Source of the DNA: Sulfitobacter sp. THAF37
Lineage (GTDB): Bacteria > Pseudomonadota > Alphaproteobacteria > Rhodobacterales > Rhodobacteraceae
Assembly: GCF_009363555.1 (NCBI RefSeq)
Contig: NZ_CP045372.1
Span: 62,001-126,000, forward strand
Direction of reading: 5' to 3'
DNA: 64,000 bases
Shown: one piece after another, positions 1-64,000 of the stretch
Position numbering within the stretch: position 1 is the stretch's first letter
Layout of the letters: each line of letters begins with the position of its first letter
Made by a program: the position numbers and the translations under genes
The notes under the pieces: model-generated
What the model saw: the letters and a program-made list of their open reading frames with translations, nothing else
What the model was told of the DNA's origin: nothing
The model's database searches: none

Positions 1-1236
<1,236 letters not shown>

Positions 1237-1260
1237 GCACTGTCCTTCTTGGTCTTGGGT

Positions 1261-1299
1261 AAAACGCGGAAACCCCGCTGCAGCGGATGCTGCGCGGGG
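1261..1299 (-). terminator. Rho-independent terminator after the small lipoprotein gene
   Basis: On the minus strand a long GC hairpin is followed by TTTCCGCGTTTT. The arms are CCCCGC and GCAGC (1273-1284) against GCTGC and GCGGGG (1289-1299), with a GGAT loop and one bulged base. It lies between the lipoprotein stop at 1354 and the pccA start at 1236, so it separates pccA from upstream transcription. Confidence 0.65.
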
Positions 1300-1353
1300 C
1301 TGATCGAGCGGGGCCGGCCACCCGTCGGGGACCGGCGTTGCGTCAGGTGAGCG

Positions 1354-1587
1354 TCAGTTGCACTTGCCCGGGTTGAGCTGGCAATAGGCGAGGTTTGCAC
1401 CCGCGCCGATGGCCGCGCCCTGCAGCAGGCTGCCACCGGTAACGGCTGCAGCTCCGGCACCCACGGCACCGCCGCCCAGCGCCTGCTCACCGATGGTGTC
1501 GCCGCAGGCCGCAAGCGCGCCGCAGGCGGCAACCGCCAATACGACGTTGCGGGCCGATTTCGATGTGATCTGAAGTTGGTCGAACAT
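1354..1587 (-). CDS. Small glycine-zipper-like lipoprotein, 77 aa
   Basis: The start ATG at 1585-1587 has AGAAGGT just upstream; a longer in-frame reading from 1632 lacks a good ribosome site. The sequence has a short charged N-terminus, a hydrophobic stretch (NVVLAVAACGALAACG) and a lipobox ending in Cys, so export and lipidation are likely. The mature part is rich in Gly and Ala (GGGAVGAGAAAVTGGSLLQG), resembling glycine-zipper outer-membrane lipoproteins, and it ends NPGKCN with two further cysteines. No precise function can be assigned. A terminator follows at 1261-1299. Confidence 0.75.
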   Translation of the reverse strand: MFDQLQITSKSARNVVLAVAACGALAACGDTIGEQALGGGAVGAGAAAVTGGSLLQGAAIGAGANLAYCQLNPGKCN

Positions 1588-1689
1588 GTGCCTGTACCTT
1601 CTGTTCTTGTTTGCGAAGCAACAACGCGGCATCCGTCAACTGGTTCCCATCGCGCCCCGGCAGTATTGCCAACCCGATCCCCCCGACCG

Positions 1690-1727
1690 GAAAAAACGGG
1701 CAGCAGGGTCGCTGACCACTGCTGCCC
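1690..1727 (-). terminator. Rho-independent terminator after the 1901-2260 gene
   Basis: On the minus strand GGGCAGCAG pairs with CTGCTGCCC across a loop that itself contains TGGTC/GACC, followed by GTTTTTTCC. It is about 170 bases downstream of the stop at 1901. It lies in the 313-base stretch 1588-1900 that carries no gene; the rest of that stretch holds only the opposite-strand hairpin at 1756-1794. Confidence 0.75.
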
Positions 1728-1755
1728 AGAGGGGGAAGGGGTCTGGTTTCGGTGC

Positions 1756-1794
1756 GAGACCGTCAGGCCCGCCTCGGGCGCGCCGGTCTCTTTT
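1756..1794 (+). terminator. Terminator-like hairpin on the opposite strand
   Basis: GAGACCG (1756-1762) pairs with CGGTCTC (1784-1790), with an inner GCCCG/CGGGC stem, followed by TTTT on the plus strand. No plus-strand gene precedes it, so it either blocks antisense reading or ends an unrecognised short plus-strand transcript. Confidence 0.35.
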
Positions 1795-1900
1795 CCGACA
1801 GTGCCCCAAGGCTTTGCAGGCCGAAAGCCCGAACCGTGTGACGGCGACGGATCGGCCATGAGCCGCTGAAACAAGGCGGGCGCGAGCAAATTCATGCCGA

Positions 1901-2260
1901 TCAGCCCTCGAAAGCTTCGGGAAAGGAGGCGCGGGCAGCTCTCTCGTCGATGACCAGAATCGCTTCGTAGTCCGCCGGATCGAAAGGGTCGGTGGCGGGC
2001 AGTACCTCGCGCCCGAACAGCCACGACAGCCGCCCCGCGTCGAGATTGCCGCGCTCGAACGGCTCCCCTCCGAAATGCTCCCACAATGCCTTCATAAAGG
2101 CCGCATCCGCGCGCCTATCCGCCGGCTTACGGTCGGAACGACGTTCGCGCCGGATCAGCGGCGTGACACCCTTGGGATTCGGTCTGCGGATTGTGAACTG
2201 GAAATCGGTGCCGGACAGTCGGCCCGGAAACCCGCGATGTTTCAACATATATGCGGGCAT
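1901..2260 (-). CDS. Hypothetical protein, 119 aa
   Basis: The ATG at 2258-2260 follows GGAGGACGGCGTG, giving ideal spacing; the adjacent GTG is less likely as the start. The protein begins MPAYMLKHRGFPGRLSGTDF, is basic in its first half and acidic toward the end (VIDERAARASFPEAFEG), with no signal peptide or membrane segment. I do not recognise the family. It has good codon use for this genome and its own terminator (1690-1727), so it is probably a real, cytoplasmic, Rhodobacteraceae-type orphan. Confidence 0.65.
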   Translation of the reverse strand: MPAYMLKHRGFPGRLSGTDFQFTIRRPNPKGVTPLIRRERRSDRKPADRRADAAFMKALWEHFGGEPFERGNLDAGRLSWLFGREVLPATDPFDPADYEAILVIDERAARASFPEAFEG

Positions 2261-2294
2261 CACGCCGTCCTCCGCATCGGAGGAAGCGTGGTCA

Positions 2295-2316
2295 GGGCAG
2301 GCGCGAACGCCTGCCC
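2295..2316 (-). terminator. Perfect 9-bp hairpin between small genes
   Basis: GGGCAGGCG and CGCCTGCCC flank a four-base loop that reads TTCG on the minus strand. It is 11 bases past the stop of the tiny lipoprotein gene. There is no T-run, so it may act as a 3' stabiliser or a weak terminator. Confidence 0.4.
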
Positions 2317-2326
2317 CGGAAATAGC

Positions 2327-2473
2327 TTACTTGTATTTGCCGGTGTAGGTCGGCTCAACAGAGATGGGCTCCGGCTCGACGACGACGTATTCTTCGTCGG
2401 TCTGACCGCTGGTGCATGCCGATACAGCGGCGATGAAGCCGAAGGCTGCGATGAGTTTGATGCTCTTGGACAT
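2327..2473 (-). CDS. Tiny lipoprotein, 48 aa
   Basis: Reading from ATG at 2471-2473 gives MSKSIKLIAAFGFIAAVSAC, a textbook lipoprotein signal with the lipobox VSAC, then a short acidic mature chain (TSGQTDEEYVVVEPEPISVE) ending in PTYTGKYK. GACAGGAGACTTAG precedes the start. The mature peptide has only about 29 residues. A second gene of the same length and plan is at 36072-36218. No function is known to me; a lipidated peptide in the inner or outer membrane is the simplest reading. Confidence 0.7.
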   Translation of the reverse strand: MSKSIKLIAAFGFIAAVSACTSGQTDEEYVVVEPEPISVEPTYTGKYK

Positions 2474-2687
2474 CTAAGTCTCCTGTCATTGTTGATGGGG
2501 CGCGGCACTGCTACATGCCTCGCACGCCCCGGTTCAGAGGTAAGGGATACCTGGGTATTCCTTGGCGGCAGATTACGGCAAAGAAAATCCCAATGATACG
2601 GGTGCCGTGTCAATCGGCGTTTATGTGTCTCCAAAGCATCATATTGACCAAAAAGACCACCCGACGCCGCTATATATAGAGCATGCA

Positions 2688-3068
2688 TCACAAGCCCTCC
2701 CAAATACAGCGGCCCTCTTCAACGCGGAACGCTTCGAAAAACTGGGTTGCGTCGGGGTCGGCGACGCCGAATTCGGTCTCGCGGTCGGCCAGTGAAATCA
2801 CGATGACGTCGCCCGTCAGATCGAACTCCGCAATATAGGGAAGCGCCAGATCCTGGCACAGGTGCATCATGTCACCTGATACGGTCTCGTAATCCAGATC
2901 GGACGTCTCGCGCGCAATGGCAGGGGCGACCAGGCGAAAGCGGACGAAGGTCTGCGATCCAACCGGATCGACCAGAACCTCCTGCAACTCCACGCCCTGC
3001 CCCGATGGCACATCCAGCGCAACCGCCGGTCCGGCGACCATCGTGAGGATGACCGCGAGCCACCTCAT
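2688..3068 (-). CDS. DUF6497 family secreted protein, 126 aa
   Basis: The protein starts with a Sec signal peptide (MRWLAVILTMVAGPAVALDV, probable cleavage after VAL) and continues as a compact mature domain of about 108 residues with two cysteines. The AAAGG ribosome site lies about seven bases before the ATG at 3066-3068. Proteins of this type are regularly encoded between pccA and pccB in Rhodobacteraceae, as here, but the role is unknown. A direct part in propionate metabolism is unlikely because the product is exported. Confidence 0.7.
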   Translation of the reverse strand: MRWLAVILTMVAGPAVALDVPSGQGVELQEVLVDPVGSQTFVRFRLVAPAIARETSDLDYETVSGDMMHLCQDLALPYIAEFDLTGDVIVISLADRETEFGVADPDATQFFEAFRVEEGRCIWEGL

Positions 3069-3114
3069 GACATCGCCTTTCGGCCCGCACCCCGGGGCGC
3101 GGGCGCGCGCCCTG

Positions 3115-3369
3115 TCAGTGGTTGCGCAGTGCCTTGATCAGCGCATCTTTGGTCATGTCCGACCGTCCCTCGATCCCGATTTCCTGCGCCCGCTCGTAGA
3201 GTTCGTCCTTGGTCCAGTCCTCGTAGGGGGGCGCCTTGCCACCCTTCTCGGAAGGATGCATGTCGTCGTTGGCCCGTGCATTGGCGATCCGGGCGGCCTT
3301 CTCCTTTGACGCTCCGTCGTCGCGCAGCGCCTGATAGGTGTCTTCGTCCTTGATGGATGGGTTGGGCAT
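3115..3369 (-). CDS. Rho N-terminal-like (SAP/LEM-type) small protein, 84 aa
   Basis: The first half (MPNPSIKDEDTYQALRDDGA) resembles the conserved KD-x-Y-x-L-R start of DUF7218-type proteins, and the second half (DWTKDELYERAQEIGIEGRS followed by MTKDALIKALRNH) is a clear Rho-N/SAP-like helix-extended-helix motif. Such motifs bind nucleic acid in Rho. AAAGGAGA precedes the ATG at 3367-3369. It is short and charged with no signal peptide. Likely a cytoplasmic stress- or nucleoid-associated protein; the exact function is unknown. Confidence 0.75.
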   Translation of the reverse strand: MPNPSIKDEDTYQALRDDGASKEKAARIANARANDDMHPSEKGGKAPPYEDWTKDELYERAQEIGIEGRSDMTKDALIKALRNH

Positions 3370-3497
3370 GGCGTTCTCCTTTGGCAGGCAAACGCGCGGG
3401 GGCTGGCCCGGTTCCGCAGCCCCCCGCGCCGGTCCCGGACCGTGGCACCGCCATCCAATTCTGGAAAATCGTCCTGCAGTCGTTCACCGCCCTGCCC

Positions 3498-5030
3498 TCA
3501 CAACGGAATGTTGTCGTGCTTCTTCCACGGCGTCACGACCTTCTTGTTGCGCAACGACGCAAAGGCGCGCGCAACGCGCTTGCGGGTGGAATGCGGCATG
3601 ATCACCTCGTCGATGAAGCCCCGCTCGGCGGCGACAAAGGGGTTCGCGAACCGATCTTCGTAGTCCTTGGTATGCCGGGCGATCTTCTCGGGGTCCTTGA
3701 GGTCGGCACGGTGGATGATCTCTGTCGCGCCCTTGGCCCCCATCACCGCGACCTCGGCCGTGGGCCAGGCATAGTTGAAATCCGACCGAAGATGTTTCGA
3801 CGCCATCACGTCATAGGCCCCGCCGTATGCCTTGCGGGTGATCACCGTGACCATCGGCACCGTCGCCTGTCCGTAGGCGAACAGCAGCTTGGCCCCGTGC
3901 TTGATCACGCCGCCGTATTCCTGGCTGGTGCCGGGCAGAAAGCCGGGGACATCCACCAGCGTCAGGATCGGGATCTCGAAGGCGTCGCAGAACCGGACGA
4001 ACCGCGCCGCCTTGCGTGAGCTGTCGATGTCGAGACACCCGGCCAGCACCATCGGCTGATTGGCGACAACCCCCACGGTGCGCCCTTCGATCCGCATGAA
4101 GCCGGTGATGATGTTCTTGGCGAAATCCTCCTGGATCTCGTAGAAATCGCCCTCGTCGCCCAGTTTGAGGATCAGCTCCTTCATGTCGTAGGGCGTGTTG
4201 GCGTTCTCTGGCACCAGCGTATCCAGCGACATTTCGATCCGGTCGGAATCGTCAAAGAACGGGCGCACGGGCGGTTTCTCGCGGTTGTTCGCGGGCAGGA
4301 AATCGACCAACCGACGCACTTCCGCCAGCGCCTCGACGTCGTTGTCGAAGGCCGAGTCGGCGACAGAGGATTTGCGGGTATGGGTGACGGCACCGCCCAG
4401 TTCCTCGGCCGTGACCTGTTCGTTCGTGACCGTCTTGACCACATCGGGGCCGGTCACGAACATGTACGAGGTGTCCTTGACCATGAAGATGAAGTCGGTC
4501 ATCGCCGGAGAGTACACCGCCCCGCCCGCGCAGGGGCCCATGATGACGCTGATCTGCGGGATCACGCCCGAAGCTTCGATATTGCGCTGGAAGACTTCCG
4601 CATATCCGGCAAGGCTTGCCACCCCCTCCTGAATCCGCGCGCCGCCGGAATCGTTGATGCCGATGACCGGCGCGCCGTTCTGTATCGCCATGTCCATGAT
4701 CTTGCAGATCTTCTGTGCGTGCGTTTCGGACAACGAACCACCAAAGACCGTGAAGTCCTGGCTGAAGACATAGACGAGGCGCCCATTGATCGTGCCCCAG
4801 CCAGTGACGACACCGTCGCCGTAGGGACGGTTCTTTTCCATCCCGAAGTCGGTGCAGCGGTGGGCCACGAAGGTGTCGAACTCCTCAAAGCTGCCCTCGT
4901 CCAGCAGCAGGTCGATGCGCTCGCGCGCGGTCAGCTTTCCGCGACCATGCTGCGCGTCGATCCGGGCCTGCCCACCGCCCAGACGGGCATCTGCGCGGCG
5001 CTCTTCGAGCTGTTCGAGAATATCTTTCAT
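3498..5030 (-). CDS. pccB: Propionyl-CoA carboxylase beta subunit
   Basis: Carboxyltransferase subunit that moves the carboxyl group from biotin to propionyl-CoA to make (S)-methylmalonyl-CoA. The 510-residue length is normal for the family. Conserved blocks include [37 protein letters not shown], the oxyanion loop [28 protein letters not shown] and [11 protein letters not shown], ending KKHDNIPL as is typical. The start [20 protein letters not shown] at 5030 is preferred; an upstream in-frame extension to 5312 runs through the promoter and operator region. The gene faces the MFS gene and pccR, and a PccR-type box lies 70-120 bases upstream. Confidence 0.97.
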
Positions 5031-5101
5031 GGACCGTCTCCCATACTGGTTTGCGCCACTGTAGGCCCCGGCAAGGGTCAATGGGAGTCCGTTTCTGAAT
5101 A

Positions 5102-5151
5102 TTTGCAAACTATTTTCAACACGCTGACTGCTAATTGCAAATCCGCAAAGA
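5102..5151. promoter_or_regulatory. Probable PccR (ScfR-family) operator between pccB and the MFS gene
   Basis: TTTGCAAA at 5102-5109 is followed by a degraded second copy (TTTCAAC), and TGCAAATCCGCAAAGA lies at 5136-5151. The second motif recurs with one change before pccR (6489-6504). As I recall, PccR of Rhodobacter sphaeroides binds paired TTTGCAAA half-sites. The location between the divergent pccB and MFS genes suits control of both. Confidence 0.7.
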
Positions 5152-5199
5152 TCGGAACCGAGATGGACAATCGGTCGCAGCCGCATTAATTGCATTTGC

Positions 5200-6435
5200 A
5201 TGATTGAAGCACAGCCCCCTGCGCCGGTGATCCGATTTCTGGACCGGCGCACGCCGCCGCACATTCTGACCCTGATCATGCTCGCCGGGCTGTCCGCGCT
5301 GGCCATGAACATCTTCCTGCCCAGTCTGCCGCAGATGGCGGATTATTTCGGCACGTCTTACGCGGTGATGCAGCTTTCCGTTCCGCTGTATCTGCTGTTC
5401 TCGGCGATCCTGCAGCTTTTCATCGGGCCCATCTCGGACAACCTGGGGCGTCGAAAGGTGATGATCTGGGGCCTTGCGCTGTTCATGCTGGCCACGCTGG
5501 GCTGCATCCTCGCCCCCAATGCCACGGTCTTTTTGCTGTTTCGCATCGGTCAGGCGGTTGCGGCCACGGCAATGGTGCTGAGCCGCGCGGTGATCCGGGA
5601 CCTCTATACGCAGGACCAGTCAGCCTCGATGATCGGCTATGTCACCATGGGCATGGCGCTGGTGCCGATGATCGCCCCGGCCGTCGGCGGCGCGATCGAG
5701 CAGCAGTTCGACTGGCACATGACATTCTGGGTCATGCTGGCCATCGGCGGCCTGATCCTCGCCCTCGTGGTTGCCGACATGGGCGAAACCTCGCAGGCAT
5801 CCGGAAAGACCATGATCGGGCAGTTCCGCGAATACCCCGAATTGCTGCGCTCACCGCGCTTCTGGGGCTATGCGCTGGCCGCCGGTTTCTGCTCCGGCGC
5901 GTTCTTCGCCTATCTGGGCGGCGCGCCCTTCGTCGGGTCCACCGTCTTTGGACTGGACCCGTTCTGGCTGGGCATCTATTTCGGCTCTCCTGCAATCGGC
6001 TATTTCGCGGGCAACTTTCTGACCGGCCTGTTCGCCACCCGCTTTGGCGTCAATGCCATGGTGTTCTGGGGCTGCATGGCGAATGCCGTCGGCGGGTCGG
6101 TGTCGCTGCTGATCTTCCTGTCCGGCCACGGCTCCGCGCTCACCTTCTTCGGGATGATGACGCTGGTGGGCCTGGGCAACGGGCTTTGCATTCCCAACGC
6201 CACCGCAGGCATGCTGTCGGTGCGCCCGCACCTGGCAGGCACCGCGTCCGGGCTGGGCGGCGCGATCATGATCGGGGGCGGGTCGGCGCTGGCGGTGCTG
6301 GCCGGTGTCCTGCTGACGCCCGAAACCGGGGCCTACCCGCTGCTGTTGCTCATGCTGATCACGGCAATTGCCGGCGTCGCCTCCATCTGGGTTGTCATCC
6401 GGCGCGAGAAAGCCCTTGGCTTAAGGCCCCGTTAA
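5200..6435 (+). CDS. Bcr/CflA-type MFS exporter, 411 aa
   Basis: Twelve predicted membrane segments in two halves. Motif A is visible in loop 2-3 as [16 protein letters not shown], and the second segment begins [15 protein letters not shown], as in Bcr/CflA drug exporters. The N-terminus carries a short cytoplasmic Pro-rich tail. It is divergent from pccB and directly upstream of pccR, with a PccR-type box in its promoter region. By context it may export a by-product of propionate or odd-chain metabolism, but the family usually exports drugs such as bicyclomycin, so the substrate is open. Confidence 0.85.
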
Positions 6436-6463
6436 CCCGGATCGCCGACCTTGCGGAGGGCAG

Positions 6464-6504
6464 TTTGCAAAGCTAGCGTGCTACAAACTGCAAATCTGCA
6501 AAGA
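6464..6504. promoter_or_regulatory. Probable PccR autoregulatory operator
   Basis: TTTGCAAA occurs at 6464-6471 and TGCAAATCTGCAAAGA at 6489-6504, ending nine bases before the pccR start. The latter matches the box at 5136-5151 at 15 of 16 positions. Binding here would overlap the pccR ribosome site or promoter, giving negative autoregulation. Confidence 0.7.
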
Positions 6505-6513
6505 AAGCGCGCC

Positions 6514-7914
6514 ATGGCGGTCAAGAAACTATATGCGGGGGTAAAGCTGCGCGAACTGCGCAGTCGCATCGGGCTGACCCAAAAGGACTTTGCCGCGCGG
6601 CTCAACATCTCGTTGCCCTATCTCAACCAGATGGAAAACAACAACCGCCCGGTCAGCACCACGGTTGTCCTCGCGCTTGCCACCGAATTCGGTCTCGACG
6701 TGACGGAGTTGAGCGCGGGAGACGGCGAACGTCTGGTCACCGACATGCGCGAAGCTCTCAGCGATCCGATCTTTGCCGGCACACCGCCGCCCCTGGCCGA
6801 CCTGCGGCTGACCGCCTCCAACGCCCCGGCCCTGGCGCGCGCCTTTCTGGAACTGCACCAGCAGTACCGCCAGGCGCATGAACGGCTCGCCTCCCTGGAC
6901 GAGGCGCTGGGGCGCGAAGATGCCCGCGCCGCCCCGTCGCCCTGGGAAGAGGTCCGGGATTTCTTTCACTACTGCGACAATTACATCGACGCCGTCGACC
7001 GCGCCGCCGAACATTTCGCCAGCCAGCCGGGTGGCCCGAGAAACACCCGCGTCGCCGCCGTCTCGGCGCTGTCGACCGCAGGTGTCAGCGTGATCTTTGC
7101 CGATACCGACACGCTGCGCCACTTCGACCCGGTGGAAAAGGTGCTGACCCTCTCGGACCGCAGCGCACCGGAGACCCAGACCTTCCAGCTGCTGCTGCAG
7201 GTCGCGCTGACCCGGCAGGACCAGCTGCTGGAGGCGACGCTGGATTTGGCCCGGTTTCAGGCCGGTCCGGCCCGGGACATCGCCAAGATCGGCCTGGCGA
7301 ACTACTTTGCCGGGGCGGTGCTGATGCCCTACAACGCCTTCCTGGCCAAGGCGCAGGCCTGCCGCCACGATCTGGAAATTCTCGCCGGGCATTTCGGCGC
7401 CTCCATCGAACAGGTGGCACACCGCCTGTCCACCCTGCAGCGGTCGGGGGCCAAAGGCATCCCGTTCTTCTTTGTGCGCGTCGACCAGGCCGGCACCATC
7501 ACCAAGCGCCATTCCGCCACGCGGCTGCAATTCGCCCGTTTCGGCGGGGCCTGCCCGTTGTGGAACGTCCACCGCGCGTTTGAAACACCGGGCCGGTTCC
7601 TGCGGCAATTGGCCGAAACGCCGGACGGCGTGCGCTATATCAGCTTGGCGCGGGACATCTCGAAACCCGCGGGCCGCTTTGGCGCGCCGGTGCGGCGCTA
7701 TGCCATCGCCCTGGGCTGCGAGGTGCGCCACGCCGACGCGCTGGTCTATGCCGACGGTCTGGATGTGACCCGCGGTTCCGCCTTTGAACCCATCGGCATT
7801 TCCTGCCGGATCTGCGAACGCAAGACTTGCCACCAGCGCGCCGTGCCCCCGCTGGAGCGGCACCTGGTGGTCGACCCCGACCGGCGCGATACGCTGCCCT
7901 ACCGGATCGAATGA
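6514..7914 (+). CDS. pccR: Short-chain fatty acyl-CoA regulator PccR (XRE-type HTH, ScfR family)
   Basis: Transcription factor of 466 residues. An XRE helix-turn-helix covers about residues 9-65 (LRELRSRIGLTQKDFAARLN, SLPYLNQMENNNRPVS). The middle part carries an IrrE/peptidase-like fold, and the C-terminus is the DUF2083-type domain with a four-cysteine cluster (GISCRICERKTCHQRA). In R. sphaeroides the homologue senses propionyl-CoA-related acyl-CoA and controls pccB. The ATG at 6514 is chosen because homologues begin MAVKKLYAG and the upstream extension would cross the operator. It is adjacent to pccB and the exporter; boxes at 5102-5151 and 6464-6504 are its likely targets. Confidence 0.92.
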   Translation: MAVKKLYAGVKLRELRSRIGLTQKDFAARLNISLPYLNQMENNNRPVSTTVVLALATEFGLDVTELSAGDGERLVTDMREALSDPIFAGTPPPLADLRLTASNAPALARAFLELHQQYRQAHERLASLDEALGREDARAAPSPWEEVRDFFHYCDNYIDAVDRAAEHFASQPGGPRNTRVAAVSALSTAGVSVIFADTDTLRHFDPVEKVLTLSDRSAPETQTFQLLLQVALTRQDQLLEATLDLARFQAGPARDIAKIGLANYFAGAVLMPYNAFLAKAQACRHDLEILAGHFGASIEQVAHRLSTLQRSGAKGIPFFFVRVDQAGTITKRHSATRLQFARFGGACPLWNVHRAFETPGRFLRQLAETPDGVRYISLARDISKPAGRFGAPVRRYAIALGCEVRHADALVYADGLDVTRGSAFEPIGISCRICERKTCHQRAVPPLERHLVVDPDRRDTLPYRIE

Positions 7915-8574
7915 TCAACGCCGTGCGGGCCGCCACCCCGAGGCGCGCGCCTGCGCTTCGGAACAGAACCAGCGTTCGCCCTGTTCCGGCCTGATCCCGG
8001 TGCGATCGTAAAACGCCTGTCCAGGCAGGTGATAGATGCGCGGGCCATGCGCGTTGATATTGCCCTTGATCCGGCAGGCCGGGTCTGGCGCGTGGCGCCC
8101 CGTGATCCGCGTCAGCCTGTAGCGGGCGGGCGACTGCAGGACAAAGCCGTGGATGCCGCGTTCGGCGACGTATGCCGCCTTCTCGTCCAGATCGTAGTCC
8201 ATCGAGTAGCGGCGATAGGCATAGGCCAGCCCCTCCTGCACCAGGACGCGGCCCATGTCAGCCTCCCCGATGCTGCAGCGCGCAATCACGCGCCCGTAAC
8301 GGTCATGATCCAGCGGCACGCAACGGGCAGCGCGCCCTTCGAACCGGTCGCGCACCTGGCGCGTGACCCAGTCGCCGCAGCCCCAGTTCTGACCCGCCAG
8401 TGTGGTACAGGGTTGATCACGCTCAGGCGCGTCGATGCCGTGCAGGCGGATGCGGATGCCGCCCACATCCACCGTATCCCCGTCCACCACCCGCAGGGTG
8501 CCGCGGATATCCTCGGCCAGCGCCGCCCCTGCCAGCCCCAGGGCCAGCACGAACCATGAACAAACTCTTAACAT
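7915..8574 (-). CDS. Secreted thermonuclease (SNase)-like nuclease, 219 aa
   Basis: A signal peptide of about 20 residues (MLRVCSWFVLALGLAGAALA) leads into an SNase-type OB fold: VVDGDTVDVGGIRIRLHGID, DAPERDQPC, DHDRYGRVIARC and the ALVQEGLAY-like segment VLVQEGLAYAYRRY. Key Asp, Arg and Glu residues of staphylococcal nuclease have recognisable equivalents. A C-terminal extension of about 80 residues contains an extra Cys pair. It ends against the pccR stop without overlap. Probable periplasmic or secreted nuclease; the substrate is unproven. A TTAA-N7-TTAA motif overlaps the proposed start, so the real start could be slightly downstream. Confidence 0.8.
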   Translation of the reverse strand: MLRVCSWFVLALGLAGAALAEDIRGTLRVVDGDTVDVGGIRIRLHGIDAPERDQPCTTLAGQNWGCGDWVTRQVRDRFEGRAARCVPLDHDRYGRVIARCSIGEADMGRVLVQEGLAYAYRRYSMDYDLDEKAAYVAERGIHGFVLQSPARYRLTRITGRHAPDPACRIKGNINAHGPRIYHLPGQAFYDRTGIRPEQGERWFCSEAQARASGWRPARR

Positions 8575-8582
8575 TCCGTTAA
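8568..8582. promoter_or_regulatory. CtrA-type box TTAA-N7-TTAA
   Basis: TTAACATTCCGTTAA matches the full alphaproteobacterial CtrA consensus of two TTAA half-sites seven bases apart. It overlaps the proposed ATG of the nuclease gene (8572-8574) and lies between that gene and the betA stop. The position could allow repression, but a chance match cannot be excluded. Confidence 0.4.
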
Positions 8583-8628
8583 CGTGACAGGCCTTTCCTG
8601 CCCCCGCAACGGCTATCGTTCAGAATTG

Positions 8629-10287
8629 TTAACGCTGCGCGGTGCGCCAGTCGGGATGGATCCAGGGCACATCGTTGGCCCGCGCCAGCGGCTCCCGGCC
8701 CAGCAACAGATCCGACACCTTTTCACCCACCATGATCGACGGCCCGTTGAGGTTGCCATTGGTGATGCGCGGAAACACCGAACTGTCCGCCACGCGCAAC
8801 CCGTCGACCCCGATCACCCGTGCCTCGGGGTCCACCACCGCGTTGCGGTCGTCGGCGCGGCCCATCCGGCAGGTACCGCAGGGATGATAGGCGCTCTCGG
8901 CATGTTCGCGGACAAAGCTGTCCAGCTCATCATCCGACTGAAGCGCGGCACCGGGCTGGATTTCATGTTTGACGAAAGGCTCGAAGGCCGGTTGCGCAAA
9001 TATCTCGCGGGTCAGGCGGATGCAGGCGCGGAAGTCCTCCCAATCCTCGGGATGCGACATGTAGTTGAACCGGATCACCGGTTCCGCCGCCGGATCGGCG
9101 GACCGAAGGGTCACGGTGCCTCGCGATTTCGACCGCATCGGCCCGGTATGCGCCTGAAACCCGTGCCCCTCTGCCGCCGCCTGCCCGTCATACCGCACGG
9201 CGATGGGCAGGAAATGATACTGTATGTCAGGATAGGGCACACCCGCACGCGACCGGATGAAGGCGGCGCTTTCGAATTGGTTCGACGCCCCCATGCCACC
9301 TTTGGTAAAGAGCCACTGCGCCCCGATCAGCCCCTTGGACAGAAGGTTCCAATGCCGATAGAGCGTGATCGGCTGGCTCGACGCCATCTGGATGTAAAGC
9401 TCCAGGTGGTCCTGCAGGTTCTGACCCACGCCGGGCCGGTCGGCGACCACGTCGATCCCGTGCTCGGCCAGATGCGCGGCGGGGCCGATGCCCGACAGCA
9501 TCAGCAGCTTGGGTGAATTCAGCGAAGACGCCGCCAGCACCACCTCGCGTTCCGCCGCGATCACCTCGCGCCGGCCCCGGCGCAGCACCTCGACCCCGGT
9601 GGCGCGGCCGCCGTCGATCACCACCCGCTGTGCCAGCGCACGGATCAGCTGCACATTGCCGGTCCGCTGGGCGGGCCGCAGATAGGCATTGGCCGCCGAC
9701 CAGCGCCGCCCGTTCCAGACGGTCTGCTCCATCGGGCCGAAACCCTCCTGCTTCTCGCCGTTGTAATCGTCAGTGACGTGATAACCGGCCTGCTCTCCGG
9801 CCCGCACGAAAGCCTCGAACAACGGGTTCTTGCGCGGACCGCGGCTGACGTGCAGCGGCCCGTCATTGCCGCGCCAGGCCGGGTCCCCGCCATGCCCCAT
9901 GTCGTGCCAGTTCTCCATTCTCTTGAAGTAGGGCAAGACATCCGCATAGGACCAGCCACTGGCGCCGCTTTCTTGCCAATGGTCAAAGTCCATCGCGTGA
10001 CCGCGCACATAGACCATCCCGTTGATCGACGACGAACCGCCGATCACCTTGCCCCGCGGACAGGCCAGCCGACGCCCGCCCAGATGGGGCTCCGGCTCGG
10101 TCCGGTAGCCCCAGTCGTAGGTCTTCATGTTCATCGGATAGCTCAGCGCGGCGGGCATCTGGATGAAGGGACCGGCGTCAGACCCCCCGTGTTCGATCAC
10201 GATCACCCGACGCCCCGCCTCGGCCAGCCGGTACGCCATGGCACACCCCGCCGAGCCCGCCCCAACGATTACGAATTCCGCCTGCAT
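8629..10287 (-). CDS. betA: Choline dehydrogenase (GMC oxidoreductase)
   Basis: FAD-dependent oxidation of choline to betaine aldehyde, usually membrane-associated. The 552-residue length is normal. The N-terminal dinucleotide motif [20 protein letters not shown], the GMC signature [20 protein letters not shown], the second signature [16 protein letters not shown] and the C-terminal catalytic region [12 protein letters not shown] with [16 protein letters not shown] are all present. GAGG precedes the ATG at 10285-10287. It is the last gene of the leftward betI-betC-betB-betA set, separated from betB by 259 bases with a large palindrome, so it may have partly independent expression. Confidence 0.96.
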
Positions 10288-10309
10288 CGCCGCCTCTTCT
10301 TCCTTGCGT

Positions 10310-10381
10310 GATTCCGCGCCGGGTCAAGGAGGCGAAGCCCCGTGCGCAGCACGGCCTGTCCTTGACGCGGCGGGGAATCGC
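10310..10381. repeat. 72-bp imperfect palindrome between betB and betA
   Basis: The left arm starts GATTCCGCGCCGGGTCAAGG and the right arm, read in reverse complement, GATTCCCCGCCGCGTCAAGG; only a few bases differ. The centre GTGCGCAGCAC is a nested hairpin. It resembles a REP/BIME-type intergenic element and could stabilise the betB mRNA end or reduce readthrough into betA. The rest of 10382-10546 holds no gene or recognisable site. Confidence 0.6.
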
Positions 10382-10546
10382 ACCCCCAAAATCGTCGAGG
10401 TGTCTTGAGCCACAGAATGTGGGCGCAAGCACCTCTCAGCAAATTTCAAACCCCCTCCGCACGCGCGCGGTCAGGCCATCGGGGCTCAGACCGCAACCGG
10501 CGCCGGGAATGTCATGCGCGTCAGCGCACAATTGGATCATGCCCTG

Positions 10547-12004
10547 TCAAAAGGGCGCCTCCACGTCGTCCATGCGCACAAAGACCGACTTGAGCTGGCT
10601 GTAATGCGCGATCGCCGCCTTCGAGTTTTCCCGCCCCACCCCGGACATCTTCGAGCCGCCGAACGGCGCTTCCACCGGGGCGTCGTTATAGGTGTTGATA
10701 TAGCAGGTCCCGGCCTGGAACCCGGCGGCCACCCGATGGGCGCGCGCGAGGTCCCTGGTAAAGACACCGGCGGCCAGGCCGAACTCCGTGTCATTGGCGC
10801 GGGCCATCACCTCGGCCTCGTCTTCGAAATCCAGAACCGCCATGACGGGGCCGAAAATCTCTTCCCGCGCGATTGTCATGCTGTCGGTCACATCGGCAAA
10901 CACCGTCGGCTGCAGGTAGAACCCTTCGCGGTCGATCCGCGCGCCGCCTGTGACCACCCGCGCCCCTTCGGCGCGGCCCTTCTCGATATAGCTCAAGACG
11001 ATGTTCATCTGCCGCTCGGAAACCATCGGGCCAAAGCTGGTGGCGGGGTCCATCGGATCGCCGATCACCGCATTGCCCAGCCGTTCGGCCAGCCGGGTCA
11101 GGAACTTCTCCTTGATGGCGCTGTGCACGAAGACCCGCGTGCCGTTGGAACAGACCTGTCCCGAGCTGTAGAAATTGCCCAGGATCGCCCCGCCCACCGC
11201 ATTCTCGATATCCGCGTCCTCAAAGACGATCAGCGGCGACTTGCCGCCCAGCTCCATCGTGACATGCTTGATCCCCTCGGCGGCGGCGGCATAGACCTTG
11301 CGCCCCGTGGGCACCGATCCGGTCAGCGACACCTTGTCGACGCGCGGGTCCGTCACCAGCGCCGCGCCGACTTCGCCCATGCCCTGAACCACGTTGAACA
11401 GCCCGGCAGGCAGACCCGCCTCCAGCAGGATCTCGGCCACCTTCAGCGCCGACAGCGGCGTGGTCTCGGAGGGCTTGAAGATCATCGCATTGCCACAGGC
11501 CAGCGCGGGCGCGCCCTTCCAGCAGGCGATCTGGGTGGGGTAGTTCCAGGCCCCGATCCCGACACAGACACCCAGCGGCTCGCGCCGGGTGTAGACCCAG
11601 TTTTCGCCCAGCTGGATATGCTCCCCGGTCAGGGTCGCGGCCATGCCGCCGAAGTATTCCAGCGCATCCGCCCCCGAGGTCGCATCGGCCACGGTGGTTT
11701 CCTGGTAGGGTTTGCCGGTGTCCCAGGTCTCCAGCACGCTGAGGTCATGGTTGCGCTCGCGCATGATGTCGGCCGCGCGGCGCAGGATGCGACCGCGTTC
11801 CGTGCCGGTCATCGCCGCCCAGTCCACCTGTGCCCGGCGCGCCGCCGCGATCGCCAGTTCGATGATCGCCGGGGTGGCGGCGTGCAGCGTGGCAATGGTC
11901 TCGCCGGTGGCAGGATAGATCACCGGGATCTCGGTGCCCGCCCTGTCCTCCACATAGGCGCCGTCGATGAAGTGACTGGCTGGCGGTTGCGTTTCATAGG
12001 GCAT
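10547..12004 (-). CDS. betB: Betaine aldehyde dehydrogenase
   Basis: NAD(P)-dependent oxidation of betaine aldehyde to glycine betaine. The 485-residue protein shows the aldehyde dehydrogenase Glu region [16 protein letters not shown], the catalytic Cys region [17 protein letters not shown] and the binding motif [20 protein letters not shown], followed by the C-terminal [16 protein letters not shown]. The start [20 protein letters not shown] with GGAAAGA upstream is preferred over a 32-residue longer reading. It lies between betC and betA on the same strand and completes the choline-sulfate to betaine route. Confidence 0.97.
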
Positions 12005-12030
12005 GTCGGCTCTTTCCGGATGTGCGTGCA

Positions 12031-12054
12031 GGTGTATTTTTTGGAACAATGAAG
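12031..12054 (-). other. Conserved 3' motif downstream of betC
   Basis: Eleven bases past the betC stop, the minus strand reads CTTCATTGTTCC then AAAAAATACACC. The same motif with a one-base indel occurs one base past the guaD stop (30437-30459). Same orientation and position relative to a stop codon suggests a 3'-UTR element rather than chance. Confidence 0.55.
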
Positions 12055-12065
12055 TCACGGGGCGG

Positions 12066-13574
12066 TCATTCCCCCCGGGGGTAACGCTTGCTTTCCTCAA
12101 GGATGTTCAGATCCATGTGATTGCGCATGTATTGCTCCGAGGCGCGCCGCAGCGGCTGGTAATCCCAAGGGTAGTAGCCGCCCTCGCGCAGGGCCTCGTA
12201 GACCACCCAGCGGCGCGCCTGGCTCTGGCGGACATCCGCATCGAAGGCCTCCATGTCCCAGCGGCCCGCGGCGTCGATGCGGAAAGCTTCGAGCCGGTCG
12301 GAATGGGCGGGGTCCTGGGCCAGATTGGTCAGCTCGTGCGGGTCGGACTCCAGGTCGAACAGCTGTTCGGGGTCGATGGCGCAGTTGGTGTATTTCCACC
12401 GCCCCTGGCGCAGCGCCACCATCGGAGACTGAGAAGCTTCGGCGGCATATTCCATCGCCACCGGCTCCGTCCGCTCGCCGCCCTGCCCGAGGGGAAGCAG
12501 GCTTTGTCCCGTGGTCCAGGGCATCACGTCGGCCATGCTGACGCCGGCGAGGTCGCACAGGGTCGGGCAGACGTCGATGTTGCTGACCGGCGTGGTGTTC
12601 AGCCCCGGCGTCATCTGGGGCGCCGCGATCATCATCGGCACGCGCGACGAACCTTCGAAGAAGGACATCTTGAACCACAGCCCCCGCTCGCCCAGCATGT
12701 CGCCGTGATCGGATACGAAGACCACGATGGCCTCCTGCCGGGTATCCTCAAGGGTTTGCAGGATCTCTCCGATCTTGTCGTCGAGATAGCTGATGTTGGC
12801 GAAATACGCCCGGCGGGAGCGGCGGATGTCATCTTCGGTGATGTCGAATTCGCGCCAGTTGTTGGCATCGAAGATGCGCTGCGAATGGGGATCGTGGTCT
12901 GCGTAATCCATCGCCGGGACCTTCGGCAGCAGATGCTCGCAGTCTTCGTAGAGGTCCCAGTACTTGCGCCGCGCGACATAAGGGTCGTGGGGGTGGGTAA
13001 AGCTGGCCGTCAGGCACCAGGGACGGGTATCGCCGCCGCGGGCGTATTCATAGATCTGGCGCACGGCGTTGTAGGCGACCTCGTCGTCGTATTCCATCTG
13101 GTTGGAGGTCTCGGCCACACCGGCGCCGGTGACGGAGCCCATGTTGTGATACCACCAGTCGATCCGCTCGCCCGGTTTGCGGTAATCGGGGGTCCAGCCG
13201 AAATCGGCGGGATAGATGTCGGTGGTGAGCCGGTCCTCGAACCCGTGAAGCTGGTCGGGCCCGACAAAGTGCATTTTGCCCGACAGACAGGTCCGGTACC
13301 CCGCGCGGCGCAGGTGGTGGGCGTAGGTCGGGATGGACGAGGTGAATTCCGCCGCATTGTCATAGACCCCCGTGCCAGAGGGCAGCTGCCCCGACATGAA
13401 GGCGGCCCGTCCCGGCGCGCAGAGCGGCGAGGCGGTATAAGCATTGCGGAACCGGGTAGAGCGCGCCGCAAGACGCTTGAGGTTCGGCGCATGCAGCCAG
13501 TCGGCAGGACCATCTGGAAACAAGGTGCCGTTCAGCTGGTCCACCATCAGGATAAGGATGTTCGGTCTGGTCAT
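12066..13574 (-). CDS. betC: Choline-sulfatase
   Basis: Hydrolyses choline-O-sulfate to choline and sulfate, supplying betA. The 502-residue length is normal. Cys52 in [15 protein letters not shown] is the C-x-P/A-x-R sulfatase signature that is oxidised to formylglycine; metal ligands appear in [18 protein letters not shown] and [15 protein letters not shown], and the substrate His region is [10 protein letters not shown]. There is no signal peptide, so the enzyme is cytoplasmic and needs an importer for choline sulfate. It overlaps betI by four bases (ATGA), implying translational coupling. Confidence 0.97.
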
Positions 13575-14149
13575 CGCGATGCCCCCAGGATCAGGTCAAG
13601 TGTGGATAGTGCGCTTTCACGGGCGAATTCGCGGCGACCGCTCTGCGACAGGGCGACGCGCAGGTAGAGCCCGTCGATCAGCGCCGCGATGGTGTCGGCA
13701 TCGGCCCGCGGCCTGACGCTGATCCCGCGCAAGGCATAGGTCAGGTTCGATCGCAGTCGCCGCTGATAGATCCGCAGCAGGCGGCGCGTTTCGGGGTGGG
13801 TCCGCGATGCCGCGTAGAGTGTCATCCACGCCGAAACGGTATCGGGGGCGAAGCAGGTCTCGTCGAAGCTGGCCTCGATGATCGCCACCGCCCGCGCCTT
13901 GCCGTCGCCGGCCTGCCGGTTCAGACGCCTGAGCACCTCTTGCTTGTACTCGTTCAGGATGTGGCGCATCGCCGCGAGAAAGATCTGATCCTTGCCGCCG
14001 AAATAATGATGCGCCAGTGCCGTGGACATGCCCGCGCGGCGGGCAATCTGGCCCACCGTGACGTCGAGCGAATGCGCCGCACCGATCTCGGCGATGGTGG
14101 CTTCGACCAGGGCAGAGCGACGGATCGGCTCCATTCCGACTTTGGGCAT
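13571..14149 (-). CDS. betI: Transcriptional repressor BetI (TetR family)
   Basis: Choline-responsive repressor of the bet genes. The 192-residue protein has a TetR helix-turn-helix (VTVGQIARRAGMSTALAHHY then FGGKDQIFLAAMRHIL) and a BetI-type C-terminal ligand domain (FDETCFAPDTVSAWMTLYA). It is the first gene of the leftward operon and overlaps betC. The palindrome at 14195-14218, 46-69 bases upstream, is its likely operator, so it should autoregulate the operon. Confidence 0.95.
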   Translation of the reverse strand: MPKVGMEPIRRSALVEATIAEIGAAHSLDVTVGQIARRAGMSTALAHHYFGGKDQIFLAAMRHILNEYKQEVLRRLNRQAGDGKARAVAIIEASFDETCFAPDTVSAWMTLYAASRTHPETRRLLRIYQRRLRSNLTYALRGISVRPRADADTIAALIDGLYLRVALSQSGRREFARESALSTLDLILGASR

Positions 14150-14194
14150 GCGGATTCGACCTTTCGGTTGCTGCTGTCCCTTCCTAAAGGTGAG

Positions 14195-14218
14195 TTTATT
14201 GATCCGTCAATCAATAAA
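14195..14218. promoter_or_regulatory. BetI operator upstream of betI
   Basis: Perfect 8-bp arms TTTATTGA-N8-TCAATAAA enclose a second symmetric core TTGA-N4-TCAA. BetI sites in other bacteria share TTGA-type half-sites. It sits between the EamA stop and the betI start. A matching sequence is found at 56484-56503 before the ABC transporter operon. Confidence 0.8.
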
Positions 14219-14234
14219 CCAATCCGGTGCGCCT

Positions 14235-15137
14235 TCACACCTTGGTCTGGTACTTGATCGGGGTGATTTCCCGCTTCAGCATCGCCTCGCGCCAGGTGAT
14301 GAAGGTCACTGAACCGAGAATGACGAAGCCGCCCAGCACGACCCATATGTCGACCGGTTCCGCAAAGGCGACCGCGCCCAGGGCGGTGGCCCAGACAAGC
14401 TGTAGAAAGGTGACTGGCTGGGTCACTGTGACCGGGGCGACGGCAAAGGCCAGGGTCATCGTGTAATGGCCCGCGGTGGCGAATACGGCAACGGTCGCCA
14501 GCAGCATCAGCTCCGTGGCCGTCGGGGCGATCCAGACGGGCAGCGCAAAGGGGGCCAGCCCGATGGTCACGAAGATCGACATCATGCCCACCACGATGGC
14601 CGGGCGCACCTCGTCTGCCAGCACCTTGGCCAGCAGATAGGACCCGGCAAGGACCACCGCCGCGGCCAGCATCGCGAGATGGCCGGGGCTGACCTCGCGA
14701 AAGCCGGGGCGCAGGATGATGGCCGCGCCTGTCAGCCCCATCAGGACGGCGATGATCCGTCTTGCGGCCAGCTTTTCCCCCAGAAACAGGGCCGCGCCGA
14801 TGGTCACGTAGATCGGGGCGAGATAGTTCAGCGCCGTGAGTTCGGAGATGGAGATCCGCGGCATCGCGAAGAACCACAGGATCACGCCAAGCGCGTGACA
14901 CAGGCCGCGCAGGCCGAACAGGGACCACTGGCGTCTTGTCGGGCGGGCGCGCAGCAGCGTCCCGATGGCGGGCAGCAGGAACACCAGGCCAAAGGCGTAG
15001 CGGATGAACGCGGCCTCTGCCGAGGGCAGGCGCGGCCCCATGTATTTGACCAGCGCCGTCACGGCGAGAAAGCAAAAGCCGGTGACAAGCATCCAGAAGA
15101 TGCCGAGCAGCGGACGGTGGGAGGAAGGATCTGTCAT
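14235..15137 (-). CDS. EamA/DMT-family transporter, 300 aa
   Basis: Ten predicted membrane helices in two five-helix EamA repeats; typical motifs are the first-helix FWMLVTGFCFLAVTALVKYM and the repeat-end ALNYLAPIYVTIGAALFLGE and QLVWATALGAVAFAEPVDIW. The family exports metabolites, amino acids or nucleotide-sugar-like compounds, and the substrate is not predictable here. It ends 16 bases before the betI operator and could read through into the bet operon. The start MTDPSSHRPLLGIF is at 15137. Confidence 0.88.
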   Translation of the reverse strand: MTDPSSHRPLLGIFWMLVTGFCFLAVTALVKYMGPRLPSAEAAFIRYAFGLVFLLPAIGTLLRARPTRRQWSLFGLRGLCHALGVILWFFAMPRISISELTALNYLAPIYVTIGAALFLGEKLAARRIIAVLMGLTGAAIILRPGFREVSPGHLAMLAAAVVLAGSYLLAKVLADEVRPAIVVGMMSIFVTIGLAPFALPVWIAPTATELMLLATVAVFATAGHYTMTLAFAVAPVTVTQPVTFLQLVWATALGAVAFAEPVDIWVVLGGFVILGSVTFITWREAMLKREITPIKYQTKV

Positions 15138-15174
15138 GGCGCGACCATGGCCCCACCACCCGGCAAGGGCAAGA

Positions 15175-15774
15175 TCACATCAGCAGGAGCTTTGCGGCAA
15201 TCGCCCACATGGTGAGTGCGATGATGGCGTCCAGCACCTGCCAGCTGCGCGGGTTCGCGAATAGCGGTCTGAGAAGCCGCGCGCCGTATCCCAGCGAAAA
15301 GAAGAAACAGAAGCTGGCCAGAACCGCACCGACACCAAAGGCGACCCGGTCGGGATACTGGGCCGAGATCGACCCGAGCAGGATCACCGTGTCGAGGTAT
15401 ACATGCGGGTTGAGCCAGGTCAGCGCCAGCAGCGTGAGCAGCGTGTTGCGCAAACTTGCCCAAGCGCCCCCCTCAACCGAAAGAGCGGCCCCGCCGCGCC
15501 AGGCCGACAGCGCGTTGCGCGCACCGTACCAGATGAGAAAACCCGCGCCACCGTAGCGCATCAGCGGCTCGAACCACTGCAGACGCGCCGCCAGACCGCC
15601 GAACCCGGCCACCCCGCCCGTGATCAGGACCGCGTCGGATAGCGCGCAGGTCAGGCAGACCCAAAAGACATGTGCCCGCCGCAGCCCCTGCCGCAGGACG
15701 AAAGCGTTCTGAGCGCCGATGGCGAGGATCAGCGTGAGGCTCAGCGCGAAGCCGGGCAGGAACGAGGTGAGCAT
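15175..15774 (-). CDS. argO: LysE/ArgO-type amino acid exporter
   Basis: Inner-membrane exporter for basic amino acids, 199 residues with six predicted helices. Visible family features are FALSLTLILAIGAQNAFVLRQG in pieces around residues 9-30, the Asp-containing TCALSDAVLITGGVAGFGGL and the LALTWLNPHVYLDTVILLG segment. It is divergent from an argP-type regulator, the classical ArgO/ArgP pairing, and the inverted repeats in between (15821-15854) fit ArgP control by arginine or lysine. Confidence 0.93.
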   Translation of the reverse strand: MLTSFLPGFALSLTLILAIGAQNAFVLRQGLRRAHVFWVCLTCALSDAVLITGGVAGFGGLAARLQWFEPLMRYGGAGFLIWYGARNALSAWRGGAALSVEGGAWASLRNTLLTLLALTWLNPHVYLDTVILLGSISAQYPDRVAFGVGAVLASFCFFFSLGYGARLLRPLFANPRSWQVLDAIIALTMWAIAAKLLLM

Positions 15775-15820
15775 GGGACCTCCAGCGGTTGTGGCACCGC
15801 TTGACTAGACACGACGCCCT

Positions 15821-15854
15821 GATTACGCAAATTAATCTCGATAATGTGGATTAA
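15821..15854. promoter_or_regulatory. Candidate ArgP (LysR-type) binding region
   Basis: GATTA-N7-TAATC at 15821-15837 shares its right half with TTAATC-N11-GATTAA at 15832-15854. The three alternating half-sites span the promoter gap between argO and argP and end nine bases before the argP start. LysR-family regulators bind such T-N11-A palindromes. Confidence 0.6.
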
Positions 15855-15863
15855 GGAATTCTA

Positions 15864-16778
15864 ATGCCGCTCGATCCCCATCAGCTCGCCGCGCTTTCGG
15901 CTGTCCTGAGGCTGGGCAGCTTCGACGCCGCGGCAGCGGCGCTGCGGGTGACGCCCTCGGCAGTGTCCCAGCGGATCAAGGCGCTTGAGGAAAACGTCGG
16001 CACCACGCTCGTGCATCGCGGCCAGCCCTGCACCGGCACAGAGACGGGCGCGCGGCTGGCACGGCACGCAGAGGATGTGGCGCTGTTGGAAGCGCAGGCG
16101 CTGGCGGGTGTCGCAGGGCGGAACGAGACCGCGCCGCGGGTGTCGCTGGCCGTGCCGGCGGACAGTCTTGCCACCTGGTTGATCCCCGCCCTGGCGCAGG
16201 TCGAGGGGCTGCTGTTCGACCTCGTGCTGGACGACCAGGATACCTCGGACGACTGGCTGCGCCGGGGCGAAGTCAACGCCGCTGTCACCGGCCATGCCCG
16301 CGCCGCTCCGGGCTGCGACGTGCATCCGCTGGGCAGCCTGCGCTACGTGGCCACAGCCAGCCCCGACTTCATGGCGCGATATTTCGGCGGCGGGTTTTCG
16401 CTGGATGCGCTGGCAGCCGCGCCGCTGCTGGTGTTCAACCCCAAGGATCGGCTGCAGCACCGCTGGGCAGAGGCACGCGGCGCGCGGCGGTTTCACCCGC
16501 CCGTTCATCACCTGCCTTCGAGCCACGGTTTCGCGGATGCCGCGCTGTGCGGGCTGGGCTGGGGCATGAACCCGCTTGCCCTGGTCGCCGACCACCTGGC
16601 GCGCGGCGCCTTGGTCCCACTGGTGCCGGATGCGCCGCTGGACGTCCCGTTGTTCTGGCAGGTGACGCGGGTGATGGCCCCTGCCCTGAAACCGCTGACG
16701 GACGCGGTCAGGAAAAACGCAAGTTGGTGCTTGCGCCCGGCCAGCGGAACGCCCATGTCACAAAAAGTACACAAGTGA
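15864..16778 (+). CDS. argP: LysR-family regulator ArgP/IciA
   Basis: 304 residues with an N-terminal winged HTH (LAALSAVLRLGSFDAAAAAL, VTPSAVSQRIKALEENVGTT) and a periplasmic-binding-protein-like effector domain. The sequence around VLRLGSFDAAAAALRVTPSA is of the ArgP/IciA type, and the gene is divergent from argO. It should activate argO when arginine or lysine is abundant. The ATG at 15864 lies directly behind the half-site array, so autoregulation is likely. Confidence 0.92.
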   Translation: MPLDPHQLAALSAVLRLGSFDAAAAALRVTPSAVSQRIKALEENVGTTLVHRGQPCTGTETGARLARHAEDVALLEAQALAGVAGRNETAPRVSLAVPADSLATWLIPALAQVEGLLFDLVLDDQDTSDDWLRRGEVNAAVTGHARAAPGCDVHPLGSLRYVATASPDFMARYFGGGFSLDALAAAPLLVFNPKDRLQHRWAEARGARRFHPPVHHLPSSHGFADAALCGLGWGMNPLALVADHLARGALVPLVPDAPLDVPLFWQVTRVMAPALKPLTDAVRKNASWCLRPASGTPMSQKVHK

Positions 16779-16851
16779 GTGATCCGGCTGAGAAACTTCT
16801 GGCGCATCCCACCCGTGCCTCTAGATAACGCGCAGCACCAAAGGACACGCC

Positions 16852-17097
16852 ATGCTGGATAACAATAAAAAGATCGAAGTCAGCGCCGAGCAACTCGAAG
16901 TCATCGAATCCGCGCTGCACACCCAGTCCAAGATCCTGAATGTTCAGGCGGAAGCGGGCGGTAATACCGCGCGTCAGCGTTTGAACGAGGTCAAGCGCCT
17001 GCTGGCGCAGCTGTCACAGCACAAGCCCGCCCCGCAAAGCCAGGGCTGCAACCGGCGCGCTTTCGGCTGGTTCAAAGGGATGCGCAGCGCAGAGTAA
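16852..17097 (+). CDS. Hypothetical protein, 81 aa
   Basis: AAAGGA lies seven bases before the ATG. The peptide starts MLDNNKKIEVSAEQLEVIES, is predicted mostly helical up to about residue 55 and ends in a basic, aromatic tail (RRAFGWFKGMRSAE). No signal peptide or membrane span. It is a monocistronic gene followed by a hairpin at 17118-17137. I do not recognise the family; the helical part may form a coiled-coil dimer. Confidence 0.65.
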   Translation: MLDNNKKIEVSAEQLEVIESALHTQSKILNVQAEAGGNTARQRLNEVKRLLAQLSQHKPAPQSQGCNRRAFGWFKGMRSAE

Positions 17098-17117
17098 CCG
17101 GCGACGGTATTGCAGGT

Positions 17118-17137
17118 GCGGTCCGGCACGGGACCGC
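17118..17137 (+). terminator. Hairpin after the 81-aa gene
   Basis: GCGGTCC and GGACCGC flank a six-base loop 20 bases past the stop. No T-run follows, so termination may be Rho-assisted. The remaining 17138-17356 shows no gene. Confidence 0.4.
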
Positions 17138-17356
17138 CCCTCAGCCCGGCCTCATATCCCGTTGAGACCGCGACCATGGACGGCCCGCGCGATCCTCTGG
17201 CGCGGACTGACGATGTGGCCAGGCCACACATGCCTGCACGGCCCGTCTAGAATCATGTGCCGCAGCTAGAGCCATTGCATCGGTCGGGCGCTGGACGGCG
17301 CGGGTCGGGCAGCCCCGCACATGCGGTGGCTGCCACGAAGTGGTCCCGAAGGGGTT

Positions 17357-18103
17357 TCAGCCGTTCAGGGCTTCCATGACCTCGTCGGATGCCTCGAAAT
17401 TCGTGGTGACACGCTGCACGTCGTCGTCGTCCTCCAGCGCGTCCACCAGCTTCATCAGCTTTTCCATGTTCTCAAGGTCCATTTCGGTGGTCGTGGTGGG
17501 CCGCCAGACCAGCTTGGTCGATTCGGACTCGCCCAGTTCCGCCTCCAGCGCCGTCGAGACCTCGTTGAGGTCGGTGTCCGCGCACCAGATCGTGTGACCT
17601 TCCTCGGAACTTTCGACGTCTTCCGCCCCGGCCTCGATCGCGGCCATCATGACGGTGTCGGCATCCCCGACCGAGGCGGGATAGCTTACCGCGCCCTTGC
17701 GGTCGAACATGAAACCGACCGATCCGGTCTCGCCCAGGTTGCCGCCGTTCTTGGTGAAGGTGGACCGCACGTTCGACGCGGTGCGGTTGCGGTTGTCGGT
17801 CATCGCCTCGACGATCACGGCCACGCCGTTGGGGCCATAGCCCTCATAGCGGATTTCCTCGTAATCCTCGCCATCCTGTACCGTGGATTTCTTGATCGCG
17901 CGGTCGATCACATCCTTCGGGACGGAAACCGCCTTGGCCTCCTTGACCGCCAGACGCAGGCGCGGATTCTTGTCCGGGTCGGGGTCGCCCATCTTGGCCG
18001 CGACCGTGATTTCCTTGGACATCTTGGAAAACACCTTCGCGCGAACGGAATCCTGCCTGTTCTTGCGGTGCTGAATGTTTGCCCATTTGGAATGGCCTGC
18101 CAT
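17357..18103 (-). CDS. yebC: YebC/PmpR-family protein
   Basis: 248 residues. The start [20 protein letters not shown] is the invariant family N-terminus; the 46 codons upstream in frame are non-conserved. Other conserved blocks are [40 protein letters not shown] and [19 protein letters not shown]. YebC proteins were first described as DNA-binding regulators and more recently as factors that help ribosomes through difficult proline stretches, so the precise role is unsettled. It is a single gene, leftward, divergent from the SLC13 permease. Confidence 0.95.
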
Positions 18104-18255
18104 GAAAACCTCATGTTCGATGAAAGCTGATATCGCGCCTCTATAAATCAGGCCTCTTGCCCAAACAAGCCACAGCACCCCTCGCCAAGGCTTTGTCGGT
18201 CCGGGCGCGGACAAGTCCACTTCCCCGTCTGCCGCATCCAAGCTACACCGGTGCC

Positions 18256-20028
18256 ATGACGACAGATCAGATCATCCTCTTCACCCTCTTCGCGGCTGTG
18301 TTCGGCCTGCTGCTCTGGGGCCGGTTCCGCTATGACCTCGTGGCTTTCGCCGCCCTCATGGCGGGGGTGGTCCTGGGCGTCGTGCCCAGCGAAAGCGCCT
18401 TTGCCGGGTTCGGGCACCCGGCGACGCTGGTGGTGGCGCTGGTGCTGGTGGTCTCGGCCGGTCTGGTGCGGTCGGGCGCGGTGTTCCTGATCACCCGCAC
18501 GCTGGTCGATGCCTCGCGGTCGCTGGGCGCGCATATCACCCTGATGGGGGCGGTCGGCGGGGTGCTGTCCGCCTTCATGAACAATGTCGCGGCCCTTGCC
18601 CTGCTGATGCCAGTGGACATCCAGACCGCGCGCAAGGCGGGGCGGAAGCCGGGGCTGAGCCTGATGCCGCTGAGCTTTGCCACGATCCTGGGCGGCATGG
18701 CCACGCTGATCGGCACACCGCCCAACATCATTATCGCCAGCATCCGGCAGGAATCGCTGGGCGCGCCTTTCCGCATGTTCGACTTTGCCCCGGTGGGCGG
18801 GCTGGCCGCCATCGCCGGGCTGGCCTTCGTCGCCCTGATCGGCTGGCGCCTGATCCCGGCGCGCGACGACGCGACGTTGGACCCGGAGGATATTTCGCAA
18901 TACATCGCCGAACTGACCGTGCCGGAAGAGAGCAAGCAGATCGGCAAGCGGCTGTCCGAACTGTTCGAGACGGCAGAGAAATCGGACGTCGCCATTCTGG
19001 GCCTGATCCGCGACGGCAAGCGCCGCTATGGCCAGTCGCGCAACGTGACCCTGCAGGCGGGCGATGCGCTGGTGCTGGAGGCGACGCCGGATGCGCTGGA
19101 CGAATTCCGCACCACGCTGGACCTGGCCCTGGCGGACGAAAGCCGCGAAGAACGCCTGAAGGCCGGTGGCGAAGGGGTCGAGATCATCGAGGTCGTGGTG
19201 CCTGAAAACACCCGTCTGACCGGCCGCACCGCGCAGGCCGTGGGCCTGGCCTGGCGGCAACGGACGATCCTGCTGGGCATCTCGCGCAAGGGCCGCAAGA
19301 TCACCTCGTCGTTGCGCACCACGGAAATCCAGCCGGGCGACATCCTGCTGTTGCTGGTGCCGCGCGAAACGGCGGCCCATGTCACCGACTGGCTGGGCGT
19401 GCTGCCGCTGGCGGATCGGGGGCTGACCGTCACCGACAACGCCAAGGTCTGGCTGGCCATCGGGCTGTTCGGCGCCGCCGTCGCCGCGGCCAGCGTCGGG
19501 CTAATCTACCTGCCCATCGCGCTGGGGATCGTTGTGGTGGCCTATGTGCTGACCCGTATCGTGCCGCTATCGGAACTCTACACCCATATCGAATGGCCGG
19601 TCGTGGTGCTGCTGGGGTCGATGATCCCCCTGGGGGCGGCGCTGGAGTCGTCCGGCGGGACCGAGCTGATCGCGGGGGCGCTTGTCGGCCTCACAGACGG
19701 ACTGGCGCCCTGGATGGTGCTGACGGTGCTGATGGTTGTCACCATGTCGCTGTCGGATGTGTTGAACAACACCGCCACCACCATCGTTGCAGCCCCCGTG
19801 GGCATCCAGATGGCCCAGTCGATGAATGTCTCGCCCGACCCCTTTCTGATGGCGGTTGCGGTGGCGGCGTCCTCGGCGTTTCTCACCCCCATCGGGCACA
19901 AGAACAATACGCTGATCCTGGGTCCCGGCGGCTATTCCTTCGGGGACTACTGGCGCATGGGCCTGCCGCTGGAGATCATCGTGGTCGCCGTGTCGATCCC
20001 CGCGATCCTGTTCTTCTGGCCGCTCTGA
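18256..20028 (+). CDS. SLC13-family permease with two TrkA-C domains, 590 aa
   Basis: Membrane protein with N- and C-terminal SLC13/CitMHS-like helix bundles and, between about residues 215 and 385, two cytoplasmic RCK_C (TrkA-C) domains ([20 protein letters not shown] and [20 protein letters not shown]). Signature-like stretches [27 protein letters not shown] and [16 protein letters not shown] contain the conserved Asn-Thr motifs for Na+ and substrate. Members transport sulfate, dicarboxylates or other anions; the substrate is not predictable. A paralogue is at 22921-24696. The start [12 protein letters not shown] is chosen because membrane helix 1 begins there. Confidence 0.88.
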
Positions 20029-20105
20029 TCGACGGCCCCCTGCCCCCGGTCCCTGCTGGTGGGTTCCGGTCCTGGCCGTTTACACGGGCAGCCTCGGGCG
20101 CATGC

Positions 20106-20134
20106 AAAAAGGGCGCGCGGTCTCCCGCGCGCCC
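20106..20134 (-). terminator. Strong Rho-independent terminator after the heptad-repeat gene
   Basis: On the minus strand GGGCGCGCGG pairs with CCGCGCGCCC around a four-base loop and is followed directly by TTTTT. It is 23 bases past the stop at 20158 and also separates the convergent SLC13 gene. Confidence 0.9.
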
Positions 20135-20157
20135 CTGTTCGTTCCGGATGACCGGGA

Positions 20158-21558
20158 TCAGACCTCCATCAGGTCCTCTTCTTCCTCGGCCTCTTCCAGC
20201 TCTTCGTCTTCGTCCAGCTCGACCGTCATCAGGCCCATCACGTCTTCCAGCGTGATCTCGCTGTCCGCGGCGGCATCCGCCGGATCGAAGGCCGGATCGT
20301 CGCTTGCGCTGACGCCCAGGACTTCGCCATCGCCGGTCTCGGAGTCGACCACAAGGCGCATGCCCGCGAAGTCGATATCGTCAATCGTGACGGCGCCATC
20401 GTCGGACCACAGGGTAAAGTTGGTCTGAGTGACCACTCCCTCCGAGCTGTCCGCGACCTGGCCGAACTGCAGACCCACATCGTAGGGCTGGTCCACGCCT
20501 GCGCCGCTGGGCAGTGTGGTCACGCTGTCCGCCTCGGCCTGAACGTCGGTCAGCTCGTAGCCTGGCGCGTTCTCGTCCGGGAAGAAGTTCAGCGAGTCGA
20601 GTTCGCTGTCGTCGGTCAGGTTGAAGAACAGGCCGTCGATATCGGTCGGCGCGCCATCAAAGCTCGTCTGGCTGATGCTGACGAACAGCTGGCCCTGCAG
20701 GTCCTGCGTGACCGAGATGTCGATCTCGCCTTCATCGCCCATCGTGTAGTGATAAGTGACCTTGCCGTCATCAGGCTCTTCTGTCGGTGTCTCCGGTTCT
20801 TCCGAACCCTTGGTCCCGCAGGAGCCCTTGCCGGTGCCATCGGAACCCTTGCCGGTCCCATCGGAGCCCTTGCCGGTGCCGTCGGAACCCCAGGACCACC
20901 ATTTACCGGAGCCATCGGAGCCCTTGCCAGTCCCGTCCGAGCCCTTGCCGGTACCGTCCGAGCCCTTGCCGGTGCCATCCGATCCCTTGCCGGTGCCGTC
21001 CGATCCCCAGGACCACCACTTGCCGGTGCCATCAGACCCCTTGCCGGTGCCGTCAGACCCCTTGCCGGTGCCGTCAGACCCCTTGCCGGTGCCGTCATGG
21101 CCATCGAACCAACGGTCGAACTTGTCCGCGAAATGCGACTTGGAGAAATGGTCAGACAGGTGATTGTCGTACCACTTGGAGAACTTCGAGCCTTCGATGC
21201 CGCCGTTGTGATAGGAGTTGCCGCCACATGCATCGCCGCCCGACCCCTTGCCGGTGCCGTCGGAGCCCTTGCCCGACCCTTTGGCTGTTCCGTCCGAACC
21301 CTTGCCCGAACCCTTGCCGGTCGCGTCAGAACCCTTGCCGGTGCCGTCAGAGCCTTTGCCGGTGCCATCGGAACCGCGATCCCACCACTTGTGCGACCCG
21401 TCCGAGCCCTTGCCAGTACCGTCAGACCCCTTGCCCGTCCCGTCGGAGCCGTGGCCCCAGGTCTTGCTGAAGTACTTGTGATGGTTGCTGTGGCTGTTCC
21501 ATGTGCTCTTCACATGGCTCTTTCCCCAAGAGCCGAAGCTCGAAAATCTGAATGTCAT
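20158..21558 (-). CDS. Heptad-repeat (GSDGTGK) protein with acidic C-terminal domain, 466 aa
   Basis: Not recognised as a named family. Residues 1-36 are aromatic, His- and Ser-rich (MTFRFSSFGSWGKSHVKSTW) with no Sec signal. Residues 37-104 and 155-250 are tandem GSDGTGK repeats (about 16 exact DGTGK units) broken by WWDR and WWSW. A spacer at 114-154 is rich in Lys, His, Phe and Trp. From about 267 to 450 there is an acidic, beta-rich domain (EIDISVTQDLQGQLFVSISQ, GLFFNLTDDSELDSLNFF) resembling extracellular beta-sandwich domains, then a Glu/Asp tail ending DLMEV. Secretion by a signal-less route, such as type I, is possible but unproven. It has a strong terminator and a long AT-rich upstream region. 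Confidence 0.75.
   Translation of the reverse strand: MTFRFSSFGSWGKSHVKSTWNSHSNHHKYFSKTWGHGSDGTGKGSDGTGKGSDGSHKWWDRGSDGTGKGSDGTGKGSDATGKGSGKGSDGTAKGSGKGSDGTGKGSGGDACGGNSYHNGGIEGSKFSKWYDNHLSDHFSKSHFADKFDRWFDGHDGTGKGSDGTGKGSDGTGKGSDGTGKWWSWGSDGTGKGSDGTGKGSDGTGKGSDGTGKGSDGSGKWWSWGSDGTGKGSDGTGKGSDGTGKGSCGTKGSEEPETPTEEPDDGKVTYHYTMGDEGEIDISVTQDLQGQLFVSISQTSFDGAPTDIDGLFFNLTDDSELDSLNFFPDENAPGYELTDVQAEADSVTTLPSGAGVDQPYDVGLQFGQVADSSEGVVTQTNFTLWSDDGAVTIDDIDFAGMRLVVDSETGDGEVLGVSASDDPAFDPADAAADSEITLEDVMGLMTVELDEDEELEEAEEEEDLMEV
20809..21450 (-). repeat. 21-bp coding tandem repeat (GSDGTGK codons)
   Basis: The DNA repeats with a 21-bp period, base-drifted mainly at third positions, so selection acts on the peptide rather than on recent duplication of DNA. 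The array is interrupted at 21097-21219 by the unique spacer. The opposite strand is open by consequence and reads a Pro-rich PLPVPSE pattern, which is taken as a shadow. Confidence 0.85.
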
Positions 21559-21889
21559 ATCCGCATCCCCAAATTTTTAACAAACAACGCTCTAGGGCGG
21601 GCCAAAGGATATCGGCACGCTGGTTTTCTCCTGAACGTCAGGCGATGAAAATATGTATCCCGGTGGTTCCTTTCGGGACAAACATTTTGACGATTTACGC
21701 CTTATTTATATGAATTTACCGGCCATTCCGGAAACAGTTCCGAGAACTATTTGACGATTGTTCGATCACATCGGCCAATGGAATTTGCAGCCCGGCGAAT
21801 CAATCCGCCTTCCGCCGCGCACACGCCCTATTTTGGCCAAGATGCTCGGGTAGCCGCAGAAGCTGACCCATATCCGACAGGAACCCGCC
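21559..21889. other. 331-base intergenic region, AT-rich
   Basis: It holds the divergent promoters for the heptad-repeat gene and the kinase. Base composition falls well below the genome average around 21630-21790 (TTTATATGAATTTACC). No small gene, RNA or clear operator was found; several TTGACG-like -35 candidates are present but unranked. Confidence 0.5.
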
Positions 21890-22924
21890 ATGACCGACAC
21901 TGCCGGCAAGACCGCGCGCGACTACATCGTCGAGACAGCCGAAGCTTTCTTTGACCGCCCGGTCGAGGACGTGACCGCGCCCGGCGGCGAAAGCCGGGCC
22001 AGCTTTCGGTTGCGCATCGGCGGGCGCAGTCTGATCGCGACCCTGCGGCCCAATTTCCGCCGCACCCACCTGGAAGCACATGTCCTGCGCGAACTGGGCG
22101 AACATTGCGACGACCTGCCGGTCTGCCTTGGCGTCTCGGGCGAGGTCATGTTCCAGTCCGACGTGGGGTCGCGGCGGCTGAACACGCTGATTGCGACCCT
22201 TGACGCCCCCCGCCAGCTCGACCTCGCGGCCGAGGCGGTTGCGGCGCTGTTCCGCATCCACGCAGCGGCGCGCAAGACCAAGCTGCACGAGATCATGCCC
22301 CACCTCGGCGCCACGGAATCCTGGGTCGAGACCTTCATCGGCGGCATCGACCAGTTGCAAGAGTTGACGGGTGGCATTTCGGATGCTTTCGACCGCAACG
22401 CCGCCTGCGCCGCGGTCGCGATCACCGGGTATCAGTTCGTCAAATGGGATTGCCGGTCGGGCAACGCGGCGATTGACGACGACGACCGGCTGCGCTGGTT
22501 CGACTTCGAATATGCGGGGATGCGCCACGGGGCGGAGGATTTTGCCTGGCTCATCGGGGACGAGGCCTGGCCGATCGCGCCCGACCGCATGGTGGACGTC
22601 CTGATAGATGCCTTCGATCCGTCATGCGGCATCCCGTTGGACGACTACATGCACTACCTTGCCATCTACATGACGTTCCACGCCACCCAGCGTATGAACC
22701 TGGTGGCCCGCGAGGCCAAGAAACGCGGCTGGGCGAGCAAGCATCACATCCGCAAGTATGACGACGCGGGCCGCAACCCCGCATTCGCGGTGCATATCGC
22801 CGAGGTCGGCGCGTATTTCTCGGATCAGACGACGCTGACCGCGCCCCTGACCCGCAACTTCCTGGCGGCGCGTGACGGTTTTGCGGGCATCCTGGCCGAG
22901 CGGCTGGAGAAGCGCAGCGCCTAG
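21890..22924 (+). CDS. APH-type phosphotransferase (small-molecule kinase), 344 aa
   Basis: Kinase-like fold: the N-lobe phosphate-loop-like segment APGGESRASFRLRIGGRSLI, the catalytic-loop variant KWDCRSGNAAIDDDD (Asp and Asn as in H-x-D-x4-N of aminoglycoside and choline kinases), then the metal Asp in LRWFDFEYAGMRHGAEDFAW. The C-terminal half is helical. The substrate is unknown; homologues are chromosomal and not drug-resistance genes. Its stop overlaps the convergent permease stop at the palindrome CTAG. Confidence 0.75.
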   Translation: MTDTAGKTARDYIVETAEAFFDRPVEDVTAPGGESRASFRLRIGGRSLIATLRPNFRRTHLEAHVLRELGEHCDDLPVCLGVSGEVMFQSDVGSRRLNTLIATLDAPRQLDLAAEAVAALFRIHAAARKTKLHEIMPHLGATESWVETFIGGIDQLQELTGGISDAFDRNAACAAVAITGYQFVKWDCRSGNAAIDDDDRLRWFDFEYAGMRHGAEDFAWLIGDEAWPIAPDRMVDVLIDAFDPSCGIPLDDYMHYLAIYMTFHATQRMNLVAREAKKRGWASKHHIRKYDDAGRNPAFAVHIAEVGAYFSDQTTLTAPLTRNFLAARDGFAGILAERLEKRSA

Positions 22925-24696
22925 AACAGGAACGGGATCGCCAGGCTCGCCACGACGGACATCAGCAGGTTCAGCGGCGCGCCGATGCGCAGGAAGTCGG
23001 TAAAGCGGTAGCCGCCCGGCCCGTAGACCAGCGTGTTCGTCTGGTATCCGATGGGCGTCGCAAAGGCGCAGGAGGCCGCGATCATCACCGCCACCACCAG
23101 CGGGCGCGGGTCCAGTCCCAGCGCGGTGGCCAGTGAAATCGCGATGGGCGTCATGATCACGGCAACCGCGTTGTTGGACACCACTTCGGTCAGCACCGTG
23201 GTCAGCAGAAAGACCGCAAAGATCACCGCACCCGGCGGCAGTTGCCCCAGCGCAGGCGCGATGCCGTCCACCAGCAGCGCGATGGCACCCGAATTCTGCA
23301 GCCCCGCCCCCACCGCGAGCATGGCAAAGATCAGCGCCAGCAGCCGACCGTCGACAAAGGAAAACGCCTCTTCCGCGTCGATGCAGCCGGTGACGAGCAC
23401 AAGCGCCACCGCGATCACCGCCAGCAGAAGGATCGGTGCCACGTTGAGGGCGGCCAGAACCACGATCCCCACCAGCGCGCCGATGGCGATGGGCGCGTGA
23501 CCCCGCCGGAATGCGCGGGCCGAAGGGGTGCTCACGTCCACCATGTCCATGTCCACCGCAAGGCGCTGAATGTCCTCGGGCGCGCCCTCCAGCAGCAGGG
23601 TATCGCCGACCTTGACGATCAGGTCGTCCAGCTGCCGACCGATGTTCTGGTTCCGCCGGTGCACCGCCAGCGGATAGACACCGTAGCGCCGACGCAGACG
23701 CATCGACCCCAACGAGCGCCCCACCAGCCGGCAGCCCGGCGTGATCAGCACCTCCACCGTTCGCGTCTCGACCGCCGAAAGCTGGTCCACGCGCTTCAGT
23801 TCCTTGTTCTTTTGCAGGCTCAAAAGCTCGGTCATCTCGGTACGCAGCACCACGCGGTCGCCCACCTGAAGCTCCACGCCCTGCAACGCGCGGCGCAGCG
23901 ACTGGTCGCCCCGGATCACGTCGATCAGTCGCACGCCTTCGCGTTTGAACAGGTTCACATCCAGAACCTCACGCCCGATCAGGTTGCTTTCGGGCGGGAT
24001 CACCGCCTCGGTAAAGAACTTCATCTTGGACCGGTCGCTGAGCATCGTGGCCATGCTGTCCCGGTCGGGCAGCAGCTTGCGGCCCAGCAATCCCATGTAC
24101 AGCAGGCCGGTGACGCAGACCACGAGGCCGATGGGCAGGATTTCGAAGATACCGAAGGGTTCAAGACCCTGAGACCGCGCCACGCCGTCCACCAGCAGGT
24201 TGGTCGAGGTGCCGATCAGCGTCAGGGACCCGCCCATGATCGCCGCATAGCTGAGCGGGATCAGCAGCTTGGACGCCTTGGCACCCAGCGTCTTGCTCAG
24301 CTGCACGACGACCGGGATCATCACCACCACCACCGGCGTATTGTTCATGATCGCCGATGCGCCCATGACCGACAGGATCACCCCGATGACCGCGGTCTTG
24401 GGGTGACTGCGGGCATAGCGTTCCGCGGTCTGCGTCAGCACATCCAGCGCCCCGGTGCGCACCAGCGCGCCCATCACGATGAACATCGCCGCGATGGTCC
24501 AGGGGGCGGAGTTCGACAGCACCGCCTGCGCCTCCTCATAGGGCAGTACCCCGATGGCCAGCAATGTTGCGGCCCCGGCGATGGCGACGACTTCGGTCGG
24601 GAAGGATTCGCGCAGGAACAGCACGAACATAATCACCACCACGGCCAGCGTCAGAACGGCGCTTTCAGTGGGTGAAAAGCTGAGGAATTGCAGCAA
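22921..24696 (-). CDS. SLC13-family permease with two TrkA-C domains, 591 aa
   Basis: Same architecture as 18256-20028. The N-terminal helices include ASAIMNNTPVVVVMIPVV and GTSTNLLVDGVARSQG, two RCK_C domains occupy roughly residues 205-375 (SNLIGREVLDVNLFKREGVR; CRLVGRSLGSMRLRRRYGVY), and the second bundle includes TEVVSNNAVAVIMTPIAIS and FATPIGYQTNTLVYGPGGYR. It probably imports an anion such as sulfate or a dicarboxylate with Na+. The stop codon overlaps that of the convergent kinase gene by three bases. Confidence 0.9.
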   Translation of the reverse strand: MLQFLSFSPTESAVLTLAVVVIMFVLFLRESFPTEVVAIAGAATLLAIGVLPYEEAQAVLSNSAPWTIAAMFIVMGALVRTGALDVLTQTAERYARSHPKTAVIGVILSVMGASAIMNNTPVVVVMIPVVVQLSKTLGAKASKLLIPLSYAAIMGGSLTLIGTSTNLLVDGVARSQGLEPFGIFEILPIGLVVCVTGLLYMGLLGRKLLPDRDSMATMLSDRSKMKFFTEAVIPPESNLIGREVLDVNLFKREGVRLIDVIRGDQSLRRALQGVELQVGDRVVLRTEMTELLSLQKNKELKRVDQLSAVETRTVEVLITPGCRLVGRSLGSMRLRRRYGVYPLAVHRRNQNIGRQLDDLIVKVGDTLLLEGAPEDIQRLAVDMDMVDVSTPSARAFRRGHAPIAIGALVGIVVLAALNVAPILLLAVIAVALVLVTGCIDAEEAFSFVDGRLLALIFAMLAVGAGLQNSGAIALLVDGIAPALGQLPPGAVIFAVFLLTTVLTEVVSNNAVAVIMTPIAISLATALGLDPRPLVVAVMIAASCAFATPIGYQTNTLVYGPGGYRFTDFLRIGAPLNLLMSVVASLAIPFLF

Positions 24697-24811
24697 GGTG
24701 CTTCAACCTTATCTTGGATCAGCGGACACTCTTATCCATCCGGTAACGGCCTGCAAGCAAAGGTGCGCCGAAGGCTGTGAATGGATGCGGAAACGGCACA
24801 GATGGCCAGTG

Positions 24812-25624
24812 TCAGGGCACGCTTTCCTGCAACGTGCCGCCGGTACGGACCGGCACAATGCGCGTGGCGCGCCCGGTGCGGTCGTCGGTCTCGATGTATA
24901 CTCCCGACAGGGTCGCCTCGTCGTTGGCCGGGGTGAACCGTTCCTTCGGCATGCCAGTGATAAAGCGGCGCAGCGGTTCGGTCTTTTCCATGCCGATGAC
25001 GGAATGGTAATCCCCGCACATGCCCGCATCGGTCAGATAGCCCGTGCCGCCCGGCAGGATCATCGCATCCGCTGTCGGCACATGGGTATGGGTGCCCACC
25101 ACCAGCGACGCGCGTCCGTCGCACCAGTGACCTATCGCCATCTTCTCCGACGTCGCCTCGCAATGGAAATCCACGATGACCGCCTGTGCGAGCCCGCCCA
25201 GCGGATGGGTTTTCAGCACTGGCTCCAGCGCCGAAAAGGGGTCATCGAAGGGACGCTTCATGAACACCTGACCAAGGGCCTGTGTCACCAGCACCTTCTT
25301 GCCATTTTGCGCCGTGAACAGCCGCGCGCCCCGGCCCGGCGCGGACTTGGAAAAATTCAGCGGCCGGACGATGCGCTGCTCCTGCTCGACAAAGCTGAGC
25401 ATGTCCTTCTGGTCAAAGGCATGGTCGCCCAGCGTCAGGCAGTCTGCGCCCGCGTCCAGCAGTGTTTTGGCGTGCGCCCCGGACAGGCCCATGCCACCGG
25501 TGGCGTTTTCACCGTTCACCACGACAAAGTCGAGCTTCCAATCGGTCCGCAGACGGGCGAGGTTTTCGGTGATGGCGCGCCGCCCTGCGCGGCCCATCAC
25601 GTCGCCGAGAAAGAGTATTTTCAT
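24812..25624 (-). CDS. YmdB-like metallophosphoesterase (TIGR00282 type)
   Basis: 270 residues starting MKILFLGDVMGRAGRRAITE. Metal-ligand motifs are GDVMGRAG, NGENATGGMG, GDHAFDQKD, VDFHCEATSEK and GTHTHVPTADA, as in YmdB-type phosphodiesterases acting on 2',3'-cyclic nucleotides. In Bacillus the relative influences biofilm and motility genes. An upstream in-frame extension of 30 codons is less likely. It is leftward and lies in a mixed group of single genes; no partner is evident. Confidence 0.92.
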   Translation of the reverse strand: MKILFLGDVMGRAGRRAITENLARLRTDWKLDFVVVNGENATGGMGLSGAHAKTLLDAGADCLTLGDHAFDQKDMLSFVEQEQRIVRPLNFSKSAPGRGARLFTAQNGKKVLVTQALGQVFMKRPFDDPFSALEPVLKTHPLGGLAQAVIVDFHCEATSEKMAIGHWCDGRASLVVGTHTHVPTADAMILPGGTGYLTDAGMCGDYHSVIGMEKTEPLRRFITGMPKERFTPANDEATLSGVYIETDDRTGRATRIVPVRTGGTLQESVP

Positions 25625-25738
25625 AGCCCTCGGGTTAGGTCCCTCCCCGGCGAAGGGCAAGCGCAAACTGAAGGCCGTGCCCGCCAGCATCCCCGCGACC
25701 CGCATTCCAATCATGCCGCCGCAGCCAGGGGGGACGAG

Positions 25739-26929
25739 CTAGACCTCGACCGCCTGCCCGAAAACCGCGATGGCAAAGCCCAGAACCGCCAGGGCCATGA
25801 ACCCCGCCGCCCGTGCCTTCTGTCCGCGTCGCCATGCAACCAGCGCCGCGATGCCCGATTGCAGCGCGTAATAGACCGCAAAGGCGCGGGACGCGTAACT
25901 GATGATCTGAAACACGTCCGCGACCCAGGTCAGCACCAGCCCCGTGAGGGTCAGGATCAGATACCCAAGTCGCGGGCGGATGCGCTGTCCGGACAGCTCG
26001 GCCATCAACCCGCCCGATCCGCTGGTATCCGCGACCGCCGCGCTGAACTGTGCCGCCAGTGCCGCAGCGACCAGCAGCAGCGGCAGAAGCGGCGTGATCA
26101 CCCCCATCATGTGGACAATCGCCGTCTCGCTGAACTGCAATTCGTCGCGCCGGAACACGTAGCTGACCAGAACGATGTAAAGAATGTAGATCGCCGCCGA
26201 CAGCCATTGTGCCCATTTCATCGACCGTACCCGCGTGTCGGTGTCATAGCTGGCGCCAAGATAGCGCGAGGTTTCGAACCCCTGCACCGTCACGATCAAT
26301 CCGAAACCCAGTGTCACCGCCGCCCAGCCTGAAATCTGCGCCACGGGAAAGACCAAAGCACCCTGACCCGACCTTTCGAAGAAGAAGGTCCCCAACCCCA
26401 CCAGCAGCCCGGCAATGATCGCCAGCTTGATGGTGACGGACAGGTATTCCATCGCCTCAAGCGATCTGAAGCCCCTTGTCCACCCCACGGCGGCAATGAC
26501 CAGGTAGATTGCCGTGGTCACAATCCGCGCAAACAACGCATCATCGTAGGGCGACAGGCTGACCGCGAAAGCGCCAAAGAGATTGAGGTAGTAAGCGACC
26601 GACACGACATAGGCAAAGCAGAGTGCCCAGGACGACACCGTTTCGACCGCGTCGGGCCAGGGCGTCACTCCGGCTTCGATCGCGCGCATGTTGTACCGGA
26701 TGGCAGCCCCCAGCAGGTAGCTGCCGAGACACAAGGCCACCATGACAGCGGGCGCATAGGCACCGTATTCGTTGTTCAGGATCGGCCCCAGCACCAGAAA
26801 TCCGCTGCCGATGATCGACGCCAGCGGTGTCGTCATGGCCCGCCAGGTGCTGGATGCACGCAAGCGCGGCCACCACAGCGCGGCGGCGAAAACCCCCACC
26901 ACCGCAACGATCACGAAATCCAGAAGCAT
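25739..26929 (-). CDS. APC-like multi-span permease, 396 aa
   Basis: About eleven or twelve membrane helices. The first, MLLDFVIVAVVGVFAAALWW, is followed by MTTPLASIIGSGFLVLGPIL, a Gly-rich helix-1-like break as in LeuT/APC-fold transporters, and SGWAAVTLGFGLIVTVQGFE contains another unwound-helix-like site. I cannot name the substrate. The ribosome site AAGGATGGGATGGA directly abuts the ATG. The 134-base gap to fau carries a strong RNA structure (26979-27055) that could be a leader of this gene. Confidence 0.75.
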   Translation of the reverse strand: MLLDFVIVAVVGVFAAALWWPRLRASSTWRAMTTPLASIIGSGFLVLGPILNNEYGAYAPAVMVALCLGSYLLGAAIRYNMRAIEAGVTPWPDAVETVSSWALCFAYVVSVAYYLNLFGAFAVSLSPYDDALFARIVTTAIYLVIAAVGWTRGFRSLEAMEYLSVTIKLAIIAGLLVGLGTFFFERSGQGALVFPVAQISGWAAVTLGFGLIVTVQGFETSRYLGASYDTDTRVRSMKWAQWLSAAIYILYIVLVSYVFRRDELQFSETAIVHMMGVITPLLPLLLVAAALAAQFSAAVADTSGSGGLMAELSGQRIRPRLGYLILTLTGLVLTWVADVFQIISYASRAFAVYYALQSGIAALVAWRRGQKARAAGFMALAVLGFAIAVFGQAVEV

Positions 26930-26940
26930 TCCATCCCATC

Positions 26941-27063
26941 CTTGCCAGACGCCCCGTCAGCACGGTTCAGAACTCACGCTGCGGGCCACACCGGCTTCGA
27001 CGCCGTTGGAGGGCAAGAGGGCAGATTGTCATCCTCCGGTGTGGTCACGGCGCAGAGACGCTC
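26941..27063. ncRNA. Structured intergenic RNA candidate (6S RNA or mRNA leader)
   Basis: GGCCACACCGG (26984-26994) pairs with CCGGTGTGGTC (27036-27046), stacked on CTGCG/CGCAG (26979-26983 with 27051-27055), and GGAGG/CCTCC can form inside, giving a rod of about 77 bases. In many proteobacteria 6S RNA lies next to the 5-formyl-THF cyclo-ligase gene, which is adjacent here. A central bubble typical of 6S is not clear, and the strand cannot be decided by eye. A cis-acting leader of the downstream permease is the main alternative. Confidence 0.4.
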
Positions 27064-27627
27064 TCAGGTCGAAATATCAATCACCCCGGCCTCTGACACG
27101 ATCAGATCCAGTGGCTGGTCGGTCGGCTCCAGCGGCAGATCATCGACCTCCTGCCCCGCAAAGGCAAAGCCGATGGCCAGCGTCGGACGTTTGCCGCGCA
27201 GCATTTCAAGCGTGCGGTCATAGAACCCACCGCCATACCCCAGCCGCCCGCCCGCGCGGTTGAAGGCCAAGAGCGGCACGATCAGGATCTCGGGTTCGAA
27301 GAAGGACGGCACCGCCGGGATCATCGCGCCGAAAGCACCCGGTACCATCTCTTCTCCCGGTTGCCAACTGGCGAATTTCAGCGGTTGCGCGGGTCCCTCG
27401 ATCACCGGAACGCCGACCGGGCCGTGGGCCGCGGCCTCCGCCATCGCGGGGGTCGGGTCGATCTCTGTCCGGATCGGCATGAAGCCCGACAACGGCACCC
27501 CGCGATAGCCTGCCAGCACTTCGCTGAGATAGCCTGCCTGCGCGGCGGTCGCGCTGTCGTAAAGCGGCTTGCGCCGGGCAAAGGCCGCCTTGCGCGCCGC
27601 CGCCTTGATCGCGGCCAGATCCGTCAC
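27064..27627 (-). CDS. fau: 5-formyltetrahydrofolate cyclo-ligase
   Basis: ATP-dependent conversion of 5-formyl-THF to 5,10-methenyl-THF, 187 residues. The C-terminal ATP/substrate motif GGRLGYGGGFYDRTLEMLRG is diagnostic, with AFNRAGGRLG before it and basic residues (ARKAAFARRKPLY) at the N-terminus. The start overlaps the mgtE stop by four bases (ATGA), so the two are translationally coupled. In this lineage a structured RNA follows immediately. Confidence 0.93.
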   Translation of the reverse strand: MTDLAAIKAAARKAAFARRKPLYDSATAAQAGYLSEVLAGYRGVPLSGFMPIRTEIDPTPAMAEAAAHGPVGVPVIEGPAQPLKFASWQPGEEMVPGAFGAMIPAVPSFFEPEILIVPLLAFNRAGGRLGYGGGFYDRTLEMLRGKRPTLAIGFAFAGQEVDDLPLEPTDQPLDLIVSEAGVIDIST

Positions 27628-29030
27628 AGCAACACCGCCGCCGCCAGCCCGAGAAAGGCAAAGAAGCCCACCACATCTGTCACCGTGGTCACGAACGCGC
27701 CCGAAGCCAGCGCAGGGTCAATGCCCACCTTCTCCAGCAGGATGGGAATGCCGGTGCCCGCCAGACCGGCGATGACCATGTTGATCACCATCGCCGCAGC
27801 GATCACGTAGCCCAGCGCGGGCGATCCGAACCACACCAGTCCGACGACCCCCATGACCACGGCAAAGAAGGCGCCGTTGATCAGCCCCACCGCGCATTCG
27901 CGGCGGATCACCCGCCAGACGTTCGACCCGGTCAGATCCTTGGTGGCGATGGCGCGCACCGCCACGGTCAGGCTTTGCGTGCCCGCGTTGCCGCCCATGG
28001 AGGCGACGATGGGCATCAGCACGGCCAAGGCGACCACCTGCGTGATCGCTGCCTCGAAGAAGGAGATGACGATGGACGCGGCGATGGCCGTGACCAGATT
28101 GACCGCAAGCCAGGGCAGCCGCCGCCGGGTCGTCGCGCGCACCGAATCCGACAGGGTGGATTCGCCGTCCACACCGGCCAGGCGCAGGATGTCCTCTTCG
28201 TGTTCCTCGTCCAGCACCGCCATGGCGTCGTCGATGGTGATCACCCCGATCAGCCGCCCCTCGTCATCGACCACCGGGGCGGAAATCAGGTGGTACTGGT
28301 TGAACGCATAGGCCACATCGCCTTCGTCGCGCATCGCAGGGATCACCTGAAAAGTGTCTTCCAGCAGATCGGCCAGGGGCGTGGTTCGCTTCGACCGCAT
28401 CAGCTTGCCCAGCGTGATGTTGCCCACCGGGTGCAGACGCGGATCCACCATGATGATGTGATAGAACTGGTCCGGCAGATCTTCCTCGGGGGTATTGCGC
28501 AGATGATCAATGGCTTCGCCAACGGTCCAGTGCTCGGGCGCCATCACGACCTCGCGCTGCATCAGGCGGCCCGCGGAATATTCCGGATAGCTCAGCGACT
28601 GCTGGACCGCCGCACGCTCGGTGTCTTCCAGCGCCCCCAAGATCGCCTCCTGCTGGGCATCCTCCAGGTCCTCGATCAGATCGACCACATCGTCGCTGTC
28701 CAGGTCCCGCACCGCCTGGGTCAGAACCTGCGGCGTCAGGACCGCGATCACGTCCTCGCGGATGCTCTCGTCCAGCTCCGACAGGATGTCGCCGTCGAAT
28801 TCCATCCCGTAAAGCCGGATCAACCGGCTGCGGTCAAAGGCGTTCACCTGCTCCAGAAGGTCGGCGATATCGGCCGGGTGCAGCGGCTCCATCAGTTCGA
28901 CCAGCTTCTCGCGGTCGTCAATGTCCACGGCATAAAGAACGGCGGCGACCGTCTTCGGCTCCAGCGCGTAATCCGTGCGCTCCGCCTCGTCTTCGGGGGC
29001 GTCTTCGTGCAACTCGACCTGATCAGACAT
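27624..29030 (-). CDS. mgtE: Magnesium transporter MgtE
   Basis: 468 residues: a cytoplasmic superhelical N domain (about 30-130, with LHPADIADLLEQVNAFDRSR), two CBS domains (about 140-260, LISAPVVDDEGRLIGVITID) and five C-terminal helices containing the Mg2+ pore motif LMPIVASMGGNAGTQSLTVA. The start MSDQVELHEDAPEDEAERTD at 29030 has AAGGGGAG at good spacing; a 22-codon extension is not conserved. The acidic N domain senses Mg2+. It is operonic with fau. Confidence 0.95.
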   Translation of the reverse strand: MSDQVELHEDAPEDEAERTDYALEPKTVAAVLYAVDIDDREKLVELMEPLHPADIADLLEQVNAFDRSRLIRLYGMEFDGDILSELDESIREDVIAVLTPQVLTQAVRDLDSDDVVDLIEDLEDAQQEAILGALEDTERAAVQQSLSYPEYSAGRLMQREVVMAPEHWTVGEAIDHLRNTPEEDLPDQFYHIIMVDPRLHPVGNITLGKLMRSKRTTPLADLLEDTFQVIPAMRDEGDVAYAFNQYHLISAPVVDDEGRLIGVITIDDAMAVLDEEHEEDILRLAGVDGESTLSDSVRATTRRRLPWLAVNLVTAIAASIVISFFEAAITQVVALAVLMPIVASMGGNAGTQSLTVAVRAIATKDLTGSNVWRVIRRECAVGLINGAFFAVVMGVVGLVWFGSPALGYVIAAAMVINMVIAGLAGTGIPILLEKVGIDPALASGAFVTTVTDVVGFFAFLGLAAAVLL

Positions 29031-29130
29031 ACCGGTGACTCCCCTTGCCTCGGGGGACCATATGCAAGCCGCACGGGGGACACAATCCTTGGACATTGTG
29101 CCGGGGCCGCGACCTGCCTAATGTGCCGCC

Positions 29131-30435
29131 ATGACCGACGACACCCTCCTGCTGGGTCCGACCCTGCGCTTTGACGGCGACCCCTTTCACCTGCCCTGGG
29201 CCGAGGCCGTCAGCATCGACACAGACGGGGCCGTGCTGCTGCGTGACGGCCATATCGCCGACGTGGGCCGGGCGGCGGCACTGACGGTCGCGCACCCCCG
29301 GGCACGGCAGCTGCGCTACGACGCGGATCGGCTGATCTGCCCCGGTTTCGTCGACGCCCATATGCATTACCCCCAGACCGCCATCATCGCCTCCTGGGGC
29401 AAACGGCTGATCGACTGGCTGAACGACTATACCTTCCCCGAGGAAATGCGCCTGGCCGACCCCACCTATGCCAGGGAAATTGCCGCGCGCTATCTCGACC
29501 TGACGCTGGCACAGGGAACCACCACCGTGGCCAGCTACTGCACGATCCACCCCCACAGCGTCGACGCGCTGTTCGGCGCGGCAGCCGATCGCGGGCTTCG
29601 GATCGTCGCGGGCAAGACCTGCATGGACCGCAATGCGCCCGAAGGGCTGCGCGACACGGCGCAATCGGCCTATGACGACAGCAAGGCGCTGATCACACGC
29701 TGGCACGGACGGGGGCGTGCAACCTACGCCATCACCCCGCGTTTCTCGCCCACCTCCACGCCAGATCAGCTGGCCGCGCTCGGCGCGCTCTGGACCGAAC
29801 ACCCCGATTGCCTGATGCAAACCCACCTCAGCGAACAGACGGACGAAATCGACTGGGTGCGCGACCTCTACCCGCAGGCGCGCGACTACCTCGATACCTA
29901 CGAAACCCACGGGCTGCTGGGGGAACGCGCCGTCTATGGTCACGCCATCCACCTGACCCCGCGCGAGATCGACCGCCTGGCGGAAACCGGGGCGGCGCTT
30001 GTGCATTGCCCCACGTCGAACACCTTCATCGGGTCCGGGCTCTTTGACCTGCGAGGGCTCGCCGGACGCGGCATACCCGCAGGCCTCGCCACCGATACCG
30101 GCGGCGGCTCCTCCTTTTCGATGCTGCGCACCATGGCCGCCGCCTACGAGATCGGACAGCTGCGCGGCACCCCCCTGCACGCGGCGCAACTGATCTGGCT
30201 GGCCACCGCCGGGTCGGCGCGCAGCCTGCACCTGCAGGACCGGATCGGCAGCATCAACCCGGGACAGGAGGCAGACCTTACAATTCTCGACCTTGCCTCC
30301 ACCCCCGCCATCGCCCAGCGCAGCGCCAATGCCAGCGACATATGGGAAACCCTCTTCGCCACGATCATGATGGGCGACGACCGTGCCATCGCAGAGGTCT
30401 GGATCGCGGGCCGACAGATCCCCGCGCCCCCATAG
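29131..30435 (+). CDS. guaD: Guanine deaminase
   Basis: Zn-dependent amidohydrolase converting guanine to xanthine, 434 residues. Metal motif DAHMHYPQTAIIASWG, the active-site Cys/Thr region PTSNTFIGSGLFDL, HLSEQTDEIDWV and TDTGGGSSFSMLRTMAAAYE identify GuaD rather than other amidohydrolases. It is convergent with an 8-oxoguanine deaminase, so the two purine-deaminating activities are neighbours. A 3' motif shared with betC starts one base after the stop. Confidence 0.95.
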   Translation: MTDDTLLLGPTLRFDGDPFHLPWAEAVSIDTDGAVLLRDGHIADVGRAAALTVAHPRARQLRYDADRLICPGFVDAHMHYPQTAIIASWGKRLIDWLNDYTFPEEMRLADPTYAREIAARYLDLTLAQGTTTVASYCTIHPHSVDALFGAAADRGLRIVAGKTCMDRNAPEGLRDTAQSAYDDSKALITRWHGRGRATYAITPRFSPTSTPDQLAALGALWTEHPDCLMQTHLSEQTDEIDWVRDLYPQARDYLDTYETHGLLGERAVYGHAIHLTPREIDRLAETGAALVHCPTSNTFIGSGLFDLRGLAGRGIPAGLATDTGGGSSFSMLRTMAAAYEIGQLRGTPLHAAQLIWLATAGSARSLHLQDRIGSINPGQEADLTILDLASTPAIAQRSANASDIWETLFATIMMGDDRAIAEVWIAGRQIPAPP

Positions 30436-30436
30436 G

Positions 30437-30459
30437 CTTCATTGTTCCCAAAATACACC
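30437..30459 (+). other. Conserved 3' motif downstream of guaD
   Basis: CTTCATTGTTCC followed by CAAAATACACC begins one base after the guaD TAG. It matches the element after betC (12031-12054) apart from a one-base indel and one substitution. There is no stem, so it is not an intrinsic terminator. Confidence 0.55.
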
Positions 30460-30555
30460 AACACGACATCACCAAACGCGGCGCCCTCACGGCCGCCGGG
30501 GCTCAGGCCGGCAAAAGGCGCCCGGAACAGCGTGCGGCGCAGCCGCTCTGCCGGA

Positions 30556-31896
30556 TCACGCCTGGTCCTGCAAAGACCGCGCCAGGGTGTTCTGGCGTGC
30601 GATGGCCGCGCCCAGATCGAAGCGGGTGATCTGCCCCTCCCGCACCACGGCCCGCCCCTCGACGATCAGGTCGCGCACTGTCGTGGGCCCCGCCAGCAGC
30701 AGCGCCGCGGGGTCCCAGCTGCCCGCGGTCTCGATTCCGCGCACGTCCCAGATCGCCACATCCGCGCGTTTCCCCACCGCCAGCCGCTCGCATTCCGGGC
30801 GGCCCAGCACATCGGCCCCGCCGCGCGTCGCAATCTCCAGTGCGGCGCGCGCAGACATGGCATCGGCACCCGACATGACCCGCTGCAGCAACATGCACTG
30901 CCGCGCCTCGGCCACCAGGTTGCCTGCATCGTTGCTGGCCGATCCGTCCACCCCCAGCCCGACAGACACCCCCGCATCGCGCATGGCCCGGACAGGCGCC
31001 ACCCCCGACCCCAACCGGCAGTTGGAACAGGGACAATGCGCGACACCGGTGCCGGTCTCGGCGAACACCGCGATCTCGGCGGCGTCGAGCTTGACGCAGT
31101 GGGCGTGCCAGACATCCGGCCCGACCCATCCGAGATCCTGGGCATATTGCCCCGGCCGGCAGCCGAACATCTCCAGCGAATAGGCTACATCCTCGTCGTT
31201 CTCGGCCAGATGCGTGTGCAACATCACACCCTTGTCCCGCGCCAGAAGCGCGCTCTGGCGCATCAGGTCCAGGCTGACCGAGAACGGCGAACAGGGCGCG
31301 ATGCCGACGCGGCACATGGATCCGGGTGACGGGTCGTGAAAAGCGTCCACCACCCGGATGCAATCCTCCAGGATCGCGGCCTCATCCTCCACCAGCGCAT
31401 CGGGCGGCAGGCCGCCCGCGCTCTCCCCGATGCTCATGGCGCCGCGGGTGGGCTGGAACCGAAGACCGACCTCCCGAGCGGCGGCAATCGTATCGTCCAG
31501 CCGGGACCCGTTGGGATAGAGGTAAAGGTGATCGGAACTCAGCGTGCAGCCCGACAGCGCCAGTTCCGCCAGCCCGATCTGCGCAGAGGTAAAGACATGC
31601 TCGGGCGTGAACCGCGCCCAGATCGGATAGAGGGTCCTCAGCCAGCCGAAGAGCAGCGCGTCCTGCGCCCCCGGCACCGCGCGGGTCAGCGTCTGGTAGA
31701 GGTGGTGATGCGTGTTCACCAGCCCGGGGGTCACCACGCAGCCGGTCGCGTCGATAACCTCGCCGTCGCTGCGCAGGCCACGCCCGATCTCGACGATTTC
31801 ACCGTCCCGAAGGCGCAGGTCCGCATCACGCAGCTCGCGCCGGTGATCGTCCATGGTCAGCAGGTGTCCGGCATTGCGGATCAGAATTTCGGACAA
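30556..31896 (-). CDS. 8-oxoguanine deaminase-like amidohydrolase
   Basis: 446 residues of the TrzN/AtzB-like amidohydrolase group. The metal motif TPGLVNTHHHLYQTLTRAVP, the catalytic HLAENDEDV, HAHCVKLDAAEIAVFAETGT and the GVDGSASNDAGNLVAEARQC region are typical of 8-oxoguanine deaminase (also annotated hydroxydechloroatrazine ethylaminohydrolase). The product would be urate from 8-oxoguanine. It is convergent with guaD, which supports purine catabolism or clearance of oxidised guanine. Confidence 0.88.
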   Translation of the reverse strand: MSEILIRNAGHLLTMDDHRRELRDADLRLRDGEIVEIGRGLRSDGEVIDATGCVVTPGLVNTHHHLYQTLTRAVPGAQDALLFGWLRTLYPIWARFTPEHVFTSAQIGLAELALSGCTLSSDHLYLYPNGSRLDDTIAAAREVGLRFQPTRGAMSIGESAGGLPPDALVEDEAAILEDCIRVVDAFHDPSPGSMCRVGIAPCSPFSVSLDLMRQSALLARDKGVMLHTHLAENDEDVAYSLEMFGCRPGQYAQDLGWVGPDVWHAHCVKLDAAEIAVFAETGTGVAHCPCSNCRLGSGVAPVRAMRDAGVSVGLGVDGSASNDAGNLVAEARQCMLLQRVMSGADAMSARAALEIATRGGADVLGRPECERLAVGKRADVAIWDVRGIETAGSWDPAALLLAGPTTVRDLIVEGRAVVREGQITRFDLGAAIARQNTLARSLQDQA

Positions 31897-32012
31897 GTTG
31901 GCAGATCTCTCATGCCCGCCTCATGGATCACCGGACTGCCGATGGAAAGCGGGCGCGAGAACCGGCAGGAGACCAGATAACAGGCTGATCCCCGCCGGGT
32001 CAACGGCGATGC

Positions 32013-32813
32013 TCAATAGCGTCGCAGAATCTCCAGCGCCTGCGCATGAATCTCGGGGTTCGCCGCAGCCAGGGCCCTGCCGCCGCCATGTGCCGGTCCC
32101 CCCTGCCAGTCGGTGACGACACCGCCCGCCGCCTGCACCACGGCGATGGGGGCCTGAATGTCATAGGGGGCCAGCCCGGCCTCGATCACCAGATCCACCT
32201 GCCCCGCCGCCAAAAGCGCATAGGCGTAACAATCCATGCCATAGCGGGTCAGCCGGGCGCGGGACGCCACGGCATGAAACCCTGCGCGGTCGCCATCCAC
32301 GCCGACTTCGGGGAAGGTGGTAAAGACCACAGCCTCCGACAGGTCACGGGGGGCCCTTGTGACCAGCGCGCGCGGCCCGAACGGGCCGCTCATGCCCGCA
32401 CCGTCGGGGGCGCCCTCGAACCGCTCCGCGATATAGGGCTGGTCGATGATGCCATAGAAGGGTCCCTGCGCGTCGCTCACCGCGATCAGCACGCCCCAGG
32501 TCGGCGTTCCGCTGATGAAGCCACGGGTCCCGTCGATCGGGTCCAGCACCCAGGTCAGACCGGATCGCCCGGCCTGCGCGCCGAACTCCTCGCCCAGTAC
32601 GGCATCATCGGGCCGTTCGCGGCGCAGGATATCGCGCATGGCATGTTCCGCCGCCTTGTCCGCGATGGTCACAGGGTCGAACCCGGCGGAAAGCTTGTTT
32701 TCGGCCAGCAGGGCGCTGCCCCGGAAATGCGGGAGGATCGCCTCGCGTGCCGCATCCGCAAGCAGATGCGCAACGCGCCGGATATCCATATCGAAGGGCA
32801 TAGCGGTCGTCAT
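32013..32813 (-). CDS. hisN: Histidinol-phosphatase, inositol-monophosphatase family
   Basis: 266 residues with the IMPase metal motifs GEEFGAQAGRSGLTWVLDPIDGT (Glu; D-x-I-D-G-T at about 95-100) and YDIQAPIAVVQAAGGVVTDW near the C-terminus. The variant TRGFISGTPTWGVLIAV is characteristic of the HisN histidinol-phosphatase branch. The reaction is the penultimate step of histidine synthesis. The gene stands alone, as is common for hisN in alphaproteobacteria. Substrate assignment rests on motif similarity; a general phosphatase remains possible. Confidence 0.85.
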   Translation of the reverse strand: MTTAMPFDMDIRRVAHLLADAAREAILPHFRGSALLAENKLSAGFDPVTIADKAAEHAMRDILRRERPDDAVLGEEFGAQAGRSGLTWVLDPIDGTRGFISGTPTWGVLIAVSDAQGPFYGIIDQPYIAERFEGAPDGAGMSGPFGPRALVTRAPRDLSEAVVFTTFPEVGVDGDRAGFHAVASRARLTRYGMDCYAYALLAAGQVDLVIEAGLAPYDIQAPIAVVQAAGGVVTDWQGGPAHGGGRALAAANPEIHAQALEILRRY

Positions 32814-32880
32814 GCGGCCTGAGTGCCAGCTTGCGGCCAGACGCGCAAGACGTCGTCGGCGGTGACGCCCGACAGGCGCG

Positions 32881-33255
32881 TCAGGCCACGTCGCTCAGCA
32901 CACGGGCCAGTTCGAACAGGCGTCGGCGCTGGTTTTGCGGAATCGCATAGTAGGAGCGGATGAGGTCCATCGCTTCCTTGTCGCTCAGAAGGTCGACGGG
33001 CACGGCGCTGTTTTGATTTTCGCCGGTGTTGTCCGCCTCTTCCACACCATCAAAGAAATAGGAAACCTGGACATCGAGCGCGTCGGCGATATCCCACAAC
33101 CGAGACGCGCTGACGCGGTTCGCACCGGTTTCGTATTTTTGAATTTGCTGAAACTTGATACCCACCAGCTCGGCCAGTTTCTGTTGGGTCATTCCCGTCA
33201 ACCAGCGACGCTGACGAATTCTTTTACCGACGTGCACGTCTACTTTATGTGCCAT
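32881..33255 (-). CDS. XRE-family HTH regulator, 124 aa
   Basis: The start is MAHKVDVHVGKRIRQRRWLT; the HTH covers about residues 10-65 (GMTQQKLAELVGIKFQQIQK, YETGANRVSASRLWDIADAL), followed by a linker and a helical C-terminus (MDLIRSYYAIPQNQRRRLFE). It resembles the SinR-like Cro/CI proteins found in one or several copies in Rhodobacteraceae, some linked to stress and quorum responses. Targets are unknown. The 272-base upstream gap (33256-33527) is AT-rich with TTTAACATAACG-type promoter-like segments but holds no gene. Confidence 0.85.
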   Translation of the reverse strand: MAHKVDVHVGKRIRQRRWLTGMTQQKLAELVGIKFQQIQKYETGANRVSASRLWDIADALDVQVSYFFDGVEEADNTGENQNSAVPVDLLSDKEAMDLIRSYYAIPQNQRRRLFELARVLSDVA

Positions 33256-33527
33256 CTCGCCTTTTCCTTACTTTTAACTTGCCAGCCTGCGTCTTTCGAC
33301 GCCGGGCGGATCACACTAATGAAACCAACACTACCTCACCCGTGAAGCACACCTTACGCAATCTTGCTTTCCGTGGAAAGGATTTCCGCCCTTGTACCGA
33401 ATACAGCTTTAACATAACGAAAACGAGCGAATTTGCCTCACATCCCGGTTACAAACCGCACCAAACGCCACGTTCCGCGAGAAATACACTTTATCCGGCA
33501 GTAACTTGCGACGCATTCCCCACCAGG

Positions 33528-34406
33528 TTACGCGCCGGAAGAGGCCCGAGGCGCCTGCCCCAAGGCAAAGGCTGCCCGCAGCAGCGCGGCAAGTTGCTCT
33601 TGCGCCTCAGACCTTTTCTGATTCGCCCCATACAGGTTGATCTGCTGCCGGGGCAGAATCGGCAATGCGCCGCCATGGTCGATCTGCTGCAGATACGGCG
33701 GCTGGTTGCCGTCGATCATGGCATGGATCGCCAGATCCGCGCTGACCGCCGCCTCTACCGCCCTGTCGCTTTCGGTGTCCACGGCCATCTGCCAGTCAAT
33801 CTGGGCATCGTCCAGCGCCCCCACGACACGCGGACGGAATGTGCAGTACCGGCAGAACGCCAGTTGCAGCGGCCGTTGCCGCCAGGCCGCACCGCCGGGT
33901 GCGCCGACCCACTCCAGGCTTTTTGTCACAAGGGTTTCGCCCCCCGGATCGACATCGGTCTCGGTGGTCAGGATCAGGTCGCAATCGCCCTTGGCGAACT
34001 GGTCTTTCAAGGTCCTGGTATGGGACGCCTCCAGGTGGACGCGCACGCGCGGGAATTCGGCGTGAAACTTCTTCAGCACCTGAGGCACTGCGGGATAGAC
34101 GATGTCGTGCGGCACCCCCAGCGTGATCTCGCCCTCCTGGGCGTGATCGGTCAGCCGCTCGATGACCTCGTCGTTCAGAGCCACCATGCGGCGGGCATAG
34201 ACCAACAGCTGTTCGCCTGAGGCGGTCAGCGCGATGGTGCGCCCCGTCCGGTCGAGCAATTCAAGACCCAGCATGTCCTCCAACCGCTTGAGCTGCATGG
34301 AGACCGCCGACTGCGTGAGGTGCAGAAACCCCGCAGCCCGCGTCACCCCGCCGCTGTCGGCGACGGTCATGAAGGATCGAAGGGTCGTGATATCGAGATT
34401 TCTCAT
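33528..34406 (-). CDS. LysR-family transcriptional regulator, 292 aa
   Basis: Winged HTH at about residues 5-65 (LRSFMTVADSGGVTRAAGFL, LTQSAVSMQLKRLEDMLGLE), then a two-lobe effector domain (GEITLGVPHDIVYPAVPQVL). The gene faces a DUF1127 peptide gene, a pairing seen repeatedly in Rhodobacteraceae. The palindrome ACATCA-N7-TGATGT lies directly upstream of the ATG at 34404-34406, pointing to autoregulation and control of the divergent gene. The ligand is unknown. Confidence 0.9.
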   Translation of the reverse strand: MRNLDITTLRSFMTVADSGGVTRAAGFLHLTQSAVSMQLKRLEDMLGLELLDRTGRTIALTASGEQLLVYARRMVALNDEVIERLTDHAQEGEITLGVPHDIVYPAVPQVLKKFHAEFPRVRVHLEASHTRTLKDQFAKGDCDLILTTETDVDPGGETLVTKSLEWVGAPGGAAWRQRPLQLAFCRYCTFRPRVVGALDDAQIDWQMAVDTESDRAVEAAVSADLAIHAMIDGNQPPYLQQIDHGGALPILPRQQINLYGANQKRSEAQEQLAALLRAAFALGQAPRASSGA

Positions 34407-34425
34407 ACATCACCAGATCTGATGT
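34407..34425. promoter_or_regulatory. Candidate LysR operator at the regulator's start
   Basis: ACATCA-N7-TGATGT is a perfect 6-bp-arm palindrome adjoining the start codon at 34404-34406. Binding would hinder translation initiation or transcription of the regulator and touches the divergent promoter region. Confidence 0.5.
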
Positions 34426-34529
34426 CAGGGGCAACAAAGAATTGTTTTCGTTATACGTCGCGACCCCCTAAATATCAAGCATCCTAATGCGAACCGCCAA
34501 CACATCACGAAATTCGAAGGAGACATCCC

Positions 34530-34757
34530 ATGCCCCAAGCCATTGGCACCGCCGCCCACTGCGCCCCCCGCAGATCGAGGCGCCGCTCATTCCTTGCCCG
34601 TCTCTCAGGGTTTGCCGCCCTGGCGCGCAGCCGCCGCGCGCTCGCCCGGCTGGACGCCGAGGCACTTCGCGACATCGGCCTCAGCCGCGCGGAGGCGCAG
34701 CGCGAAGCCCGCCGGGCGCCCTGGGACGTTCCGTCGCATTGGACCGATGCGCGCTAA
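34530..34757 (+). CDS. DUF1127 (YjiS-like) small Arg-rich protein, 75 aa
   Basis: GAAGGAGA precedes the ATG. After a basic N-terminus (RRSRRRSFLARLSG) comes the DUF1127 motif ARSRRALARLDAEALRDIGL followed by SRAEAQREARRAPWDVPSHW. Proteins of this kind are induced by stress and bind RNA or affect phosphate and other uptake in some alphaproteobacteria. It is divergent from the LysR gene, which probably controls it. Confidence 0.88.
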   Translation: MPQAIGTAAHCAPRRSRRRSFLARLSGFAALARSRRALARLDAEALRDIGLSRAEAQREARRAPWDVPSHWTDAR

Positions 34758-34896
34758 AAACAACGCATGCCTGCATAAATTGGCGCAAGTGACGGTGTGA
34801 TTGCTACTTGAAAAGCGCGGCGGCAATCCCGATATTCTCCGGGATACCGTCCGCATCCCGCGTGGTAAGACACACTAGCCAATTGGAGGTCCATTC

Positions 34897-35673
34897 ATGG
34901 CCGACGTGAATACAATCCGGACACAGACCGGAACCCGCGCCGCCGCAATCGACGAGGGGCTGCGCGCCCATATGAACAAGGTCTACGGCACGATGTCCGT
35001 GGGCATGCTGATCACCTTTGCCGCCGCCTGGGCGATTTCCGGTCTGGCAGTCACCTCCGATCCTTCCGGTGCGTCCGCGCAGATCGGCGCGGACCGGTAT
35101 CTGACCGACATCGGCTATGCGCTGTATGCCTCGCCGCTGAAATGGCTGGTGATGTTCGCGCCGCTGATCTTCGTCTTCGGCTTCGGCGCTGCGATCAACA
35201 AGATGTCGGCAGCCACCGCGCAGACCGTGTTCTATATCTTTGCCGCGGTGATGGGCATTTCCATCAGCTCGATCTTCCTGGTCTTCACCGGCTATTCCAT
35301 CGCGCAGGTCTTCCTGATCACGGCCATCGCCTTTGCCGGGCTGTCGCTCTGGGGCTACACCACCAAGAAGGACATCTCGGGCTGGGGCAGCTTCCTGATC
35401 ATGGGCGTCATCGGCCTGATCGTCGCGTCGATCGTGAACATTTTCCTGGGCTCGCCCGCGCTGATGTTCGCAATCTCGGCGATCGGTGTGCTGATCTTTG
35501 CCGGTCTCACCGCCTATGACACCCAGTCGATCAAGAACGAGTACCTGGCGCACGCGCAGCACGGCGACAGCGAATGGCTGGGCAAAGCGGCAATCATGGG
35601 TGCCCTGCGGCTGTATCTGGACTTCATCAACATGTTCATGATGCTGCTGCAACTCTTCGGCAATCGCGAATAA
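34897..35673 (+). CDS. Bax inhibitor-1/YccA-family membrane protein
   Basis: 258 residues, seven predicted helices after a cytoplasmic N-tail ending HMNKVYGTMSVGMLITFAAA. Conserved features include FVFGFGAAINKMSAATAQTV, FLVFTGYSIAQVFLITAIAF and the C-terminal Asp pair in FAGLTAYDTQSIKNEYLAHA and LYLDFINMFMMLLQLFGNRE. BI-1 proteins act as pH-sensitive Ca2+ leak channels or protease modulators. GGAGGT precedes the ATG. A strong terminator follows at 35697-35727. Confidence 0.95.
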   Translation: MADVNTIRTQTGTRAAAIDEGLRAHMNKVYGTMSVGMLITFAAAWAISGLAVTSDPSGASAQIGADRYLTDIGYALYASPLKWLVMFAPLIFVFGFGAAINKMSAATAQTVFYIFAAVMGISISSIFLVFTGYSIAQVFLITAIAFAGLSLWGYTTKKDISGWGSFLIMGVIGLIVASIVNIFLGSPALMFAISAIGVLIFAGLTAYDTQSIKNEYLAHAQHGDSEWLGKAAIMGALRLYLDFINMFMMLLQLFGNRE

Positions 35674-35696
35674 GCATTGCATTCATGACGCGACAT

Positions 35697-35727
35697 GGGC
35701 CAATCCTGCAAGGGATTGGCCCTTTTT
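35697..35727 (+). terminator. Rho-independent terminator after the BI-1 gene
   Basis: GGGCCAATCC and GGATTGGCCC form a perfect 10-bp stem with a six-base loop, followed by TTTTT. It ends 14 bases before the TTG start of the next gene. Confidence 0.92.
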
Positions 35728-35741
35728 CGTTGGAGCGACCC

Positions 35742-36050
35742 TTGCTTGAAATCAGACCCAACTGCGAGATGTGCGACCGCGATCTGCCCCCCGAATCCAC
35801 AGAGGCGCGCATTTGCAGTTATGAATGCACCTTCTGTGCGGACTGCGTCGAGACCGTGCTGCACAATGTCTGCCCGAACTGCGCGGGGGGTTTTGCGGCA
35901 CGTCCGATCCGGCCACGACAGGCCCGGCGACCGGGCGTCAGCCTGGCCCACCAACCGGCGGGCACGCAGCGGCGCAGCCTGAAATATGGGCGTGATGACA
36001 TCGCCGCCCATGTCGCCACGACGCGGGACATTCCGCCCGAAGACAGGTAG
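35742..36050 (+). CDS. DUF1272 zinc-ribbon protein, 102 aa
   Basis: The conserved family start L-E-I-R-P-N-C is reached from a TTG codon (35742-35744) with TTGGAG seven bases upstream; no ATG or GTG is suitably placed. Cysteine pairs CEMCDRDLP, CSYECTFCADC and CPNC should bind zinc, as in other DUF1272 proteins, whose function is unknown. A basic C-terminal tail (RPIRPRQARRPGVSLAHQ) extends beyond the family core. It follows the BI-1 terminator. Confidence 0.8.
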   Translation: MLEIRPNCEMCDRDLPPESTEARICSYECTFCADCVETVLHNVCPNCAGGFAARPIRPRQARRPGVSLAHQPAGTQRRSLKYGRDDIAAHVATTRDIPPEDR

Positions 36051-36071
36051 GGACAGGCCCCCGGGGCGCCT

Positions 36072-36218
36072 TCAGAAAGGCTCGGTGCCGACGCCGGTAA
36101 AGCCGATGCTGTGAGAATAGGCCCCCCCGAATACCGGCGCGGGCGGCGGGCCACCGATTTCTCCGGTACAGGCAGAGATCAGACCTGCAAGGGTCAAGGC
36201 AGCGATCGTCTTGGACAT
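36072..36218 (-). CDS. Tiny lipoprotein, 48 aa
   Basis: MSKTIAALTLAGLISACTGE shows a lipobox ISAC after a short signal; AAGGAA lies seven bases upstream of the ATG. The mature peptide is about 32 residues, Gly/Pro-rich and then aromatic, ending TGVGTEPF. It has the same length and N-terminal MSK start as the lipoprotein at 2327-2473 with little similarity after the Cys. It is convergent with the DUF1272 gene. Confidence 0.7.
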   Translation of the reverse strand: MSKTIAALTLAGLISACTGEIGGPPPAPVFGGAYSHSIGFTGVGTEPF

Positions 36219-36300
36219 GTGATGTTCCTTGGCAGCTTGGGACGAAATAACTATTGCTGCTCGACCGATCCGGCGCAAGCCCGACCGGTCCGACGCTGTC

Positions 36301-37380
36301 TCAGCAGTGTGGCGGCGAAGGATGGTCAATGGCCGGATCCGCGACAGCGGTCAGCGGCCTGCTGTTCTTGCGGTGGCGATGAGCCAGCTTGCGCGCCAGC
36401 CGACCGGCAACCAGTCTGCGGCAGGCCATCGGCGGCATGTTCGGGGTCAGAATCGTTGCCAGCTCCGTCCGGTCCGCCTTTGTCAGGGCGCGCATCGTCC
36501 CCTCACCGGTGTAGAGACTTTCACAGGGCGCGCCATTCGCGAAAAGGATCTCGTGCCGGTCCAGCAGGATGTGAAAATAGGTCACACCGCCCGCCCCCAT
36601 GTCCGGGCCGACGCGGGGCAAGGCGGCAAGATGCCGGGTCGGAACGAGGACTTCGTCCTCTCCGAACATGCGCGCGGCAATCTTTGACCGGACAAGAACA
36701 CGGTGCTGGGGCGAAAGCAGCAGATCTGCAACGGGGTGTCCCGGTCCCAGTGCCCCCGCGCCGATCCGGATGGGCCTGACATTCGGGTTGGCGGCCAGCA
36801 CAGCCTCTGACAACCGGCGTGCGGCAATCCACCGGATCGGTTGCAAGCCGTGATCCAGGGTGTTGACCTTGTCGCCAACCCGCAACCGTTCCACCGGTTT
36901 CTGAACGCCCCTGGTGGTTTCGATCAGCGTTCCGGCGGCAAAGCAGACCACCTCGACGCTGTTGTTCGTGGTCGAGACAATACCGGCGTCGTGGCCGGCT
37001 ACGTCCTGAATGGCACCGGTGGTGATCGCCTGGACATTGATATCACCATAGCTGTCATTCGGAACGATGAAATGCCGGACATCGCCACCGTTCGAAACGG
37101 TCAGAAAGACGACGCTCAGGTTGCTTTCATGGCCCGCACCGAATGTAGCGGTCGATCCGTCGCCCATAAGGAACCCGCCGTCGCTGGCAGGCTCCTGGAT
37201 CTGATCGATCGTATAGGCGACCCCGCCGATCGTGACGACATCGCCTGCATCGAATTCACCATCGTCGAGCGCGGCGGAGCTCATGTTATCCACGACACCC
37301 AGAAGATTGCCGTTGGTCAGCGAATAGGTCGTGTGTGACGCAATGTCGGTCACTTCCAGAAGATCGTGAATTATCGCCAT
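36301..37380 (-). CDS. Hint-domain (hedgehog/intein-type) protein, 359 aa
   Basis: Residues 1-145 form an acidic, beta-rich N-terminal part, and Cys146 in VVCFAAGTLIETTRG begins a Hint domain with VGDKVNTLDHGLQPIRWIAA, LLLSPQHRVLVRSK and HILLDRHEILFANGAPCESL. Roseobacters carry many such proteins, often as parts of secreted, type I-exported proteins; the domain may self-cleave at Cys146. The tail (about 310-359) is very basic. No Sec signal is present. The natural substrate, if any, is unknown. Confidence 0.88.
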   Translation of the reverse strand: MAIIHDLLEVTDIASHTTYSLTNGNLLGVVDNMSSAALDDGEFDAGDVVTIGGVAYTIDQIQEPASDGGFLMGDGSTATFGAGHESNLSVVFLTVSNGGDVRHFIVPNDSYGDINVQAITTGAIQDVAGHDAGIVSTTNNSVEVVCFAAGTLIETTRGVQKPVERLRVGDKVNTLDHGLQPIRWIAARRLSEAVLAANPNVRPIRIGAGALGPGHPVADLLLSPQHRVLVRSKIAARMFGEDEVLVPTRHLAALPRVGPDMGAGGVTYFHILLDRHEILFANGAPCESLYTGEGTMRALTKADRTELATILTPNMPPMACRRLVAGRLARKLAHRHRKNSRPLTAVADPAIDHPSPPHC

Positions 37381-37452
37381 GTCGCCCCCTTTCGCGCAGG
37401 AACGAAGGCATAGGGCAGGTGTCTTGCGATGCGGTTAAGGGAGCAGGACGTC

Positions 37453-37486
37453 AAAACGCAAAAGGCCGCGCGAAACGCGCGGCCTT
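37453..37486 (-). terminator. Rho-independent terminator of rpmG
   Basis: On the minus strand AAGGCCGCGCG pairs with CGCGCGGCCTT around a three-base loop and is followed by TTTTGCGTTTTG. It lies 23 bases after the rpmG stop. Confidence 0.9.
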
Positions 37487-37508
37487 GCTATCCGGACGGC
37501 AGGCGATC

Positions 37509-37676
37509 TTACTTGATCTTGCCTTCCTTGTATTCGACGTGCTTGCGCGCGACGGGGTCGTATTTCTTGATCACCATCTTTTCGGTCATGGTGCGCGCGT
37601 TTTTCTTGGTGACGTAGAAATGGCCTGTGCCCGCGGACGAGTTCAGACGGATCTTGATCGTGGTTGGCTTCGCCAT
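37509..37676 (-). CDS. rpmG: 50S ribosomal protein L33
   Basis: 55 residues, [20 protein letters not shown] then [20 protein letters not shown], the standard L33 sequence without the zinc-binding cysteines (C-minus form). GGAGAAG precedes the start. A longer in-frame reading from 37856 runs through two palindromes and is not real. It has its own terminator at 37453-37486. Confidence 0.98.
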
Positions 37677-37805
37677 TTTGCTTCTCCTGTTGCCGACCAC
37701 ACATGGGGTCTGGCGTGAATTCTGAACCCCGGCTTTTACCCGGATGCGCCTCCGAGTCAACAGCAAAAGGCGTAAGAATTTCAAACCGGGGGGCAGGTTT
37801 GCGCG

Positions 37806-37853
37806 GGGCCGGAAAATTGCAATTTTCCGGCCCGGATTTTTGCAAAAATCCGG
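37806..37853. repeat. Two abutting perfect palindromes
   Basis: The first, 28 bases at 37806-37833, is symmetrical about AAAATTGCAATTTT with GGGCCGG ends. The second, 22 bases at 37832-37853, is CCGG-ATTTTTGCAAAAAT-CCGG. They overlap by two bases and lie in the gap between rpmG and the 3' end of rnpB. They could fold as tandem hairpins on either strand and may serve as a terminator for rnpB. Confidence 0.8.
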
Positions 37854-37867
37854 CACCCTGACGATAA

Positions 37868-38291
37868 CGCGCGGAAGGCCTGTAAGCCGGATTCTGTCCC
37901 GGGGTTGCCCCCATGGATGACCATTCCTCTGACCCTGCGGTTGCCCGCAGGGCTACAGCTGCCAACCCGGACCTGCTGGGGCAAAAGCGGCCCCGCCCCG
38001 GCCCGAAGGCCGGCGGCACGCGGTCCCTATTTGGCATTGCTCCCGGTGGGGCTTGCCATGCCGTCCCTGTTGCCAGGGACGCGGTGGGCTCTTACCCCAC
38101 CTTTTCACCCTTACCCCGCCGTGGTTTCGGTCGTCCGACCTGCCGCGGGGCGGTATCATCTCTGTGGCGCTTTCCGTCGGGTTGCCCCGCCCGGGCGTTA
38201 CCCGGCACCGTGTCTTTTCGGAGTCCGGACTTTCCTCCCCGCCCATCCGCCGGAGCGGATGCGGCGAAGCGGCCATCCAGCCTTCCGCGCG
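37868..38291 (-). ncRNA. rnpB: RNase P RNA (class A)
   Basis: Read on the minus strand, the 5' end forms P1 (CGCGCGGAAGG) with the 3' end (CCTTCCGCGCG). The universally conserved GAGGAAAGUCCGGACUC is at 38222-38238 and ACAGAA followed by CCGGCUUACAGGCC near 37870-37893. The length of about 424 nt suits alphaproteobacteria. The ends are defined by the P1 pairing and may be off by a few bases. Confidence 0.97.
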
Positions 38292-38383
38292 ACGTTCGGA
38301 ATAGGCGCATCATGCCGACCGCGTCAAGGATGGACAGCCAGGCGTTCGAGTATTTAAAGCATAAAGAAGCGAGGGCCCGCGCC

Positions 38384-39025
38384 TCAGATCGGGGGCAGCG
38401 CGAAATCCGCGGCACAGAGGGGGCCCTGGCGCCAGGGGCCGTGCCGCAGCCGTGTCGCGGCGAGCAGCGTCTCAACCGGCACATCGGCGGTGTAGCCTGC
38501 GGCACGGGCCGCCCTGCGAAAGGCGGCATCGCTGACAGGCCCTTCCTGCGGCGAAGGCGTCGCGGCGGCCAGCCCCTGCCGGGCCAGACGCGCCCAGTCG
38601 AAACGGGGGCCGGGGTCCTGTTTCCGCCCCGGCGCGATGTCGGAGTGGCCCAGCACCCCGGCAGGAGAGATATCCCACCGGGTCATCAGGTCGCGCAGGA
38701 GCGTTTCGAGCGCGACCATCTGCGGTTCGGGAAAGGGGTGCGAGCCGCGGTTGTCCAGTTCGATCCCGATGGAGCGGGAGTTGATGTCCTGCTGGCCCGC
38801 CCATTGCCCTGCCCCGGCGTGCCAGGCGCGCTTGTCCTCGGGCACCAATTGCAGGCAGTGCCCGTCGCAGGCGATCAGATAGTGGGACGACACTTCGGCC
38901 TGCGGATCGCAAAGCCGGTCCACCGCGGCGTCCGCGCTTTGCATCGCGGTGTAGTGGAGGACGATCAGGCTGGGCACAAGGCCGCCGCGCCGCGGTCCGA
39001 AGTTGGGAGAGCAGCGGACCTCCAC
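38384..39025 (-). CDS. N-acetylmuramoyl-L-alanine amidase (AmpD-like)
   Basis: Amidase_2 fold: zinc His in LIVLHYTAMQSADAA, DISPAGVLGHSDIAPGRK with the second His and the Asp, and SHYLIACDGHCLQLVPEDKR. No signal peptide, so it is a cytoplasmic recycling enzyme for anhydro-muropeptides, comparable with AmpD. The start is taken at GTG 39025, because homologues begin just before SPNFGPRRGG and no ATG fits; it lies 11 bases after the upstream gene's stop. Length 213 residues; the C-terminal part past residue 160 is lineage-specific. Confidence 0.88.
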   Translation of the reverse strand: MEVRCSPNFGPRRGGLVPSLIVLHYTAMQSADAAVDRLCDPQAEVSSHYLIACDGHCLQLVPEDKRAWHAGAGQWAGQQDINSRSIGIELDNRGSHPFPEPQMVALETLLRDLMTRWDISPAGVLGHSDIAPGRKQDPGPRFDWARLARQGLAAATPSPQEGPVSDAAFRRAARAAGYTADVPVETLLAATRLRHGPWRQGPLCAADFALPPI

Positions 39026-39036
39026 CCGGGGCCGCC

Positions 39037-39801
39037 TCAGCCGGCCTGCGCGGCCCGGCGGAAGGGGGTCGGGTCCCAATCACAAGCGAAACCGTCGCCG
39101 TCAGGGTCCATGCCGTTGCGGTCCTTTTCCGGCCCGCCCGCCTCAAGGAAAGCGATTTGCGCCTGGTCAGGGTGCGAGAATTGTCCGCAGGCGCGGGCGA
39201 ATTTCGACGCCTTGTTCAGCCCGATGCGCCGGTAGACCTGGGTGCCGCGCGCATTGGTCGTGCTCAGGGCGTAGGCCACGATGTTCGGCCCCGCATCGGC
39301 GCGGTCCGGCAGCGCCTGGGGCTGCACCACCTGGTATTGCGCCCTGTTGGCGGCAAGGCGGGCAGCATCGTCGCCGATACTGCGCTGCCCCGAAACAGCA
39401 TCGAAATTGTTTTCATTCGAAATGCCCGCGCTGTTCAGCACGGCGGGGGGCGGGTTCGAGGGGCTGGCGTTGATCGGGGCCGTGCCGGAATTGGTCGAGG
39501 CGTCGTTGCCCACGCCATTGCTGGCGCCGCCGCGGGTTGCCGCCAGCACGCGGGCGGTTTCGGCGGCGGTGGCCTCGGCGGACCCTTCCGCCGGGGCCTG
39601 GGCCGTGCCCTGCGGCGGTGCCGAGGTCACAGCGGCGGGCGCGGGCACCCCGCCACCGGAGGCAAGTGCGGCGTCACGCGCCTGACGCTGCGCCCGGGCG
39701 CTATCGTCGAAACCGACGCCGCGGCCGGAATCCGGGACAGCAGGCTGACAGGCAGCCAACGCGACACCGGCCGCGAGAACGAGAAAAGATCTGGAAATCA
39801 T
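39037..39801 (-). CDS. Excalibur-domain lipoprotein, 254 aa
   Basis: A lipoprotein signal (MISRSFLVLAAGVALAACQP, lipobox LAAC) is followed by a low-complexity Ala/Pro/Ser region of about 100 residues, a middle domain (QYQVVQPQALPDRADAGPNI and TNARGTQVYRRIGLNKASKF) and the C-terminal excalibur calcium motif DPDGDGFACDWDPTPFR. It is probably periplasmic. AGGA precedes the ATG. It lies just upstream of the amidase gene, which may hint at envelope work, though the pair is not known to me as a unit. Confidence 0.85.
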   Translation of the reverse strand: MISRSFLVLAAGVALAACQPAVPDSGRGVGFDDSARAQRQARDAALASGGGVPAPAAVTSAPPQGTAQAPAEGSAEATAAETARVLAATRGGASNGVGNDASTNSGTAPINASPSNPPPAVLNSAGISNENNFDAVSGQRSIGDDAARLAANRAQYQVVQPQALPDRADAGPNIVAYALSTTNARGTQVYRRIGLNKASKFARACGQFSHPDQAQIAFLEAGGPEKDRNGMDPDGDGFACDWDPTPFRRAAQAG

Positions 39802-39838
39802 GGGTCCTGCTTTGTCCGTCAGACATGTTTGCGTGGGT

Positions 39839-41326
39839 CTACCACCATTTTTCCGGCTTGGCCACAAACCCGGCGCTGCGTTCCAGCGCATAGGCGGAAG
39901 ACAGCAGATCGGCTTCTTCCCAGGGCCGCCCGATCAGCTGCAGGCCCAGCGGCAGCCCCCTGCGATCCTGGCCCGTGGGCACCGCGACACCGGGCAGACC
40001 GGCCAGGTTCACCGTGACCGTGAACACGTCATTGAGGTACATCGCCACCGGGTCCGCATCGGTCATCTCGCCCAGACCGAAGGCGGACGAGGGGGTCGCC
40101 GGGGTCAGGATGCTGTCGATGCCATCCGCGAACACCTGTTCGAAGTCGCGCTTGATCAGGGTGCGCACCTTGCGGGCGCGGTTGTAGTAGGCATCGTAGA
40201 AGCCCGCCGACAGCACATAGGTGCCGATCATCACGCGGCGTTGCACTTCGGGTCCAAACCCTTCGGCACGGGACTTTTCGTACATCTCGGTGATGCCGTC
40301 GCCCTGCTCCAGCCCTGCGCGATGACCGTAACGCACCCCGTCGTAGCGGGCGAGGTTCGATGACGCCTCGGCGGGGGCGATCACGTAATAGGCAGGCAGC
40401 GCGTATTTGGTGTGCGGCAGCGAGATGTCGACGATCTCGGCACCGGCGTCCTTCATCATGGCGATGCCGTCGGACCAGAGCTTTTCGATCTCTTCGGGCA
40501 TGCCATCCAGGCGATATTCGCGCGGGATGCCAATTTTCTTGCCACGGATGTCACCGGTCACCGCCGCTTCGAAATCGGGCACCGGCAGATCGGCAGAGGT
40601 GGAATCCTTCGGGTCATGTCCGCACATCGCTTCCAGCATGATCGCCGCGTCCCGTACCGATTTGGTCATCGGCCCGGCCTGATCAAGGCTGGAGGCGAAG
40701 GCGACGATGCCCCAGCGCGAGCAGCGCCCGTAGGTCGGTTTGATCCCCACCGTGCCGGTAAAGGCGGCGGGCTGGCGGATCGACCCGCCCGTATCGGTGC
40801 CGGTTGCCGCAAGGCAGAGGTCCGCCGCCACCGCCGCGGCAGAACCGCCCGAAGAGCCGCCGGGCGTCAGCGCCGTATCGTCATTGCCACGCCGCCACGG
40901 GTTGACCGCATTGCCGTAAACGGAGGTTTCATTCGACGAGCCCATGGCGAATTCATCCATGTTGAGCTTGCCCAGCATGACGGCGCCCGCGTCGAACAGG
41001 TTCTGGCTGACAGTGCTTTCGTATTGCGGCAAGAACCCCTGCAGGATCCGCGACCCCGCCTGGGACGGCACACCCCTGGTGCAGAAAAGATCCTTGATCC
41101 CGATCGGCAGGCCGCACATCGCAGGTGCATCGCCCGCTTTCAGACGTGCATCCGCGGCTTCCGCCTGCGCCATGGCAATCTCGGGCGTATGATGGACAAA
41201 GGCATTCAGCGCCCCTGCCCCTTCTATCGCCGTCAGGCAGGCCTCGGTCAGGGCCTTGGATGTGGTTTCACCAGCACGAAGGGCGTCGCGTGCCCCGGCC
41301 AGCCCCAGCTTGTTCAGATCAGACAT
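39839..41326 (-). CDS. gatA: Glutamyl-tRNA(Gln) amidotransferase subunit A
   Basis: Amidase subunit that releases ammonia from glutamine for converting Glu-tRNA(Gln) to Gln-tRNA(Gln). 495 residues with the Ser-cisSer-Lys triad: Lys in [15 protein letters not shown], and the Gly/Ser-rich [20 protein letters not shown] with [16 protein letters not shown]. Its ATG overlaps the gatC stop (TAATG), so they form an operon; gatB is not in this window. Confidence 0.98.
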
Positions 41327-41613
41327 TATTCCACCACCTTCGGCACGGCAAAGAACCCTTCGCGCGCATCGGGCGCGTTCTTCAGCACGTCATCCTGCAA
41401 ATCGCCATCGGTCACGACGTCATCGCGGCGCTTCAGACGCTGGGGGGTGACGGAGGTCATCGGCTCCACCCCGTCCACATCGACCTCGCTCAATTGCTCG
41501 ATAAAGCCCAGAATGCCGTTGAAGTCCTGGGCCAGCGCGGGCAGCGCCTCGGGATCGACCTTGATCCGGGCCAGTTTCGCCACGCGTGCGGCGGTGCTCT
41601 CGTCGATTGACAT
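41326..41613 (-). CDS. gatC: Glutamyl-tRNA(Gln) amidotransferase subunit C
   Basis: 95 residues, [20 protein letters not shown] with the family-typical helical body and [20 protein letters not shown] near the middle. GatC wraps and stabilises the GatA-GatB interface. The start at 41613 is supported by family length; an upstream extension to 41745 is non-conserved. It overlaps the gatA start by one base. Confidence 0.97.
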
Positions 41614-41759
41614 GAACGCTCTCCATCTCTTTGCGGTGCGTGTACCCTTGCTGTTCGCGCCTCGCAAGGGTGCGGCCCGCTCATCTGCTGCACGGGGCAA
41701 AAAATCCCTCCCCAAACCGCAACGGGGCGCTAGTCTTTCAGGCAAAGAGGAGACTGCAC

Positions 41760-42452
41760 ATGAATATCATATGGCTGGGCCACGGGTCCTTTCGCATCGA
41801 AATCGAGGACCAGGTGATCCTGATCGACCCCTGGCTGACCGACAATCCCATGATCGACGACGCGCAATACGATGCCGCGCTGGACGGGGCGACGCAGATC
41901 CTCGTGACCCACGGGCATTTCGACCACACCAACGACCTGAAGATGGTGGCGGACAAGACCGGCGCGCCGGTGGCGGGCATGGTCGAGCTGATGGGCTGGT
42001 TCGAAGGCCAGGGCATCGAGAACACCACCGGCTTCAACAAGGGCGGCACGATCTCCTGCGGCAAGATGGCGGTGTCGATGGTGCCGGCCACGCATTCCTC
42101 GTCGATCACCGGCGACAGCGGCCCCGTCTACATGGGCGGCGAAACCGGTTTCATCCTGAAGGGCGAAGGAAAGACGATCTATTTTTCCGGAGACACCGGC
42201 ATCATGGCCGACATGGACTGGATCGGCGACTACTACAAACCCGACATCGGCATCCTGTCGGCGGGGGGGCATTTCACCATGGGCATGGCCGAAGCCGCCT
42301 ATGCGGCCAAGCGGTACTTCGACTTCCAGACCGTGATCCCCTGCCACTACCGTACCTTCCCGGCGCTGGAACAGGATGCAAAGGCGCTGGCGGAGGGCCT
42401 GCCGGGCGTCGACGTGATCGAACCGCAGGTGATGCAGGCGATCAGTCTGTAG
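41760..42452 (+). CDS. UPF0173-type metallo-beta-lactamase-fold hydrolase
   Basis: 230 residues starting [14 protein letters not shown]. The metal motif [16 protein letters not shown] is the H-x-H-x-D-H signature, with further ligands in [22 protein letters not shown] and [10 protein letters not shown]. Members of this family are annotated metal-dependent hydrolases with unknown physiological substrate. The start is divergent from gatC. Its 3' end overlaps the stop end of the convergent 42442-42891 gene by 11 bases. Confidence 0.92.
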
Positions 42453-42891
42453 TCCAGTTCAGCGTGGCCCCGGCGGCGGCATTGTCGTCGGGGCCGCCCC
42501 CGTAGACGACGCAGCCCTCATCGCCATCGAAGACGAGGCTGGCGGAAGGCCCGGTCGCCGCGCGCTTCTGCGCGTCGGTCTCGAAGGTGGCGCAAACCCT
42601 GAAGGAGCGGGGGCCTGTTTCCGCGTACCTGTAGGGTGCGCCGGTTGCTGGGTCCACCAGGTCGGGGGCCTGTTCGTACCCCGAACACAGCGGCACAGAG
42701 GCACCGTCGGCCTGCCGGTCCTGTTGCGCCAGCACGCAGCGGTGGTAATCGGCCAGACTGCGCAGGTCGCGCGCCCGCTCGCGGTCGTGCCGCTCCATCC
42801 GGGCGTATTGCGGCCCGCCCACGATGGAAAATCCCGCGACCAGACCGCCCCCCACGATCAGCACCAGCGCGATCAGAAGCAATCGATTCAT
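42442..42891 (-). CDS. Membrane-anchored hypothetical protein, 149 aa
   Basis: A single N-terminal membrane anchor or signal (MNRLLLIALVLIVGGGLVAG) is followed by a soluble periplasmic domain of about 125 residues with several cysteines (YHRCVLAQQ, VPLCSGYE, RVCATFE, EGCVVYG). It overlaps the DUF5671 gene by four bases, a conserved pair in Rhodobacteraceae. The function is unknown. Confidence 0.75.
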   Translation of the reverse strand: MNRLLLIALVLIVGGGLVAGFSIVGGPQYARMERHDRERARDLRSLADYHRCVLAQQDRQADGASVPLCSGYEQAPDLVDPATGAPYRYAETGPRSFRVCATFETDAQKRAATGPSASLVFDGDEGCVVYGGGPDDNAAAGATLNWTTD

Positions 42892-43508
42892 GACGCGTCA
42901 CCCCTGCGGATGTCGGTGAGGTAGAACAGAAAGATCAACCCGGCGACACCGCCCACCACCAGCGCCTTGAGGAAGAACTGCAAGGTGAAATCACCGCTGA
43001 GGAACGCGTAGATCACCGCGACCGCATCCCCCAGCATCACCGCCGCCGACAGCAGCAGTGTGACATACATCAGCCAGCGCCGGATCGCGGAGCGGTGCAG
43101 CGCCGGGTCCTCGGCCAGCTTGCGCCGCTCGCGCACCGTCAGCCACAGATAGACCGGCGTGGTGACGATGAGGACCGCCATCGACCAGCGGATGCCACCG
43201 GACCAGCGGTTCCTGCTTTCCTCAAGCGCAAAGTCGATCAGCGCGTGGAACAACTGAACCACATGGACAGCGCCAAAGATCATCACCCCGAAGGTCAGGG
43301 CGTAGATGAAGAAGTCCCGCGCCGACACGGTCGCCTGCGGGCGCGGCACGGGCGGGGCAAAGACCGTCTCGGCCCAGGCGTCCAGCGCATCGGCAATTTC
43401 GGACCGGCTCCAGCCGCCGTCGTTCAGGGCCTGCGCAATCTCGGCCCGTGTCTTGCCCGCCGACAGGGCATCGCGCACGAAACGCGACAGTTGCTTGTTC
43501 ACAGCCAT
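42888..43508 (-). CDS. DUF5671-domain membrane protein, 206 aa
   Basis: Residues 1-50 carry a soluble UBA/SHOCT-like helical part (VRDALSAGKTRAEIAQALND, GWSRSEIADALDAW), and four membrane helices follow (DFFIYALTFGVMIFGAVHVV; MAVLIVTTPVYLWLTV; LMYVTLLLSAAVMLGDAVAV; LKALVVGGVAGLIFLFYLTD). The start touches the tadA stop and the stop overlaps the next gene, so tadA, this gene and the 149-aa gene form one operon. Confidence 0.82.
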   Translation of the reverse strand: MAVNKQLSRFVRDALSAGKTRAEIAQALNDGGWSRSEIADALDAWAETVFAPPVPRPQATVSARDFFIYALTFGVMIFGAVHVVQLFHALIDFALEESRNRWSGGIRWSMAVLIVTTPVYLWLTVRERRKLAEDPALHRSAIRRWLMYVTLLLSAAVMLGDAVAVIYAFLSGDFTLQFFLKALVVGGVAGLIFLFYLTDIRRGDAS

Positions 43509-43967
43509 TCAGTTCCCTTCCCTTCTGCCGGCGAAGAACGCCTTCAGCAGAGCCTCTGACGCCGGGGCGTCGATCCCGTCGTAGACTTCGGGCACATGGT
43601 GGCATTGCGGATGCGCGAACACCCTTGCCCCCTGCCCGACCCCGCCAGACTTGGGGTCGGCGGCCCCGTAGTACAAGCGCCCGATGCGCGCCGCGGCAAG
43701 CGCCGCGGCACACATCGCGCAGGGCTCCAGCGTGACATAGAGGTCATGCCCCACCAGCCGCTCGGACCCCAGCGCGGCGCAGGCGGCCCGGATCGCCAGA
43801 ACCTCGGCATGGGCGGTGGGATCATGCACTTCGCGCGTGCGGTTGCCCGCTTGCGCCACAACCCGCCCCTGCGGGTCGATCACGACCGCGCCCACCGGCA
43901 CCTCACCGCGTGCGGCGGCTGCGCGCGCCTCGGCCAGCGCCACCTCCATGAATGAGCGAAACGTCAT
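43509..43967 (-). CDS. tadA: tRNA-specific adenosine deaminase
   Basis: Deaminates A34 of tRNA-Arg(ACG) to inosine. 152 residues with the zinc/catalytic HAEVLAIRAACAALG and the PCAMCAAALAAARIGR motif. The start MTFRSFMEVALAEARAAAAR at 43967 agrees with homologues; the longer reading from 44048 would overlap the divergent rluB gene start. First gene of a three-gene leftward operon. Confidence 0.96.
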   Translation of the reverse strand: MTFRSFMEVALAEARAAAARGEVPVGAVVIDPQGRVVAQAGNRTREVHDPTAHAEVLAIRAACAALGSERLVGHDLYVTLEPCAMCAAALAAARIGRLYYGAADPKSGGVGQGARVFAHPQCHHVPEVYDGIDAPASEALLKAFFAGRREGN

Positions 43968-44029
43968 GGCGCACCTTGTCCGAAAAAGCCGCCCTTTCGC
44001 AAGCGGCACAAACCGGCTAAGCGGAAGCG

Positions 44030-44860
44030 ATGAACAGCTCGCAACCATCCGATCCGCCCAAGGGCGACCGCATCGCCAAAGTGCTCGCCCGTGCCGGCGT
44101 CGCCTCGCGCCGCGAGGCCGAGCGCATGATCGAAGCGGGCCGCGTCAGCGTGAACGGCAAGCAGATCATGTCGCCCGCCCTGAATGTGACCGCCAGTGAC
44201 CATATCACTGTCGATGGCAAGGATGTCTCGGCCCCCGAACCGCCGCGCATGTGGCTCTATCACAAGCCGCCGGGGCTGGTCAGCACCGACCGGGACGAAA
44301 AGGACCGCGAGACGATCTATGCCGCCCTGCCCGATGACATGCCGCGCGTGATGTCGGTGGGACGTCTGGATATCAATTCCGAAGGACTGCTGCTGCTGAC
44401 CAACGACGGCGGCATCAAGCGCAAGCTGGAACTGCCCAGCACCGGCTGGCTGCGCAAATACCGCGTGCGGGTGAATGGCCGTCCCGAAGACAAGACCCTG
44501 GCGCCCCTGCGCAAGGGGCTGGTGATCGACGGCGAACGGTTCCAGCCCATGACGGTCACGCTGGACCGCCAACAGGGGGCCAACGCCTGGCTGACCGTCG
44601 GCCTGCGCGAAGGCAAGAACCGCGAGATCCGGCGCGCGATGGAGGCCGTGGGCCTGACCGTGAACCGCCTGATCCGCGTCAGCTACGGCCCTTTCCAGCT
44701 GGGCGAACTAAAAGCCGGAGAGGTCGAGGAGATTCGCCGCAAGATCGTCCGCGACCAGCTGGGTCTGGAGCTGCCGGACGACAGTGGCACGGCGGTAAAA
44801 AAGCCCCGTAAGGTACAGCGCCCCCAACGGAAAACGCCGAACCGCCCGCGCCGGAGCTGA
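44030..44860 (+). CDS. rluB: RluB/RsuA-type pseudouridine synthase
   Basis: 276 residues: an S4 RNA-binding domain (about 14-60, RIAKVLARAGVASRREAERM) and a RsuA-type catalytic domain with the nucleophilic Asp in VMSVGRLDINSEGLLLLTND. The RluB-type REGKNREIRRAMEAVGLTVN is present. It should modify 23S rRNA (U2605-type site). A basic, Pro-rich tail extends after residue 255. Divergent from tadA, 62 bases apart. Confidence 0.93.
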   Translation: MNSSQPSDPPKGDRIAKVLARAGVASRREAERMIEAGRVSVNGKQIMSPALNVTASDHITVDGKDVSAPEPPRMWLYHKPPGLVSTDRDEKDRETIYAALPDDMPRVMSVGRLDINSEGLLLLTNDGGIKRKLELPSTGWLRKYRVRVNGRPEDKTLAPLRKGLVIDGERFQPMTVTLDRQQGANAWLTVGLREGKNREIRRAMEAVGLTVNRLIRVSYGPFQLGELKAGEVEEIRRKIVRDQLGLELPDDSGTAVKKPRKVQRPQRKTPNRPRRS

Positions 44861-45062
44861 CCCTCTTCGCGCGAAACACCGCAGGGCCATTCAGACGCCG
44901 CGGCAGTTCGAAATCTTCCAGGACCCTGGTCTGGAACGTGCTGCACCTCCGGAACGTCACCCCGGCCCGGTCGTGGTCAAAAAAACCGAAATCCGGCGGC
45001 AACCAATTCACATCAACCCGTGATCTGCATAAGAGGGGGGCAAACCGCCAAAGGAGTCTCTG

Positions 45063-45881
45063 ATGACCGACCTGCTGACCCTTGAAAACATCGGCAACCT
45101 GCTGGTGCTGTGTTTCCTGCAAGCCGTACTGGGTTTCGACAACCTGCTTTACATCTCCATCGAAAGCCAGCGCGCGCCCGTCGCCCAGCAGGCCGCGGTC
45201 CGCAAATGGGGCATCGTCATCGCCGTGGCGCTGCGCATCGTTCTTCTGTTCGCGATGATCCGGCTGATCGACGCCTTGGCCGAACCCTTTTTCGTGCTGA
45301 ACTGGGACGGTGTGCTGACCGGCGGCGTCAACTTTGCCACGCTTGTCTTCATCATCGGCGGGGTCTTCATCATCTACACCGCCGTCAAGGAAATCAGCCA
45401 CATGCTGGCCATCGAACACCTTGGCACGGATGTCGAAGGCAAATCCGGGAAATCCGCAGCACACGTCGTGATGCTGATCGTCTTCATGAACCTGATCTTT
45501 TCGTTCGATTCCGTGCTGTCGGCGCTGGCCATCACCGATGTATTCGTGGTCCTGGCCACCGCGATCATCCTGTCGGGCCTGGCCATGCTGCTGCTGGCGG
45601 ACCGCGTGACGGAATTCATCAAGGCCAACCGCATGTACGAGGTCCTGGGCCTGTTCATCCTGCTGATCGTGGGCATCGTGCTGCTGGGCGAATCCGGCCA
45701 GGCCGCCGCCCATGCCATGCACGACCCAGATCTCGCCTTGCGCTTCTTTGGATACGAGGTTGTGCCGATGTCCAAGACGACCTTCTACTTCTCGGTCGTG
45801 GTCCTGGTGGCGGTCGAGGTGATCCAATCAGGCTACACCCGCAAGTTGAACGCCGAACGGCGCACTGCCGCGCGTCACTAG
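45063..45881 (+). CDS. TerC-family integral membrane protein, 272 aa
   Basis: Seven to eight membrane helices, with Asp residues inside helices as in TerC metal/anion proteins (AVLGFDNLLYISIESQRA; NLIFSFDSVLSALAITDVFV). AAAGGAG precedes the ATG at 45063. TerC is linked to tellurite resistance and to metal loading of secreted proteins (Mn2+ export). Here it opens a cluster with XpaC, TelA and SPFH proteins (45063-52480), which supports a membrane-stress setting. Confidence 0.9.
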   Translation: MTDLLTLENIGNLLVLCFLQAVLGFDNLLYISIESQRAPVAQQAAVRKWGIVIAVALRIVLLFAMIRLIDALAEPFFVLNWDGVLTGGVNFATLVFIIGGVFIIYTAVKEISHMLAIEHLGTDVEGKSGKSAAHVVMLIVFMNLIFSFDSVLSALAITDVFVVLATAIILSGLAMLLLADRVTEFIKANRMYEVLGLFILLIVGIVLLGESGQAAAHAMHDPDLALRFFGYEVVPMSKTTFYFSVVVLVAVEVIQSGYTRKLNAERRTAARH

Positions 45882-45925
45882 AAAGGGCGGGTGAAAGCGC
45901 CTATGTTCATCGCAGCGAGGTCGGT

Positions 45926-46156
45926 ATGGGCAGATTGTTTCTTTTTGCGCTTTTCTTGGGCGTCATCGTTGCCATTGTTGTCATTCTGGGCTCAATCTGG
46001 AACAGCACGGTGGATCATGGCCGACGCGCGCTCAAGCCGGTGCTCGGCCCGACCAAGGATGGTATGATGGCACCCAACGGATTGCAGAAAGTCGCTTACG
46101 TGGCATTGATCGCGCTTCTATTCGGAACAACCTCCGGCCTGTTGGGGGGCATGTAG
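45926..46156 (+). CDS. Small two-helix membrane protein, 76 aa
   Basis: MGRLFLFALFLGVIVAIVVI is the first helix, then a polar loop (VDHGRRALKPVLGPTKDGMM) and a second helix (VAYVALIALLFGTTSGLLGG). GCGAGGTC lies upstream of the ATG. It ends three bases before the XpaC gene. I do not recognise the family; its position suggests a subunit or anchor for the XpaC-TelA pair. Confidence 0.7.
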   Translation: MGRLFLFALFLGVIVAIVVILGSIWNSTVDHGRRALKPVLGPTKDGMMAPNGLQKVAYVALIALLFGTTSGLLGGM

Positions 46157-46158
46157 GC

Positions 46159-47049
46159 ATGGCCAGACGATTTGGCGGCAAGTACAGCCCCGACGGGTCC
46201 GCGAACGTCGGCACGCCGTCCGCGACGCGGGCGCGGGTCACGGTCGATCCGGTGGGCGGACGCGCCAATCTGATGTTCCTGCCGCCGGTGGTGTTGCTGG
46301 CCACCACGCTGGTCGGGGGCGCGGCCAGCCTCACGCTGGGGCTGGCAGGGGCCGGGGCGCTGGCACTGGGCGCCTGGCTGCTGCGCGAGGGGCTGAGGGC
46401 CGAGGCCGCCTTCGCCGAGCGCAAGGTCGCCCGCCGCCCCGCTTTGCCGCGCAAGATCCTGGCCGGAGGCGTGACCGGCATCGGTACCGCGCTGGCCGTG
46501 GCCGCACACCAGTCCGGCCTGTCGGAAATCGTGGCACCGGTGCTGTTCGGCCTCTGCGGCGGCGCCCTGCACATCGCGGCCTTCGGGATCGACCCGCTGA
46601 AATCCAAGGGGATGGAGGGCATCGACACCTTCCAGCAGGATCGCGTGGCCCGTGTGGTGGACGAGGCGGAAAAGACCCTGGCGGAGATGTCGGACGCCAT
46701 CGCCCGCGCGGGCGACCGCAAGGCAGAGGCGCGGCTGGCCCGGTTCCAGGACACGGCCCGCACCCTGATCCGCACGGTCGAGGAAGACCCCCGCGACCTG
46801 ACCGCCGCACGCAAGTACCTCAGCGTCTATCTGCGCGGCGCACGGGATGCGACGGTCAAGTTCGCCGACATCTATGCCCGCACCGGCGATACCGGGGCGC
46901 GCGACGACTACCTCGCGCTGCTTGAGGACCTTGAACAGAATTTCGCCGCCCGGACCGAGAAATCGCTGCTGGACGACCGCAGCGACCTGACTGTTGAAAT
47001 TGATGTCCTGCGCGAGCGGCTGTCACGCGAAGGCGTCAGGCTGAAATGA
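46159..47049 (+). CDS. XpaC-family (5-bromo-4-chloroindolyl phosphate hydrolysis) protein
   Basis: 296 residues, two close N-terminal hydrophobic stretches (NLMFLPPVVLLATTLVGGAA and LGLAGAGALALGAWLLREGL) and a third near 100-130, then a long helical cytoplasmic domain (about 150-296) with the family's conserved Asp and Glu. XpaC was named from a Bacillus phosphatase phenotype but is usually found beside telA. No catalytic motif is evident; a structural partner of TelA is likely. Confidence 0.88.
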   Translation: MARRFGGKYSPDGSANVGTPSATRARVTVDPVGGRANLMFLPPVVLLATTLVGGAASLTLGLAGAGALALGAWLLREGLRAEAAFAERKVARRPALPRKILAGGVTGIGTALAVAAHQSGLSEIVAPVLFGLCGGALHIAAFGIDPLKSKGMEGIDTFQQDRVARVVDEAEKTLAEMSDAIARAGDRKAEARLARFQDTARTLIRTVEEDPRDLTAARKYLSVYLRGARDATVKFADIYARTGDTGARDDYLALLEDLEQNFAARTEKSLLDDRSDLTVEIDVLRERLSREGVRLK

Positions 47050-47088
47050 CCTGCCGCGCTCATCCAACACCTCAAGAAAGGCCCGTAC

Positions 47089-48285
47089 ATGTCTGAATCC
47101 GTTAGAAAAAAAGCCGACAAGTCCCGCGGAATGGTAGAGGAAGTGACCGCGCTGGTCCTGCCCGAACCCGCCGACGCCAATGCCGTCGTGCCGCTGGCGG
47201 AGGCGGACAAGCCGCTGGGCGACGAGATCAAGTCGCGCATGGCAGAGATCGACATGACCGACACCCAGTCGATCGTCGCCTTCGGCTCTGCCGCGCAGGC
47301 CGAACTGCAGGAGATCAGCCAGTCGATGCTGGCGGACGTGCGCAACAAGGACGTGGGCCCGGCAGGCGACAGCCTGCGCAGCATCGTGACCACCATCCGT
47401 GGGTTCTCGGTCTCGGAACTCGACGTCCGCCGCGAACGCAGCTGGTGGGAAAAACTGCTGGGCCGCGCGGCGCCCTTCGCCAAGTTCACCGCCCAGTTCG
47501 AAAAGGTGCAGGCGCAGATCGACCGCATCACCGACAACCTGCTGACCCACGAACACACGCTTCTCAAGGACATCAAATCGCTCGATATGCTCTACGAGAA
47601 GACGTTGCAGTTCTACGATGAACTCGCGCTCTACATCGCCGCGGGCGAAGCCAAGCTTGCTGAAATCGACAGCACCGACATTCCGGCAAAGGAAAAGGAA
47701 CTGAACGACGCCGCCGAAGACGATCAGGTGATGATCGCGCAGGAACTGCGCGACATCCGCGCCGCCAGAGACGACCTTGAACGCCGGGTGCACGATCTGA
47801 AGCTGACCCGACAAGTCACCATGCAGTCGCTGCCGTCAATCCGGCTGGTCCAGGAGAACGACAAGTCGCTTGTGACCAAGATCAACTCGACCCTCGTGAA
47901 CACCGTACCGCTGTGGGAAACCCAACTGGCACAAGCAGTTACCATTCAACGCTCTGCCGAAGCGGCGGGTGCCGTGCGCGAAGCCAACGATCTGACCAAT
48001 GAACTGCTGACCTCGAACGCGAAGAACCTGCGCGAAAGCAACAAGGTCATTCGCCAGGAGATGGAGCGCGGCGTCTTCGACATCGAGGCCGTCAAGCAGG
48101 CCAACGCCGATCTGATCGGCACCATCGAGGAAAGCCTGCAGATCGCCGACGAAGGAAAAGCCAGACGCGCCGCCGCCGAAGCCGAGCTTCAGGAAATGGA
48201 AGGCAAGCTGCGCGACACGCTTGCCTCGGCCAAGGCGAAACAGACCGGTCTGGGTGACACAGCCGCCACCAGCGTTCCGGGCTAA
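47089..48285 (+). CDS. TelA-family toxic anion resistance protein
   Basis: 398 residues, predicted almost wholly helical and soluble, with long coiled-coil stretches (GRAAPFAKFTAQFEKVQAQI, DDLERRVHDLKLTRQVTMQS). Family features VNTVPLWETQLAQAVTIQRS and SIRLVQENDKSLVTKINSTL are present. TelA/YceH-type proteins confer resistance to tellurite and cell-wall agents through an unknown mechanism. It follows XpaC by 39 bases, in the standard gene order. Confidence 0.94.
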   Translation: MSESVRKKADKSRGMVEEVTALVLPEPADANAVVPLAEADKPLGDEIKSRMAEIDMTDTQSIVAFGSAAQAELQEISQSMLADVRNKDVGPAGDSLRSIVTTIRGFSVSELDVRRERSWWEKLLGRAAPFAKFTAQFEKVQAQIDRITDNLLTHEHTLLKDIKSLDMLYEKTLQFYDELALYIAAGEAKLAEIDSTDIPAKEKELNDAAEDDQVMIAQELRDIRAARDDLERRVHDLKLTRQVTMQSLPSIRLVQENDKSLVTKINSTLVNTVPLWETQLAQAVTIQRSAEAAGAVREANDLTNELLTSNAKNLRESNKVIRQEMERGVFDIEAVKQANADLIGTIEESLQIADEGKARRAAAEAELQEMEGKLRDTLASAKAKQTGLGDTAATSVPG

Positions 48286-48292
48286 GACCAGC

Positions 48293-49252
48293 ATGCGGGG
48301 CGGGCGCGACATCCTGAAATGGGGTCTGGCGGGGGTATTGTCCGCCGGGCTGCTGGCCTGTGACACGGCCGTTCCGGTGGAACCTTCTCTGAAGCCGCAG
48401 GCGCGCCCCGATCCTGCGCCCGCCCCCACCCCGCCAAAGGTCGCACAGCCCACCTCCAAGAAAAGCGCCGCCCTGCGGAGCTATCTCAACCAGGTGCAGA
48501 CCGCACAGCTGAGCCAGGGATTGCTGCGGCAGGACGGCGGCGGCGTCGATACGCCCTACACGTCGTCAGTGCTGGCGCGGAACTTTGAACAGATCGCCTT
48601 TTTCAACGAATACGACGGCGCTTTCACGGGCCGGGGCGGGCCCAGCCCGTTGCGCCGCTGGGAAGCCCCGGTGCGGATGGAAGTCATCTTTGGCGACAGC
48701 GTGCCGCCCTCGCAGCAGGCATCCGACCGCAAGGACGTCCATGCCTACGCCCGCAGACTGGGCCTGCTCACCGGGCACCCCGTTTCGACCGGGGGGCGGC
48801 CCAACTTTCTGGTCGTCATCGCCTCGGAGGATGACCGCGCCGCGACCCTCTCAACGATCTCCAGACGGCTTCCGGGGATCTCCGACAGCAGCCTGCGCGC
48901 CCTCAGCGAAATGCGCCGCGACACCTATTGCGCGGTCGCCGCCTATGCGTCCGGTCCGTCGGCGAATACCTACACGGCGGCCATTGCGGTAATCCGGTCG
49001 GAGAACCCCGATCTGCTGCGGCTCAGCTGCATCCACGAAGAACTGGCGCAGGGCATGGGGCTGGCAAACGACAGCCCTGCCGCCCGCCCGTCGATCTTCA
49101 ACGACGATGACGAATTCGCGCTTCTGACCGGGCACGACGAACTGCTGCTGAAAATGCTCTACGATCCCCGGCTGCGCATCGGCATGAACGCGGCGGAAGC
49201 CCGCCCCATTGTCAGAGAGATCGCCGAGGAACTGGCAGGCGGGCCGGTGTAA
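48293..49252 (+). CDS. DUF2927-domain lipoprotein, 319 aa
   Basis: Lipoprotein signal with lipobox GLLAC (MRGGRDILKWGLAGVLSAGL then LACDTAVP), a Pro-rich linker and a DUF2927 domain (about 95-290) in which CIHEELAQGMGLANDSPAAR and FNDDDEFALLTGHDELLLKM resemble metzincin-like protease helices; HEELAQ aligns with H-E-x-x-H but lacks the second His. Likely periplasmic. The ATG is eight bases after the telA stop, so it is in the same operon. Confidence 0.85.
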   Translation: MRGGRDILKWGLAGVLSAGLLACDTAVPVEPSLKPQARPDPAPAPTPPKVAQPTSKKSAALRSYLNQVQTAQLSQGLLRQDGGGVDTPYTSSVLARNFEQIAFFNEYDGAFTGRGGPSPLRRWEAPVRMEVIFGDSVPPSQQASDRKDVHAYARRLGLLTGHPVSTGGRPNFLVVIASEDDRAATLSTISRRLPGISDSSLRALSEMRRDTYCAVAAYASGPSANTYTAAIAVIRSENPDLLRLSCIHEELAQGMGLANDSPAARPSIFNDDDEFALLTGHDELLLKMLYDPRLRIGMNAAEARPIVREIAEELAGGPV

Positions 49253-49409
49253 CCCGGCCCTCATCTGCCCTGTCTGTTCGATTGCCGGTCCGGTCCGCCA
49301 CACTCGGGCGGGTTCCTTGGTGGGGGCGCACCAGTGTCGGCTGGCTGCTTGCCACGCCGCCCTGCCCACCATATCCTTTTCGCGCATACCCAATCCAAGG
49401 ACCGACACC

Positions 49410-50525
49410 ATGGGCATTCTCGATTTCCTCTCAGGCCAGTTCATCGACGTCATCCACTGGACCGACGATACCCGCGACACGATGGTCTGGCGGTTCGAGC
49501 GTGAAGGCCACGAGATCAAGTACGGCGCAAAGCTGACGGTGCGCGAGGGTCAGGCGGCGGTGTTCGTGCATGAGGGACAACTGGCCGATGTGTTCACGCC
49601 CGGCCTTTATATGCTCGAAACCAACAACATGCCGATCATGACGACCCTGCAGCATTGGGATCACGGCTTTCGCAGCCCCTTCAAGTCCGAGATCTATTTC
49701 GTCAACACGACCCGTTTCAACGACCTGAAATGGGGCACGAAGAACCCGATCATCGTCCGCGACCCCGAGTTCGGCCCGGTTCGGCTGCGCGCCTTCGGCA
49801 CCTATTCCGTCCGCGTCAGCGAACCGGCGCGGTTCCTGACCGAGATCGTCGGCACCGATGGCGAATTCACCATGGACGAGATCAGCTACCAGATCCGCAA
49901 CATCATCGTGCAGGAGTTTTCCCGTACCATCGCCCTGTCCAAGATCCCCGTGCTCGACATGGCGGCGAACACGCGCGAGCTGGGCAAACTGGTCAGCACG
50001 GAAATCTCGGCCACCGTGGCGGAATACGGGCTGACGATCCCCGAACTTTACATCGAGAACGTATCGCTCCCCCCTGCGGTGGAGCAGGTGCTGGACAAAC
50101 GCACCTCAATGGGCGTGATCGGGGACCTGAACCAGTATACCCAGTTCCAGGCGGCAGAGGCCCTGGGCCGCGATGGCGGTGCCGGGGCCGCGATGCAGGC
50201 GGGGCTGGGTGCGGGACTGGGCATGCAGATCGGCCAGGCCGCGGCCCAGGCGGGCCCTTGGGGCGCACGGCCTGCCGCGGCCGCGGCACCCGCAGGCATG
50301 ACCCCCCCGCCGCCGCCGGTGGAACACGTCTGGCATATCGCCGAAGGCGGCGAGACCAGCGGCCCCTACTCCAAGGCGCGCATGGGGCGGATGGCGACAG
50401 AGGGCAAGCTGACCCGCGACACCTATGTCTGGACCCCCGGACAGGACGGCTGGCAACGCGCCGAGGATGTGGCAGAGCTTGCGCAGCTCTTCACCGTCTT
50501 GCCCCCGCCGCCACCGGGGGCCTGA
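49410..50525 (+). CDS. SPFH-domain protein with C-terminal GYF_2 domain (YdjI-like)
   Basis: 371 residues starting MGILDFLSGQFIDVIHWTDD. Residues about 30-235 form an SPFH domain of the virion-core/YdjI type (TVREGQAAVFVHEGQLADVF, LYMLETNNMPIMTTLQHWDH). An Ala/Gly/Met-rich linker follows, then GYF_2 at about 310-371 (VWHIAEGGETSGPYSKARMG, YVWTPGQDGWQRAEDVAELA). Bacillus YdjI is a relative in a phage-shock-like membrane-stress operon. GGACCGACACC lies upstream. The domain fusion suggests it bridges membrane partners. Confidence 0.9.
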   Translation: MGILDFLSGQFIDVIHWTDDTRDTMVWRFEREGHEIKYGAKLTVREGQAAVFVHEGQLADVFTPGLYMLETNNMPIMTTLQHWDHGFRSPFKSEIYFVNTTRFNDLKWGTKNPIIVRDPEFGPVRLRAFGTYSVRVSEPARFLTEIVGTDGEFTMDEISYQIRNIIVQEFSRTIALSKIPVLDMAANTRELGKLVSTEISATVAEYGLTIPELYIENVSLPPAVEQVLDKRTSMGVIGDLNQYTQFQAAEALGRDGGAGAAMQAGLGAGLGMQIGQAAAQAGPWGARPAAAAAPAGMTPPPPPVEHVWHIAEGGETSGPYSKARMGRMATEGKLTRDTYVWTPGQDGWQRAEDVAELAQLFTVLPPPPPGA

Positions 50526-50756
50526 CCCGGCGGAGAATGGCATAAGTGCGCGGGTTCATACGGGCGCGATGTATCGCACCTCTGGATCGGCGGTGCGGCC
50601 CGAAACTTTCGCCCCCTGTCCGCCGTGGCTGGGGGAATGCACAATGGTCCACATATCGGTTTTCATTGCCTTCCGATTCTGTCGGCGTCGGCCTGCCTGA
50701 TCTGCCAGAGGGGGCATGCGGGCCGCTGCGGCGCGACAGCCGGACGGGGCTGAGTG

Positions 50757-51311
50757 ATGCCGCGCCGCCTGCGTGACCGCCTGCCTGCCAGACGCAGCGC
50801 GCTCAAGGTCATGCACTGGGCCATGGTGCCGATGTTCGTCTGGTTTCTTCTGGTCACGCCGGACGACGTGCTGCCCTTCGGACCGGCCGCCTTTCAGGCC
50901 CATTCGGCGCTGGCGCTGGTGTTCGTCACGCTCTGCCTGTGCTGGACGGCGGACTATCTGCGCCGGGGGCTGGCCAGCCGACCGGGCCCCAAGCTGCCCG
51001 GTTGGGGACGGACGGTCCATCAGTGGCTGCACAAGGTGCTGATCTGGGGCCTGTTCGGCGTGGCGCTGACCGGCTTTCTTCTGGGGCTGACCTCGGCCAC
51101 CCTGCTCAAGGCGGGCGGCGTGCTGCCCATCGCGCCGCCGCTGGGCCTGCGCCGCGCGAACGAGATCATCGGCCAGATCCACATCTTCGAGTTCTACCTG
51201 CTGGCCGCGATCGCCGTGGGACATGCCGCTTTCCACATCTGGCGCCACCTGAAGCTGCGCGACAATGCCCTGCGCATCATGGCCCCCCGCGCGCTGCACC
51301 GGTTTTTGTGA
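50757..51311 (+). CDS. Cytochrome b561-like membrane protein, 184 aa
   Basis: Four membrane helices with His residues placed as heme ligands (KVMHWAMVPMFVWFLLVTPD; AFQAHSALALVFVTLCLCWT; TVHQWLHKVLIWGLFGVALT; FYLLAAIAVGHAAFHIWRHL). It resembles Ni-hydrogenase/b561-type cytochrome b subunits. The start MPRRLRDRLPARR at ATG 50757 is chosen; an adjoining GTG is possible. It stands between the SPFH and zinc-ribbon genes of the membrane-stress cluster, whose redox link is unclear. The 231 bases before it (50526-50756) hold no gene I can support. Confidence 0.82.
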   Translation: MPRRLRDRLPARRSALKVMHWAMVPMFVWFLLVTPDDVLPFGPAAFQAHSALALVFVTLCLCWTADYLRRGLASRPGPKLPGWGRTVHQWLHKVLIWGLFGVALTGFLLGLTSATLLKAGGVLPIAPPLGLRRANEIIGQIHIFEFYLLAAIAVGHAAFHIWRHLKLRDNALRIMAPRALHRFL

Positions 51312-51376
51312 CGACCCGTCTGGAAGCCCCCGCGCAACGACGCTAACCTGTGGCGGAGACCGCCAGCGGAGCCATC

Positions 51377-52480
51377 ATGGACGAGCAGACACACGCCCCG
51401 CAGGCCGAGCACCGCTTTCCCTGCGAAAGCTGCGGATCGGACCTGCGCTATGACCCCGGCGGGGGTCGACTGGTCTGTGATCATTGCGGCAACACGCAAC
51501 CGCTTGAGGGGGTCGGCGCACGGGTCGGGGGCATCGCCGAACTGGACCTCGACGCCGGGTTCGCCGCCGCGCTGGACGCCGGCGAGATGCAGGAAACCCG
51601 CGTCACCACCTGCCCAAACTGCGCGGCACGGGTGGAATTCGACGGCACCGAACACGCCAAGGAATGCCCGTTCTGCGCGACCCCGGTGGTGGTGGACACC
51701 GGGATTACCCGTCAGATCAAACCCCGCGGCGTCCTGCCCTTTGCGCTGGACGAATCCGCGGCCCGCGATGCCATGTCGACCTGGCTGGGCCAGCTGTGGT
51801 TTGCCCCCGGCGGGCTGCAGGACTACGCGCGCAAGGGGCGGCGCATGCAGGGCATCTATGTGCCGTACTGGACCTACGACGCCGACACGAAATCGGCCTA
51901 CCGGGGCGAACGCGGCACCGTCTACTACGTCACCCGCACCGTCATGCGCGACGGCAAACGCGTACAGGAACAGGTCCCCCAGATCCGGTGGCAATCTGCC
52001 TCGGGCCGGGTCAGGCGGTTCTTCGACGATGTGCTTGTGCTGGCCTCCACCGCCCTGCCCAAACGGTACACCGACGCGCTGGAGCCCTGGGACCTGGCCG
52101 CGCTGGAACCCTATGCGCCGGAATACCTGGCCGGGTTCCGGGCCGAAGCCTATTCGGTGTCGCTGCAGGACGGCTTTGCCCAGGCCCGCGCCCACATGGA
52201 CCGTGTGATCGAACGCGACGTGCGGTTCGATATCGGTGGCGACAGGCAGCGCATCCACGGGATCGAAACACAGCTCGGCAACCTGACCTTCAAGCACATC
52301 CTGTTGCCGGTCTGGCTTGCCGCCTACAAGTACCGCGGCAAGACCTACCGCTTCGTGGTGAATGGCCGGACCGGCCGGGTGCAGGGCGAACGCCCCTACT
52401 CGGCGGTCAAGATCGCCTTCGCCGTCATTCTCGGCCTTATCGCCGCGGCAATCATCGGATACCTGGCAGCACAGCAATGA
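51377..52480 (+). CDS. TFIIB-type zinc-ribbon membrane protein (YdjG-like)
   Basis: 367 residues. Two zinc ribbons at about 15-40 and 76-100 ([20 protein letters not shown] followed by [23 protein letters not shown] followed by FC), then a long domain ([40 protein letters not shown]) and one C-terminal membrane helix ([20 protein letters not shown]). This plan matches YdjG-type proteins that partner YdjI in Bacillus. It is the last gene of the cluster; its stop overlaps the next start (ATGA). Confidence 0.85.
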
Positions 52481-53151
52481 CCCAATACGACACACTGACC
52501 GCTCTCCTGGAGGCGCGCTATTCCTGCCGTGCCTTTTTGCCCGATCCCGTTCCGGACGAGACCGTCGAACGCATCGTCGACGCCGCCCGGCACGTGCCGT
52601 CCTGGTGCAATGCGCAGCCCTGGCAGGTCAGTGTCACCCGGGGAGCGGCCACCGACCGCTTCCGCGCGGCGCTGACGAAGGCCGCGACCGAAGGCACGCC
52701 GCCCAAGCCGGACCTTGCCTGGCCCAAGGGATATTCCGGCGCCTACGCCGAGCGCCGCCGCACCTGCGGTTTCCAGCTGTACGACGCGGTCGGCATCGAG
52801 AAATCCGACCGCAAGGCGCGCCAGGCGCAGATGCTGCGCAACTACGCGCTGTTCGACGCGCCGCATGTTGCCATCGTGCATTCCCCTGCCGAGCTTGGCC
52901 CCTACGGCGCCATGGATACCGGCGGTTTTGTCACCGCCTTCACCCTGGCGGCAACGGCCCTTGGGGTCGCCACCGTGCCGCAGGCCGCCATCGCGGCCTA
53001 TGCGCCGCTGGTCAGGGATCTGCTGGGCATCGGCAACGACCGGCTGGTGCTCTGCGCGATTTCGTTCGGCTATGCGGATCCGGACGCGCCCGCCAATGGG
53101 TTCCGCACCGAACGCGCCACGCCTTCCGACATCATGGACTGGCAGGACTGA
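52477..53151 (+). CDS. Nitroreductase-family protein, 224 aa
   Basis: FMN-dependent reductase fold: [40 protein letters not shown] and the C-terminal [20 protein letters not shown], where nitroreductases have GIP-x-x-x-x-x-x-GYP. The insertion containing [20 protein letters not shown] is seen in the larger nitroreductase branch. It probably reduces nitroaromatic or quinone-like compounds with NAD(P)H. The start overlaps the zinc-ribbon stop by four bases and dtd starts at its own stop codon. Confidence 0.88.
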
Positions 53152-53597
53152 TGCGCGCGCTGCTGCAACGCGTCACCAGCGCCTCGGTCACTGTCGCCGG
53201 GGAAAGGGTTGGCGAAATCGGCGCGGGGCTGCTGATCCTGGTCTGCGCGATGCCCCAGGACACGGAAGCGACAGCAGAGGCACTGGCGCAGAAGATCGCG
53301 AAGCTGCGGCTCTTCAAGGACGACGAGGGCCGGATGAACCTGAGCCTTGCGCAGACCGGAGGGGCGGCGCTGGTGGTCAGCCAGTTCACCCTCGCCGCCG
53401 ATACCTCGCGCGGGACGAGGCCCGGCTTTTCCTACGCGGCAAAACCTGATGCGGCGCGCGCACTCTACGAGCATTTCGTGCGGCGGGTGCAGGACCTCGG
53501 GATCGAAACGCAGACGGGGTCATTCGGCGCGGACATGTCCGTGGCGCTGGTCAACGACGGCCCGGTGACGATCTGGCTCGACACCGAAGCACCTTGA
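53151..53597 (+). CDS. dtd: D-aminoacyl-tRNA deacylase
   Basis: 148 residues, [20 protein letters not shown] then the substrate-binding [20 protein letters not shown] and the cross-subunit Gly-cisPro motif [10 protein letters not shown]. Removes D-amino acids mischarged onto tRNA. The ATG at 53151 shares a base with the preceding stop (TGATG), so it is translationally coupled to the nitroreductase gene. It is the last gene before the 19-bp minisatellite. Confidence 0.96.
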
Positions 53598-53743
53598 GCG
53601 GGCGATGCGCCATCGCAGGCTGTGTCGCGCAAGAGCTCCGCGCGACGTGGCGCGCCCCGGGTTCGGCGATCGGTTCTTTGCCTTGTCCGCCGCTCCGGGG
53701 CCATGACACATTGACCACCTGCCCCGATTGAGCCCGCCCTTCC

Positions 53744-54143
53744 ACCAAAAACCGCCCTTCCGGATCGACAAGGCGCCCTTTCTGCAAAGGCAGACCTTCC
53801 TGTAAAAGGCAGCCCTTCCTGCAAAAGGCAGCCCTTCCTGCAAAAGGCAGCCCTTCCTGCAAAAGGCAGCCCTTCCTGCAAAAGGCAGCCCTTCCTGCAA
53901 AAGGCAGCCCTTCCTGCAAAAGGCAGCCCTTCCTGCAAAAGGCAGCCCTTCCTGCAAAAGGCAGCCCTTCCTGCAAAAGGCAGCCCTTCCTGCAAAAGGC
54001 AGCCCTTCCTGCAAAAGGCAGCCCTTCCTGCAAAAGGCAGCCCTTCCTGCAAAAGGCAGCCCTTCCTGCAAAAGGCAGCCCTTCCTGCAAAAGGCAGCCC
54101 TTCCTGCAAAAGGCAGCCCTTCCTGCAAAAGGCAGCCCTTCCT
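53744..54143. repeat. 19-bp minisatellite, 17 perfect tandem copies plus degenerate left copies
   Basis: The unit GCAAAAGGCAGCCCTTCCT is repeated perfectly 17 times from 53821 to 54143 (323 bases). To the left, 53802-53820 differs by one base, 53784-53801 has one deletion and one substitution, and 53744-53783 holds two or three more decayed versions. Because 19 is not a multiple of three, every frame on both strands is open through the array and cycles the same 19-residue repeat; the minus strand reads GLPFAGRAAFCRKGCLLQE. I see no start, ribosome site or conserved flank that supports real translation. The surrounding 53598-54417 has no gene. Confidence 0.97.
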
Positions 54144-54183
54144 GCAAAAGAAGACATGTCAAAAATGACATGTCTTCTTTTGC
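54144..54183. terminator. Perfect 18-bp-arm hairpin adjoining the minisatellite
   Basis: GCAAAAGAAGACATGTCA pairs with TGACATGTCTTCTTTTGC around an AAAA loop. The first seven bases equal the start of one more repeat unit. The arms carry A-run and T-run ends, so it could terminate transcription in both directions, ending the dtd transcript before the CocE gene. Confidence 0.7.
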
Positions 54184-54417
54184 ATTCATGTGCCCCCAAA
54201 GCCCCCCGAATCGCTCATCCTGCGCGGCCGGGACCCGAAATGTTTCGCGCAATTGATCCCGCGCCGGCGCCGCGCGCGGGGCGTCGGGACGCCGGCCCTG
54301 CCAGGGCATGGCGCAGCCGGTCCCGCACAGCGCCCCACCCTGAAAGCAGCCCCGCCTGCCGCCCCCGGAGACGCTTCGACATTCCGGCAACAGTTGACAA
54401 ATCCGACGCCACCACGA

Positions 54418-56424
54418 ATGTCTGGCCGCATGAAAACCCCACAGAACAGCCTGCGCGACATCGTCGAAGAGCCCGACCTGGGCATCACATTGTCTGACGG
54501 GTGCCGCCTGTCCGTCCGGATGTGGCGCCCCGAAGATGCCCATGACGATCCGGTCCCGGTGATCCTGGAATATCTGCCCTACCGCAAACGCGACGGCACC
54601 TGCGCCCGCGATGCGCTGACCCATCCGTGGTTCGCGAAACACGGCTACGCCTGCCTGCGCGTCGATATGCGCGGAAACGGCGACAGCCAGGGCCTGATGG
54701 AGGACGAATACACCGCACAGGAACAGGCCGACGCTGTCGAGGTCATCAACTGGGTCGCGGCACAACCCTGGTGCAACGGCAGCGTCGGCATGATGGGGAT
54801 CAGCTGGGGCGGCTTCAACGGATTGCAGGTCGCCGCGCTGGCACCGGACCCGCTGAAGGCCGTCATCACCCTGTGCTCAACCGTGGACCGCTTTGCCGAT
54901 GACATTCACTACAAGGGCGGCTGCCTGCTGAACGAAAACCTCGGTTGGGGGGCGACCATGTGGTCTTTTTCCAGCCGCGCGCCGGACCCTGCCCTGCGCG
55001 AGGACTGGCGCGAGATGTGGCTGGAACGGCTTGAGGCGGAACCGTTTCTGCCCTCGCTCTGGCTGCGGCACCAGCGACGCGACGCCTATTGGCGGCATGG
55101 TTCGGTGATCGAGGACTACAGCGCCATCAAGGCAAAGGTGCTGGCCATCGGCGGCTGGGGCGACGGGTACAAGAACGCGGTACCGCAACTGGTCGAGGCG
55201 CTGCCGGGGGCCAAGGGCATCGTCGGCCCCTGGGTCCACAAATATCCGCATTTCGCGATCCCCGAACCGCGCATCGGCTTCCTGCAGGAGGCGCTGCGCT
55301 GGTGGGACCGCTGGCTCAAGGGCATCGACACGGGTGTCGAGAATGACCCCGATTACCGGGCGTATCTGATGGACGGCGTGCCGCCCGCCACATGGTATAC
55401 CGAACGACCCGGACGCTGGATCGCAGAGGCCAAGGGGGCGACGGCGCATCTGGAGACCAGCAGGCTGCACCTGACCGACACCGGCCTGTGCGACAGCGCC
55501 GCGCCCCTGACGGCCACCGTGTCCTCCCCGCCCCATTGCGGTGCCGATGCAGGCGAATACTGCGCCATCTGGCTGGGGCCGGAACTGCCCGGCGACCAGC
55601 GCGGTGACGATGCGCTTTCCACCACCTTCGACAGCGCGCCGCTAGAGCGTGACGTCGACATCGTCGGCGCGCCCCGGATCACCCTGACCCTGTCCAGCGA
55701 CCGGCCGCAGGCGCAGATCGCGGTGCGGCTGAACCACATCCACCCCGATGGCGCCGCCACCCGGATCACCTACGGCGTGCTGAACCTCAGCCACCGCGAG
55801 GATGCGGAAGCGGTCCGCCCGATGACACCGGGCGAGCCCGTGGTAATCACCCTCGATCTGGACCACATCGCCTACCGCGTGCCCGCAGGACATCACCTGC
55901 GCGTCTCGATCTCGGACGCCTACTGGCCGCTGATCTGGCCCAGCCCCACGCCCACGCGGCTATCGCTGACGGCAGGACACATCGACCTGCCGCAACGCCC
56001 CACCCCCGGCGGAGACGAACACCAGTTCGAGCCGCCGACCGCCGCCGACCCCTGGGAAACCGAAGAGCTGCGCCCCGAGGCCCACATCCGCCGGCGCGAA
56101 ACCGACATGGTGACTGGCGACATCACCCTCTTTATCGAGGATGACTTCGGCGCGGTCCGTGACTGCGATCACGGGCTCATCCACGGCTCGGTCGCCCGCG
56201 AGGCCTGGACCATCAATCCCGACGATCCGTTGTCGGCGCGCGGGCAGTGCCACTGGACCGACGAACTGGTCCGCGACGACATCGCCCTGCGGACGGAAAC
56301 GACCTGCATGATGACGGCCAGCGCCACGGCATTTCACCTCAATGCCCGCATCGAAGCCTATGAAAACGACGAGATGATCTACGCAAGAGACATCGAGGAC
56401 AGCATCCCGCGCGATCACATGTAG
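54418..56424 (+). CDS. CocE/NonD-family hydrolase (X-Pro dipeptidyl-peptidase-like), 668 aa
   Basis: Alpha/beta hydrolase: nucleophile elbow GMMGISWGGFNGLQVAALAP, preceding RVDMRGNGDSQGLMEDEYTA, and a C-terminal jelly-roll domain (DVDIVGAPRITLTLSSDRPQ; YRVPAGHHLRVSISDAYWPL). The family includes cocaine esterase and X-prolyl dipeptidyl acyl-peptidase; the substrate is an ester or an amide. ATG 54418 is taken, with 54430 as an alternative; neither has a strong ribosome site. No signal peptide, so it is cytoplasmic. The ABC importer genes follow after 122 bases. Confidence 0.85.
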   Translation: MSGRMKTPQNSLRDIVEEPDLGITLSDGCRLSVRMWRPEDAHDDPVPVILEYLPYRKRDGTCARDALTHPWFAKHGYACLRVDMRGNGDSQGLMEDEYTAQEQADAVEVINWVAAQPWCNGSVGMMGISWGGFNGLQVAALAPDPLKAVITLCSTVDRFADDIHYKGGCLLNENLGWGATMWSFSSRAPDPALREDWREMWLERLEAEPFLPSLWLRHQRRDAYWRHGSVIEDYSAIKAKVLAIGGWGDGYKNAVPQLVEALPGAKGIVGPWVHKYPHFAIPEPRIGFLQEALRWWDRWLKGIDTGVENDPDYRAYLMDGVPPATWYTERPGRWIAEAKGATAHLETSRLHLTDTGLCDSAAPLTATVSSPPHCGADAGEYCAIWLGPELPGDQRGDDALSTTFDSAPLERDVDIVGAPRITLTLSSDRPQAQIAVRLNHIHPDGAATRITYGVLNLSHREDAEAVRPMTPGEPVVITLDLDHIAYRVPAGHHLRVSISDAYWPLIWPSPTPTRLSLTAGHIDLPQRPTPGGDEHQFEPPTAADPWETEELRPEAHIRRRETDMVTGDITLFIEDDFGAVRDCDHGLIHGSVAREAWTINPDDPLSARGQCHWTDELVRDDIALRTETTCMMTASATAFHLNARIEAYENDEMIYARDIEDSIPRDHM

Positions 56425-56483
56425 CACTGACGTCACAGAAACTGCCGTATTAAACCTTGCGACATGCCGAGAAATGGGCAAAC

Positions 56484-56503
56484 TTGACTCATCAATCAAT
56501 AAA
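56484..56503. promoter_or_regulatory. BetI-like operator before the ABC transporter operon
   Basis: TTGA-N4-TCAATCAATAAA is the same as at the betI box (14199-14218) over every base except the N4. It is 44-63 bases upstream of the binding-protein start, in promoter position. BetI or a close TetR relative may control this operon. Confidence 0.55.
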
Positions 56504-56546
56504 ACGGGCGAACAAGCGCCCAATTCCAAATGGGGAGTATCAAAAC

Positions 56547-58145
56547 ATGAACGAACAGCTGAAACACATGACCGGTCAGGTGGCCAAGGGCCTGATGACC
56601 CGCCGCGAATTTGTTGGCCGTGCGGCGGCGCTCGGCGTGACCGCTGCCGTTGCCAACTCCATGCTGGCCGACCGCGCCGCGGCGCAGGATGCGCCCAAGC
56701 GCGGCGGCACGATCAAGCTCGGCTCATCGGGCGGCGAATCCACCAACACGATGGACCCGGCACTGACCGCATCCGAAGTGCCGCTCTCCAACATCCGCCA
56801 CTGGGGGGAAACCCTGACCGAGGTGAACCCCGATGGTTCCGTCGAAAACTGGCTGGCCGAAAGCGTCGAGGCGTCAGCCGACGCCAAGACCTGGACTTTC
56901 AAGATTCGCCAGGGCATCGAGTTCTCCAACGGCAAGACCATGACCTCCGAAGACGTGCTGAAAACCATGCAGCGCCACTCGGACGAGAAAAGCCAGTCAG
57001 GTGCCCTGGGCATCATGCGCGGCATCGTGGACATGAAAGCGGACGGCGACAATTTCATCGTGGAACTGGACACGCCCAACGCTGACCTGCCCTACCTGAT
57101 GGCCGATTATCACCTCATGATCCAACCCGATGGCGGCATCGACGATCCCGCCGCGGGGATCGGCACGGGTGCCTACACCATCGAATTCGATGAGCCCGGC
57201 GTGCGCCACGGCTTCAAGATCCGCGACAACTACTGGAACCCGGACAAGCGCGGCTTTGCCGAATTCTCCGAAGTGCTGGTCCTGAACGACGCGACCGCGC
57301 GGACCGCTGCGCTGCAATCCGGCCAGGTGCATCTGATCAACCGCGTCGATCCCAAGGTGGCAAGCCTGCTGGACCGTGCGCCGAACCTGACGGTGGAATC
57401 CGCCTCCGGTCGCGGGCACTATGTCTTCATCGCGCATATCGACACGGCACCATTCGACAACAACGACCTGCGGCTGGCGCTGAAATACGCGATCAACCGC
57501 GAGGAAATGGTGGACAAGATCCTGCGCGGCTACGGCTCTGTCGGGAACGACATGCCGATCAACGAAAGCTATCCGCTGTTCGACGAGAGCATTCCGCAGC
57601 GCGAGCATTCCATCGAAAAGGCCAAGGAGCATTACGCGAAATCCGGCCACGACGGCAGCCCGATCATCCTGCGCGTCGCCGATGGTGCCTTCCCCGGTGC
57701 CGTGGATGCCGCCGCCCTGTTCCAGCAATCCGCCGAAGCCGCCGGTATCCCGCTGGAGATCAAGCGCGAACCCAACGACGGCTACTGGTCCGAAGTCTGG
57801 AACGTGCAGCCCTTCTGCGCCTCCTACTGGGGCGGTCGTCCGGTGCAGGACCAGATGTATTCGACGGCGTATCTGTCGACCGCAGACTGGAACGACACCC
57901 GCTGGAAGAAGCCGGAATTCGATGCGATGCTGCTTGAGGCGCGCGGCGAACTGGACACGGCCAAGCGCAAGGAAATCTATTCCGAAATGGGCCAGATGCT
58001 GCGCGACCAGGGCGGTCTGATCCTGCCGATGTTCAACGACTTCATCTCCGGCGTGGCCAACAACGTCGGCGGTTGGGAAACCGATCCCAATGGCGAAGTG
58101 ATGAACAACAAGGCCAACATCAAGTGTTGGGTGACGGACGCGTAA
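56547..58145 (+). CDS. ABC-type dipeptide/oligopeptide substrate-binding protein
   Basis: 532 residues, SBP_bac_5 family. A twin-arginine signal is seen at about 19-47 (TRREFVGRAAALGVTAAVAN, ending near AAAQ), so export is by Tat. The body includes LAESVEASADAKTWTFKIRQ, GKTMTSEDVLKTMQRHSD and the family end GLILPMFNDFISGVANN. In roseobacters this family also binds opines, glycosides and compatible solutes, so peptide as the ligand is not assured. First gene of the importer operon. Confidence 0.9.
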   Translation: MNEQLKHMTGQVAKGLMTRREFVGRAAALGVTAAVANSMLADRAAAQDAPKRGGTIKLGSSGGESTNTMDPALTASEVPLSNIRHWGETLTEVNPDGSVENWLAESVEASADAKTWTFKIRQGIEFSNGKTMTSEDVLKTMQRHSDEKSQSGALGIMRGIVDMKADGDNFIVELDTPNADLPYLMADYHLMIQPDGGIDDPAAGIGTGAYTIEFDEPGVRHGFKIRDNYWNPDKRGFAEFSEVLVLNDATARTAALQSGQVHLINRVDPKVASLLDRAPNLTVESASGRGHYVFIAHIDTAPFDNNDLRLALKYAINREEMVDKILRGYGSVGNDMPINESYPLFDESIPQREHSIEKAKEHYAKSGHDGSPIILRVADGAFPGAVDAAALFQQSAEAAGIPLEIKREPNDGYWSEVWNVQPFCASYWGGRPVQDQMYSTAYLSTADWNDTRWKKPEFDAMLLEARGELDTAKRKEIYSEMGQMLRDQGGLILPMFNDFISGVANNVGGWETDPNGEVMNNKANIKCWVTDA

Positions 58146-58157
58146 GGACGCGCCCGG

Positions 58158-59114
58158 ATGCATCCGATCCTGACCCTCATTGCCCAGCGCCTTGCGCTGG
58201 GCATCCTGCTGCTCTTTGCGGCCTCGATCCTGATCTTCGCCGGCACCTCGATCCTGCCCGGCGATGTCGCCCAATCCATTCTGGGGCAATCCGCCACGCC
58301 AGAGGCCCTTGCCAACCTGCGCGCGGAACTGGGCATGAACGAACCCGCCCTGTCGCGCTATTTCTCCTGGCTCGGGGGATTCCTGCAAGGCGATCTCGGC
58401 ACCGCGCTGACCAATGGCCGCGACATCGCGGAAAGCCTTGGAGGCCGTCTCAAGAACACGCTGTTCCTCGCCTTCTGGGCCGCGGCCATCTCCGTGCCGC
58501 TGGCGATTTTCCTCGGCCTGCTCGCTGTCCGCTTCAAGGACCGCTGGCCGGACAAGCTGATTTCCGGCATCACGCTGACCACCATCTCAATTCCCGAGTT
58601 CATGATCGGTTACGTGCTGATCTACTGGATTTCGATCCAGCTGGGCTGGTTCTCCTCCGTCGCCATCATCAATGACGGCATGACGCTGGGCCAGAAACTG
58701 AACGCCATCGCCATCCCGGTCATGGTCCTGACCCTCGTGGTGCTCGCGCATATGATGCGCATGACCCGCGCCGCGATCCTGAACGTGATGCAATCGGCCT
58801 ATATCGAAACCGCCGAGCTCAAGGGCATGCGGATGCTCACGATCATCCGCCGCCACGCGTTCCCCAACGCAATCGCCCCCATTGTGAACGTGGTGATGCT
58901 GAACCTCGCCTATCTCGTGGTGGGTGTCGTCGTGGTCGAGGTGGTCTTTGCCTATCCCGGCATGGGCCAGTACCTTGTCGATCACGTCAGCAAACGCGAT
59001 GTGCCGGTGGTGCAGGCCTGCGGGCTGATCTTTGCCGCGGTCTACATCGGGCTGAACCTGGTGGCCGACATCGTGTCGATTCTCGCCAATCCAAGGCTGA
59101 GGCATCCAAAGTGA
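58158..59114 (+). CDS. ABC transporter permease (DppB type)
   Basis: 318 residues, six helices, with the cytoplasmic EAA-like loop AYIETAELKGMRMLTIIRRH AFPNA and the DppB-type N-terminus (AQRLALGILLLFAASILIFA, SILPGDVAQSILGQSATPEA). It forms the heterodimeric channel with the product of 59275-60090. The start is 13 bases after the binding-protein stop. Two hairpins begin at its stop codon. Confidence 0.93.
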   Translation: MHPILTLIAQRLALGILLLFAASILIFAGTSILPGDVAQSILGQSATPEALANLRAELGMNEPALSRYFSWLGGFLQGDLGTALTNGRDIAESLGGRLKNTLFLAFWAAAISVPLAIFLGLLAVRFKDRWPDKLISGITLTTISIPEFMIGYVLIYWISIQLGWFSSVAIINDGMTLGQKLNAIAIPVMVLTLVVLAHMMRMTRAAILNVMQSAYIETAELKGMRMLTIIRRHAFPNAIAPIVNVVMLNLAYLVVGVVVVEVVFAYPGMGQYLVDHVSKRDVPVVQACGLIFAAVYIGLNLVADIVSILANPRLRHPK

Positions 59115-59172
59115 ATTTTTCACCGAAAAAATTCACGCCGTGCGACCAAGCGTCTTTTAGCCAAAAAGACGC
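59111..59172 (+). other. Tandem hairpins between the two permease genes
   Basis: GTGAATTTTT (59111-59120) pairs with AAAAATTCAC (59127-59136); the TGA stop of the first permease is inside the arm. GCGTCTTTT (59150-59158) pairs with AAAAGACGC (59164-59172). Neither is followed by a T-run. The 160-base gap is unusual inside an ABC operon. Confidence 0.65.
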
Positions 59173-59274
59173 GGGGAGGCACCCGGTAGCGTTCAATCAG
59201 AAACGGGACGGTGGGCGGGGCGACTTGCGCGCCAGCGCAACAGCGCCGCATGCCGTCCACCGAAAGTCACCGAT

Positions 59275-60090
59275 ATGAAAAACATCCCCCTGTCCGCCAT
59301 GATCGGCCTGTTCTTCACAAGTGTCTACTTCCTCATGGCCATCTTCGCCCCGCTGATCGCCCCCTACGGCATGGCCGAAACCGTCGGCGACGTCTGGGAA
59401 GCGCCCTCCTCCCAGTTCCTGCTGGGCACCGACAGCATCGGGCGCGACCTGCTGACCCGCCTGATCTACGGCGGGCGTACCACCATCTTTATCGCCACGA
59501 TGGCGACCATCCTCAGCTTCGTCACCGGATCGGTCCTGGGGTTCTTCGCCGCGGTTTCCGGCGGCTGGATCGACCAGACCATCTCGCGCTTCGTCGATCT
59601 GATCATGTCGATCCCCTCGCTGATCTTCGCGCTGGTGGTGCTGTCGGTGATGCCGACAACCACCACGATCCTGATCGTGCTGATGGGTCTGCTCGATTCC
59701 ACCCGCGTCTACCGTCTGGCCCGTGCCGTGGCAGTGGACATCACCGTGATGGATTATGTCGAGGCCGCCCGCCTGCGGGGCGAAAAGATCGGCTGGATCA
59801 TCTTCCGCGAGACGCTGCCCAACGCATTGTCTCCGCTGGTCGCGGAAATGGGCCTGCGCTTTATCTTCGCGGTGCTCTTCATCTCTACCCTGTCGTTCCT
59901 GGGCCTTGGCGTTCAACCGCCGCTGGCGGACTGGGGCGGCATCGTGAAAGAGAACAAGGAAGGCATCAACTACGGCATTCAGGCGGCGCTCTACCCCGCC
60001 TATGCCATCGCCACCCTGTGCATTTCGATCAACCTGGTGGCGGACTGGATCCTGAACCGGACCACCTCGCTGAAAGGGGGCAGAGGATGA
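59275..60090 (+). CDS. ABC transporter permease (DppC type)
   Basis: 271 residues, with MKNIPLSAMIGLFFTSVYFL as first helix, the DppC motif LGTDSIGRDLLTRLIYGGRT and the EAA loop VEAARLRGEKIGWIIFRETL followed by PNALSP. C-terminal FLGLGVQPPLADWGGIVKEN is typical. It pairs with the DppB-type permease. The stop overlaps the ATPase start by four bases (ATGA). Confidence 0.94.
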   Translation: MKNIPLSAMIGLFFTSVYFLMAIFAPLIAPYGMAETVGDVWEAPSSQFLLGTDSIGRDLLTRLIYGGRTTIFIATMATILSFVTGSVLGFFAAVSGGWIDQTISRFVDLIMSIPSLIFALVVLSVMPTTTTILIVLMGLLDSTRVYRLARAVAVDITVMDYVEAARLRGEKIGWIIFRETLPNALSPLVAEMGLRFIFAVLFISTLSFLGLGVQPPLADWGGIVKENKEGINYGIQAALYPAYAIATLCISINLVADWILNRTTSLKGGRG

Positions 60091-61724
60091 GCGACCCGCT
60101 TCTCAAAGTGCGCGGCCTGAAGATCGGCGCGACAATCTATCCGCCCGGCGAACGGCCCCGCGACATCGAGATCGTGCATGGCGTCGACTTCGACCTGGAG
60201 GCTGGCAAGGTCCTGGGCCTGATCGGCGAATCCGGTGCCGGCAAATCCACCATCGGGCTGGCCACGATGGCCTATGGCCGGGGCGGCGTGGAACTGACCG
60301 GCGGCGAAGTCTGGGTCAACGGCCGCGACATCCTGCAGACGCGCGTCGGCGACATCCGCCGCCTGCGTGGGGGTGAAGTCACCTATGTCTCACAATCCGC
60401 CGCCGCCTCCTTCAACCCGGCGAAAAAGATCATGGAACAGGTGACGGAGGCCGCGATCCGCCAAGGCAAGTTTTCCCGCAAGGAGGCCGAGGCCCGCGCC
60501 CGCGAATTGTTCGCCAAGCTCGGCCTGCCCGACCCCGACAACATCGGCAACCGCTACCCCCACCAGGTGTCGGGCGGCCAGCTGCAACGCTGCATGACGG
60601 CCCTTGCGCTGTGCCCCGAACCCGACCTCGTGGTGTTCGACGAACCGACAACGGCGCTGGACGTGACCACCCAGATCGACGTTCTTGCCGCGATCAAGGA
60701 GGCCATCGCCGACACCGGCGTTGCCGCGCTCTATATCACGCACGACCTTGCGGTCGTCGCACAGGTCAGCGACCACATCATGGTGCTGCAACAGGGTGCG
60801 ATGGTCGAATACGGCACCACCGACCAGATCATCAACAACCCGCAGGAAGAATACACCCAGGCGCTGGTCTCTGTCCGGTCGATCAAGCACGAGGAAAAGA
60901 AGCCGACCGACAATCCGCTGCTGCGCGTTGAGAATATCACCGCGCGCTACAGGGGCACCGATTTCGACGTGCTCAAGGATGTGAACGTGGAGCTGCACCC
61001 CGGTCAGACCCTCGCCATCGTGGGCGAAAGCGGCTCCGGCAAATCGACGCTCGCACGGGTGATCACCGGTCTCCTGCCGCCCAATGAGGGGCAGATCGTG
61101 TTTGACGGGCGCAACCTGTCGCCCGCGCTGGCCCAACGCAGCTACGAGGACCTGCGCGAGCTGCAGATGATCTACCAGATGGCCGACACCGCCATGAATC
61201 CCCGCCAGACCGTGGGCACGATCATCGGGCGTCCGCTGGAGTTCTACTTCGGCCTCAAGGGCAAAGCCAAACAGCAGCGCATCCAGGAACTGCTGGACGA
61301 GATCGAACTCGGCGAGGGTTTTCAGGACCGCTTTCCAGCGGAACTGTCCGGCGGTCAGAAACAGCGCGTCTGCATCGCCCGCGCGCTTGCGGCCAAGCCC
61401 AAGCTGATCATCTGCGACGAGGTGACATCGGCGCTCGACCCGCTGGTGGCGGACGGCATCCTGAAACTGCTGCTCAAGCTGCAAAAGATCGAAGACGTCT
61501 CCTATCTCTTCATCACCCACGACCTGGCGACGGTAAAGGCCATCGCGGACAGTATCGCCGTGATGTTCCAGGGCGAGGTGGTGCGCTATGGGCCAAAGTC
61601 TCAGGTCTTGGCCCCGCCCTTCGATGCCTACACGGAACTCCTGCTCAGTTCCGTGCCCGAAATGAAACTGGGCTGGCTGGAAGAGGTGATCGAAACCCGT
61701 CGCATGGAAAGCGCCGGGAACTGA
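60087..61724 (+). CDS. Fused DppD-DppF-type ABC transporter ATPase
   Basis: 545 residues with two full nucleotide-binding domains. The first has Walker A GESGAGKST (47-55), signature VSGGQLQR and Walker B LVVFDEPTTALD; the second has GESGSGKST, LSGGQKQR and LIICDEVTSALD, the latter with Val instead of Pro in the DEP motif. A single-chain ATPase is common for such importers in alphaproteobacteria. It energises the permeases 58158-59114 and 59275-60090. Confidence 0.94.
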   Translation: MSDPLLKVRGLKIGATIYPPGERPRDIEIVHGVDFDLEAGKVLGLIGESGAGKSTIGLATMAYGRGGVELTGGEVWVNGRDILQTRVGDIRRLRGGEVTYVSQSAAASFNPAKKIMEQVTEAAIRQGKFSRKEAEARARELFAKLGLPDPDNIGNRYPHQVSGGQLQRCMTALALCPEPDLVVFDEPTTALDVTTQIDVLAAIKEAIADTGVAALYITHDLAVVAQVSDHIMVLQQGAMVEYGTTDQIINNPQEEYTQALVSVRSIKHEEKKPTDNPLLRVENITARYRGTDFDVLKDVNVELHPGQTLAIVGESGSGKSTLARVITGLLPPNEGQIVFDGRNLSPALAQRSYEDLRELQMIYQMADTAMNPRQTVGTIIGRPLEFYFGLKGKAKQQRIQELLDEIELGEGFQDRFPAELSGGQKQRVCIARALAAKPKLIICDEVTSALDPLVADGILKLLLKLQKIEDVSYLFITHDLATVKAIADSIAVMFQGEVVRYGPKSQVLAPPFDAYTELLLSSVPEMKLGWLEEVIETRRMESAGN

Positions 61725-61924
61725 CGCCTGACCGGCGCATTGCGTATCATTGCGCCCGGCCCGCAGGTGGTGAGGGCAGTCCGGGGGTGTGGGGTGCAGG
61801 TGCCGCCAGCGGTCACACGGGGCGCGATCGCGCCGTGATCTGACGGCCGGCGGCATCAGGTTAGACGTTGCACCCGTAAGAACCCTGCGCCACCATCCCC
61901 CCAACACTCACCGGAGGCCCCGAC

Positions 61925-62761
61925 ATGGACAAGAAACTGCTGCTGATCATCCTTGATGGCGTGCCCTACCGGAACTGGCGCCGCCTGTTCGGCAACCTCG
62001 AAGGCTGGGTGCAATCCGGCGATGCGCGGGTCTGGAAGCTGCGGGCGGTCCTGCCGTCGATTTCCGCCTCCTGCTATGCCTCGATCCACACCGGCGTTGC
62101 CCCGGCCCAGCACGGGTGTACCGGCAACGGAAACGTCTTTCGCCTGAAGGAAAAGGATGTCTTTGCCCAGGTCCGCGCGGGGGGCGGCGTGACGGGCGCG
62201 GTGGCGCATTCCTTCTGGTCGGAATTCTTCAACCGCCACCCCTTCGATTACGTCCGCGACATCGAGTACGACGAGCCTGACAGCGATACCATCAACCACG
62301 GACGGTTCCACACGATGACCGGCTACGGACATGTCAACCAGATGACCCCGTCCGACGTCGATCTCTTTGCCACGCTCACCAACCTCTGCCTGCGGTTCGG
62401 GCTGAACTACGGCATGCTGCACACCTGCACGCTGGACAGCATGGGGCACCGTTTCTTCCACGACTGCCAGGAAATGGACCACGCCTGCGCGGTCATGGAC
62501 GAGATGCTGGCCCCCTTCATTTCCAAATGGATGGACGCGGGTTACGAGATCATCGTGACGGCGGATCACGGGCAGGACGACCGGGGCCATCATGGGGGCC
62601 GGGGCGAATTGCAACAGGATGCGGCGCTCTACTACTTCGGTCCGGCAGAGGGGCCGCGCCCCGATACCGTCATCGACCAGCTGCAGCTCGCACCCACGAT
62701 CCTGCACCGGCTGGGCGCGCCGGTGGCCGATACGATGAAGGCGCAAAGCTTTCTCGGCTGA
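61925..62761 (+). CDS. Alkaline-phosphatase-fold phosphodiesterase/pyrophosphatase-like enzyme, 278 aa
   Basis: Type I phosphodiesterase/NPP-like fold: the first metal Asp in LLLIILDGVPYRNW, the nucleophile region LPSISASCYASIHTG (Ser or Thr), second-metal residues in TCTLDSMGHRFFHDCQEMDH and VTADHGQDDRGHHG. Relatives hydrolyse nucleotide pyrophosphates, phosphonoacetate or glycerophosphocholine. CGGAGG precedes the start. It follows the importer by 200 bases and probably processes an imported phosphodiester; no signal peptide, so it acts in the cytoplasm. Confidence 0.8.
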   Translation: MDKKLLLIILDGVPYRNWRRLFGNLEGWVQSGDARVWKLRAVLPSISASCYASIHTGVAPAQHGCTGNGNVFRLKEKDVFAQVRAGGGVTGAVAHSFWSEFFNRHPFDYVRDIEYDEPDSDTINHGRFHTMTGYGHVNQMTPSDVDLFATLTNLCLRFGLNYGMLHTCTLDSMGHRFFHDCQEMDHACAVMDEMLAPFISKWMDAGYEIIVTADHGQDDRGHHGGRGELQQDAALYYFGPAEGPRPDTVIDQLQLAPTILHRLGAPVADTMKAQSFLG

Positions 62762-62794
62762 ACGCCGCCGCCCGGGCGTCGTGCCCGCGCGGGG

Positions 62795-63745
62795 TCAGCC
62801 GTGAACCTTCCCATAGGGCCAGTCGCCACGCCCCAGCGCGGCGATCCCTTCGACCACCCGGTCGAAGAAGACCGCGGCACGCGACGACATGCTGCGCGCC
62901 CGCAGGCAGCCATGCACCATCCCCGGCTCGTTGAACCAGACCGCCTGCCCGCCCGCGGCGCGCAGCTTGTCGCGGTAGGCCTCGCCGTCGCTGGCGAGCG
63001 GGTCGCATTCCGCCGTGATCAGCACGCTGGGTGGCAGACCGGAAAAGTCGCTGTCACTTAGCGGCGCATAGCGCGGGTCATCCACGGGCGGCTCGGCCCC
63101 GCCGGTGCGGACCTTCTGATAGAACGCCATGTCCGCCAGGGTCAGCTGGGGCGCTTCGGCATGTTCCACGTAGGACCCCTGCCCCCAGTCGCCGCCCAGA
63201 CCGGGATAGATCAGCACCTGCCCCACGATCCGGCCCTTCGCGCCCTGCCGCGCCTGATGCGACACAGCGGCGGCCAGGTTGCCCCCCGCGCTGTCCCCCG
63301 CCAGGATCAGCGGCCCCGGATGCACCCGCGCAATGCCCGTAAAAGCCGCATAGGCATCGTCGAAACAGCCGGGAAAGACGGTCTCGGGCGCCAGCCCGTA
63401 ATCGACTGAGATCACGCGGTACCCCGTCCGGTCGCAGAGCGCGGCGCAGACGTCATCGTGGCTCTCCAGCCCGCCCACCACGAAGCCGCCCCCGTGGTAA
63501 TAGACCACCGTAACGTCCGTGGGCGTCTTTTCGTAGATGCGGCAGGGCACGGCGCCATAAGGCAGGTCGCGCACCATGATACCCGGCGGCCTGCCCTGGT
63601 CGAAGATCCGGCACATCGCATCGTAGACGCGCCGCTGATCCTCGATGGACAGATCGACCGCATCCGGCGGATAGGCCGCGTCGAGCCTTTCGATATAGGC
63701 CCAGGTCTCGGCGTCGATCAGTGTCCGGTAGTCAGGCTGGCTCAC
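62795..63745 (-). CDS. Hormone-sensitive-lipase-type alpha/beta hydrolase, 316 aa
   Basis: The oxyanion motif VVYYHGGGFVVGGLESHDDV, the nucleophile GDSAGGNLAAAVSHQA, the acid in ITAECDPLASDGEAYRDKLR and the His in GMVHGCLRARSMSSRA complete the HSL family. It hydrolyses carboxyl esters. It overlaps the acyl-CoA synthetase by four bases (ATGA), so the two are coupled, which suggests release and activation of an acyl group. Convergent with the phosphodiesterase gene. Confidence 0.92.
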   Translation of the reverse strand: MSQPDYRTLIDAETWAYIERLDAAYPPDAVDLSIEDQRRVYDAMCRIFDQGRPPGIMVRDLPYGAVPCRIYEKTPTDVTVVYYHGGGFVVGGLESHDDVCAALCDRTGYRVISVDYGLAPETVFPGCFDDAYAAFTGIARVHPGPLILAGDSAGGNLAAAVSHQARQGAKGRIVGQVLIYPGLGGDWGQGSYVEHAEAPQLTLADMAFYQKVRTGGAEPPVDDPRYAPLSDSDFSGLPPSVLITAECDPLASDGEAYRDKLRAAGGQAVWFNEPGMVHGCLRARSMSSRAAVFFDRVVEGIAALGRGDWPYGKVHG

Positions 63746-64000
63746 GCAGGGTCCCAGGGCCGGGTAAAGCTGTCGAGAACCGCGCCGACCGCGTCGTTGG
63801 AGGCGCCGTTCATGCTGACCTTGGCCACCAGGCCGCGCTTCTTGTCGTCCACCACATGGTCCACCCGCGCCGCGCAGTCCGCGTCCTTGAGCGCCGCGTC
63901 ATAAATCCGCGTAATCGCGTCCTTGCGCAGATCGGGCTTGAAGATCTTGCCCACCGCCGTCTTGGGCAGCTCCTTCATGATGGTGATGTGCTTGGGCTGC
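63742..64000 (-). CDS. AMP-dependent acyl-CoA synthetase, C-terminal end only
   Basis: Only the last 85 or so residues are inside the window. MKELPKTAVGKIFKPDLRKD contains the catalytic Lys motif (P-K-T-A-V-G-K) of acyl-adenylate-forming enzymes, and the tail ends FTRPWDPA. The final stretch past the motif, VVDDKKRGLVAKVSMNGASN, is longer than in acetyl-CoA synthetase and resembles fatty-acyl or long-chain ligases of this lineage. The stop overlaps the start of the hydrolase. Confidence 0.85.
   Translation of the reverse strand, partial: QPKHITIMKELPKTAVGKIFKPDLRKDAITRIYDAALKDADCAARVDHVVDDKKRGLVAKVSMNGASNDAVGAVLDSFTRPWDPA

Follow-up and report, generated by a model that had tools for sequence, protein, structure and literature searches.

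Human minisatellites mutate in a polarised manner, with variation concentrated at one end. The Bru-RS palindromes of Brucella are associated with octamer VNTRs, in which one octamer is repeated at several loci. MatP (matS), Noc and SlmA are small DNA-binding proteins with dispersed chromosomal sites. Palindromic units and REPINs occur as dispersed families and also as tandem clusters in which they are themselves the repeated element (PMC2884548, PMC3116915). Palindrome instability and SbcCD have been studied in E. coli (PMC4245961, PMC3315005). The accessible part of a survey of prokaryote satellites mentions no palindromic seed (PMC6749651). A literature search, in which few subscription journals were covered, yielded no description of the palindrome treated here or of palindromes seeding unrelated minisatellites. 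Among the matches listed, those for TGACATGTCA were unrelated, judged by title, and those on Sulfitobacter palindromes and Roseobacter intergenic palindromic repeats included nothing relevant by title or start of the abstract.

Sulfitobacter sp. THAF37 (G000), a marine bacterium with a main contig (C1) of 3.45 Mb, harbors a tandem array of a 19-bp unit downstream of dtd. The DNA analyzed, called the window, comprises 64,000 nucleotides of this genome. The features of the locus are, by window position:

53151..53597, + strand: dtd, D-Tyr-tRNA(Tyr) deacylase (Pfam PF02580), the upstream neighbour, which also lies beside a palindrome in G007 and DFL-14
53726..53820, + strand: decayed array end with degenerate copies (edit distances of 2, 3, 8 and 6 from the unit; 53802-53820 matches it at 18/19)
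53821..54143, + strand: perfect array, 17 exact copies of the 19-bp unit GCAAAAGGCAGCCCTTCCT (copy count, TRF)
54143..54150, + strand: array/palindrome junction TGCAAAAG, 8 bp in which the end of the repeat unit is the outer end of the left arm
54143..54184, no strand: dispersed palindrome of a 19-nt arm, an AAAA loop and a 19-nt arm, with the core GACATGTC-N6-GACATGTC at 54153-54174 (site G000:C1:116153-116174)
54418..56424, + strand: S15-type peptidase/acylase (Pfam PF02129/PF08530, gene model), the downstream neighbour, starting 233 bp past the palindrome

The array probably belongs to a class of minisatellites, specific to their lineages, that are born de novo at the outer ends of a palindromic site dispersed over the chromosome. 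Minisatellites are rarely caught at birth. In this case the site is common to several species and the arrays are unrelated in each, so that where an array is seeded, where it grows and which way it ages are readable, and testable via the 42-bp palindrome. A matching uncharacterised protein provides a candidate factor and a new candidate protein-site pair.

The array consists of a unit within the 10-100 bp range of minisatellites, repeated head-to-tail. The 17 perfect copies described in an earlier note on this DNA are exact over the whole 323 bp; in another register, GGCAGCCCTTCCTGCAAAA, 18 exact copies are counted. TRF reports positions 53770-54150 with a period of 19, 20.2 copies, 98% matches and a score of 727, the highest in the window. 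The same note had described a decay gradient towards dtd. Its register places the 18/19 copy at 53802, and the copies are homogeneous at the hairpin and degenerate at the dtd side. The decay is regarded as real because the edit distances rise to those listed above once the exact copies of register GGCAGCCCTTCCTGCAAAA are passed. The status of the two outermost degenerate stretches as copies is doubtful. All three minus-strand frames cross the array, since the unit lacks a stop triplet; nothing was found to support a repeat peptide. Rfam gave eight matches with E-values of 1 or less, all far below the gathering score. The best by E-value, ncS011, reached 25 bits against 48 and was dismissed as a chance match on repeats. 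Elsewhere in the window, a 21-bp-based array at 20813-21457 is possibly coding (TRF), and a similar 42-bp repeat occurs in locus L182 of G007.

Searching the unit in other genomes had been proposed as a check. No counterpart of the array was present in 117 other genomes; at up to two mismatches, the unit had any match in 12 of the 117, with at most two scattered matches per genome. The array was not found among the plasmid records searched, and an exact 27-mer of it was absent from a scan of GTDB contigs. The intergenic place after dtd in G007 (best dtd match, 86% identical) contains the same kind of hairpin, its arms bearing a paired change, and an unrelated array of 8.5 hexamers on the same side. 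No array is present at the dtd palindrome of DFL-14. From this absence in 117 genomes and the unshared arrays at the orthologous palindrome, the 19-bp array looks young, in agreement with the recent expansion that the earlier note had named alongside active homogenisation.

The hairpin had been noticed before, but its membership in a dispersed palindrome family, the common factor, had been missed. It is perfect over 42 bp, and the surrounding 71 nt folds as RNA at -34.4 kcal/mol (z -8.8). Across 62 genomes of the genus, exact matches to the core GACATGTC-N6-GACATGTC number 39 in G000, 30 in G007, 39 in G053 (DFL-14) and 4 in G010; the other 58 genomes have zero exact sites. The core is often embedded in a longer inverted repeat. 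The background, 800 kb picked at a distance from known sites, contains one core match with three mismatches per 400 kb, which is taken as chance. Among the matches listed from a GTDB scan, Roseovarius azorensis and several Rhodobacteraceae MAGs also have the core, within outer arms that differ, and scattered matches fall in unrelated groups. Seven genomes reached through loci, one of them DFL-14 again, contain 13, 32, 2, 3, 2, 2 and 39 cores. One IMG/VR contig (L320) was found with the pattern GACATGTCANNNNTGACATGTC, with 45 bp on each side identical to R. azorensis L228.

In G000 all 39 sites are located on the 3.45-Mb contig C1, and the remaining 0.82 Mb has none (p 0.003, counted as 27 loci). 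The sites of G000 and G007 form 64 clusters, 62 of which are intergenic (35 convergent, 5 divergent). The remaining two are syntenic sites within one long gene, identified in G000 as cobN by Pfam, where the full core lies inside the gene (L109 in G000, L145 in G007); syntenic sites exist in DFL-14 (L266) and G010 (L197). Palindrome doublets occur in L101, L103, L116 and L117. At L121:2001-2282 a 70-bp unit that includes the palindrome itself is repeated in four tandem copies.

Arrays cluster at these palindromes, most strongly in G000, the window's own genome. The sample comprised the 69 sites of G000 and G007 with 2-kb flanks and the 800 kb of background away from listed sites. Arrays were counted at a TRF score of at least 60, and intergenic regions of at least 100 bp were taken from a simple codon-bias gene model. 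Arrays with the core in the unit or covering more than half a palindrome were left out, so the 70-bp array of L121 is uncounted. In G000, 10 arrays lie within 60 bp of a palindrome (4.05 kb) and one at 60-2000 bp (105 kb; binomial 5e-14), and 9 of 35 clusters carry an array (26 do not). In G007 three arrays lie near palindromes and four at 60-2000 bp; 3 of 29 clusters carry one and 26 do not. The two 400-kb halves of the background contain 8 and 9 arrays. By intergenic region, arrays occur in 9/26 palindrome-bearing versus 3/182 palindrome-free regions of G000 (p 3e-7), and in 4/27 versus 3/185 regions of G007 (p 0.006). The scarcity in palindrome-free regions bears out, for this genome, the remark that intergenic VNTRs are uncommon. 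Hairpins outside the family (background, arm of at least 10 bp) had an array within 60 bp in 0 of 48 cases, 43 of them with arms of only 10-12 bp. At score 60 and for sites among the matches listed, arrays were found in 3/33 clusters of DFL-14, 1/4 of G010, 1/19 of the M2 MAG and 1/11 of other Rhodobacteraceae, in 0/9 of R. azorensis and in 0/31 with the core outside Rhodobacteraceae. With the clusters of G000 and G007 added to these, the total for Rhodobacteraceae is 18/140, which differs from the 0/48 hairpins with p 0.008 and from the 0/31 foreign sites with p 0.046. The shortest array period is 6 bp and the longest 34, or 74 by the initial TRF entry for L121. Most palindrome sites are without an array.

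The palindromes appear older than the arrays. For 22 of the 27 G000 palindrome loci, the DNA to one side or both is also found beside a palindrome of G007, DFL-14 or G010. In 21 orthologous groups (score of at least 50; one locus per genome, excluding L107 and a second DFL-14 locus at L116), 14 loci in 12 groups carry arrays, and no array is shared, judged by the units. Twice, at dtd and at L115/L269, the same place is occupied by unrelated arrays in two species. In a dtd tree of 31 genomes, G000, G007 and G053 form one clade. It is well supported by these sequence comparisons that the palindrome is the old part and has probably seeded arrays repeatedly, because positions are common between congeners, arrays are unshared and the decay gradient recurs in a congener.

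Growth at the hairpin end had been proposed for the 19-bp array. Adjacent-copy distances, which need no reference unit (those of the edit-distance gradients were author-chosen), are 0 for 17 steps outward from the dtd palindrome and then 2, 5, 8 and 9. An unrelated 18-bp array at a like palindrome of a congener (G010 L193) shows the same polarity, with outward distances of 0, 0, 0, 0, 0, 2, 3, 3, 1, 3, 2, 2 and 7, in line with the proposal. Of the seven arrays examined, these two, the longest graded ones, show clear polarity, with the freshest copies adjoining the palindrome. It is weaker in the same sense at L122 on both sides (counted as two of the seven) and at L118, and slight at L123. L121 opposes it, with the poorest copies nearest the palindrome, 46 bp off. 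Of 19 arrays with a score of at least 60, 12 reach into the palindrome or to within 10 bp of it, and 7 stop 13-46 bp short. Exact periodicity enters the arm in five of the 19: dtd by 8 nt, L122 (right) by 8, L118 by 9, G010 L193 by 5 and DFL-14 L269 by 1. Polarity and junction fit slippage or repair copying that would restart near the base of the palindrome. GC skew and KOPS-like motifs, the latter as in E. coli, place the G000 origin at about 1.15 Mb and its terminus at about 3.0 Mb. The arrays at dtd, L110 and L115 lie one way and those at L103, L114, L118 and L121 the other; L122 has both and L123 is near the terminus. A comparison by hand of array side with the fork direction inferred from skew revealed no relation, and a fork-direction bias was rejected.

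The following mechanism is proposed. Polymerase or repair synthesis reaching the palindrome would stall near its base. The stalled synthesis would slip back by one unit length and recopy the flank. Each round would add a copy at the palindrome, and older copies would be pushed outward and decay. These steps are inferred from the polarity and junctions. With less assurance, stalling may be due to a factor that recognises the core, and not to hairpin strength alone. Such a factor would most likely be a small uncharacterised protein with the same site in the 5' region of its own gene.

It is quite possible, if short of probable, that the hairpin suffices: the palindrome would be extruded as a hairpin or cruciform while the DNA is replicated, and any palindrome of equal strength would give rise to arrays without a binding protein. 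Polymerase slippage at a hairpin has been reported in vitro (PMC4134008), and the dtd site folds strongly. Some orthologues differ by paired changes in the outer arms, e.g. GAAGAC/GTCTTC at dtd in G000 and GATGAC/GTCATC in G007, likewise L116/L150 and L118/L131, and their loops are AAAA or TTTT. Paired arm and loop changes are what templated hairpin copying would give and suggest such copying; the invariance of the core is partly by construction, because cores were selected as exact matches. The DFL-14 dtd palindrome, however, is mismatched where the copies of G000 and G007 pair. Against the hairpin alone also stand the 0/48 other hairpins, mostly of those short 10-12 bp arms, and the 0/31 foreign clusters among the matches listed. 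Stem length was rejected as a predictor of arrays (12 sites with and 57 without, p 0.83). A search for SbcD in 60 of the 62 genus genomes (E<=1e-10) gave no match in G007, G010 and G053, and in G000 only on the smaller contig C4, so that none of the four palindrome-bearing Sulfitobacter has an SbcD-like match on the main contig. Such a match is present in 40 of 51 other genomes at least 90% complete, mostly below the family cut-off, and 11 of the 51 are without any. The G000 gene (G000:C4:90147-90881) is nevertheless above the cut-off, and one of the seven palindrome genomes reached through loci (DFL-14 among them), a MAG, has an SbcD-like match. The association of palindromes with a lack of SbcD is only a lead, since it reflects two or so independent events.

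Seeding at the palindrome has also to be set against explanations in which the site plays no part. Ordinary slippage from a chance seed, with palindromes and arrays merely co-residing in long tolerant intergenic regions, would agree with the intergenic and often convergent position of the clusters and with two G007 arrays at 120-300 bp from a palindrome. It is nonetheless unlikely, as G000 has no score-60 array at 60-300 bp, palindrome-free convergent regions have arrays in only 2/20 (G000) and 2/34 (G007) cases, and 12 of the 19 arrays end inside the palindrome or no more than 10 bp from it. An independent function of the array, as a ladder of weak minus-strand terminators or as a 19-residue repeat peptide, is very improbable. 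A terminator-like pattern occurs on the minus strand at 17 places in the array (18 in a 1.5-kb region versus 2.6 expected), and the minus-strand frames are open, but the 17 matches are one motif repeated. The missing array in the 117 genomes and the missing 27-mer in the GTDB contig scan speak against such a function, as do the unrelated units at sister palindromes, where 13 of 19 periods are not multiples of three. Least credible of all is an assembly artefact or contamination. A run of 323 bp of perfect copies is hard for short reads; yet C1 is a contig of 3.45 Mb, the flanks of the array are syntenic with congeners, and other assemblies hold the same class of array.

For recognition of the core, a candidate partner is encoded in G000 by a gene for an uncharacterised 128-aa protein (L101:2298-2684 = G000:C1:312569-312952), preceded by a palindrome doublet. 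Homologues adjoin palindromes in several other genera as well, an adjacency that is biased because the loci were fetched through palindromes. A protein search, which is free of this bias, found the family of about 105 aa once per genome in 5 of 62 genomes of the genus, namely the four with GACATGTC palindromes and G004, a 64%-complete MAG without GACATGTC sites. Two palindromes before the G004 gene show the same 14-bp architecture with another core. Dispersal of this core in G004 only had been predicted; GATRYATC-N6-GATRYATC has five sites in G004 (L341-L346), three of them new because two were already seen before the gene, and none in the 61 other genus genomes. Protein and palindrome co-occur with Fisher values of 9e-6 for the original core and 1.5e-7 for either core (partly post hoc), representing fewer than five independent events because G000, G007 and G053 form one clade. 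The 5' region of each of the five homologues in the genus contains a site, whether full, half or variant; the gene of G007 keeps one half-site.

Among 5.8 billion proteins the family has 123 homologues (E<=0.001). It matches nothing in Pfam, NCBIfam or PHROGs and shows weak profile similarity only, to designed alpha-helical repeat proteins. Homologues on viral contigs occur at six loci with five distinct upstream regions, and plasmid homologues in nine records, from five of which upstream regions were obtained. The pattern TGA....TCA-N4-TGA....TCA is present at up to one mismatch in 3 of these 10 distinct regions, where no more than 1 of 300 shuffles did as well in each case; the remaining seven fall below. 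The viral L347, L348 and L349 have 14-bp-spaced TGA....TCA half-sites 18-35 bp before the start (three by eye in L348), and 14-bp-spaced half-sites are seen by eye in two plasmid regions that did not pass. The small protein is thus a candidate binding partner of the palindrome, and its DNA binding is inferred from sequence. A joint reading, of a two-part system so far undescribed, can be advanced tentatively, with rather more doubt than trust. A family of small proteins of about 105 aa without known domain, also found on phages and plasmids and in some cases with 14-bp-spaced half-sites before the gene, may use a putative autoregulatory operator that became a set of chromosome-wide sites in some Rhodobacteraceae. 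Protein-bound sites might then act as replication roadblocks nucleating minisatellites, including the 19-bp array.

The palindromes resemble those of the REP/REPIN-RAYT system (PMC3116915) and the palindromic units and BIMEs of E. coli (PMC2884548) in being short, dispersed, extragenic and sometimes arranged as doublets. With REP/REPIN-RAYT they also have in common one associated single-copy gene with palindromes beside it, and gene-palindrome co-variation (PMC3116915). Minisatellites of palindromic units are built of the palindrome itself (PMC2884548), while the arrays described here are built of unrelated flanking DNA. The associated gene belongs to an unnamed family and does not encode a Y1 transposase, and the palindromes are on its 5' side. 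The Y1 (IS200-like) transposase PF01797 has no match in G000 and one in G007, and a RAYT/REPIN origin was rejected on the former ground. Most palindromes here, unlike REP/REPIN, keep orthologous positions. As with MatP/matS, Noc and SlmA, palindromic sites are dispersed, here confined to the main replicon (39 sites on C1, 0 in the remaining 0.82 Mb); the candidate protein differs in matching no named family. The Bru-RS elements of Brucella likewise combine VNTRs with dispersed palindromes in an alphaproteobacterium, whereas each locus here has its own unit. Human minisatellites share the one-ended variation; the present case is bacterial and haploid, with a palindromic site as the putative initiator.
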